Shown here in pieces: positions 1-37,106 of a stretch of 37,106 nucleotides of DNA. The stretch is from contig NZ_FQTP01000007.1 of NCBI RefSeq assembly GCF_900128515.1, forward strand, positions 1 to 37,106, given 5' to 3'. Position 1 is the stretch's first letter. Each line of letters opens with the position of its first letter. Source of the DNA: Bathymodiolus heckerae thiotrophic gill symbiont. Its GTDB lineage: Bacteria > Pseudomonadota > Gammaproteobacteria > PS1 > Pseudothioglobaceae. The translations under genes and the position numbers were made by a program. The notes beneath the pieces were generated by a model that saw nothing but the letters and a program-made list of their open reading frames with translations, made no database searches and had not been told where the DNA came from.

Positions 1-879
1 TTGCCTGATTTTTCACGTTCTAAAATTACCAATTGGGTGCGTACAGGCAAGGCATTGGTTAATAATAAAACCTTCAAACCTAAAGAAAAAATATTGGGTG
101 GTGAGATTGTCGCCCTAACCTTGGTTAAAGAAAAATTAAACGCTTGGCTGGGTGAGGATATTCCTATTGACGTGGTATACGAAGATGATGATATTATCGT
201 GGTTAATAAGCCAGTAGGCTTGGTAACGCATCCAGGAGCGGGCAATTGGACGGGCACACTCGCCAATGCATTGTTGCATTTTGATCCATCACTTGCTAAT
301 CTAGATCGTGCAGGAATTGTTCACCGATTGGATAAAAATACCTCGGGACTTATGGTGGTTGCGCGTAGTGAATTAGCGCAAAAAAACTTAGTTAATCAAC
401 TGCAAACACACACAGTATCTCGTGAATATTCAGCTATTGTTTATGGCCATATGATTTCTGGCGGTACTGTGGAGGCGCCAATTGGTCGTGACCCCAAAGA
501 TAGAATTAGACAAGCGGTAGTTGAAGAAGGTGAAGGTAAAAATGCAATAACGCACTATCGCGTGATTGATCGTTTTGCGCACCACACCCATGTTAAATGT
601 ATTTTAGAAACAGGACGTACGCATCAAATTCGCGTACACATGTCTTATGTTGAGCATCCACTGATTGCCGACCCTATGTATGGCGGAAAAATACGCTTTC
701 CTAAAAAAGCTGACGAAGACTTAAAAGACGCATTAAAGTCATTTAAGCGTCAAGCATTACACGCTAAAAAATTGACAATTTCTCACCCAATTACTGGTGA
801 AGAGATGTCATGGAAGGCGCCTTTGCCACAAGACCTGAAAGACTTATTAGCTACGTTGAATAAATTTGACCCTGTCTAG
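1..879 (+). CDS. rluD: 23S rRNA pseudouridine synthase RluD (5' partial)
   Basis: RluA-family pseudouridine synthase that would modify helix 69 of 23S rRNA. The visible 292 residues begin inside the N-terminal S4 RNA-binding domain (about residues 1-45, with the LVNNK...KEKILGGE pattern). They continue into the catalytic domain, where HRLDKNTSGL carries the catalytic Asp at about residue 111. A later RTHQIRVH motif is also typical of the family. Family members are about 320 residues, so roughly 30 N-terminal residues lie before the window. The TTG at position 1 reads better as an internal Leu of LFPDFSRS-like sequence than as a start. The stop overlaps the pgeF start by one base, the common rluD-pgeF pairing. 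RluD rather than RluC is inferred from the pgeF neighbour and the S4 sequence. Confidence 0.93.
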   Translation: MPDFSRSKITNWVRTGKALVNNKTFKPKEKILGGEIVALTLVKEKLNAWLGEDIPIDVVYEDDDIIVVNKPVGLVTHPGAGNWTGTLANALLHFDPSLANLDRAGIVHRLDKNTSGLMVVARSELAQKNLVNQLQTHTVSREYSAIVYGHMISGGTVEAPIGRDPKDRIRQAVVEEGEGKNAITHYRVIDRFAHHTHVKCILETGRTHQIRVHMSYVEHPLIADPMYGGKIRFPKKADEDLKDALKSFKRQALHAKKLTISHPITGEEMSWKAPLPQDLKDLLATLNKFDPV

Positions 880-1601
880 TGACAACTGTATTCCCAAAAA
901 ATGTCCATCTAATTTCAACTTCTAGATTTATTAACAAAGGTGCAGGCAAGGCCTGCACCTTTGTTAATGGCTATGCCGATTTTAATTTAGCCACGCATGT
1001 GGGTGATGATTTAAGCTCAGTTGAGCTTAATCGTAAACGGCTTATCCAGCATTACAACTTACCCAGTGTGCCAAAATACTTAGAGCAAACGCATTCAGAT
1101 ATTTGCCTTGATGTCAGTAGTGCCGAATGTTTGGGTGATGCTGTTGTAACCAGCGATAAAAATACAATTTGTTGCGTGATGACGGCTGACTGTTTACCAA
1201 TTTTTGCCAGCAATAGTAATGGTACGCAAGTGGGTGTGGCGCATGCGGGTTGGCAGGGGGTTGTGAATGGCGTGATTGAATCTTTTGTAGCAAGGTTTAA
1301 TCAGCAAGAATTGATTGTGCATTTTGGCCCAGCCATCTCTCAAGACAATTTTGAAGTAGGTCAAGATGTGTATGATCAATTCATTGCTAAAGAAGACTCT
1401 CTGGCGCAAGCATTCATTCTATTTAACAACAAATACAAGCTAAATATTTATCAAGCAGCTCGAATTATTCTAAATAAACTAGGTGTTGAAAATATCAGTG
1501 GTGGCGATCAGTGTACCTATGTTCAAAAAGACAAATACTTTTCCTATCGACGAGATGGATTAAAATCTGGCCGAATGGCACATCTTATTTGGATGAAATA
1601 A
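879..1601 (+). CDS. pgeF: PgeF/YfiH-type multicopper-oxidase-like protein (peptidoglycan editing factor)
   Basis: 240-residue member of the YfiH/laccase-domain family. In E. coli this family removes wrongly incorporated residues from peptidoglycan precursors; other members have been described as purine nucleoside enzymes. The metal/active-site triad is visible as H72 (EQTHSD), C105 (MTADCLP) and H122 (HAGWQG). The C-terminus has the family signature FSYRRDGLKSGRMA. The start is GTG at 879, overlapping the rluD stop (TAG) by one base, so the two are translationally coupled. Oddity: residues 18-30 (INKGAGKACTFVN) are encoded by a perfect 37-nt palindrome at 931-967. They lie in the loop that in E. 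coli YfiH reads roughly STRIGGVSLPPYDSLNLG, making that loop about seven residues longer. The frame stays open, so the protein is probably functional. Confidence 0.92.
   Translation: MTTVFPKNVHLISTSRFINKGAGKACTFVNGYADFNLATHVGDDLSSVELNRKRLIQHYNLPSVPKYLEQTHSDICLDVSSAECLGDAVVTSDKNTICCVMTADCLPIFASNSNGTQVGVAHAGWQGVVNGVIESFVARFNQQELIVHFGPAISQDNFEVGQDVYDQFIAKEDSLAQAFILFNNKYKLNIYQAARIILNKLGVENISGGDQCTYVQKDKYFSYRRDGLKSGRMAHLIWMK
931..967 (+). repeat. Palindromic repeat copy 1, inside pgeF
   Basis: Perfect inverted repeat with 17-bp arms at 931-947 and 951-967 around the 3-nt loop AAG. The centre (942-956) is the 15-nt core GCAGGCAAGGCCTGC that recurs four more times in this window. The outer 11 bp of each arm (TTAACAAAGGT and its complement) are specific to this site. 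It is read in frame as IN-KG-AGKAC-TFVN within pgeF. The mRNA would form a strong hairpin about 50 nt after the start codon. It relates to the RAYT element at 5468-6214. Confidence 0.95.
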
Positions 1602-1630
1602 CAACTGAGCAGGCAAGGCCTGCTCAGTTG
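1602..1630 (+). repeat. Palindromic repeat copy 2, after pgeF
   Basis: Perfect inverted repeat beginning right after the pgeF stop: 13-bp arms at 1602-1614 and 1618-1630 around AAG. The core GCAGGCAAGGCCTGC is at 1609-1623. The outer 7 bp (CAACTGA and complement) are unique to this site. It lies between the convergent ends of pgeF and the DUF2798-like gene and could stall transcription from both sides. There is no clean T-run, so terminator function is only possible. Confidence 0.93.
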
Positions 1631-1636
1631 GATTGT

Positions 1637-1855
1637 TTATTTACTTAATGAGCTCATGATGGATTTTTTAAAAATTGGCCCAAACACATATAGTAGTGGA
1701 AATCCAACTAGCCAAGCAATGGCAAAACTCTCCAACCATTTGCTAATGGTTTGATCAGTCCAACCAATGTTCATATAAGTAACCACGAATGACATGATGC
1801 TAATCATGAATAATGACATGACAATGCTAAATCTTAAATGTACTTTCTTTTCCAT
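1637..1855 (-). CDS. DUF2798-like small membrane protein
   Basis: 72 residues with two hydrophobic spans: about residues 8-28 (FSIVMSLFMISIMSFVVTY) and 42-62 (ESFAIAWLVGFPLLYVFGPI). A short polar turn between them contains N-x-GW. The pattern (basic N-terminus, first span ending in VTYMN, W-L-E-S-F-A-I-A-W, then the FP...GP turn and a basic tail) matches my recollection of the DUF2798 family, whose function is unknown. Length fits that family. It starts 2 bp after the stop of the S24-like gene, so the two are probably co-transcribed. The 3' end faces palindromic repeat copy 2. Confidence 0.75.
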   Translation of the reverse strand: MEKKVHLRFSIVMSLFMISIMSFVVTYMNIGWTDQTISKWLESFAIAWLVGFPLLYVFGPIFKKSIMSSLSK

Positions 1856-1857
1856 AA

Positions 1858-2259
1858 TTATTCCTCTTTATCTTTGGGTTTTCCAGAAATAGAAAAATCC
1901 ATCTGCTTGGTATTTTTATTTAAATGGTAATAGTGTAATGGCGTTTGCTTGCGTTGCTTTTGCTGCACCACACAGCCAACGACGTCAAATTGCCCCTTAA
2001 GCTCAATTTCATCGTGTTGTGAATTAAGTGGCACCAAAAATTTATCATTACCGCGCTCTATGTATTGACGAAAATACATGTCATCTTCATAACGCACCAC
2101 CGCGTACGCACGATTGTGAATCGCCATACCAGGATCAATAATAACAATACAATTTTCACTAAATTCAGGTTCCATATAGCTACCGAGGTTTTGTAAGGCG
2201 AAAGGCTCTGAATTAATAGAGCAGTTGGTTTCGAACATTTCTTGTGGAGTGTCTGACAT
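1858..2259 (-). CDS. S24/LexA-like protein, catalytic dyad apparently lost
   Basis: 133 residues resembling the C-terminal S24 (LexA/UmuD/CI) fold. The segment EPFALQNLGSYMEPEF aligns with the family pattern EPFALRVLGDSMEPEF. It is followed by an IVIIDPG strand, a VVRYEDDMYFRQY strand and FLVPLNSQHDEI. No helix-turn-helix precedes it. In active members Ser is the residue just before MEP and a Lys sits in the later V/F-K-R-L strand. Here these positions read Tyr (SYMEP) and Arg (FRQY), so self-cleavage looks unlikely. It might be a regulator, a dimerisation partner or an inactive relic. The ATG start is the first in frame; no strong ribosome site is evident. It likely forms an operon with the DUF2798-like gene. 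Confidence 0.72.
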   Translation of the reverse strand: MSDTPQEMFETNCSINSEPFALQNLGSYMEPEFSENCIVIIDPGMAIHNRAYAVVRYEDDMYFRQYIERGNDKFLVPLNSQHDEIELKGQFDVVGCVVQQKQRKQTPLHYYHLNKNTKQMDFSISGKPKDKEE

Positions 2260-2396
2260 AATTCTAGTGCGATTTAGGTGATATAGAAAATAGTGTATTT
2301 ATTATTTAAAAACGAGAAGAATAGTTGGGGCTATTTGCCGATTTTTTAAATGATAAAGAGGCTGGTTTATATTTTTCATAAATTGTGTTAGGGTTA

Positions 2397-2428
2397 TGTC
2401 AGACGCTCCTTTGTATCTATGTCTGACA
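2397..2428 (-). terminator. Hairpin overlapping the mutM stop
   Basis: Inverted repeat with 8-bp arms TGTCAGAC (2397-2404) and GTCTGACA (2421-2428) and a 16-nt loop. It spans the mutM stop codon (2417-2419, minus strand). There is no T-run after the stem, so it may only protect or weakly terminate the mutM transcript. Nothing else stands out in the 157 bp between mutM and the S24-like gene. Confidence 0.3.
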
Positions 2429-3226
2429 TATTGGGCAATAAAACGTTGAACGTTGGTTTTGAATAATACGGCTAATTTTACCATCACATGTAGGGCACAA
2501 TTTGCCTTCACGTCCATACACGTTTAAAGTCTGGGTGAAATACCCAGGACTACCATCCACTTGAGAAAAATCTTGAAGTGTTGTTCCGCCAGCTTTAATG
2601 GCTTTAGCAAGAATGGTTTTGATGTGCTGAGTAAGAAGCTGGTAGCGTTTTTTTGAAACACCGCCAGCTTTATGTTGTGGGTCAATACCACAAGTAAACA
2701 AACTTTCACAAGCATAAATATTGCCCACGCCAACCACCACCTTACTATCCATAATAAAAGCTTTAATGTTTTGTTGCTTTTTACGCGAACGTACATATAA
2801 ATAGGTTTCGTCAAATAACACCTCCAACGGTTCAACCCCTAAAGAGTCTAATAGAGGGTGTAAGCCATCAGCTGAAAATAACACTGCGCCAAAGCGTCGC
2901 GGATCATTCAAGCGCATGCTTTTGTCATTATCAAAAATTAATTCAAAATGATCATGTTTAAGTAGTAGCTCGTCACTACTCACCACTTTAATAGAACCAC
3001 TCATGCCTAAGTGAATAATTAACGTACCAACCTTAAACTCAATAAGTAAGTATTTTCCACGTCTATTAATATCAATAACAGTTTGGTTAGCCAAAGTAGT
3101 TCGCAAATGCGCTGGAATCTCCCAGCGCAAATTATCCCGATGGCGAATTGCCTTGGTAACAGTTTGGTTTTTAATTAATGGTAGTAAACCATTCTTGGTG
3201 GTTTCAACTTCAGGAAGTTCAGGCAT
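2417..3226 (-). CDS. mutM: Formamidopyrimidine-DNA glycosylase MutM/Fpg
   Basis: Base-excision repair enzyme that removes 8-oxoguanine and formamidopyrimidines and cleaves the strand by beta/delta elimination. 269 residues, the normal length. The N-terminus MPELPEVETT provides the catalytic Pro (after Met removal) and Glu. The conserved Lys is K58 counting Met (RRGKYL). The MRLNDPRRFG motif, the helix-two-turn-helix region (GVGNIYACESLF) and the C-terminal zinc finger (C244, C247, C264, C267) are all visible. The extreme C-terminus CPICQT is slightly shorter than the usual C-x2-C-Q-R/K end. It is transcribed divergently from the PuuD-like gene. Confidence 0.97.
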   Translation of the reverse strand: MPELPEVETTKNGLLPLIKNQTVTKAIRHRDNLRWEIPAHLRTTLANQTVIDINRRGKYLLIEFKVGTLIIHLGMSGSIKVVSSDELLLKHDHFELIFDNDKSMRLNDPRRFGAVLFSADGLHPLLDSLGVEPLEVLFDETYLYVRSRKKQQNIKAFIMDSKVVVGVGNIYACESLFTCGIDPQHKAGGVSKKRYQLLTQHIKTILAKAIKAGGTTLQDFSQVDGSPGYFTQTLNVYGREGKLCPTCDGKISRIIQNQRSTFYCPICQT

Positions 3227-3282
3227 ACATATAAGTATAGTAATAAAATTAAAAATTAATCTATATCAAATTAATAGCCTAT

Positions 3283-3288
3283 TATAAT
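3283..3288 (+). promoter_or_regulatory. -10 element of the PuuD-like gene
   Basis: A perfect TATAAT lies 31 bp upstream of the ATG at 3319. No good TTGACA occurs at the expected -35 position. The spacer from mutM (3227-3318) is almost entirely A+T. The leader ends with AAAGAGAAAAAT before ATG, a weak purine-rich ribosome site. Confidence 0.5.
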
Positions 3289-3318
3289 AGTCAACTTTAC
3301 AACAACAAAGAGAAAAAT

Positions 3319-3894
3319 ATGGGTTTTATCAATTCAGTACAAAATAAGATTTTAATCGGCTTCGTTGCGGCTATCGCTGCAATGTTCGCATTAGACATTA
3401 CAAACACATTTGTGATCACAGTTTGGTTGCACGTTATGGCTGGCGTTTTATGGATTGGCCTATTGTATTATTTTAACTTCGTACAAGTACCTGGTATGGG
3501 TCAAGCCCTGACTGATACTGATGGTCCAGGCCCTGCAGCAATTGGCAAGTATATTGCACCGCGTGCACTATTATGGTTCCGTATGGCTGCAGCAGTTACT
3601 TGGTTGGTTGGCTTGTCTTTATTAGTCCAAGCAGGCGGCGGCATGCAAGGTATTCATTTAGCCTTTACATTTGCACCAGGTTTTGAGATTATTGGTTTAG
3701 GTTCATGGATGGGCACAATCATGGCGTTTAATGTTTGGTTCATCATCTGGCCAAACCAGCAAAAAATCTTAGGCATGAAAGAGGCAACTGCTGAAGAAAT
3801 TGTAACGGCTAAGAAAAACGCTGCGTTGGCTTCAAGTGTTAACGTCATACTGTCGTTACCGATGCTACTAACCATGCTTGCATGGCACGCGTAA
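3319..3894 (+). CDS. PuuD-type membrane domain protein (urate hydroxylase N-terminal domain only)
   Basis: 191-residue integral membrane protein, probably five hydrophobic segments (about 10-30, 33-55, 85-105, 118-140 and 168-188). The WLHVMAGVLWIGLLYYFNFVQVP segment, the GPxxIGKYIAPRALLWFR loop and the GxWMGTIMAFNVWFIIWPNQQK segment are the pattern I associate with the membrane domain of PuuD-type urate hydroxylases. His residues such as that in WLHVMAG are likely heme or metal ligands. True PuuD carries a C-terminal cytochrome c domain; this protein ends after the membrane part and has no CxxCH. No purine-degradation genes are nearby, so a urate substrate is doubtful; a redox or membrane-associated heme role is possible. 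Confidence 0.7.
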   Translation: MGFINSVQNKILIGFVAAIAAMFALDITNTFVITVWLHVMAGVLWIGLLYYFNFVQVPGMGQALTDTDGPGPAAIGKYIAPRALLWFRMAAAVTWLVGLSLLVQAGGGMQGIHLAFTFAPGFEIIGLGSWMGTIMAFNVWFIIWPNQQKILGMKEATAEEIVTAKKNAALASSVNVILSLPMLLTMLAWHA

Positions 3895-3932
3895 ATAGAT
3901 TCTAATTGTTAGCAACTACTGCGTTAAATAAT

Positions 3933-4018
3933 ATTTTCAGCTTGTTGTGTAGATTTATTACACTCCGACGCTGAGAATAAGATTTTCCTTGTATTTATCT
4001 AATAATTAAAACTATTAG
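3933..4018 (+). other. Structured 3' region after the PuuD-like gene
   Basis: Two consecutive foldable elements lie between the stop (3894) and the terminator at 4026. First, ATTTTCAGC (3933-3941) pairs with GCTGAGAAT (3970-3978), with one G-U pair. It encloses a second stem, GTGTA (3947-3951) with TACAC (3959-3963). Next, CTAATA (3999-4004) pairs with TATTAG (4013-4018). Together with the terminator this could be a structured 3' UTR or a small RNA. No promoter for a separate transcript was identified. Confidence 0.35.
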
Positions 4019-4025
4019 GATTTAG

Positions 4026-4053
4026 AAAACCGAGACTTGTTCTCGGTTTTTTT
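4026..4053 (+). terminator. Rho-independent terminator
   Basis: Perfect 10-bp stem AAAACCGAGA (4026-4035) / TCTCGGTTTT (4041-4050) with loop CTTGT, followed directly by more T residues. It ends the PuuD-like transcript, or a small RNA made from its 3' region. Confidence 0.9.
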
Positions 4054-4297
4054 GTCTAAAATTATACGACCTACTTATTATGTATAAACGGGAAGATTAA
4101 AAAATCCATTCAAAGCCTATTAACAAAGCTATTTTCAAATCATTTAGATTATTTTCAATATTTTTGTACAAATGTTGTATTTTTGTTTAAAAAAACTAAA
4201 TACGTTTCTGTATAAGGGTTTTAATCCATTTTTAAGCGCTAAAATCCCTATTTTGTAGTTAATTTGCATTTATTTGTATTATTTTTGCAAATAAGTG
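4054..4297 (+). promoter_or_regulatory. AT-rich upstream region of the porin gene
   Basis: No ORF of note. The region is extremely A+T rich with several dyads. These are TTTGTACAAA at 4163-4172, an imperfect pair around 4217-4252 (AGGGTTTTA versus TAAAATCCCT), and ATTTGCA (4262-4268) with TGCAAAT (4286-4292) just before the -35 box. It could act as an UP element and hold regulator or nucleoid-protein sites for the porin promoter. This is inference from composition and symmetry. Confidence 0.4.
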
Positions 4298-4325
4298 TTG
4301 ACATTTAAAAACAGAACCGTATAAT
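4298..4325 (+). promoter_or_regulatory. Strong sigma-70 promoter of the porin gene
   Basis: Perfect -35 TTGACA (4298-4303) and perfect -10 TATAAT (4320-4325) with a 16-bp spacer. The predicted start near 4332 leaves a leader of about 70 nt before the porin ATG. The leader contains a small dyad near 4335-4352 and a good ribosome site (TTAGGAGTTTTT) before 4405. Two consensus hexamers fit a very highly expressed gene. Confidence 0.85.
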
Positions 4326-4404
4326 ACGCACTATCTTGACAACATTGTTAAGAAACCAAGCGAGAATAATCTTGCATAACTTATAAAATTTAGGAGTTTT
4401 TAAA

Positions 4405-5373
4405 ATGAAAAAACAATTATTAATCGCTGCAGTAGCAGCATCTATGTCAGCTGCATCTATGGCTGATGTTTCGATTGCAGGTAACGCTAAGTTTGAGTAC
4501 AGAAATATTGACACAAATAATGTCTCTTCAAATACAACAAACACAGAAGTTAACTTAAACGTACGTGGTAGCAATGGCGATACAAAAGTAATCATGGATC
4601 TTGAGTTTAATACTCATGGTGGTAATGCTACAACTGCTTTAGATGTTGAAAACTTGTACCTAACAACTAAAATTGGTATGGTTAACGCTAAGCTAGGTAA
4701 CTACACAACACCTACTTCTGCAATCTTGGGTGAAATTGACAACGGTAGTCGCGCAACTAACAAAATGACTTTCTCAACCATGCTTAACGGTGTTAAAGTT
4801 TATGCTGGTAACACGGGTGCTGTTACAGGTGCTGGACAAACAGCAATTGATAATAACATGTTTGTCGGTGCTTCAGCTACAGTTCAAGGTTGGACATTAC
4901 AAGCTAAGAAAAACTCTTCAACTGTAAACTCTTTTGGTGTTAAAGGTAGTGTTGGTCCAGTTGGCATTCGTTACGAAATTAAAGATAACGACGCAGCTAA
5001 TTCTGATGTAGATTTCTTAAACTTAACAGGTGATTTTGATGGTGTTAAAGTAGGTTATGCACGTCTAGATGCTGATGCTGATAGCCTAATTACTGAAGAT
5101 GATTCTGATTTATTCGCAGTTGAAAATGCTGGTAATGGTGATTCAAACGCTCAGTTCAGCTTAGCGACTACTGTTGCTGGTAACACCTTTACAGGTAAAA
5201 TCGGTTCAATTGGTTATGCTGCAGCAACTGGTGATTTAGACTACACTGAGTTAAGCGTATCACGTGCATTAGTATCAGGTTCAACATTGAAAGTATCTTA
5301 TTTAGATCAAGATTTAGACGGTACTGCTCATGATACTGAAACTTTAGAGTTCGATTTATCTGTTAAGTTCTAA
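4405..5373 (+). CDS. Outer-membrane porin (Gram-negative porin family)
   Basis: 322 residues. A classical signal peptide (MKKQLLIAAVAASMSAASMA) is likely cleaved before D21. The mature protein opens with DVSIAGNAKFEYRN, typical of porin first strands, and alternates polar and hydrophobic residues throughout. It ends in LEFDLSVKF, a C-terminal aromatic beta-signal for outer-membrane assembly. It is rich in Asn, Thr, Asp and Ala with many short Gly/Asn/Asp turns, and at 322 residues is close to a 16-strand trimeric porin. Mature acidic residues are abundant. A consensus promoter, long leader, strong ribosome site and strong terminator suggest an abundant general diffusion channel. Substrate specificity cannot be read. 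Confidence 0.88.
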   Translation: MKKQLLIAAVAASMSAASMADVSIAGNAKFEYRNIDTNNVSSNTTNTEVNLNVRGSNGDTKVIMDLEFNTHGGNATTALDVENLYLTTKIGMVNAKLGNYTTPTSAILGEIDNGSRATNKMTFSTMLNGVKVYAGNTGAVTGAGQTAIDNNMFVGASATVQGWTLQAKKNSSTVNSFGVKGSVGPVGIRYEIKDNDAANSDVDFLNLTGDFDGVKVGYARLDADADSLITEDDSDLFAVENAGNGDSNAQFSLATTVAGNTFTGKIGSIGYAAATGDLDYTELSVSRALVSGSTLKVSYLDQDLDGTAHDTETLEFDLSVKF

Positions 5374-5418
5374 ATTTTTAGAAGAGAACAGTTAATTTAA
5401 ACTAATAGTTTAAGTATT

Positions 5419-5450
5419 AAAACCCCCTAATTTCGGTTAGGGGGTTTTTT
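5419..5450 (+). terminator. Porin terminator
   Basis: Perfect 12-bp stem AAAACCCCCTAA (5419-5430) / TTAGGGGGTTTT (5437-5448) with loop TTTCGG, continuing into a T-run. This is a textbook Rho-independent terminator for the porin gene. Confidence 0.96.
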
Positions 5451-5467
5451 TTCGTCCTTTATTTTTT

Positions 5468-5490
5468 TAGTGCAGGCAAGGCCTGCCTCA
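5468..5490 (+). repeat. Palindromic repeat copy 3 (left of RAYT)
   Basis: Core GCAGGCAAGGCCTGC at 5472-5486, preceded by TAGT and followed by CTCA. The outer bases do not pair with each other, so the hairpin is the 6-bp core only. The whole 23-nt segment matches the reverse complement of 6192-6214 at all positions except the AAG loop. It forms the left boundary of the RAYT unit, 30 bp before the start codon. Confidence 0.93.
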
Positions 5491-5519
5491 TTTGACAAAA
5501 TTCAGGTACAATTCAAACC

Positions 5520-6194
5520 ATGAGTATTAGGAAAATTAAATTTACCAATGATGAATATTATCACGTGTTTAATCGGGGTGTGGATAGACGTATTATTTTC
5601 AACACGAAAGATCAGCAGAGGTATTTTCTTAGTCGGTTACGCTTGCTGAATACTACTGATAGTAGAAAATATATTACCAATAAGAGGAGTCGATGTAAAA
5701 ATAAAGAGACTCTTGGAGAAGGTGAGAGTTTGGTGAGTATTGTAGCTTATTGTTTATTGCCTAATCATTTTCATTTATTGCTCAAACAAAATGTTGATAA
5801 CGGTATTTCACAGTTTATGCAAAGATTGGGTACGGCTTATACCATGTTTTTCAATCAAGAGGAAAATCGCAGTGGCAGCCTGTTTCAAGGAAAATTTAAA
5901 GCCACACATCTCAGCGGTGATTTTGCCTTACCAGTGTCATCTGCCTATATTAATCTTAACTATGCACATCATAAAATAAACACTAACAAAAACTTAGTTA
6001 AATCTAGTTTGTGTGATTATTTACCTGATGCAGGCAAGGCCTGCACCAATGATATTTGTAATCAAGAAGAGATTGACGATATTGTTAATGAAATTGGTGG
6101 ATTGTCTGAATACAGGCAATTTATTAAGAATGCATCTAAAACTTTTGTTGACAATAAAGGAAATACCGTAAATTTAAATGATTATGAATTTTGA
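5520..6194 (+). CDS. REP-associated tyrosine transposase (RAYT, Y1/HUH family)
   Basis: 224-residue Y1-type transposase related to IS200/IS605 TnpA. Its family cleaves and joins single-stranded DNA at hairpin-forming repeats. Visible landmarks: N-terminal YYHVFNRGVDRRIIF (residues 13-27), the HUH motif in LLPNHFHLLL (H83, H85), and the candidate nucleophile Tyr Y107 in GTAYTMFFN. The conserved G-S-LFQGKFKA segment (119-128) and a YINLNYAHH segment follow. All key residues are present, so it may be active. Residues 171-175 (AGKAC) are encoded by an internal copy of the palindrome it presumably recognises. The stop codon lies within the right palindrome. ATG 5520 has only a weak ribosome site (CAGGTA). 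Confidence 0.92.
   Translation: MSIRKIKFTNDEYYHVFNRGVDRRIIFNTKDQQRYFLSRLRLLNTTDSRKYITNKRSRCKNKETLGEGESLVSIVAYCLLPNHFHLLLKQNVDNGISQFMQRLGTAYTMFFNQEENRSGSLFQGKFKATHLSGDFALPVSSAYINLNYAHHKINTNKNLVKSSLCDYLPDAGKACTNDICNQEEIDDIVNEIGGLSEYRQFIKNASKTFVDNKGNTVNLNDYEF
6029..6045 (+). repeat. Palindromic repeat copy 4 (inside the RAYT ORF)
   Basis: Core GCAGGCAAGGCCTGC at 6030-6044, with one extra pairing base on each side (T6029, A6045). It is read in frame as A-G-K-A-C at RAYT residues 171-175, the same frame and peptide as in pgeF. It lies in the less conserved C-terminal part of the transposase. Confidence 0.93.
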
Positions 6195-6214
6195 GGCAGG
6201 CAAGGCCTGCACTA
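6192..6214 (-). repeat. Palindromic repeat copy 5 (right of RAYT)
   Basis: Core at 6196-6210, preceded by TGAG and followed by ACTA. In reverse complement it reads TAGT-core-CTCA like copy 3, but with CTT as the loop. The TGA at its left end is the RAYT stop codon. It forms the right boundary of the unit. Confidence 0.93.
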
Positions 6215-6265
6215 TAATGGTTTTTTTGTTAATGAAATACTTATATTTATCCTTTAAAATAAGGG

Positions 6266-6271
6266 CATAAT
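6266..6271 (+). promoter_or_regulatory. Possible -10 of the ygfZ-nhaD-coaX operon
   Basis: CATAAT lies 18 bp before the ATG at 6289, in an AT-rich stretch just downstream of the RAYT unit. No clear -35 is seen. A short AGGTA ribosome site (6280-6284) precedes the start. Confidence 0.35.
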
Positions 6272-6288
6272 TTAAATCCAGGTAAAAA

Positions 6289-7089
6289 ATGATTACTCAA
6301 TTAAATAACAGAGTCTTATTAAAACTCACTGGCAAGGATGTGCAGGGTTTTTTGCAAGGGCAATTTTCTAATGATATTGCTAAACTTGAAGAGGGTATTG
6401 TGCAGCTGAATGCGTATTGTCAGCATCAAGGTAAAATTATGGCACTTATTTGGGTGATGAAAAAGGCGGATGAATATTATTTGTCTTTTCCTCAAGGGTT
6501 GTCTGAAGAAATCGTTAAAAAACTGACGATGTTTAAGATGATGTCAGATGTAGTGATTACTGATATAACTAACGAAATCATTCAATTGGGTGTTGTTGAT
6601 GAAATGGTTAAAGGTGCGTTTAAACTTAATAATCAACAGTCGGTAGCTTTTAGTGAGTCAATTGACGGATTTGAATTGAGTGATGAAATGCATTGGCAAA
6701 AGACTTGTATTGACAATGAAGTACCTGAAGTTGAGCTAATAACGGTTGAAAAATTTGTACCACAATTGCTTAATTTAGATATTAATGAGACTGGTGTGAG
6801 TTTTACTAAGGGCTGCTATCCCGGGCAAGAAGTAGTTGCACGCTTGCATTATTTAGGTAAATCAAAGCGTCGAATGCGTACTTTTGAGTGCGAAGGTGAT
6901 GTGAGTGTAGGCGATGAACTGATTGCGCTAAATTCTACCTCTGCTAAAGCTTGTGGTATTGTGGTGCGTTGTGTAAAATTAAATGATCAATTGCTTTGCT
7001 TGGCGACGGTTGAAATCGCCTATGAGGATGATACAATCACTTTAAATAATGCTGAAGGCACTTTATTAACCAGGATTCATGATGACTAA
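6289..7089 (+). CDS. ygfZ: YgfZ-family folate-binding protein
   Basis: 266 residues of the YgfZ/GcvT-like family. These proteins are tetrahydrofolate-dependent and support repair or maturation of some Fe-S enzymes, including MiaB-type tRNA-modifying enzymes. The diagnostic motif KGCYPGQEVVAR is present, with its conserved Cys at residue 176. The N-terminus (LTGKDVQGFLQGQFSNDI) is the usual folate-binding fold start. The family is somewhat longer in E. coli (about 326 residues); this is the compact form. The last codons overlap the start of nhaD by 11 bp, implying translational coupling. A link between Fe-S maintenance and the downstream genes is not evident. Confidence 0.92.
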   Translation: MITQLNNRVLLKLTGKDVQGFLQGQFSNDIAKLEEGIVQLNAYCQHQGKIMALIWVMKKADEYYLSFPQGLSEEIVKKLTMFKMMSDVVITDITNEIIQLGVVDEMVKGAFKLNNQQSVAFSESIDGFELSDEMHWQKTCIDNEVPEVELITVEKFVPQLLNLDINETGVSFTKGCYPGQEVVARLHYLGKSKRRMRTFECEGDVSVGDELIALNSTSAKACGIVVRCVKLNDQLLCLATVEIAYEDDTITLNNAEGTLLTRIHDD

Positions 7090-8446
7090 ATTATTATTTT
7101 TACTAACCTTATTTCCTGTTTCTGCTTTTGCTACGAGCGATCCTGTCACTCAGCTTGATTTAACTAGCCATTGGGTGGGTTATTTTGCGCTGATATTATT
7201 TGCATTGGCTTATATCTTAGTGATGGTGGAGGAGTTTACTCACTTTAGAAAATCTAAGCCAGTGATTTTAGTCGCTGGTGTCATCTGGGGGCTGATTGGC
7301 TGGGTGTATGCTTCACAAGGGATTGATCATTCTGCAGAGGTGGCGCTACGTCACAATTTATTAGAATATGCAGAGCTATTTTTATTCTTATTGGTTGCCA
7401 TGACCTATATTGAAGCTATGCGAGAAAGACAAGTGTTTGAGAGTTTAAAGGCTTGGCTGGTCTCCAAAGGGTTTACCTTTAAACAGCTTTTTTGGATGAC
7501 GGGTTTTTTGGCATTTTTCATCTCGCCAATCGCTGATAATCTAACAACCGCACTTATTACGGGTGCCGTGGTTTTGTCAGTGGGATCGAGTAATCCACGT
7601 TTTGTTTCAGTTGCAATGGTTAATATTGTGGTTGCTGCGAATGCTGGTGGTGCATTTAGTCCGTTTGGTGATATCACCACGCTTATGGTTTGGCAAAAAG
7701 GCCTAGTAGAGTTTTCTGAATTCTTTGTACTGTTTATTCCATCATTGATTAACTTCCTTATTCCTGCGGCAATTATGCATTTTGCTATTCCAAACGAAAA
7801 GGCCACTTCTACTGGTAAAGTAGTTGATATTAAAATAGGTGGCTTAACCATTGTCGTGTTATTTATACTCACAATTGCGACTGCGGTGAGTTTCCATAAC
7901 TTCTTGCATTTACCCCCTGTAATGGGCATGATGCTTGGTTTGAGCTATTTAATGGTGGCTGCATTCTTTATTCGTAAAATTGAGAGACGCACTCAAAAGG
8001 ATGGTTTTGACGTATTTAGAAAAGTGGCTGGCGCTGAGTGGGATACTTTATTGTTCTTCTTTGGTGTTATTGTCAGTGTTGGTGGTTTAGGGTTTATGGG
8101 TTACTTGGCACTTACTTCTGAGATGATGTACGCCTCACTTGGTGCTACTTACGCTAATATTTTGGTGGGCTTATTGTCAGCTGTGGTTGATAACATTCCG
8201 GTGATGTTTGCGGTGCTAACCATGAATCCAGAGATGTCATTAAATCAATGGTTATTGGTTACATTAACAGCTGGTGTGGGCGGTAGTTTGTTATCAGTAG
8301 GAAGTGCCGCCGGTGTGGCGCTAATGGGTCAATCAAAAGGTTTGTATACGTTTGGCTCTCATCTTAAATGGATGCCGGTGATTTCACTAGGGTATATGGC
8401 CAGTATTGCGATCCATATGTGGATGAGCGACATTCCATTTGGATAA
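7079..8446 (+). CDS. nhaD: Na+/H+ antiporter, NhaD family
   Basis: 455-residue inner-membrane antiporter of the NhaD/ArsB ion-transporter superfamily, expected to export Na+ (or Li+) in exchange for H+. A hydrophobic N-terminus (LLFLLTLFPVSAFA) resembles a signal sequence. About a dozen membrane spans follow. Conserved patterns include FISPIADNLTTALITGAVV, ANAGGAFSPFGDITTLMVW and GLLSAVVDNIPVMFAV, the paired half-membrane motifs with DN residues that mark the family, plus GVGGSLLSVGSAAGVALMG near the end. Two candidate ATG codons stand side by side (7079, 7082). It is embedded between ygfZ and coaX with overlaps at both ends. It suits a marine or Na+-rich habitat. Confidence 0.93.
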   Translation: MMTKLLFLLTLFPVSAFATSDPVTQLDLTSHWVGYFALILFALAYILVMVEEFTHFRKSKPVILVAGVIWGLIGWVYASQGIDHSAEVALRHNLLEYAELFLFLLVAMTYIEAMRERQVFESLKAWLVSKGFTFKQLFWMTGFLAFFISPIADNLTTALITGAVVLSVGSSNPRFVSVAMVNIVVAANAGGAFSPFGDITTLMVWQKGLVEFSEFFVLFIPSLINFLIPAAIMHFAIPNEKATSTGKVVDIKIGGLTIVVLFILTIATAVSFHNFLHLPPVMGMMLGLSYLMVAAFFIRKIERRTQKDGFDVFRKVAGAEWDTLLFFFGVIVSVGGLGFMGYLALTSEMMYASLGATYANILVGLLSAVVDNIPVMFAVLTMNPEMSLNQWLLVTLTAGVGGSLLSVGSAAGVALMGQSKGLYTFGSHLKWMPVISLGYMASIAIHMWMSDIPFG

Positions 8447-9110
8447 TACTTTATTAATTGACATTGGTAATAGTGCTGTTAAATGGCTATTTAATGGTAA
8501 ATATTACTCTACGTTAACTGCTGATTTTAGTGTTGATTTATTACCTAAAGCCGATCATATATTTGTTGCTTGTGTAGGTGATCGATCTATCTTAGAAGGA
8601 TTAAATCAAGCTGTATTTGTTGATTCCCAGGCATCTTTTGGGCAATTTAAATCAGCTTACGAAAAACCACAAGATTTAGGCATTGATCGTTTTCTAGCGA
8701 TGATTACTACTGTTGATCAGTATCCCAGTCAAAATAACTTAATCATTGATGCGGGTAGTGCGCTAACGTTTGATTTGGTACTGAAAAATGGAGAGCATCA
8801 AGGTGGTTTAATCATGCCAGGCCTAGGTGTTTTACGTCGTAGTTTTACTCAGTTTCAAAGTGATTCTAAAAAGCTAACACTTAATTCCATTGCGAGTAAT
8901 ACTGAAGACGGTTGGGAATTTGGTACGGCTAATATGTTTATGAATGCAATCGAGGCTCAAATCGAACAGTATAATGACAAATATGGTGATTTGAGAATTG
9001 TTCTAACGGGCGGTGATGCCAAAATGATCACTTATCGTTTGAATCAGAAAATAGAACTTAAGCCGAATTTGGTACTTAATGGACTTGCGCTTTACACACA
9101 ATCAATCTAA
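8439..9110 (+). CDS. coaX: Type III pantothenate kinase CoaX
   Basis: 223 residues; phosphorylates pantothenate in the first step of CoA synthesis. ASKHA-fold signatures are visible: the N-terminal phosphate loop LLIDIGNSAVKW, DLGIDRFLAM, IIDAGSALTFDLV (catalytic Asp/nucleotide region) and GGLIMPGL. A late LTGGDA adenosine motif follows. The chosen start is TTG at 8439, giving (M)DNTLLIDIG and overlapping nhaD by 8 bp; no ATG or GTG gives the full first strand. With coaD at 28684-29163 the window carries two CoA-pathway enzymes, though not in one operon. The type III enzyme is insensitive to CoA feedback in characterised cases. Confidence 0.93.
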   Translation: MDNTLLIDIGNSAVKWLFNGKYYSTLTADFSVDLLPKADHIFVACVGDRSILEGLNQAVFVDSQASFGQFKSAYEKPQDLGIDRFLAMITTVDQYPSQNNLIIDAGSALTFDLVLKNGEHQGGLIMPGLGVLRRSFTQFQSDSKKLTLNSIASNTEDGWEFGTANMFMNAIEAQIEQYNDKYGDLRIVLTGGDAKMITYRLNQKIELKPNLVLNGLALYTQSI

Positions 9111-9126
9111 AAGAGCTCTTTGCCTT

Positions 9127-9134
9127 GGTATAAT
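9127..9134 (+). promoter_or_regulatory. -10 region of trpS
   Basis: TATAAT at 9129-9134 is directly preceded by GG, with a TG at 9126-9127 (TTGGTATAAT), an extended-type -10. No good -35 is visible. The predicted start near 9141 gives a leader of about 23 nt with no obvious ribosome site before ATG 9164. Confidence 0.6.
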
Positions 9135-9163
9135 GCGCCTTAATTAATTTAACGCAACAATCA

Positions 9164-10363
9164 ATGCAAGACAATCGAGTTTTATCCGGAATGCGACCAA
9201 CAGGCCAGCTTCATTTAGGTCATTATCATGGTGTTTTAAAAAATTGGCTTGAGCTACAAAATGAGTACGATTCATACTTTTTTGTGGCTGATTGGCATGC
9301 GTTTACCACACATTATGCTGATAAAATTGATCTTGAGACTAATGTAATGGAAATGGTGGTTGACTGGTTGGCGGCTGGTATTAATCCAAATACATCTACA
9401 ATTTTTGTACAATCTAAAGTGCCTGAGCATGCTGAGCTACATTTGTTGTTGTCAATGATGACACCACTAAGCTGGTTAGAGCGCGTACCTTCTTATAAAG
9501 ATCAGCAGCTTAAGTTTAAAACTAAAGATTTGGGTACTTATGGATTTTTAGGCTATCCATTATTGCAGAGTGCGGATATTCTAATGTACAAAGCCAATCT
9601 AGTACCTGTTGGTGAAGATCAGGTTGCCCACATCGAACTTACTCGAGAAGTAGCGCGCCGTTTTAACCACATTTATGGTCGTGAAGTTGATTTTGAAAAA
9701 AAAGCCGAAGCTGCAATTGGTAAGATGGGTAAAAAACAGGCTAAATTATTCCGTTCATTGCGTAAAGCTTACCAAGAAACTGGTGATGATGAGGCTATGG
9801 TTAAGGCACAAGCATTATTGCAAGAACAGCAAAATATCACTTTGGGCGATCGTGAGCGCTTAGCAGGTTATATCGAAGGAACGGGTAAAATTATTCTGCC
9901 AGAGCCAGAATCATTACTAACTAAAGCGTCAAAAATGCCAGGTTTGGATGGTCAAAAAATGAGTAAATCGTATGGCAATACAATTTCCTTGCGTGATACT
10001 GCTGATGAAATTAATACCAAGGTTAGACGTATGCCAACGGATCCTGCACGCATCAAACTGGCCGATGCTGGTGATCCAAATAAATGCCCAGTATGGCAAT
10101 TGCATCAAGTTTACTCAGATGCTAAAACTTGTGAATGGGTGGTTGATGGCTGCACTATGGCTAAAATGGGTTGCGTTGAATGTAAACAACCAGTGATTAA
10201 TGCAATACAGTTGGAGCTTGGTCCAATGCAAGAACGTATCGCTAAATATCAAGCAGACCCAGAGTTAATTAAGCAAATTATTCATGAAGGCTCAGAGAGT
10301 GCACGTCATGTTGCAAAAGAAACTATGATAGAAGTGCGCGAAGCTATGGGTATTACCTACTAG
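9164..10363 (+). CDS. trpS: Tryptophanyl-tRNA synthetase
   Basis: 399-residue class I synthetase charging tRNA-Trp. The HIGH-type motif is HLGH (residues 17-20, in RPTGQLHLGHYHG). KMSKS is present at residues 265-269 (GQKMSKSYGN). This is the longer proteobacterial form. It has an extra helical segment of about 60 residues between the Rossmann core (VGEDQVAHIELTREVARRFN) and KMSKS, with KKQAKLFRSLRKAYQETGD and a run of Gln/Glu. The C-terminal part has the Cys-containing pattern KCPVWQLH...GCTMAKMGCVECK known from this form. It is followed after 27 bp by rluB. Confidence 0.96.
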   Translation: MQDNRVLSGMRPTGQLHLGHYHGVLKNWLELQNEYDSYFFVADWHAFTTHYADKIDLETNVMEMVVDWLAAGINPNTSTIFVQSKVPEHAELHLLLSMMTPLSWLERVPSYKDQQLKFKTKDLGTYGFLGYPLLQSADILMYKANLVPVGEDQVAHIELTREVARRFNHIYGREVDFEKKAEAAIGKMGKKQAKLFRSLRKAYQETGDDEAMVKAQALLQEQQNITLGDRERLAGYIEGTGKIILPEPESLLTKASKMPGLDGQKMSKSYGNTISLRDTADEINTKVRRMPTDPARIKLADAGDPNKCPVWQLHQVYSDAKTCEWVVDGCTMAKMGCVECKQPVINAIQLELGPMQERIAKYQADPELIKQIIHEGSESARHVAKETMIEVREAMGITY

Positions 10364-10390
10364 GTATTTATTTATTTTGGATTACTGATT

Positions 10391-11134
10391 ATGGAAAGAT
10401 TACAAAAATTAATTGCAACAGCGGGCTACGGTTCACGTCGTTGGGCAGAAAGACTCATCGAACAAGGTCGAATTGAGGTTAATAACAAAACCGCTCAAAT
10501 TGGCGATAAATGCGAAATAACTGATAAAGTCAAAATTGATAGCAGACCTGTTGATCTTGAGCGCTATAAAGAAGAAGAAACCAAGGTGATTATCCTTAAC
10601 AAGCAGGCAGGCGTTATTTGCTCGAATAAGGATGATGAAGGTCGAAAAAATGTTTATAGCTTATTGCCAAAAGAATCACGCTGGGTGATGGTGGGGCGTT
10701 TAGATCTTAATACATCGGGTTTATTGTTGTTTACTAACAATGGTGATTTAGCTAATAAGCTCATGCATCCAAGTTCTGAAATTGATCGTGAATATGCAGT
10801 TCGTGTGTTGGGTCAGGTGGAAAATGAAGATATCAAACAATTAACCACAGGTATTGAGCTAGAAGATGGCTTTGCTAGATTTGCGCGTGTGATTGTTGGT
10901 GGTGGCGAAGGCGCTAATCGCTGGTATAAGGTTGTGCTTAAGGAAGGTAAAAAGCGCGAAGTTAGACGTCTTTGGGAGGCGTTAGGTTTTAAGGTGTCAC
11001 GCCTTATCCGTACACGCTTTGGTGAAATTCGTCTACCTGAAAACCTTAAAGCCAATCAATACGATTATTTAAAGCCTGGCCAAGTAAAGTTATTGTTAAA
11101 TTCTGTAAATCTTGAGTTTAATCATAAAAAATAA
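10391..11134 (+). CDS. rluB: 23S rRNA pseudouridine synthase RluB
   Basis: 247 residues, RsuA/RluB/E/F family. The N-terminal S4 domain (MERLQKLIATAGYGSRRWAERLIEQGRIEVNNK) binds RNA. The catalytic domain carries GRLDLNTSGLLLFTNNGDLANKLMHP with the catalytic Asp at D105, and later KEGKKREVRRLWEALGFKVSRLIR. RluB is favoured over RsuA by the S4 start and the REVRRLWEALG sequence; RluE/F are less likely. E. coli RluB has a longer basic tail, absent here. It lies downstream of trpS, probably sharing its promoter. Confidence 0.88.
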   Translation: MERLQKLIATAGYGSRRWAERLIEQGRIEVNNKTAQIGDKCEITDKVKIDSRPVDLERYKEEETKVIILNKQAGVICSNKDDEGRKNVYSLLPKESRWVMVGRLDLNTSGLLLFTNNGDLANKLMHPSSEIDREYAVRVLGQVENEDIKQLTTGIELEDGFARFARVIVGGGEGANRWYKVVLKEGKKREVRRLWEALGFKVSRLIRTRFGEIRLPENLKANQYDYLKPGQVKLLLNSVNLEFNHKK

Positions 11135-11175
11135 TTAATTTAAATCAATTATTTATCAAAGATTGTTGTTAGAAT
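11135..11175 (+). promoter_or_regulatory. Possible FNR-type promoter of small ORF 1
   Basis: A -10-like TAGAAT lies at 11170-11175. A candidate FNR site TTAAT-TTAA-ATCAA lies at 11135-11148, one mismatch from TTGAT-N4-ATCAA. Its centre is 28.5 bp before the -10, nearly the same geometry as for small ORF 2. The mismatch removes the important G of the left half-site, and the region is AT-rich and also forms an AT-only hairpin after rluB. Support therefore comes mainly from the parallel with the second copy. Confidence 0.4.
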
Positions 11176-11208
11176 AGTCTCGTTAATAACTAAATTAAGA
11201 GAGTAATT

Positions 11209-11325
11209 ATGATTATGAATGAGCTAAATAACGATATCGTTTTTTATATGAGTATTACAATGGTTGCTTTGACCGTTGTTGTTGGCATTGTCTTCGGTAT
11301 CGCCAAGGCAAGAATTAGAACTTAG
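11209..11325 (+). CDS. Small membrane protein, paralogue 1
   Basis: 38 residues starting MIMNELNNDIVFYMSITM, with one membrane span (about residues 11-31) and a basic tail (KARIRT). A ribosome site AAGAGAG lies 5-6 nt before ATG. Over codons 1-19 it differs from small ORF 2 by seven synonymous single-base changes and only one amino-acid change (Thr17/Ser). That is strong evidence of translation and purifying selection. Function is unknown. The shape (acidic/Asn N-terminus, one span, basic end) recalls accessory subunits of membrane respiratory complexes or DUF3149-type peptides, but I cannot assign a family. The topology is probably N-out/C-in by the positive-inside rule. Confidence 0.8.
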   Translation: MIMNELNNDIVFYMSITMVALTVVVGIVFGIAKARIRT

Positions 11326-11399
11326 TTTCATTGCTCTTTTTAGAATGATAGTTTGTTTTCACCTGATTTTTATTAATTTTTGACTTAATTTGTCCAATT

Positions 11400-11441
11400 T
11401 TGACTTGGATCAAGTTTTTTATCTAACTCTATTGATAGAAT
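11400..11441 (+). promoter_or_regulatory. Class II FNR-like promoter of small ORF 2
   Basis: TTGAC-TTGG-ATCAA at 11400-11413 matches the FNR/ANR consensus TTGAT-N4-ATCAA with one change. A -10-like TAGAAT lies at 11436-11441. If transcription starts 7 nt after the -10 (11448), the site is centred at -41.5, the classical position for class II FNR activation. The -35 hexamer is otherwise poor, as expected for an activated promoter. The leader ends with AAAGAGGGG, a strong ribosome site before ATG 11478. Confidence 0.68.
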
Positions 11442-11477
11442 GCCTCTGTTATTAATTAAATAAAGAGGGGTTTTACT

Positions 11478-11600
11478 ATGATCATGAATGAGTTAAACAA
11501 CGACATTGTTTTTTACATGAGCATTTCGATGGTTGTATTGGCGATGGTTAGTTTTGTTATTTTCGCATTTGGGAAAAAATTTAAAATCCTTAAGCGTTAA
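11478..11600 (+). CDS. Small membrane protein, paralogue 2
   Basis: 40 residues, MIMNELNNDIVFYMSISM followed by a membrane span (about 11-31) and a basic tail GKKFKILKR. The first 19 residues are identical to paralogue 1 except Ser17; the C-terminal halves have diverged. The ribosome site AAAGAGGGG is 7 nt before the ATG. The upstream promoter carries the better FNR-like box, so expression under oxygen limitation is likely. Function unrecognised. Conservation is concentrated at the N-terminus and start of the span, suggesting that this part contacts a common partner. Confidence 0.82.
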   Translation: MIMNELNNDIVFYMSISMVVLAMVSFVIFAFGKKFKILKR

Positions 11601-11667
11601 ATTCCTAAAATTAATAGTTTGTGCCCTTCTCTTGTTAAGATTAATGAGGGGGGGGTGAGTTGCGCTT

Positions 11668-11775
11668 ATTAATGAATTAAATACTAATAGTGCCTTCTGG
11701 GCGTCAATATTATTTATGGCCGCTTCATTGGTTTTCGCGGTCTATTTAAAAATTTATTTATCGTCAAAAAAATAG
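11668..11775 (+). CDS. Third small paralogue, start codon unclear
   Basis: 35 codons reading INELNTNSAFWASILFMAASLVFAVYLKIYLSSKK, aligning with (M)NELNND...FYMS of the two upstream proteins and again giving one membrane span and a basic tail. Where the paralogues have two ATG codons this copy has GCG and ATT, and an in-frame TGA lies at 11656-11658. Either translation begins at the rare codon ATT (11668), 12 nt after a GAGGGGGGGG tract that could act as a ribosome site, or the gene is decaying. No other frame connects it to an ATG. It probably shares the transcript of paralogue 2. Confidence 0.45.
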   Translation: MNELNTNSAFWASILFMAASLVFAVYLKIYLSSKK

Positions 11776-11777
11776 CT

Positions 11778-11802
11778 AAATAGAGTGTCCAGTTCTCTAT
11801 TT
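11778..11802 (+). terminator. Possible terminator after the small-ORF cluster
   Basis: 8-bp stem AAATAGAG (11778-11785) / CTCTATTT (11795-11802) with a 9-nt loop, then TCGTTTTC. The stem is AT-rich and the T-run is interrupted, so termination would be modest. It separates the small-ORF cluster from the ileS promoter. Confidence 0.45.
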
Positions 11803-11831
11803 TCGTTTTCAAAAACCCCTCACCTGTCATG

Positions 11832-11837
11832 TATAAT
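11832..11837 (+). promoter_or_regulatory. -10 element of the ileS operon
   Basis: Perfect TATAAT with a predicted start near 11844 and a leader of about 27 nt to ATG 11871. No strong -35 is present. It would drive ileS-aroB-hypothetical-gatCAB. Confidence 0.6.
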
Positions 11838-11870
11838 ATCGCTTTTAGTATTTACAATTATTAAGCGCTA

Positions 11871-14639
11871 ATGTCTGACTATAAGCCCACTTTAAACCTA
11901 CCTGCCACTAAGTTTGCCATGAAAGCAAATCTTTCAAATCGTGAAGGTGAATTTCTTAAAAAATGGCAAGACGATGATTTGTATGCTCAGGTTCGTGCGC
12001 ACAATCAAGGTAAGCCAAAATTCGTTTTGCACGATGGCCCTCCTTATGCGAATGGAGACATTCATATTGGTCATGCGGTTAATAAGGTTTTAAAGGATAT
12101 TATTGTTAAGTCAAAATCTTTATCAGGTTTTGATGCGCCGTACGTGCCTGGTTGGGATTGTCATGGCTTACCGATTGAACTTAATGTTGAAAAGAAAAAA
12201 GGCAAAGTCGGTGTTAAGATTGATGCCAATACTTTTAGAGCAGAATGTCGTAAATACGCAGATACCCAAGTAGCCAAACAAAAAGTTGATTTTCAACGTT
12301 TGGGTATTTTGGCTGATTGGAACAATCCTTATCTAACTAAAGATTTTCAATATGAGGCTGATATTGTTCGTGCTTTAGGAAAAATTGTTGAAAATGGCCA
12401 TGTTACTAAAGGCTATAAGCCAGTGCATTGGTGTACAGAGTGTGGTTCAGCATTAGCAGAAGCTGAAGTTGAGTACAAAGATAAAAAATCAGATGCGATT
12501 GACGTTAAATTCAAAATTATTGATGATTCAATCTTTAAGGTTGATAAGTCAGTTTCTGTGGTTATTTGGACTACCACCCCTTGGACGCTACCTGCAAATG
12601 AAGCAGTAGCACTGCATCCTGAGCTTAGCTATGTATTGGCTGATACGGGTGATGAATATTTGTTATTAGCTCAAGATTTGGCAGAAGCTGCATTATCTCG
12701 TTATGAGCTGGAAGCAAACATTTTATCTGAAGTTTATTTAGGTGATGAGCTTGAAGGTCTCCAGGTTCAGCATCCATTTTATGACAAACAAGTACCTATT
12801 GTTTTAGGTGATCATGTAACCACAGATGCAGGTACAGGTGCGGTTCACACAGCGCCGGCACATGGTCAGGAAGACTTTGTTGTTGGCAAGCAATATGATT
12901 TGCCAGTTAATTGTCCAGTTGATGGGCGTGGTGTATTTTTCGAAGACACTGAACTGCTAGCTGGACAGTTTATTTTTAAGGCCAATGCTAGTGTTATTGA
13001 AATTTTAGAAAATGCAAACACCTTGGTTAAGCACGATCCACTGGTGCATTCGTACCCACATTGTTGGCGCCATAAAACCCCGGTTATTTTTAGAGCAACG
13101 CCACAATGGTTTGTTTCTATGCAGGATAACGGTTTAAGAGATGCGGTTAATACCGAAATCCCTAAAGTGGATTGGATTCCTGATTGGGGTAAAAAGCGCA
13201 TTGAATTAATGGTGGGCAATCGACCAGATTGGTGTATTTCTCGTCAGCGTTTTTGGGGTGTGCCAATCACCTTGTTTACCCACAAACAAACAGATGAGCT
13301 ACATCCAAATACTAAAGAATTATTCGTCAGTGTTTCAGCCATGATTGAAGAAAATGGTATTGAGGCTTGGTTTGAAACTGATATTAAAGATCTATTAGGT
13401 GCTGATGCTGATGATTATGAAAAAGCCACTGATACGCTAGATGTATGGTTTGACTCTGGTGTGAGTCATTTTGCAGTGTTAAAGGCTAGAGAGGATTTGG
13501 CGGATGTGGCCGATTTATACTTGGAGGGCTCTGATCAGCATCGTGGCTGGTTCCAGTCGTCGCTCATTTCATCAGTTGCTATTAATGGCAAGGTGCCATA
13601 CAAGCAGGTGTTAACACATGGATTTACGGTTGATAAAGACGGTAAGAAAATGAGTAAATCATTGGGCAATGTCATGAGTCCGCAAAAGGTCATTAATAAC
13701 TTAGGTGCTGATATTTTGCGTTTGTGGATTGCCTCAACTGATTACACCGGTGAGATGACAGTCTCAGATGAAATCTTAAAGCGTTCAGCAGATTCGTATC
13801 GCCGCATTCGTAACACTGTGCGTTTTATGCTGGCTAATACGAGCGGTTTTAATCCAGCACAGCATACGATAACAACAACAGACATGCTAGATTTGGATAG
13901 ATGGATTGTTGCTAAAACAGCTGATTTGCAAGTGCAAATTTTAGAGGCTTACAATCAATATAATTTCCATCATGCGATCCAGTTAATTTTGAATTTTTGT
14001 AGTAATGATTTAGGTGGATTCTACCTAGATGTTATTAAAGATAGACAATATACTACGCAAGAAAATTCAAGAGCACGCCGTAGTGCACAAACTGCACTCA
14101 ACCATATATTAGAAGCGATGGTTAAATGGTTGTCTCCAGTTTTATCGTATACCGCTGAAGAAGTTTGGCAAAGTATGCCAAGTGAAAAAATCAGTAGTAT
14201 CTTTTTAACTGAGTGGTATACACAATTGGCATCGAATTACGATAATACTGCCATCGAAGTAGCTAGAAATATCAGTCCATTCATTCGCAAACAAATGGAA
14301 GGTATGCGTAACGATAAAATTATCGGCTCTTCATTGGATGCTGAAGTTGATTTGTATTGTGATGAACAAGTATATAACGCACTAAGTCAACTTGGCGATG
14401 AATTGCGTTTTGTTTTTATTACTTCTTATGCCAAAATCCATCCACTAAGTGAAAAAACAAATACTTGTATTGAGGCAGGTGAAGGTGTGTTTATTGAAGT
14501 GAGTAAATCATCACATGAAAAGTGTGTGCGCTGTTGGCATCATCGTGCTGATGTTGGTCAGCATGCCGAACATGAAGAATTGTGCACACGCTGTGTTGAA
14601 AATATTGCTGGTGATGGTGAGCAAAGGAATTACGCCTAA
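11871..14639 (+). CDS. ileS: Isoleucyl-tRNA synthetase
   Basis: 922-residue class I synthetase. HIGH is at residues 65-68 ([16 protein letters not shown]) and KMSKS at 593-597 ([11 protein letters not shown]). The CP1 editing domain is recognisable by [14 protein letters not shown] and [10 protein letters not shown]. The anticodon-binding domain ([17 protein letters not shown]) precedes the C-terminal zinc finger with C885, C888 (CVRCW) and C905, C908 (CTRC). This is the typical bacterial IleS with a zinc end, of normal length (E. coli 938). Often lspA follows ileS in proteobacteria; here aroB starts on the base after the stop codon. Confidence 0.98.
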
Positions 14640-15722
14640 ATGAAGACGTTAAATCTTGATTTAGGAAAAAAATCTTATCCGATTTATATCGGCCAAGCAT
14701 TGCTTGATCAGACAGAGTTATTAATAAATCATATCAAAGGTAAGCAGGTGATGATTGTTACTAACACCACAGTTGCGCCTTTATACCTTGAGCAAGTTAA
14801 GGCATTACTTGGGTTATTGAATATTGCAGAGGTTATCTTGCCAGATGGTGAACAGTACAAGACGCTTGATACCGTTAATCTGATTTTTGATGCTTTGTTA
14901 GAAAATCGTTTTGATCGATCTTGTACATTGATCGCTTTAGGTGGTGGTGTTATTGGTGATATGACAGGCTTTGCAGCAGCGAGTTACCAGCGTGGTGTTG
15001 ATTTTATTCAAATCCCAACCACTTTGTTGTCACAGGTTGATTCTAGTGTTGGTGGTAAGACTGGGGTTAATCACCCACTTGGTAAAAATATGATTGGCGC
15101 TTTTCATCAGCCAAATTGTGTGCTGATTGATGTGGATACTTTGGATACTTTGGATGACCGACAATTTTCCGCAGGATTGGCTGAAGTGATTAAATACGGC
15201 TTGCTCGGCAATATTGATTTCTTGAAGTTTTTACAAAGTAATATCAATGATTTGATTGCTAGAGATAAGACTTTAATTATCCAGGCTGTGCACCAATCTT
15301 GTGTGGATAAAGCTGATATCGTTGCAGAAGATGAATTAGAATCAGGAAAAAGAGCTTTATTAAACTTTGGCCATACTTTTGGTCATGCGATTGAAAACAC
15401 CTTAGGTTACGGTGTATTTTTACATGGTGAAGCAATCTCAGTAGGCATGTTAATGGCGACGAAGTTGTCACAATTATTGGGCGATTTAACTAAAGATGAT
15501 GTTAGTCAAGTTAAAGATTTATTAGAAAAATCTAATTTACCGATCAGCGTAGACGGTAAAATTAGCGCTTCTGAGTTCTTATCTGCAATGAGCGTTGATA
15601 AGAAAGTGATTAACGGTAATATTCGCCTCATATTAATGAGAAAATTAGGCGAATCGTATATTGGTGATACCTACCAACAAGCACAACTTAAACGAGTAAT
15701 TGGGGATTTTTGCCAATCATAA
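14640..15722 (+). CDS. aroB: 3-dehydroquinate synthase
   Basis: 360 residues; the second step of the shikimate pathway, NAD- and metal-dependent. Motifs: DGEQYKT, GGGVIGDMTGFAAASYQRGV (nucleotide loop), TTLLSQVDSSVGGKTGVNHPLGKN, the metal ligands in EVIKYG, and GHTFGHAIE plus LHGEAISVGM (His ligands). Length matches the family. The ATG follows the ileS stop with no gap, so translation is coupled. aroK, its usual neighbour, is not here. A small in-gene duplication (GATACTTTG twice near 15136-15153) gives the repeat DTLDTLD. Confidence 0.97.
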   Translation: MKTLNLDLGKKSYPIYIGQALLDQTELLINHIKGKQVMIVTNTTVAPLYLEQVKALLGLLNIAEVILPDGEQYKTLDTVNLIFDALLENRFDRSCTLIALGGGVIGDMTGFAAASYQRGVDFIQIPTTLLSQVDSSVGGKTGVNHPLGKNMIGAFHQPNCVLIDVDTLDTLDDRQFSAGLAEVIKYGLLGNIDFLKFLQSNINDLIARDKTLIIQAVHQSCVDKADIVAEDELESGKRALLNFGHTFGHAIENTLGYGVFLHGEAISVGMLMATKLSQLLGDLTKDDVSQVKDLLEKSNLPISVDGKISASEFLSAMSVDKKVINGNIRLILMRKLGESYIGDTYQQAQLKRVIGDFCQS

Positions 15723-15735
15723 AATAGGATAAATT

Positions 15736-16329
15736 ATGTCAGATGATAAAAAGAAACCAGAAGTGAAGGATGATGAAGTAATGATTACTTCAAGCATTTC
15801 AGATTTAGAAAAAATGCTTGAAGGTGTTGAACAGCACGCGGACGAGCGTACTGATTCAAAATTTGAGCGTATGTTCTTGCCGGCTTTGGCCGTATTTAGT
15901 GCAATTATTATGGGGTTCTTTGTTGTTATTTATTCAATTACTAATGATATGGCACGCCTTGCTAATGCAATGGATCCAAACATGGGTGGCAACATGTCAT
16001 CAATGGTATCTAGTATTGAAAAGCTAGCGACTAATGTGGACAAAATGACTACCTCAGTGGCGCAAATGCAGAAGAGTTTTTCACGTGTTGAAAAAAATAT
16101 GGATGTCATTGCTTTAAAGTTAAATTCATTAGATGCTATTTCTGCTGATCTAACTCAAGTTAGCCAAAAGATGGACTCATTAGAGCCGATGTTAATTAAT
16201 ATGGAAGAAATGAATAAAAATATGACAGCCATGCAAGATTCAATGCAATGGATGCAACGTGATATGAGTATGATGCGCTCTTCATTTTCTAAGCCACTAC
16301 GAATCTTCAATAAGATTCCAATGTTGTAA
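15736..16329 (+). CDS. Hypothetical single-span membrane protein with Met-rich coiled coil
   Basis: 197 residues, family not recognised. An acidic/Lys-rich cytoplasmic N-terminus (residues 1-45) leads to one membrane span (about 49-71, LPALAVFSAIIMGFFVVIYSI). The C-terminal two-thirds (75-185) show heptad-like hydrophobic spacing with very many Met residues (SIEKLATNVDKMTTSVAQM; MEEMNKNMTAMQDSMQWM). This is a predicted periplasmic coiled coil, somewhat like the sensor-free stalk of chemoreceptor-type proteins but with no HAMP or signalling domain. A ribosome site AGGAT precedes the ATG. It sits between aroB (13-bp gap) and gatC (2-bp gap), so it is co-expressed with them. A structural or envelope role is only a guess. 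Confidence 0.75.
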   Translation: MSDDKKKPEVKDDEVMITSSISDLEKMLEGVEQHADERTDSKFERMFLPALAVFSAIIMGFFVVIYSITNDMARLANAMDPNMGGNMSSMVSSIEKLATNVDKMTTSVAQMQKSFSRVEKNMDVIALKLNSLDAISADLTQVSQKMDSLEPMLINMEEMNKNMTAMQDSMQWMQRDMSMMRSSFSKPLRIFNKIPML

Positions 16330-16331
16330 TT

Positions 16332-16619
16332 ATGTCGTTATCTGAGCAACAAGTTTCACAAATTGCTTATTTAGCGCGCTTATCGCTAAGTGACAGCGAG
16401 CTAAAAGATAATACCAAAGATCTGAATGCCATTCTTGGTTTAGCCGAGCAACTTGGTGCAATCGAAACAGATGGAATTGAGCCTATGGCCCATCCATTAC
16501 ACATGACTCAGCGTTTGCGTGCTGATGTAGTGACAGAGGTTGATCAGTCAGAGTTATTTCAGTCTATTGCACCTAATGTTGGCAATCATCATTATTTAGT
16601 GCCAACAGTTATCGAATAA
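16332..16619 (+). CDS. gatC: Asp/Glu-tRNA amidotransferase subunit C
   Basis: 95 residues, the small subunit that clamps GatA to GatB in the amidotransferase converting Glu-tRNA-Gln (and Asp-tRNA-Asn) to the amidated forms. The family pattern is complete: [20 protein letters not shown] at the N-terminus, the D-L-N-A-I-L motif, IEPMAHPL, and LRADVVTE toward the end. It directly precedes gatA with one base between stop and start. Confidence 0.95.
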
Positions 16620-16620
16620 T

Positions 16621-18069
16621 ATGAGTATCCATACAAAAACTATTGCGCAGCTTGCACAAGGCTTAAAAAATAAAGAGTTTTCATCAGTTGAAATTACTCA
16701 GCATTATTTAGACCGTATTAACAAATCTGATTTGAATGCATTTATTACCGTAACTGACGAACTCGCGATGCAACAAGCTCAAGCTTCAGATGACAAAATT
16801 GCATCAGGCAATGGTGGTATTCTGACAGGAATTCCTTACGCACATAAGGATATTTTTTGCACTCAAGGTGTCAAGACTTCAGTAGGATCTAAAATGCTGG
16901 ATAACTTCATCTCTCCTTATGATGCAACTGTTTCACATCATTTAAATCAAGCAGATTTGGTCATGCTTGGTAAATCCAATATGGATGAATTTGCCATGGG
17001 CTCTAGTAATGAAAATTCATTTTATGGTGATGTGAAAAATCCTTGGAATAAAAATAAAATTCCAGGTGGTTCATCAGGTGGTTCGGCTGCAGCAGTAGCT
17101 GGTGGATTGAGTTGTTTTGCAACAGGTACTGATACCGGTGGCTCTATTCGCCAACCAGCAAGTTTATGTGGTATTACCGGCCTTAAGCCAACTTACGGTC
17201 GTGTTTCTCGATACGGCATGATCGCCTATGCATCTAGTCTTGATCAAGCAGGTCCGATGACTAAAACCGCAGAAGATGCGGCTATTGTGCTTAATGCTAT
17301 GGCTGGTTTTGATGAAAAAGATTCGACTTCTGCGCAGCAAGATGTGCCAGATTACACAGCCAATCTTAATGATTCCATTAAAGACTTAACCATCGGCCTA
17401 CCTAAAGAGTTCTTTTCTGAAGGTCTGGATGATGCGGTTGCCACTGAAGTTATGAACGCTGTTAAAGAATTTGAAGCAATGGGTGCAACCGTTAAAGAAA
17501 TTTCTTTGCCAAATTCAGCTTATGCAATTCCAACTTATTATATTGTTGCGCCATGTGAATGTTCTTCGAACTTATCGCGTTTAGATGGTGTTCGCTATGG
17601 CTATCGTTGTGACGACCCGAAAGATTTAGAAGATTTATATTTACGCTCTCGCTCAGAAGGTTTTGGTGCGGAAGTTAAGCGTCGTATTATGATTGGTGCT
17701 TATGCGTTATCAGCAGGTTATTACGATGCCTATTATTTAAAAGCACAAAAAACGCGCCATTTAATTAGTGAAGATTTCAAGAAGGCCTTTGCTGATGTGG
17801 ATGTTATTATGGGTCCAGTGTCTCCAACAACGGCTTTTGATTTGGGTTCAGTAAAAGATTCAGTATCCATGTATTTAGCTGATATTTACACGTTAAGTGC
17901 TAATTTGGCTGGTTTACCAGGTATGAGTATTCCTGCTGGATTTTCAAATAAACTGCCAGTAGGCTTACAATTGATTGGTAACTATTGGTCTGAGTCAAAG
18001 CTGCTTAATATTGCTCACCAATTCCAGAAACAAACAGATTGGCATGCTAAGATACCAGAGGAGGGCTAG
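16621..18069 (+). CDS. gatA: Asp/Glu-tRNA amidotransferase subunit A
   Basis: 482-residue amidase-signature subunit that releases ammonia from Gln. The Ser-cisSer-Lys triad is visible as K76 (AHKDIFC), S151 ([15 protein letters not shown]) and nucleophile S175 ([12 protein letters not shown]). Length and spacing match characterised Gat[10 protein letters not shown] glycine loop and the late [10 protein letters not shown] and LPVGLQLIG segments are standard. It is followed by gatB after a single base. Presence of gatCAB means that glutaminyl- and/or asparaginyl-tRNA are made indirectly; glnS and asnS are not in this window, so which one is not decidable here. Confidence 0.98.
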
Positions 18070-18070
18070 C

Positions 18071-19501
18071 ATGGAATGGGAAACAGTTATTGGTCTAGAA
18101 ATTCATGCACAGCTTAGCACCAAATCTAAGATTTTTTCATCAGCATCTACTTTATTTGGTCAAGCGCCAAATTCTCAGGCATGTGCAGTTGATTTAGGCT
18201 TGCCAGGCGTCTTACCAGTGCTTAATGTTGAAGCGGTAAATAAAGCCATTAAATTTGGTCTTGCAGTAGGGGCACATATTAATCAGCGTAATATTTTTGA
18301 TCGTAAAAATTACTTCTATCCTGATCTGCCTAAGGGTTATCAGATTTCACAGATGGATATTCCCATTGTTGGTGAAGGTGAAATTGAAATTACAGTCGAT
18401 GGGGAAGTTAAAATTGTTGGCATTACTCGCGCACATTTAGAAGAAGATGCAGGTAAGTCAGTTCATGATATGTTTAATGAATACACCGCAGTAGATTTAA
18501 ATCGAGCAGGCACACCTCTTTTAGAGATTGTGTCAGAGCCAGATATGCGCAGTGCTAAAGAAGCGGTAACGTATGCGAAGAAGATTCATTCCCTATTACA
18601 ATATATTGGCATTTGTGATGGCAATATGCAAGAAGGCTCATTCCGTTGTGATGCAAACGTTTCTATTCGCCCTATTGGGCAAGAAGAATTAGGTACTCGT
18701 GCAGAGCTTAAAAATATCAACTCATTTAAATTTCTAGAGCGTGCAATCAACCTTGAAGTTGAGCGTCAGCAAGATATTTTAGAAGAGGGTGGTAGCGTTG
18801 CGCAAGAAACGCGTTTGTATGACGCAGTGAAGCATGAGACACGCTCTATGCGTTCTAAAGAAGAGGCCAATGATTATCGCTATTTCCCAGATCCTGATTT
18901 GTTACCTGTTGAAATCAGTAATGAATTAATGGCATCAATTAAAGCCAGTCTGCCTGAGCTTCCTGTTGAGAAAAAAGCACGATTTATTGCTCAGTTAGGT
19001 CTAAATGAATATGATGCTGATGTCTTAACCTCGCAAAAATCATTAGCTGATTATTTTGAAGCAACACTTGAAGATAATGAGAAAAATGCAAAATTATGTG
19101 CCAACTGGGTTATGGGTGAGTTATCTGCACTATTAAACAAGAATCAGTTGGAAATTGACCAATCTTTGGTGTCGCCTCAAGCTTTATCATTATTGGTAAC
19201 ACGTATTGGTGATGACACAATTTCAGGAAAAATTGCTAAGGATGTATTTAAGGCTATGTGGGAAGGTGAAGGCTCTGCGGATGAAATTATTAAATCTAAA
19301 GGTCTTAAACAAATGACAGATACAGGCGAGATTGAAGCGATTGTAGATGACACTATTGCCAACAACACAGCTCAAGTAGAGCAGTTTAAATCAGGTAATG
19401 AAAAAATCTTAGGTTTTTTTGTTGGACAAGCTATGAAAGCGACACAAGGCAAGGCTAACCCTAAATTATTAAACGAGCTACTTAGAAAGAAATTAAGTTA
19501 G
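18071..19501 (+). CDS. gatB: Asp/Glu-tRNA amidotransferase subunit B
   Basis: 476-residue subunit that binds the misacylated tRNA and transfers ammonia. Start chosen at ATG 18071 ([20 protein letters not shown]). It has a strong GAGGAGGG ribosome site just upstream and gives the family N-terminus; the longer frame extends back into gatA. Motifs include [45 protein letters not shown] and [10 protein letters not shown] (metal- and ATP-binding regions). The C-terminal YqeY/GatB tail runs about 330-476. Its stop lies 2 bp from the convergent M50 protease gene, with a short GGTTTA/TAAACC dyad at the junction. Confidence 0.97.
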
Positions 19502-19503
19502 GT

Positions 19504-20133
19504 TTAAATTAAACCAACCAAGCCAAATGCCCATTGTTGAATAAGTTTTACAATGGGCAAAATAACCGTTTGAAAAATTCCTAAAAATAATAAACCTAAT
19601 AATATATACAAGCCATATGGTTCTAGTTGATCGTATTGATAAGATAGCCTAGGCGGTAATAATGAGCTTAATACTCGACCTCCATCAAGTGGTGGTAGTG
19701 GCAGTAAATTCAATACTGCCAGTAGTAAATTAATTTGGATACCGACTTGTGCCATATCCACAAAAAATTGCGAGCCGGTATTGATAGCAATAAAAATAAC
19801 ACCCAGCCATAAGGCGGCCATTAAAAAATTACTAATAGGTCCTGCAATAGCCACCCACAGCATATCTTGTCGGGGTGATCTTAAGGCACTAAAGTTAACC
19901 GGGACAGGTTTAGCCCATCCAAAGATAAATCCAGAAGTAAAATATAAAAAAGCAGGCACCAGAATTGTGCCTACAGGATCTATGTGTTTAATTGGATTTA
20001 GCGTGATTCTACCCATCATGCGCGCGCTATGATCGCCTAGTAGAGAGGCTACCCAGCCATGAGCAGTCTCGTGTACAGTGATTGCGAACAAGACTGGGAT
20101 GGCGTAAATTAATAGTGTCTGAATATCAATCAT
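19504..20133 (-). CDS. Site-2-protease-like membrane metalloprotease (M50 family)
   Basis: 209-residue multi-span protein with the zinc motif HETAH (H21, E22, H25) inside the first membrane span and a second-ligand motif NLLPLPPLDGGRVL near residue 145. The GRITLNPIKHIDPVGT segment and FGWAKPVPVNF loop mark the YwhC-like compact S2P subgroup without PDZ domains. It cuts substrates within the membrane; targets are unknown. It differs from RseP, which is much larger and has PDZ domains. It is transcribed divergently from proS with a 58-bp spacer that must hold both promoters (TAAAAT and CATAAT are candidate -10 boxes). Confidence 0.9.
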   Translation of the reverse strand: MIDIQTLLIYAIPVLFAITVHETAHGWVASLLGDHSARMMGRITLNPIKHIDPVGTILVPAFLYFTSGFIFGWAKPVPVNFSALRSPRQDMLWVAIAGPISNFLMAALWLGVIFIAINTGSQFFVDMAQVGIQINLLLAVLNLLPLPPLDGGRVLSSLLPPRLSYQYDQLEPYGLYILLGLLFLGIFQTVILPIVKLIQQWAFGLVGLI

Positions 20134-20191
20134 AATAAGGTCGCTCGGGTAAAATTAGCATAATTATTTAAAACTCACACCTTCATTTTAT

Positions 20192-21874
20192 ATGAAAACT
20201 ACACAGCTGTTAATTGCGACCCAAAAAGAAGCACCGAACGATGCGCAAGTTATTTCACATCAACTAATGATTCGAGCGGGATTAATCTCTAAGCTAGCTT
20301 CGGGTTTGTATTCTTATTTGCCAATGGGCGTTAGAATTCTTAAAAAGGTTGAGGCTATTATTCGTGAAGAAATGGATAAATCTGGATCTCAAGAGGTGCT
20401 AATGCCAGTAACACAACCTGCAGAGCTTTGGCAAGAGTCTGGTCGTTGGGAGCAATACGGCCCTGAATTATTAAGATTTAAAGATCGCCATGGTCGTGAT
20501 TTCTGCATGGGACCAACTCATGAAGAAGTGATTACCACGATTGCAACTCAATACATCCGTAGTTATAAGCAGCTACCAATGAGTTTTTATCAAGTTCAGA
20601 CTAAATTTAGAGATGAGATACGCCCTAGATTTGGGGTGATGCGTTCGCGTGAATTTATCATGAAAGATGCTTATTCTTTTCATTTAGATCAAGAGTCGTT
20701 GCAACAAACATACGACATAATGCATCAAACGTATTGCAATATTTTTGACCGTCTAGGCCTTGATTATCGCCCTGTATTGGCCGATTCAGGCTCTATTGGT
20801 GGCGATGCTTCTCATGAGTTTCATGTGTTAGCCGATAGTGGTGAAGACACTATTTGCTTTTCTGATCAGTCTAGCTATGCTGCCAACATTGAAAAAGTGG
20901 CTTTTCCTAAACAAGAGTCAAGTGCAACACCATCAGCACAGCAAGAGTCTGTTTTAACTAAGAAAAAAACCAGTATTAGTGAAGTTTCAGAATTTTTATC
21001 AGTTGATCCTTCAAGTTGTATCAAAACTTTGATTATTGTAACTTCAGCTGGTTTTAAAGCTTTGGCACTTCGGGGTGATCATGAATTAAACGAAATTAAA
21101 GCGCATAATTTATTTGGTGAATTTGAGTTGGCTTCCGATGAAGACATTAAATCGTTAGGATTGAAAAAAGGTTTTATTGGTATTAAGCAGCTTGGCATTG
21201 AATTGGTGGTTGATTATTCAGCTAGTATTTTGTGTGATTTTGTTTGTGGTGCAAACGAATGGGATCATCATCTAACTGGTGTCAATTGGCAAGATACCGA
21301 GTTTACTCAGGCAGACTTACGTAATGCTGTTGAAGGCGATGATTCACCTGATGGTAAAGGTAAGCTTGTAATCAAGCGTGGTATTGAAGTTGGGCATATT
21401 TTCCAATTAGGTACAAAGTATTCAAAAGCTATGAATGCCAATGTTATTGGTGAATCAGGTAAAGCCGTAACAACGACCATGGGTTGTTACGGCATCGGCG
21501 TAACACGCGTTATTGCCGCAACGATTGAGCAAAATTACGACGATCGTGGTATTATTTTTCCTGAATCTATTGCACCGTTCCAATTAGTTATTGTGTCAAT
21601 TAACTACAACAAATCTACCCGAGTTAAAGCACTGGCTGATGATTTATATCAGTTGTGTTTAGAGGCTGGTATTGAAGTTTTATTAGATGATCGTAAAGAA
21701 CGTGCCGGTATTATGTTTGCTGATTCTGAATTATTAGGTATTCCACATAGAATGGTATTGAGCGATACTCATGCGGATAATGGTAATGTTGAGTACAAAG
21801 CTAGAAACAACCCAGAAAAGTTCGAGGTGAGTTATAGCGAAGCTCTGACATTCATTCAATCAAAAATAGGCTAG
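20192..21874 (+). CDS. proS: Prolyl-tRNA synthetase (bacterial type, with editing domain)
   Basis: 560-residue class II synthetase. Motif 1 region ([19 protein letters not shown]), motif 2 ([28 protein letters not shown]) and motif 3 ([15 protein letters not shown]) are all present. The YbaK-like editing insertion that clears Ala-tRNA-Pro occupies about residues 225-400 ([23 protein letters not shown]...). The C-terminal anticodon domain ([20 protein letters not shown]) is intact. Usual length is about 570. No strong ribosome site is seen before ATG 20192. psd follows 8 bp downstream. Confidence 0.97.
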
Positions 21875-21882
21875 TTTAAAAT

Positions 21883-22695
21883 ATGACTTGGTGGCAGTAT
21901 ATTATCCCTCAGCATGCATTGTCAAAGCTTATGTTTCGCTTTGCTCGACTTGAGAATGTTTGGTTAAAAAATAAATTTACTCATTGGTTTGTTAAATCTT
22001 ATGGGGTTAACTTATCTGAAGCAATGCGTGAAAATGTGGAAGATTATCAACATTTTAACGATTTTTTCACGCGCGCTTTAAAACCAGGGGTGCGTGAAAT
22101 AGGTGCAAGTAATATTATTTGTCCAGTTGATGGTGTAGTCTCTCAAGCAGGCAAAATAAGCCATGCTACTATTTTTCAAGCTAAAAATCATTACTATACA
22201 GTTTCTGCGTTGTTGGCTGGTGATTATCGTGCCGATCAATTTGACTCAGGCTACTTTGCCACCATCTATCTTTCCCCAAAAGATTATCATCGAATTCATA
22301 TGCCGTATGATGGTAAGCTGGTCTCTATGGATTATATTCTAGGCGATTTGTTTTCTGTCAATAAGACAACTGCTGAAGGTGTAGATGATTTATTTGCTAG
22401 AAATGAGCGTGTGGTTTGTTATTTTCAAACAGAGTTTGGCTTATGTGCATTTGTTTTAGTTGGCGCTATCTTTGTTGGCTCTATGCAAACAGTTTGGGCA
22501 GGTCAGATTAACCCGCCTTATAAGAAAAAAATACAGCATTTTGACTATACAGATCAAAACATTGAGCTTAAGAAGGGCGAAGAGTTGGGTCGATTCAATA
22601 TGGGCTCAACCATTGTTATGTTGATGCCAGATCAGAAGTATTGTTTGAAGTTAAATGCTGGTCAAACAGTACGTATGGGTGAGGCGTTAATCTAG
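21883..22695 (+). CDS. psd: Phosphatidylserine decarboxylase proenzyme
   Basis: 270-residue pyruvoyl enzyme of the inner membrane that makes phosphatidylethanolamine. The self-processing motif is MGST (residues 240-243): cleavage between G241 and S242 yields the pyruvoyl alpha chain. The FNDFFTRALKPGVRE N-terminal motif, PVDG (81-84), YLSPKDYHRIHMP and VGAIFVGSM are conserved. Length is a little short of E. coli Psd (322), which carries a longer tail. The last 9 bp overlap the convergent CNNM-type gene, so the two transcripts are antisense at their ends. Confidence 0.96.
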   Translation: MTWWQYIIPQHALSKLMFRFARLENVWLKNKFTHWFVKSYGVNLSEAMRENVEDYQHFNDFFTRALKPGVREIGASNIICPVDGVVSQAGKISHATIFQAKNHYYTVSALLAGDYRADQFDSGYFATIYLSPKDYHRIHMPYDGKLVSMDYILGDLFSVNKTTAEGVDDLFARNERVVCYFQTEFGLCAFVLVGAIFVGSMQTVWAGQINPPYKKKIQHFDYTDQNIELKKGEELGRFNMGSTIVMLMPDQKYCLKLNAGQTVRMGEALI

Positions 22696-23934
22696 TTTTG
22701 TTAACTTAACCAGCTTAATAGTTTGATCTGAAATTTGTAAAATTTCAACTAGAATTTTATCAATTTTAAGGCTGATATCGCGCTTTGGAATAGTTTGTAA
22801 TTCCTCTAAAATAAGACCATTCAGTGTTTTTGCCTTAGCAACTGATAACTCGATATTAAGAGTTGTATTGAGTTCGCGTATGTTGATTCTAGGATCAACT
22901 AAATAGCTACCATCTTCTTGCAGGCTAATTTCATCAATAATTTCACTTTGATTAGAAGTAAACTGACCAACAATTTCTTCTAGAATGTCTTCAAGCACAA
23001 TTAATCCACGTACTTCGCCATATTCATCAACAACAAGCCCTAAGCGTCTTTTTTCAGTTTGGAAATGCTCCAGTTGATGTGCAAGAGAAGTGCCTTCAGG
23101 TACAAAATAAGGGTCGCGTACTAAAGCCAGTACGTTATCCATGTTGAAATCACCTTTGGCATACAAGTTGACAATATCACGCATGTGTAAAACGCCAGTA
23201 ATATTATCGGTGGAGCCATCATAAGTGAGTAACCGAGTGTGCTGAATGCGTTCAAATTGTTTGAGAATTTCATCTGGCTGGTTAATATCAACACTGATTA
23301 ATTCATGTCTTGGAATCATAATATCTTCAACTTTAACTTTCTCAAGATCAATAATATTAAGTAGCATTTTCTGATAATTAGAAGCAATAATTGGCTTGGC
23401 ATCACTGACCACCATGCGTAATTCTTCCGAGCTAATATCTTCTTGTTGATATTGGTTGTTAATACCAAATAATTTAAGAATTAGTTTGGATATTTGTGCG
23501 ATAAACCAAACAAAAGGCTTAAAAATTTTAATCAGTGCGCTAATAATAATTGAAGCAGGTAGGGCGATTTTTTCTGGATTTTTGGCAGCAAATGTTTTTG
23601 GTGTGGTTTCAGCAAAAACTAAAATAACAAAAGTAAGTGCTAAAGAGGCCAATACAATTGAATCCTCTCCCCAGAGTTTAATTGCCAAGATGGTGGCAAT
23701 GCTTGAGGCAAAAATATTGACAAAGTTGTTGCCTAGTAAAATAGTACCAATCAGATGGTCAGTATCTTTTAATAGTTGCTCAGTACGCCTAGCATTTTTA
23801 TTGGTTTTACTCAGAGTCTTTAGACGATAACGATTAATCGCCATCATTGAAGTTTCAGTGCTGGAAAAAAAAGCTGAAGCTAGTATTAAACTAAGTAGCG
23901 TAATACTAAGCCAAAAGGTTGAAAGTGATTCCAA
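22687..23934 (-). CDS. CNNM/CorB-type membrane transporter (DUF21 + CBS pair + CorC domain)
   Basis: 415 residues. The N-terminal DUF21 membrane domain (about 1-190) starts with LASAFFSSTETSMMAINRYRL and contains TILLGNNFVNIFASSIATI, the conserved CNNM pore region. Two CBS motifs follow (about 205-325; VEDIMIPRHELISVD and HMRDIVNLY...VPEGTSLAHQLEHFQ). The CorC/HlyC C-terminal domain (about 335-415; DGSYLVDPRINIRELN) completes the E. coli YfjD/CorB-type architecture. Family members are implicated in Mg2+/Co2+ export or homeostasis; the substrate here is not shown by sequence. Upstream lies eno on the same strand, 33 bp away. Confidence 0.92.
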   Translation of the reverse strand: MESLSTFWLSITLLSLILASAFFSSTETSMMAINRYRLKTLSKTNKNARRTEQLLKDTDHLIGTILLGNNFVNIFASSIATILAIKLWGEDSIVLASLALTFVILVFAETTPKTFAAKNPEKIALPASIIISALIKIFKPFVWFIAQISKLILKLFGINNQYQQEDISSEELRMVVSDAKPIIASNYQKMLLNIIDLEKVKVEDIMIPRHELISVDINQPDEILKQFERIQHTRLLTYDGSTDNITGVLHMRDIVNLYAKGDFNMDNVLALVRDPYFVPEGTSLAHQLEHFQTEKRRLGLVVDEYGEVRGLIVLEDILEEIVGQFTSNQSEIIDEISLQEDGSYLVDPRINIRELNTTLNIELSVAKAKTLNGLILEELQTIPKRDISLKIDKILVEILQISDQTIKLVKLTKLD

Positions 23935-23967
23935 TCAGTTGTAGAGTTAAGTAAGTTAAGTCTTAGT

Positions 23968-26353
<2,386 letters not shown>

Positions 26354-26374
26354 AACTACCTTTTTTATAAAGTT

Positions 26375-26411
26375 AAAAAACCCCCTTCAAATATTAACAA
26401 TCTGAAGAAGG
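26375..26411 (-). terminator. Terminator/attenuator between dnaK and dnaJ
   Basis: On the minus strand a 9-bp stem (two G-U pairs) forms between CCTTCTTCA (26411-26403) and TGAAGGGGG (26389-26381). It is followed immediately by six T residues (26380-26375). It lies between the MITE-like element and the dnaJ start, leaving no room for a dnaJ promoter after it. It probably lowers dnaJ and eno expression relative to dnaK. Confidence 0.75.
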
Positions 26412-26461
26412 TTATTGGTTTAAATATTAAAGGGCACTTCTATAAATCCTGATGAAATTTT

Positions 26462-26560
26462 GCAAGCCTTCTAGGCTTATTAACAAGGCACAATTTTTTA
26501 AGTAATAGTTAATCATATTGCTGAAAAATTTAACACTGTTAATGAGCCTAGAACCCTTGC
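26462..26560. repeat. Inner inverted repeat A of the MITE
   Basis: 24-bp arms at 26462-26485 and 26537-26560 match at 21 of 24 positions when one is reverse-complemented (GCAAG..TTCTAGGCT.ATTAACA). They enclose 51 bp of AT-rich sequence. Confidence 0.85.
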
Positions 26561-26573
26561 CCTTTGGGACTTA

Positions 26574-26658
26574 AACAAACCCTCTTAGGTAAAATAAAAT
26601 AATTTGACATATGAATAACTATGTCTGCATGATTTTATTTTACCTAAGAGGGTTTGTT
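26574..26658. repeat. Inner inverted repeat B of the MITE (perfect, 27 bp)
   Basis: Perfect 27-bp arms at 26574-26600 and 26632-26658 (central part CCCTCTTAGGTAAAATAAAA) around a 31-nt loop. The loop holds its own stem GACATA (26606-26611) / TATGTC (26620-26625). The transcript across dnaK-dnaJ would carry a very stable hairpin here. Confidence 0.95.
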
Positions 26659-26699
26659 GTTGTCAAAAATTACCAGAATTTATAGAGGCGCCCTTAAGA

Positions 26700-28607
26700 T
26701 TACTTGTCGTCTTTGACTTCTTCGAAATCAGCATCAACAACATCATCACCTGCGTCAGTTGCCTCAGATGCACCCTCTGCTGAGCCAGCTTTGGCTTGTG
26801 CTTTTTCAGCTAACGGTTGGGCCTTTTCAGTTAATGCTTGTGATTTAGCATCAATCTCATCTTTATCATCTGTCTTCATTGCTTCTTCTAACTCTACAAT
26901 TGCAGCTTCGATAGAAGTTTTTTCATCTTCAGAAACTTCTTTTTTAAGATCTTCTAATGCTTGCTTAGTTGAGTGAATTAAAGAATCAGCCATGTTTCTA
27001 GAGGTAACCAATTCTTGGAATTTTTTATCTTCATCTGCATGCACTTCAGCATCTTTAATCATCTTTTCAACTTCTTCATCACTTAAGCCACTTGATGCTT
27101 TAATGGTAATTGATTGTTCTTTGCCTGTGTTTTTGTCTTTGGCAGAAACATTCAAAATACCATCAGAGTCAATATCAAGTGTTACTTCGATTTGAGGCTG
27201 ACCCTTAGGTGCGTTATCAATACCTTCTAAATTGAATTGACCAAGTGACTTATTGCCACTTGCAATTTCACGCTCACCTTGTAATACATGTACAGTTACC
27301 GCTGACTGATTGTCTGCCGCTGTTGAGAAAATTTGCGACGCATTGGTAGGAATAGTTGTATTTTTTTCGATTAGCTTGGTCATAACACCACCCATGGTTT
27401 CAATACCTAGAGACAATGGGGTAACGTCTAGTAACAATACATCTTTGACTTCGCCACCTAATACACCTGCTTGAATCGCTGCACCCATAGCGACTGCTTC
27501 GTCTGGGTTGACGTCTTTCTTAGGCTCTTTGCCGAAGAATTCTTTAACCTTTTCTTGTACCTTAGGCATACGTGTTGAGCCACCAACAATGATTACTTCA
27601 TCAATATCGCTAGCTGAAAGGTCAGCATCATCAAGTGCCACCTGACATGGGTCAATCGTACGCTTAATAAGATCTTCTACTAATGACTCTAATTTAGAGC
27701 GAGTAATTTTGATGTTCATGTGTTTTGGACCTGAAGCATCAGCAGTTACATACGGAAGATTTACTTCTGTTTGCTCTGAAGATGACAACTCAATTTTAGC
27801 TTTTTCTGCCGCTTCTTTTAAGCGTTGAAGTGCCATTGGGTCATTCTTAAGATTAACACCTTGTTCTTTCTCAAACTCATCAACTAAATAGTTAATAATG
27901 CGCTGATCAAAGTCTTCACCACCTAGGAATGTATCACCATTAGTTGACAATACTTCAAAGTGCTTTTCACCATCAATATCTTCCATTTCAATGATTGATA
28001 CATCAAATGTACCACCACCTAAGTCATATACCGCAACGGTTTTATCACCGACTAATTTATCAACACCATAAGCTAGTGCTGCCGCTGTTGGCTCGTTAAT
28101 AATACGTTTAACGGTTAATCCAGCAATCTTTCCTGCATCTTTTGTTGCTTGACGCTGTGAATCGTTAAAGTAAGCTGGAACAGTAATAACTGCTTCTGTT
28201 ACTGTTTCACCCAGGTAGTCTTCAGCAGTTTTCTTCATCTTGCCGATAACTTTTGCTGAAATCTCAGGTGCTGCCATTTTTGTACCATTTACCTCAACCC
28301 AAGCATCGCCATTGTCAGCTTTGACAATTTTGTACGGCACCAAGTCAATGTCTTTTTGTACGGCATCTTCGTCAAAACGACGACCAATTAAACGCTTGAT
28401 TGCATACAATGTGTTTTCAGCATTTGTAACTGCTTGACGCTTGGCTGATTGACCTACTAAAACTTCTTCTGAATCTTTTGGAAAAGCAATGATTGATGGG
28501 GTAGTGCGATCACCCTCTGAATTTTCAATAATTTTAACTTTGCCGCCTTCCATGATAGCGACACATGAGTTTGTTGTCCCTAAGTCAATTCCGATAATTT
28601 TTGACAT
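26700..28607 (-). CDS. dnaK: Chaperone DnaK (Hsp70)
   Basis: 635-residue Hsp70 ATPase. The N-terminal phosphate loop [18 protein letters not shown], the second motif [14 protein letters not shown] and the adenosine motif [14 protein letters not shown] define the nucleotide domain (1-385). The linker [19 protein letters not shown] leads to the substrate-binding domain and helical lid. The C-terminus ends [15 protein letters not shown], the proteobacterial EEVKD-type tail. A sigma-32-type promoter lies just upstream. grpE is not adjacent. Downstream dnaJ is separated by 346 bp containing the MITE and a terminator, unlike the short spacer usual for dnaKJ. Confidence 0.99.
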
Positions 28608-28637
28608 TTTTTACCCCTTGTATTTGATATACACCCT

Positions 28638-28665
28638 ATATAGGGATAAGAGTTTTTATTTCAAG
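28638..28665 (-). promoter_or_regulatory. Sigma-32 heat-shock promoter of dnaK
   Basis: On the minus strand: CTTGAAA (28665-28659), a 13-bp spacer, then CCCTATAT (28645-28638). This is close to the sigma-32 consensus CTTGAAA-N13/14-CCCCATNT. The predicted start near 28630 leaves a leader of about 23 nt with AAGGGG before ATG 28607. The -10 also forms a 12-bp palindrome CCCTATATAGGG (28634-28645). Confidence 0.8.
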
Positions 28666-28683
28666 CGGCAATTAGGAAAAAAT

Positions 28684-29163
28684 TTACAGGCGTTGTTTAA
28701 GCAGTGTTTCTACAGATTTAGGTACAAAGTGACTAATATCACCGCCTAGGCTAAGAATCTCTCGAACCAAAGAGGATGAGATGTTGGCGTATTGCTCCGC
28801 TGGTGTCATAAATAAAGTTTCAATTTCAGGATTAAGGTGCTTGTTCATGCCAGAAAGTTGAAATTCATATTCAAAATCGCTCACTGCTCGCAGGCCACGC
28901 AAAATCACTTGAGCATTTTGTGCTTTGGCAAAATCAACCAGCAGTGTGTTAAAGCTCATAACTTTAATATTTCTAACATTACTGAGTGTTTTTCCAGCAA
29001 TACTAATACGATCTTCAATACTTAAAAAAGCAAATTTTTTACTATTTTGAGTAATACCGATAATAACCTCATCAAACAGCTTGCTAGCACGCTTGATTAA
29101 ATCAATATGGCCATTGGTAATTGGATCAAACGAGCCAGGATAAATTGCAATTCTTTTTGTCAT
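28684..29163 (-). CDS. coaD: Phosphopantetheine adenylyltransferase
   Basis: 159 residues from ATG 29163 (MTKRIAIYPGSFDPITNGHIDLI). It makes dephospho-CoA from phosphopantetheine and ATP. The T/HxGH nucleotidyltransferase motif appears as TNGH, and the second signature is ISSSLVREI near residue 130. A longer frame from TTG 29184 would add MRYYELI and overlap rsmD; the inner ATG gives the normal family start and length. It sits directly after rsmD, a very common proteobacterial pairing (rsmD-coaD). Confidence 0.97.
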   Translation of the reverse strand: MTKRIAIYPGSFDPITNGHIDLIKRASKLFDEVIIGITQNSKKFAFLSIEDRISIAGKTLSNVRNIKVMSFNTLLVDFAKAQNAQVILRGLRAVSDFEYEFQLSGMNKHLNPEIETLFMTPAEQYANISSSLVREILSLGGDISHFVPKSVETLLKQRL

Positions 29164-29170
29164 AATAAGC

Positions 29171-29746
29171 TCATAATACCTCAATTAAGCAATAATGCAC
29201 CTGTCCTGAGTGTTTTTGTTTGTTGATTTTGAATTTTTGTGAAATTTTCTCAGATAAGAATAATTCGGTTATTTCAAATTCAGACTCTAGATAAATACAA
29301 CAGCCTGAAGTTAAAAAATCACCCAAAGATAGCTGTCTTAAGGATTTTTCAAGCAGTTTTTGATGAAAAGGTGGGTCTAAGAGGATGAAATCGAACTTTT
29401 TAGTGGATTTATGGCGTAAAAAATCCAGCGCATCGGTATGAATGAACTGGATTTTGTCAGATTTCAATAATTTTCGATTTTTTATTAGACTTTGAAATGC
29501 TTGTAAATCTTTTTCAATGCCAAGCACATGGCCTGCACCTCTAGAGAGTGCTTCAAAGCTTAGTGCACCACTACCTGAAAATAAATCTAAAAATTTTTTG
29601 TTACTAGATTTGAACTGAATCCAGTTGAACAAGGTTTCTCGAACTTTGTTTGGAGTGGGTCTTAGCCCTGGTGCATCTAGAAAATTAAATTTTCTGCCTC
29701 GATGTGTGCCACCAATTATTTGAAAATTATTGGTGACCGTATTCAA
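29171..29746 (-). CDS. rsmD: 16S rRNA (guanine966-N2)-methyltransferase RsmD
   Basis: 191 residues. The N-terminal IIGGTHRGRKF and GLRPTPNKVRETLFNWI motifs are diagnostic. The SAM-binding loop is FLDLFSGSGALSFEALSRGA and the catalytic motif is LLDPPF. The start is TTG at 29746, 3 nt after the ppa stop; no ATG or GTG occurs between it and the first conserved residues. It probably shares a transcript with ppa and coaD. Confidence 0.94.
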   Translation of the reverse strand: MNTVTNNFQIIGGTHRGRKFNFLDAPGLRPTPNKVRETLFNWIQFKSSNKKFLDLFSGSGALSFEALSRGAGHVLGIEKDLQAFQSLIKNRKLLKSDKIQFIHTDALDFLRHKSTKKFDFILLDPPFHQKLLEKSLRQLSLGDFLTSGCCIYLESEFEITELFLSEKISQKFKINKQKHSGQVHYCLIEVL

Positions 29747-29749
29747 AGA

Positions 29750-30280
29750 CTACTTGCGATATGCGTCGTAAGATTCTTGCAGTTCTTTTTTGGCTTGTTT
29801 GGCATCACCCCAGCCGTCAATCTTAACCCATTTGCCATCGTCTAAATCTTTATAGTAACGGAAAAAATGCTCGATTTGGTCTTTGAGTGTTGCGCCAACA
29901 TCATCAATACATTTAATATCATGATACGATTTGCATAATTTATCTGTTGGCACTGCCAAGATTTTTGAATCTCTACCAGCTTCATCTGTCATTAGTAATA
30001 CACCAATTGGACGTACGGTAATGACTGAATCATGAATTAATGGGTAAGGTGTAATTACCAATACGTCAGCAGGATCACCATCATCTGCCAATGTCTCAGG
30101 TACGAAACCGTAGTTACATGGGTAGAACATCGGTGTAGAAATAAAACGATCAACAAACATGGCACCTGTTTCCTTGTCAATTTCATATTTAACCGGTGAT
30201 GAATTTGCCGGAATTTCAATAATTACATTTACCTCTTCAGGTAGATTTCCTGCTGATACGGGTTTAAGACTGTTTTGCAT
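29750..30280 (-). CDS. ppa: Inorganic pyrophosphatase (family I)
   Basis: 176-residue soluble pyrophosphatase, the normal bacterial length. Signatures: NVIIEIPANSSPVKYEIDKETG, FYPCNYGFVPET, and the metal-binding DGDPADVLVI, followed by later conserved Lys/Asp residues (DEAGRDSKILAVP; HFFRYYKDLDDGKWVKI). It hydrolyses pyrophosphate from biosynthetic reactions. The first 17 bp overlap the end of rnd, indicating a co-transcribed unit. Confidence 0.97.
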   Translation of the reverse strand: MQNSLKPVSAGNLPEEVNVIIEIPANSSPVKYEIDKETGAMFVDRFISTPMFYPCNYGFVPETLADDGDPADVLVITPYPLIHDSVITVRPIGVLLMTDEAGRDSKILAVPTDKLCKSYHDIKCIDDVGATLKDQIEHFFRYYKDLDDGKWVKIDGWGDAKQAKKELQESYDAYRK

Positions 30281-31307
30281 TTTTCAACTCCTCTTTTAAA
30301 ATGTCATGGCGCCAACCGCTAAGAAATTTAACGCTTTGGTCGCCACGAATATATTTCATTAATGTTTTGCCATTAGCGATCAATGTTTCGTCTAGATTAT
30401 ACTGAACTGCAATATTTTGGATGAGTTTTTGTAATTGGTTTTTTTGTTGTTTTTCACTTTTGCTTGGCGGTTGATGGCTAGTGACCTCAATACGTGTATC
30501 GACCAGTTGTGAATGCTGAGATAAAAACTCATTAAAAATAGCTTTGGCTTGGTCGGATAATTTTGTTTTGTTAAGGCAATAGTCAATCAATTTTTCATCT
30601 GCCATAATCCATTTTCTTGGTTTATTTTTAGCGACAGCCTGAGACTCTCTCCAAGCAGCCAATTGCGCTGCTTTTTGATGAGTGCTTTTGGGTAGTTTTG
30701 ATAAGCCTTTTATTTTTTGCCAGGCTTGATCAAAATTTGGCAAGTATAGGCTGATATCAGATAAATCATGGCCATCGGCCATTAGCCAGTCTAGCTTATT
30801 CTCGATAATTAATTGTTCAAGTAGTTGCGTGTAATTCTTAAGTAAATAACGCACATCGTCCAATGCATATTCAATGGCTTCTTCTGGCAAAGGGCGCATG
30901 GTCCAATCGAGTCTTGTGTAGGCCTTATCTAAAGCCACTCCTTGTAAGATTCCAGTAATTTTTTGATAAGATATTTGTGCAGGATGATTGAGAAAGTGCG
31001 CAGCAATTTGAGTATCGAATAATTGATGTGGCAAGCGATCAGATAAATAATATAAGGCCTCAATATCTTGACGAGCAGAATGCACAATCCACACAGTGTC
31101 AGCTTTGTATAGTTTTTCGAATAAAGGTTCTAAATTCTCAATAGCGAGTATATCGATGCAATCGATTGCACTTTTCGTGGCAATTTGTACCAAGCATAAA
31201 ATAGGATAAAAGGTATCAACACGCTTGAATTCAGTATCAATGGCTAAATGAGTGTGCGATTTAATAGAGTTTAGAAAATCACCTAGTTGCTGGTCGGTTT
31301 GAATCAT
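30264..31307 (-). CDS. rnd: Ribonuclease D
   Basis: 347-residue 3'-5' exonuclease for tRNA maturation. DEDD-family sites: D24 and E26 in LAIDTEFKRVDTFYP (motif I), VHSARQDIEAL (motif II) and YALDDVRYLL (motif III, with the DEDDy Tyr). An HRDC domain follows (about 205-285, KAAQLAAWRESQAVAKNKPRKWIMADEKL). Length is slightly below E. coli RNase D (375). It is divergent from ntrY; the 86-bp spacer contains a plausible -10 GATAAT on the + side near 31353. Confidence 0.94.
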   Translation of the reverse strand: MIQTDQQLGDFLNSIKSHTHLAIDTEFKRVDTFYPILCLVQIATKSAIDCIDILAIENLEPLFEKLYKADTVWIVHSARQDIEALYYLSDRLPHQLFDTQIAAHFLNHPAQISYQKITGILQGVALDKAYTRLDWTMRPLPEEAIEYALDDVRYLLKNYTQLLEQLIIENKLDWLMADGHDLSDISLYLPNFDQAWQKIKGLSKLPKSTHQKAAQLAAWRESQAVAKNKPRKWIMADEKLIDYCLNKTKLSDQAKAIFNEFLSQHSQLVDTRIEVTSHQPPSKSEKQQKNQLQKLIQNIAVQYNLDETLIANGKTLMKYIRGDQSVKFLSGWRHDILKEELKNAKQS

Positions 31308-31393
31308 TGTTGTATTTTAGCAACAAGTAGCCATATGGCGGCGTTATTTATGAGATAATTCAGCCAAATTAGTCAATAACGAATAATAAGCAT

Positions 31394-33553
31394 ATGACAT
31401 ATCGTCAGCATACAAACTTCATTAAAACCCCGCCCGCTTGGTTTTGGACATCAATTTTTTTATTGTCTATTTCAGGTACATTTTATTTAGGCCTTAATCC
31501 TGAACTCATTGGCGAATGGTGGGGCTATTTGGTAGGCTATAATATTAACTTAAGTATTATCGCTATTTATTATATTATTGCTGATATTACTCGTTTAAAA
31601 CGAGAAATGGGTGATGATATTATTGGCTCAAAATTCACTTGGTCGTTTATTAAAATTGTACCAATGCTGGTGATTATTCCAATACTGTCATTTTATATGT
31701 TTTCTTTTCAAACCATTCAAAATAACGTTGAAGACTCTGAAAAAACCTTTGATATTTTTAGCGAAAACTTTATTCAACAAGTTGACAGTCTTTATGAAGG
31801 CGTGCAAGAGGTTAGAAATGAGCGTTATACACAACAAACAAAGCGTTTATTAACCTTGATTACCTCTTTTGGTGACTTTAAAAAAGATGCAGATAATTAC
31901 CAATCAAGTATGCAAATATTTTTAGATGGATTGATTGATAAGGGCTGGGCTTGCCAAATTACTTTGTTTGACGATAAGGAAGAGGTTATTGCCAAGACAG
32001 CTGATATTTCTAATTGTATGGCAGTTGAAGATCAGCCGTTACCAGGCTCTCAGCCTCGTACGATTAATGAGGACGCCTCTACAAACGTTATCCAAGTAAA
32101 AATGTCAACGCGCTATTTAAGTCGTGCCGCAGATAAAAACTTCTTTGTTGTCGATGCGGTTTATGCGGCAGATCCAGGTTTATTAGGCTTTTTATCTCAG
32201 GTTGAAAATTTCACCCAAAGAACCAAAAATATTGATTTTGATTTAAATACTTCGATTACTCAAAAACGTTTCATGATTGATTTTTCTTCAACGGTGCTAC
32301 TGGCTGTTCTTAGTGCCTTGATGCTGGTATTTCGTATGATTGAAAAACTCATGAAACCACTTAACAATTTGTCCATTGCTACTCGAGAAATTGCTAAAGG
32401 TAACTACGATGTTCGTATTGAGCAAAGTAAGAATAGTGATGATGTGCGCTTGTTGATTGAGCAATTTAACATTATGTCTAGCCAAATTAAAGCCTCTAAA
32501 GAAGGACTGGATACACACAATTTGTATTTAGAAACCATTTTGAAATATTCGTATGGCGTTATTGCTTTAGATCAGAATAGAAATATCCGTTTGATCAATC
32601 CAATTATTGGTGAAATGTTTAATATCAATGATGAGCAATCTTTTGTTGGTCATAGTTGTGATGAAATCTCTAAGAAGCATGTTGAGCTAAGCCCTTTATT
32701 TGTATTAACTACAGATAAATTTAAAGCAGAAAATAGCGAGTGGAATGAGGAGTTAGAGCTAACTTTGGCAGATCGTCATTTATTGTTATCGTGCCAAGGT
32801 GCCATGCTTGAAAATAATAACAAAACACTGGGCTATGTTATTATTATTAAGGATATTTCCAAGCTTAATCGTGCGCAGAAAAAAGCCGCCTGGGGCGAGG
32901 TTGCTATACGCATGGCACATGAAATTAAGAATCCATTAACCCCAATTTTGCTGTCGGCACAACGCTTGCGTAATCGTTTTATGGACTCTTTGCAAGATCG
33001 AGATTTGGAGGTGATTGACAAAACCACTAACACTATTATTGACCAAGTTAAATCTATGGATATGATGGTGAGTGCTTTTGCAGACTACGCTAATACGCCT
33101 CAAATTGAACGTAAATTAAGTAATTTAAATACCATTATTAATCAGTCAATTTCTTTGTATGATGCCCAACAAGATTTAAATATCAGCTTTAATTTGTCTA
33201 GTGATATTCCACCATTGTTACTTGATCCGACTAGTCTTTCAAGGGTGTTAATCAATTTAGTTAAAAATTCAGCCGAATCTTCTTTAAGAAGCAATATTAC
33301 GGTTAATATTGTTACGGAGTATCTTGCTGATAAAGGTTTGGTGCGTTTGAGTGTGACTGATGACGGAGAAGGTTTTAATAAGGATGTATTAGATCGAGTA
33401 TTTGAACCTTATGTTACTACCAAGGTCAAAGGTAGTGGCCTGGGTATGGCGATTGTGCAAAATATTATTGAACAACATGATGCACGTATATTCGCATCTA
33501 ATGTAAAACCACATGGTGCTAAAGTCACCATTGAATTTGATTACCAAGTTTAG
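31394..33553 (+). CDS. ntrY: NtrY-type membrane sensor histidine kinase
   Basis: 719 residues. Membrane spans at about 17-35, 42-62 and 85-106 are followed by a large extracytoplasmic region (107-295) and a further span (about 298-318). A HAMP linker (IEKLMKPLNNLSIATREIAKGNYDV), a PAS domain (about 385-490; TILKYSYGVIALDQNRNIRLIN) and the kinase core complete it. Phospho-acceptor H509 is in RMAHEIKNPLTPI; the N box is NLVKNSAES, G boxes are DDGEGF and GSGLGMAIV. The architecture is that of NtrY. It probably phosphorylates the regulator encoded 9 bp downstream. In other bacteria NtrYX responds to nitrogen, redox or envelope signals; the signal here is unknown. Confidence 0.93.
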   Translation: MTYRQHTNFIKTPPAWFWTSIFLLSISGTFYLGLNPELIGEWWGYLVGYNINLSIIAIYYIIADITRLKREMGDDIIGSKFTWSFIKIVPMLVIIPILSFYMFSFQTIQNNVEDSEKTFDIFSENFIQQVDSLYEGVQEVRNERYTQQTKRLLTLITSFGDFKKDADNYQSSMQIFLDGLIDKGWACQITLFDDKEEVIAKTADISNCMAVEDQPLPGSQPRTINEDASTNVIQVKMSTRYLSRAADKNFFVVDAVYAADPGLLGFLSQVENFTQRTKNIDFDLNTSITQKRFMIDFSSTVLLAVLSALMLVFRMIEKLMKPLNNLSIATREIAKGNYDVRIEQSKNSDDVRLLIEQFNIMSSQIKASKEGLDTHNLYLETILKYSYGVIALDQNRNIRLINPIIGEMFNINDEQSFVGHSCDEISKKHVELSPLFVLTTDKFKAENSEWNEELELTLADRHLLLSCQGAMLENNNKTLGYVIIIKDISKLNRAQKKAAWGEVAIRMAHEIKNPLTPILLSAQRLRNRFMDSLQDRDLEVIDKTTNTIIDQVKSMDMMVSAFADYANTPQIERKLSNLNTIINQSISLYDAQQDLNISFNLSSDIPPLLLDPTSLSRVLINLVKNSAESSLRSNITVNIVTEYLADKGLVRLSVTDDGEGFNKDVLDRVFEPYVTTKVKGSGLGMAIVQNIIEQHDARIFASNVKPHGAKVTIEFDYQV

Positions 33554-33562
33554 AAAAGAGGA

Positions 33563-34150
33563 ATGGAAATGAACAGTGTAAATATAATCGGAAAAATTCT
33601 TATTATTGATGATGAAAGTATCAATGCAGAAACTATGATGGACACTTTGGAAGATGTTAATTATCAGGTGAGTTTGGCAGCTAACGCCCAAGAAGCCAAA
33701 AGTTTAATTCAAATCCAGACATTTGATTTAGTGATGATGGATGTTTGGATGCCGGGTCAAGACGGTATGTCATTATTAGAAGAGTGGATTAACGAGGGTT
33801 TTACAACGCCCATTGTGATGATGTCTGGCCATGCTGAGCATAAGGATGTGATTAAAGCAATCAAACTTGGTGCGGTTGATTTTTTGAAAAAACCACTGCA
33901 TGATATTTTACCATTAGTGCGTAAGTTTTTGTCTGATCAAGCTGTTAAAAAAGACCAAAATGCTATCACTGGGATTGATTTTGATACGCCATTAAAAGTG
34001 GCTAGAAATGTATTTGAAAAAGAATACTTTAATCATCACTTGCAGGAGAATAATCATAATATTGCAGCTGTGGCTGCTAAGGCAGGTTTGGAGCGTACTA
34101 CGCTGTATCGAAAACTTAAAGATCTAGGTATTGACAAAAATAAGGCTTAA
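33563..34150 (+). CDS. NtrX-like response regulator lacking the AAA+ domain
   Basis: 195 residues: a receiver domain (about 10-125) with acidic pocket D16-D17, phospho-acceptor D60 (LVMMDVWMPGQDG) and the FLKKPL Lys. A short linker and a Fis-type helix-turn-helix (about 145-192; NIAAVAAKAGLERTTLYRKLKDLGI) follow. The linker FDTPLKVARNVFEKEYF is NtrX/NtrC-like, so this looks like an NtrX from which the central sigma-54 ATPase domain (about 240 residues) is missing, with the frame kept. It cannot activate sigma-54 polymerase and should act as a simple DNA-binding regulator, as in RegA/ActR. ATG 33563 and ATG 33569 are both possible; GAGGA upstream favours the second slightly. Confidence 0.88.
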   Translation: MEMNSVNIIGKILIIDDESINAETMMDTLEDVNYQVSLAANAQEAKSLIQIQTFDLVMMDVWMPGQDGMSLLEEWINEGFTTPIVMMSGHAEHKDVIKAIKLGAVDFLKKPLHDILPLVRKFLSDQAVKKDQNAITGIDFDTPLKVARNVFEKEYFNHHLQENNHNIAAVAAKAGLERTTLYRKLKDLGIDKNKA

Positions 34151-34152
34151 CG

Positions 34153-35526
34153 ATGAAAATTTTAATTTTAGGTGCAGGTCAAGTTGGCTCCACACTGGCT
34201 AAATATTTAAGCGAAGATAAAGATAATGACATTACCATTGTTGATACAGACGAGACTAATTTGCTCGATATTCAGCGCCATTTAGATATTAAAACCGTTT
34301 GTGGCAATGGCTCTTATCCGAACATTTTAGAAGAGGCAGATATTAAAAATATGGACATGGTAATCGCGGTAACCAGGTCTGATGAAGGTAATATGCTTGC
34401 TTGTCAGATGGCTCATACGCTTTATCAAGTTGATAAAAAAATTGCTCGAGTACGTACCGCGGAATACTTGCATCGTAAGGAGTTGTTTTCTGATGATGCT
34501 ATTCCTATCGACTTTATTATTACGCCTGAAGGCCTAGTAACAAATTATATTAAGCGTGTGGTTGAAGAGCCAGGCGCTGAGCAGGTATTTGAATTTGAAA
34601 ATGGTTTAGTGCAATTAGTTGAAACTAGGGCTTATGCAGGCACCCCAATTGTGGGCCATTCTATTAAAGAGTTGCACAAGCATTTGCCAAATATTAATAT
34701 GCGTATTGTTAGTTTGTATCGTAATAGTCAAGCTATTCCTGCTTATGGCGATACCGTGATTAAAGACGGTGATCGGGTTTATTTTGTGACCAAGAGAGAG
34801 AGTGTTTCCAAGGTTTTAAAAGAATTTAGACGACTTGATAGGGCTTATAAAAATATCATCATTGCAGGTGGTGGCCGTATTGGTCTTAATTTAGCTAAAC
34901 ATTTAGAGAAAAATCATCGTGTACGAATTATTGAAAAAAACAAGGATCGAGTTAAAGAGCTTGCAGATGAGCTTGATGATGTATTAGTATTACGCGGTAA
35001 TGCTTCTGATGAGGAGTTGCTATTAGAAGAGGGTATCGAAAATACTGATTTATTTTTAGCACTAACTGATTCTGATGAAATTAACGTAATCGTCTCTATT
35101 TTGGCAAAGCGCTTAGGGGCACATAAAACTATTGCCCTGGTTAAGCGTAATGTTTATGAAGATTTAGCAGAGCAAAGTGAAGATGTCGATATGGTAATTT
35201 CCCCTGACCAAATTACCACTAGTGGTATTTTGGCACACATCCGCAAGGGCGACACGATGATGGTGCATTCTTTGCGCCAAGGCAAGTCTGAAGCGATTGA
35301 GGTGGTTGTTCATGGCGATAAAAATCATTCAGATGTTGTTGGAAGAAGTATTGGGCAAATTAGCCTGCCAGATGGTGTAGTAGTTGGTTCAATAGTGCGT
35401 AATAATAAAGTAATCATGGGCTCTAGAAAATTAGTGATTGAAGAGGGTGATCATGTATTGTTAGTACTCACTGATGTTAATAAAATCCATGAAGTTGAAG
35501 AGTTATTCGAAGGTTATTTTGATTAA
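34153..35526 (+). CDS. trkA: Trk potassium-uptake regulatory subunit TrkA
   Basis: 457-residue peripheral protein that gates TrkH by binding NAD(H)/ATP. Two tandem RCK units: Rossmann motifs MKILILGAGQVGSTLAKYLS (residues 1-20) and NIIIAGGGRIGLNLAKHLE (about 234-252). Each is followed by a TrkA_C domain (around 140-225 and 370-455). Conserved VCGNGSYPNILEEADI and VLRGNASDEELLLEEGI segments are present. It begins 2 bp after the response-regulator stop and precedes trkH by 24 bp, giving the ntrYX-trkAH cluster seen in several proteobacteria. Confidence 0.97.
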   Translation: MKILILGAGQVGSTLAKYLSEDKDNDITIVDTDETNLLDIQRHLDIKTVCGNGSYPNILEEADIKNMDMVIAVTRSDEGNMLACQMAHTLYQVDKKIARVRTAEYLHRKELFSDDAIPIDFIITPEGLVTNYIKRVVEEPGAEQVFEFENGLVQLVETRAYAGTPIVGHSIKELHKHLPNINMRIVSLYRNSQAIPAYGDTVIKDGDRVYFVTKRESVSKVLKEFRRLDRAYKNIIIAGGGRIGLNLAKHLEKNHRVRIIEKNKDRVKELADELDDVLVLRGNASDEELLLEEGIENTDLFLALTDSDEINVIVSILAKRLGAHKTIALVKRNVYEDLAEQSEDVDMVISPDQITTSGILAHIRKGDTMMVHSLRQGKSEAIEVVVHGDKNHSDVVGRSIGQISLPDGVVVGSIVRNNKVIMGSRKLVIEEGDHVLLVLTDVNKIHEVEELFEGYFD

Positions 35527-35550
35527 AACTAGATTTAATTAGGAAATATT

Positions 35551-36999
35551 ATGCAGTTTAGTATTGTATTTAAAACCATCGGCTTATTGTTAATGGTGTT
35601 TAGTTTGACTCAGTTGCCACCAATTGTGGTTGATGTTATTTATCAGCAGAATGAGACGCCATCCTTTATAGCAGCATTCGCACTTACTTTTTTAAGTGGC
35701 TTATTGCTATATTTACCCTTTAGAAAATCAACTAAAGATTTTAGAATTCGCGAAGGCGTTTTGGTCGTGGTGAGTTTTTGGTTTGTTTTATCGCTGTTTG
35801 CAACTACGCCTTTTCTGCTTTCAGAATCTTTAAGAATGACTTTCTCTGATGCATTTTTTGAATCAATGTCAGGTCTTACTACTACAGGTGCTACGGTATT
35901 GTCAGGATTGGATGATCTGCCGATGGCAATTTTGTACTATCGTCAACAACTACAATGGTTAGGTGGCATGGGAATTATTGTACTGGCCGTGGCTATTTTA
36001 CCAATGCTTGGCGTGGGCGGTATGGAGCTTTATCATGCTGAGTCTAGCGGTATTTCTAAAGATCGACTCACCCCAAAATTAACTCAAACAGCCAAAGCTT
36101 TATGGAAAATTTATCTAAGCTTCACCGTGATTTGTGCAGTGGCTTATTATTTGGCAGGCATGGATATTTTTGATGCGATTGGGCACAGTTATACAACGGT
36201 TGCAATTGGTGGATTTTCTACACATGATTTGTCCATCGGTTATTTTGATTCTATTGCAATTGAATCGGTTGCTGTGATATTCATGTTCTTAGCCGGCATT
36301 AACTTTTCACTGCACTTTTTTGTTTGGCGCAAGAAAAACGTACTAGCATTTTTCCAGGATTCTGAATTTCAAACTTATTTGTTAATGCTGAGCGTTTTGA
36401 TTGTGTTAGTTGCCATGTTCTTGCTGGATAGTGGTCAATACCAAACAGCACAAGAAGCATTACGCTATGGTATTTTCCAGAGTGTTTCAATGGCAACCAC
36501 CACTGGATTTGCCTCAACTAATTTCTCATTATGGCCGTTGATATTACCAGTTATGCTTATTTTTGCCAGTTTTATTGGTGCTTGTGCCGGTTCAACAGGT
36601 GGCGGTATTAAAGTGGTTAGAGTGTTACTAATGTTTAAGTTAGCAATGAAAGAGATTAAGAAATTCATTCATCCGAATGCGCAAATCAATATTAAGCTTA
36701 ATCGACGTAGTGTGGACGAAAGCACCCTGATTTCAGTTTGGGGTTTTTTCTCACTTTATGTGATTGCTTTTATTTTAATTATGGTGGCATTAATGTTCAC
36801 TGGTATGGATCAAGTAACAAGCTTTTCTGCAACCGCAGCCAGTATCAATAATTTGGGCCCTGGTTTGGGTGATGTGGCACAAAATTACGGCTCAATTAGT
36901 GAGAGTGCTAAATGGATTTTAAGTTTTTCAATGTTGTTAGGGCGTTTGGAAATCTTAACACTGATGGCGCTACTTCATAAAGCTTTCTGGCGTTTTTAA
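35551..36999 (+). CDS. trkH: Trk potassium-uptake channel subunit TrkH
   Basis: 482-residue K+-translocating membrane protein (normal length 483). The four selectivity-filter repeats are readable: SGLTTTGATVL, TVAIGGFSTHD, MATTTGFASTNF and ASINNLGPGLG. About ten to twelve membrane spans occur, and the intramembrane loop region CAGSTGGGIKVVR is the gating loop. A ribosome site (TTAGGAAATATT) precedes ATG 35551. Together with TrkA it forms the low-affinity K+ uptake system. Confidence 0.97.
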   Translation: MQFSIVFKTIGLLLMVFSLTQLPPIVVDVIYQQNETPSFIAAFALTFLSGLLLYLPFRKSTKDFRIREGVLVVVSFWFVLSLFATTPFLLSESLRMTFSDAFFESMSGLTTTGATVLSGLDDLPMAILYYRQQLQWLGGMGIIVLAVAILPMLGVGGMELYHAESSGISKDRLTPKLTQTAKALWKIYLSFTVICAVAYYLAGMDIFDAIGHSYTTVAIGGFSTHDLSIGYFDSIAIESVAVIFMFLAGINFSLHFFVWRKKNVLAFFQDSEFQTYLLMLSVLIVLVAMFLLDSGQYQTAQEALRYGIFQSVSMATTTGFASTNFSLWPLILPVMLIFASFIGACAGSTGGGIKVVRVLLMFKLAMKEIKKFIHPNAQINIKLNRRSVDESTLISVWGFFSLYVIAFILIMVALMFTGMDQVTSFSATAASINNLGPGLGDVAQNYGSISESAKWILSFSMLLGRLEILTLMALLHKAFWRF

Positions 37000-37005
37000 A
37001 ATTAT

Positions 37006-37106
37006 ATGATAAACAATACAAGCATTCCTTTTCAAACTATAGATTGGAGTAGTGTTCCACGTACTGAACATGCTGGAGAAACGGGTATGGCTTATTGGCA
37101 GACGAT
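37006..37106 (+). CDS. Cupin-domain protein (3' truncated by the window)
   Basis: Begins ATG 37006, 6 bp after the trkH stop; only 33 residues are visible. The segment FQTIDWSSVPRTEHAGETGMAYW resembles the start of small DHCW-motif cupin proteins (W-S-x-V-P-x-x-x-H-x-G-E-T-G), whose function is unknown. The call rests on a short stretch. Confidence 0.45.
   Translation, partial: MINNTSIPFQTIDWSSVPRTEHAGETGMAYWQT

Follow-up and report, generated by a model that had tools for sequence, protein, structure and literature searches.

The window, i.e., the entire stretch of 37,106 nucleotides (38% G+C) analyzed here from a thiotrophic gill symbiont of Bathymodiolus heckerae, carries a transposase-like gene flanked by two short hairpins, with further copies of the same hairpin core inside that gene and in and after pgeF. 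The features considered below are as follows.

879..1601, + strand: pgeF (YfiH; TIGR00726, 181 bits), with one hairpin inside it and another after it.
930..968, + strand: hairpin around the core at 942-956, inside pgeF and in frame, with 18-bp perfect palindrome arms.
1602..1630, + strand: hairpin around the core at 1609-1623, directly after the pgeF stop, with 7 extra paired bases per side.
4405..5373, + strand: unnamed 322-aa ORF upstream of the transposase, no Pfam or NCBIfam match.
5468..5490, + strand: upstream hairpin, TAGT-core-CTCA, AAG loop on +.
5520..6194, + strand: HUH/Y1 (RAYT-like) transposase, 224 aa (Pfam Y1_Tnp, 5.9e-9), with NHFH at residues 82-85, LFQGK, and Y143 within YINLN.
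6030..6044, + strand: third core copy, in frame in the transposase coding sequence, where it encodes AGKAC; the structural model has a loop of low confidence here.
6192..6214, + strand: downstream hairpin, TGAG-core-ACTA, overlapping the transposase TGA stop.
6289..7089, + strand: ygfZ (TIGR03317, 82.8 bits), the conserved downstream neighbor that marks the orthologous locus.

A terminator-like hairpin at approximately 5424-5450, after the 322-aa ORF, precedes the upstream repeat. We rejected the CGTC close to the upstream hairpin as a possible REP tag, since it is the tail of this terminator and is also present at the hairpin-free locus of genomes G007 and G008. Elsewhere in the window, 26563-26669 forms a long inverted repeat, with arms of 41 nt that are 85% complementary and separated by 25 nt; it lies outside the hairpin system.

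Aligned with 6192-6214 in reverse complement, segment 5468-5490 (TAGTGCAGGCAAGGCCTGCCTCA) differs only at the three loop bases and matches at the other 20 of its 23 positions, and both hairpins have the AAG loop on the + strand. Direct comparison therefore bears out the original prediction that the two flanks are reverse complements at all 20 positions outside a loop that reads the same way on both sides. The 15-nt core, GCAGGC-AAG-GCCTGC, occurs exactly at 942, 1609, 5472, 6030, and 6196 (n = 5 in the window), always with AAG on +; the copies at 942-956, 1609-1623, and 6030-6044 had previously been missed. Shuffled windows held a mean of 0.54 core matches, even with 3 mismatches permitted, the 1.92-Mb assembly has 10 exact cores against 0 for the reversed control, and none of 5000 random gene-sized intervals of the window had a matching hairpin pair. 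These results indicate that the flanking hairpins are not due to chance. Outside the core, the 4-nt flanks match as TAGT/ACTA and CTCA/TGAG; the counterpart in G002 has GGT/ACC and CTCA/TGAG, and that in G009 matches only partially. At 930-968 the arms of the hairpin run 12 nt into pgeF as a perfect palindrome, and comparison with G006 suggests that one arm was rewritten from the other.

The identification of the gene product as a RAYT-like transposase with an HUH pair and catalytic Tyr held up. H83, H85, and Y143 are invariant across 14 aligned sequences, and, since a PDB sequence search found no relative, we compared folds. The best match of the predicted structure (mean pLDDT 79) was the E. 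coli RAYT-REP complex 4ER8 (Z 13.0, 151 residues, rmsd 3.1), above the IS608 and ISDra2 transposases (Z 8-10, with IS608 at about 10). The NCBIfam model REP_Tyr_transpos scored 29.9 bits, under its curated cut-off of 80, and a Pfam match to an aspartyl protease (E 5e-4, barely above cut-off) was taken as spurious. Across 41 sequences, NH[FY]H, LFQ, and Y[IV][NH]LN are present in nearly all, exceptions being L108 (YVNNN) and L213 (LFQSR), and an SS motif is present in most aligned A1 rows. Named relatives come from Candidatus Thioglobus, SUP05, and Ruthturnera, followed by Patescibacteria and Bacteroidota. The dN/dS of 0.04 to 0.16 indicates that the protein is under purifying selection.

The pairing of transposase and hairpins extends well beyond the window. 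In the host family, 23 of 31 transposase loci lie between two hairpins whose inner arms are identical (24 allowing one mismatch); in other phyla this was so at 10 of 16 loci, or at 12 if we count a pair with one mismatch and an upstream copy overlooked because of the start call. No clear hairpin pair was seen at the near-full-length family loci L207, L213, and L214, nor any matching pair at other Y1 transposases of the same genomes (L058, L061, L062, and L063, with NHIH/NHVH, WQG, and YVENNP/YVELNP motifs). Some of the latter four have GGGGAC...GTCCCC-type ends, resembling the GGGGWSAS of TIRtrons.

About 20 arm types were distinguished across relatives at the ygfZ locus and among paralogs elsewhere, including GCAGGC, TGCAAGC, GGAAGGC, GGAAAGC, GTATTATAGGC, GTGACAGGC, GTCATAGGC, GATACGGGC, and AGAACGGGC. 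Most Thioglobaceae have AAG or CTT as the loop, and elsewhere it is TCG, CGA, CCG, or CGG. Arm type follows the transposase tree, both flanks within a locus carry matching arms, and two sister enzymes (L209 and L219) have the same arms with different loops (AAG and CGG). The same arrangement, with a TCG or CCG loop, is found around related enzymes of Patescibacteria and Bacteroidota. The Patescibacteria core CAAGGT-TCG-ACCTTG is present up to 24 times in a genome of 0.7 Mb, with some copies forming close inverted pairs; in addition, several Patescibacteria transposase genes contain an in-frame hairpin copy. One host-family genome (G061; L208, L258) has 25 copies of CAAGGTTCGACCTTG, identical to the Patescibacteria 15-mer, and its transposase groups with the Thioglobus A-locus enzymes.

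Hairpin presence tracked the enzyme across genomes, most of which are drafts. The window core was present in 10 of 83 family genomes, and, with flanking and internal copies excluded, dispersed window-type cores occurred in 5 of 6 genomes with the cognate transposase versus 4 of 77 without (p = 2e-5, too strong a value since the genomes are related and orthologous loci are not independent). With respect to the original prediction, the core was thus neither absent elsewhere nor equally common without a RAYT; it is repeated, and it tracks the transposase. The palindromic state did so as well: where the enzyme is present, 91 of 127 occurrences of the centre GGCAAGGCC lie in a palindrome, versus 0 of 10 in four genomes that lack it. 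Copy numbers were low. The type I 15-mer was found 14 times in G006, a carrier of the type I enzyme, five times in G009, and once in G002, while the GGAAGGC type had three copies in G015 and four in G057, both with that enzyme, and also four in G004, where the enzyme was not found. Tracking by type is imperfect because of such orphans: G000 has two type E hairpins, G004 has several of the GGAAGGC and TGTAATA types, and neither genome yielded a transposase of the corresponding type.

Where the dispersed copies sit bears on a first alternative, that the hairpins are transcription terminators or mRNA-stabilizing structures kept by selection and that the transposase is incidental. Among 36 independent dispersed sites, 25 were intergenic, 19 of them beginning within 12 nt of a stop codon, as this alternative would have it, and a location downstream of genes is also the usual one for REPs as a whole (PMC3733652). 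The other 11 sites, however, are in frame inside coding genes, with AAG on the sense strand in 9 of them; host genes include pgeF, hemW, tadA, mpl, rsxG, fmt, and truB, as well as ygfZ in G001 and G009. Arms that match the resident transposase and change with it, and the lack of GGCAAGGCC-type palindromic copies in the enzyme-free genomes noted above, also count against a terminator role, and we regard it as improbable.

Slightly less probable still is an autonomous IS200/IS605-type insertion sequence, in which the gene and two hairpin ends move together. The resemblance of the predicted fold to IS608 and ISDra2 fits such an element, as do flanking hairpins with same-strand loops, which a one-strand transposase requires. 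However, a single transposase copy of the window lineage is present per genome, and in six genomes (G000, G001, G002, G006, G009, and G011) it occupies the same place, between the terminator of the upstream gene and ygfZ, which largely refutes this possibility. A dN/dS of about 0.1, the dispersal of hairpins without the gene, the hairpin inside the transposase gene itself, and a RAYT rather than an IS transposase as top fold match also argue against it. The fixed locus before ygfZ likewise led us to reject a hairpin-bounded mobile unit, and the earlier claim that the hairpins are the ends of a unit did not survive; solo copies elsewhere, the copy inside the transposase gene, and the mostly inverted loops of TCG/CCG loci (below) all count against it. 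No clean target duplication was found at pgeF, at ygfZ, or in the gap before ygfZ. Nor did we find an empty site with clean insertion ends; hairpin-free relatives at ygfZ and pgeF differ by replacement of a stretch and not by a simple insert. G007 and G008 have no transposase at the ygfZ locus, and their retention of the promoter-like ATGAAAATTGG, found before the transposase in G002 and G009, suggests that it was lost there.

Loop orientation differed between groups. Of the pairs at AAG-loop loci, 19 of 21 have both loops on one strand; at TCG/CCG loci this holds for 3 of 14, the loops being inverted in 11 (counts made by hand, with orthologs that are not independent). In Stenotrophomonas maltophilia, reversing the loop largely abolished binding by the RAYT and lowered cleavage (PMC8266576). 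The suggestion in the original prediction that the loop strand matters thus gains indirect support, from the same-strand AAG pairs and from a different RAYT. For an enzyme acting on one strand the loop would serve as the strand signal, consistent with the S. maltophilia results (PMC8266576).

Several orthologous sites bear different arms in different species, within flanking DNA that is approximately 71 to 81% identical (main aligned blocks). Inside pgeF, G000, G001, G008, and G011 have the window type, and G006 has its own type in the same reading frame; after the pgeF stop, G000 has type A and G002 and G009 have type C; inside mpl, G000 has type E and G001, G002, G009, and G011 have type A; and both near the tadA start and after the gene at C81, G000 has type A and G004 has GGAAGGC. 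At one site where G002 and G009 are 95% identical, GTGACA/TGTCAC versus GTGATA/TATCAC shows both sides changed together. Such differences could reflect overwriting in place, the reuse of a site that had been emptied, or paired mutation. In both pgeF and hemW, G000 and G001 use the same codons at all five core positions, although within these genes only about half of their codons for shared residues are the same. Separately, L122 (G001:C1:1150100-1152500) and L154 (G004:C41:1100-3600) have in common, at 99.8% identity, a 2.4-kb stretch in which fmt contains a type D hairpin, whereas other orthologous stretches between species of the genus are mostly 73 to 81% identical; either recent transfer or a mis-binned contig may be responsible.

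Replication template switching (quasipalindrome correction) around a common seed would make or maintain palindromes with no transposase, and it finds some support in arms that at some sites extend into unique flanks (positions 9-11 are all paired at 10 sites versus 1.9 expected) and in the pgeF right flank of G000 (GTTAAT; GCGGAT in G006), which complements the left flank; as it cannot put the same arms at unlinked sites or link arms to a transposase lineage, it is very unlikely as the sole cause, but it can act in addition to an enzyme.

We therefore favor, at a probability of roughly 80%, the reading that the locus is REPtron-like, a variant of the REP/RAYT system in which a vertically inherited, domesticated HUH/Y1 transposase is accompanied by its own hairpin family. 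Every hairpin of such a family is a perfect palindrome whose 3-nt loop is asymmetric (AAG at this locus) and whose arm sequence is particular to one transposase lineage. Sequence comparison shows that between species the arms change together on both flanks and genome-wide, and dispersed copies mostly match the resident enzyme. The enzyme would bind a single DNA strand folded as a hairpin, read the loop to select the strand, cut beside the hairpin foot through Y143, and copy or move hairpins in trans; transposition itself we infer. The mixed outer flanks of the window pair may have arisen when GGT-core-ACC and TGAG-core-CTCA palindromes swapped halves at their common core, for example if a circle closed by Y-core-Y' (TGAG-core-CTCA) joined X-core-X' (GGT-core-ACC) and yielded X-core-Y' ... 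Y-core-X'. Inverted outer flanks with an uninverted loop would follow from this half-exchange, if it occurred, a step that we infer from 3-4 nt per side. Solo palindromes exist in the lineage as AATGAG-core-CTCATT (L009) and GGT-core-ACC (L030 and pgeF).

RAYTs are the best-known domesticated bacterial transposases, and the system described here bears on how an enzyme and its repeats remain matched while both change. Because the same gene at one locus bears different arms in sister species, and both flanking copies and most dispersed copies follow, change in specificity can be read from a series of species. The results also assign repeats to an enzyme subclass (2.1) previously reported without any, and they reveal palindromes tolerated within important genes (tadA, fmt, and truB). 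More tentatively, and with the odds rather against it, the loci may represent a large overlooked RAYT class (subclass 2.1-like; Thioglobaceae, Patescibacteria, and Bacteroidota) in which the loop is a fixed strand signal, the arms form a lineage code that can change, and older hairpins are overwritten where they stand by the enzyme of the genome; if so, the same gene site bears a different arm type per species. A search of open PMC papers on RAYTs with Thioglobus, SUP05, or Patescibacteria returned nothing on point.

Several known systems share parts of this organization. Unlike IS200/IS605 elements, the gene and its ends are not mobile together, and there is one fixed orthologous locus instead of copies at unrelated loci. 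TIRtrons (TIRYT; PMC3733652) also comprise RAYT-like genes flanked by non-GTAG repeats, some self-complementary and dispersed, but their TIRs share GGGGWSAS or are long inverted repeats, whereas ours are hairpins with 3-nt loops, which in this family are mostly in direct orientation. Rickettsia palindromic elements (RPE; PMC3733652) resemble our hairpins in lying in frame in functional genes, but they are CGTC-tagged and have no known dedicated transposase. In-frame repeat copies within the transposase gene are likewise a trait of TnpA-Y1 subclass 2.4 (RAYT group 4), which is set apart by its GT[AG]G feet, by the motifs WQ and YIxNNP, and by a greater spacing between HUH and Tyr (88 aa in the median).

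The NHFH, LFQ, and YINLN motifs fit subclass 2.1 and not 2.4. For subclass 2.1 (RAYT group 1), Quentin et al. (2018) gave the motifs NH[YF]H / FQ / Y[IV]HLNP / SS, and their survey reported no REP-like sequences (PMC6006769). The enzymes here share NH[FY]H, FQ, Y[IV]xLN, a downstream SS, and a length of approximately 220 to 240 aa, an assignment made by motifs against the table in PMC6006769; unlike subclass 2.1 as surveyed, most loci here have a matching hairpin pair.

The closest likeness in organization is to the REP/RAYT (TnpA_REP) REPtrons of E. coli, Stenotrophomonas, and Pseudomonas. These differ in the fixed GTAG/GTGG tag at the 5' hairpin foot, which by inspection is missing from the copies listed here, in that our loop and closing pairs are conserved while the arms vary and copies are few, and in that the window enzyme scores under the NCBIfam RAYT cut-off (29.9 versus 80 bits). 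The two nevertheless have in common an HUH/Y1 enzyme of RAYT fold, a gene lying between short palindromes of which solo copies are found elsewhere in the genome, an own repeat family for each enzyme (here with some orphan types), and, going by S. maltophilia (PMC8266576), a loop whose strand matters.

Follow-up and report, generated by a model that had tools for sequence, protein, structure and literature searches.

Single-helix membrane proteins encoded between rluB and ileS in Thioglobus and SUP05 bacteria are probable accessory subunits of the cbb3 oxidase

The stretch of DNA analysed here (the window) comprises 37,106 nucleotides of contig NZ_FQTP01000007.1 from the Bathymodiolus heckerae thiotrophic gill symbiont. 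It carries trpS together with two genes that we name from their sequence, an rluB-type pseudouridine synthase gene and ileS, which border a 736-nt gap. Within this gap lie three small open reading frames and the promoter-like elements of two of them, all on the forward strand. Elsewhere in the window, the product of an ORF at 5520-6194 (MSIRKIKFTNDEYYHVFNRGVDRRIIF...) resembles a REP-associated tyrosine (Y1) transposase. The features of the gap and its borders are as follows.

10391-11134, forward strand: presumed rluB-type pseudouridine synthase gene, left border
11135-11148, forward strand: FNR-like box TTAATTTAAATCAA of copy 1, 9/10 match, centre 31 nt from the centre of the -10 TAGAAT
11170-11175, forward strand: -10-like TAGAAT of copy 1
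11209-11325, forward strand: small ORF copy 1 (type A1), 38 aa, MIMNELNNDIVFYMSITMVALTVVVGIVFGIAKARIRT
11400-11413, forward strand: FNR-like box TTGACTTGGATCAA of copy 2, centre 32 nt from the -10 centre
11436-11441, forward strand: -10-like TAGAAT of copy 2
11478-11600, forward strand: small ORF copy 2 (type A, the most widely conserved), 40 aa, MIMNELNNDIVFYMSISMVVLAMVSFVIFAFGKKFKILKR
11668-11775, forward strand: copy 3 (type B), INELNTNSAFWASILFMAASLVFAVYLKIYLSSKK, frame intact, ATG lost, ATT as the only near-cognate start
11871-14639, forward strand: presumed ileS, right border

Copies 1 and 2 each begin with ATG preceded by a purine-rich sequence of the ribosome-binding type. As the first-pass annotation of this DNA had noticed, their N-termini are shared: the first 19 codons differ by seven silent codon differences and a single Thr (ACA) to Ser (TCG) exchange. 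These changes amount to 9 of 57 nucleotides, and none of 100,000 trials that placed nine random nucleotide changes in the 57 nt yielded one amino acid change or fewer. The copies, described as tandem, lie 269 nt apart, and copies 1 and 2 each possess their own promoter-like region. The third, diverged copy that the same annotation reported is real as an open frame (open from 11659 to 11772, with TAG at 11773-11775), but no in-frame ATG, GTG or TTG start for it occurs in the window. The sequence reads GCG CTT where the orthologues read ATG CCT, an eight-G run lies immediately upstream, and a near-cognate ATT is found at 11668. Either copy 3 initiates at this ATT (AUU) or it was silenced recently; its functional status is uncertain and it may not be functional in this genome.

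Each of the 12 genomes examined from the genus carries intact orthologues, one to three per genome and always within the rluB-ileS gap. The congeners of the window genome include Candidatus Thioglobus (with Ca. T. pontius) and SUP05. Copies across the genus sort into three types, namely A (copy 2), A1 (copy 1) and B (copy 3, in which FW replaces FY); orthologues of A1 are restricted to three genomes (G002, G004 and G009). Nearly all members share the motif NELN-x-D, and all have one hydrophobic segment. Pooled pairwise dN/dS values of 0.163 for type A, 0.135 for A1 and 0.193 for B, well below 1, together with the intact frames in relatives, demonstrate at the level of sequence that these small ORFs are coding and under purifying selection, as had been proposed from the silent divergence alone. 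The ORFs of the window are thus real genes of a family that lacks a Pfam or NCBIfam model, and the initial failure to recognise a family was borne out: neither the window proteins nor their relatives described below match any such model above its cut-off. Their description as membrane proteins likewise agrees with the hydrophobic segment and with an AlphaFold2 model of copy 2, in which residues 10-39 form one long helix (mean pLDDT 82). We infer from the charge bias an N-out/C-in topology. A profile search of the PDB returned only chance helix matches (best E = 0.33).

The first homologue outside the Thioglobus family was found in a Piscirickettsiaceae record (L066), where it lies between ccoP and ccoG and adjoins ccoH- and ccoI-like genes. 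Matches with E <= 0.01 occur in 57 of the 62 genomes of this order, which is probably Thiomicrospirales, at a single place per genome except in one, where a second match falls inside a large ORF. Every one of the 29 loci read from the order has the gene in the ccoP-ccoG slot. A class-wide search then turned up nine genomes from other families with a small ORF in this slot; most of its matches with E above about 0.0015 fell within large ORFs, and we regarded these weak matches as chance. When the profile was weighted towards those distant members, a second search added 16 more. Of 26 further genomes, which represent about 18 other gammaproteobacterial families, 25 thus have the slot occupied. 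One match (L147), at a contig edge and with a neighbour other than ccoG, was left out of the support. Representative neighbours were identified as ccoP (TIGR00782) and ccoG (TIGR02745) with E values from 1e-60 to 1e-133. The association with terminal oxidase genes, suggested at first only as something to look for, is therefore found directly, in the form of relatives that sit in a cbb3 operon. Our literature searches turned up no account of a small gene in the ccoP-ccoG interval.

A profile derived solely from the members in the Piscirickettsiaceae order scores copies 1, 2 and 3 at 42.9, 46.4 and 16.6 bits, respectively, and none of 1000 shuffles of each reaches these scores. By sequence, the link of copies 1 and 2 to the members in that order is strong. 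The proposed relation onward to the most distant slot members, which have MDAVVIGSILSVVGS... or MNDAVFWGSIGAVV... instead of the NELN start, rests on profile matches and the identical operon slot. Intact-frame matches were obtained in about 100 genomes in total.

The window genome encodes ccoN (650.6 bits) with ccoO, ccoQ and ccoP in one operon. No small gene follows ccoP there; the small genes are at rluB-ileS, far from the cco genes. An ordinary CcoQ is present between ccoO and ccoP, and we accordingly rejected the possibility that the small proteins replace CcoQ. Across 83 genomes of the Thioglobus family, an intact copy is found in 17, of which 16 also have ccoN, and the single exception, in which ccoN was not found, is 85% complete. 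A further 33 genomes have ccoN but no intact copy and 33 have neither. The association between intact copy and ccoN (Fisher p = 7e-4) is uncorrected for kinship, and shared descent inflates the count.

The family contains three cbb3 lineages. CcoN proteins of the window genome's lineage share 81-83% identity with the CcoN of L066 (82% for the window genome itself), whereas those of the other two lineages are 51-53% and 66% identical to it. Among the genomes whose CcoN was read, intact copies accompany the first lineage only and none occur with the others. In the first-lineage loci read, ccoP is followed by neither ccoG nor a small gene, which fits a gene that has left the operon. Outside its own lineage, CcoN sequences 46-58% identical to that of the window genome (L208-L223) are spread across genera of one family, and the presence of three cbb3 lineages across these genera suggests exchange of whole oxidases. 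Several relatives with the same CcoN type, such as G078, G055 and G045, have no detected copy, and broken or decayed small genes (L043, L044, L045, L079) occur in the symbiont-like genomes G047, G051 and G053; the protein is therefore not essential for the oxidase, and it is dispensable in the genomes with broken copies. Those genomes are single-contig assemblies of 1.2-1.4 Mb, possibly host-associated symbionts in which erosion is under way.

We next consider the promoters. Of 16 type A genes, drawn from four genera, 15 have an FNR-like box (a sequence close to TTGAT-N4-ATCAA or TTGAC-N4-GTCAA) centred 31-32 nt from the centre of a TAGAAT or TACAAT element; in 300 shuffled sets this arrangement arose a mean of 0.52 times and at most 5 times. 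Class II activator sites of FNR lie about 32 nt upstream of the -10, measured from centre to centre, and the type A promoters match this pattern. A perfect FNR box (TTGATTTATATCAA) lies in the ccoN promoter of the window genome. Copy 3 has no FNR-like box. For copy 1, three congeners (G002, G004, G009) have a perfect box (TTGATTTAAATCAA or TTGATTCAAATCAA), yet its distance from the TAGAAT centre is about 18-20 nt rather than 31 nt as in the window, so the spacing is not conserved. In G002 and G009 this palindrome reads AAAACTTGATTTAAATCAAGTTTTT; its position would suit repression, or it may be the terminator of rluB. Given the differing spacing and the possible terminator, we make no claim of FNR activation for copy 1. 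FNR-type proteins with Cys-x2-Cys are encoded by four congeners (L196, L197, L199, L200), their best named matches being FnrL and Fnr. A search of the window genome detected no FNR-type regulator and only an FtrB-like member of the Crp/Fnr family. A literature search for SUP05 with cbb3 and fnr returned work on SAR11 only.

Since relatives lie inside the cbb3 cluster of other Gammaproteobacteria, the small proteins are most likely helper subunits of cbb3. The family, its operon slot, its promoter pattern and its link to one cbb3 lineage are established by sequence comparison, and we infer from there a physical association with the enzyme. We regard an association of the family with cbb3 as very probable, and we favor, with good but lesser confidence, the reading that its members are single-helix accessory subunits or assembly factors that work like CcoM, and that in Thioglobus the gene was duplicated and left the operon. 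CcoM is an accessory small subunit that stabilizes or assembles the cbb3 oxidase of Pseudomonas (PMC10433244; PMC8267372). Both CcoM (Pseudomonas stutzeri; NF041600; PDB 5djq chain N) and the window proteins are cbb3-linked and 36-40 aa long, with one transmembrane helix, an acidic N-side and a basic C-side, and the genes of both stand apart from the cco operon and have an Anr/FNR-type box. The ccoM gene is an orphan in both Pseudomonas-type genomes that were read, with the boxes TTGACATCGGTCAA upstream in L166 and TTGACGAGTATCAA and TTGACCCAGGTCAG in L167. Unlike ccoM, the present gene lies within the operon, between ccoP and ccoG, in most lineages and is duplicated in Thioglobus. By analogy, a stabilizing or assembly role is likely. 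CcoQ/FixQ is another small single-helix component of cbb3 that differs from the family in both slot and sequence. CydX/CbdX are small single-helix accessory subunits of a different terminal oxidase, cytochrome bd; they show no sequence similarity to the family, CydX scoring at most 2.5 bits with its profiles.

The likeness to CcoM raises the question of common descent. True orthology to CcoM, with divergence past recognition, would account for the same size, the single helix and its D-x-V-V/F-aromatic start, and for the orphan location and Anr/FNR-type box found in Pseudomonas-type genomes as well; one ccoP-ccoG member even matches NF041600 in register, at 9.9 bits. The window proteins, in contrast, have no match to NF041600 (cut-off 40 bits), nothing in the window genome matches it at E <= 1, and only 2 of 369 genomes of the class exceed the cut-off. 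CcoM itself scores against the profiles of this family little or no better than shuffled CcoM (38 to 446 of 1000 shuffles reach its score in most tests, whereas the two best tests have 11 and 19), so that the comparison with 5djq_N stays mostly within the range of shuffles, with weak in-register similarity. Because the sequence tests do not support common descent, we do not class the family as CcoM, and orthology, although a serious contender, seems to us the less probable origin. A quite different kinship is hinted at by FixP_N (PF14715), the N-terminal helix of CcoP. This segment binds CcoH during assembly and runs N-in, with the c-type haem domain outside. It shares with the window family an ELNN-aromatic start of the helix, and the NELNND..FY/FW of the small proteins locally resembles RELNNRPPRWY in the CcoP of the same genome, as if they derived from or mimicked the segment and competed with or replaced it. 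Identity with FixP_N was nevertheless rejected, since the match is confined to copy 3 and reaches 14.3 bits against a curated cut-off of 24.9 (11.8 bits in the genome search). The charge bias moreover suggests C-in, opposite to the CcoP helix, the window proteins are not fused to a cytochrome, and the slot is also occupied by members that lack the NELN motif, so that we consider derivation from FixP_N very improbable. A second FixP_N-like match (L022, G000:C30:9441-9521; 20.6 bits, below cut-off) falls inside the ORF of a 283-aa membrane protein beside an RluC-like gene and is probably due to chance.

It could also be argued that the Thioglobus proteins are FNR-regulated but have lost the link to cbb3 and serve another target, such as a different respiratory complex, or act as stress peptides. 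Relocation to rluB-ileS, expansion to three types and the many targets of FNR regulons would agree with such a change of partner. The restriction of the intact gene to one cbb3 lineage in the genomes read, one incomplete genome aside, would then be unexpected, and we judge this explanation unlikely. The short length of the ORFs and the lack of a Pfam or NCBIfam model might even suggest chance frames, or a structured RNA with an incidental reading frame. Values of dN/dS of 0.13-0.19 in three sets of orthologues, the silent divergence between the copies and the roughly one hundred genomes with intact frames refute this, as far as sequence can show.

The accessory-subunit reading suggests the following course of events. 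The ancestral gene would have stood in the ccoP-ccoG slot of the oxidase operon, its place in most Gammaproteobacteria found to have it. In Thioglobus and SUP05 it would have left the operon for the rluB-ileS gap and given rise by duplication to two or three types (A, A1 and B). At low oxygen, a regulator of the FNR family would switch on the small genes together with ccoNOQP. The peptide would then insert N-out/C-in and pack onto the oxidase as an extra transmembrane helix, which, like Pseudomonas CcoM, would stabilize cbb3 or aid its assembly. A bolder extension, which we hold to be rather improbable, is that one cbb3 oxidase can take up A, A1 or B in exchange for one another as its small subunit, with oxygen setting the proportions of the three. 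FNR would activate type A through its class II spacing, while A1 would be repressed where the palindrome overlaps the promoter spacer, as in three congeners. If this were true, the affinity or stability of the oxidase would be tuned by swapping a helix of 38-40 residues.

Microaerophiles, among them the SUP05 bacteria that live in oxygen minimum zones, depend chiefly on cbb3 oxidases to reduce oxygen with high affinity. For annotators, the family provides a profile for an easily missed gene. Its fixed place in the operon across many gammaproteobacterial families suggests that a CcoM-like helix is far commoner than the Pseudomonas-restricted CcoM, and the duplicated, FNR-box-linked copies of Thioglobus may offer a test case for the tuning of respiration to oxygen by such helices.
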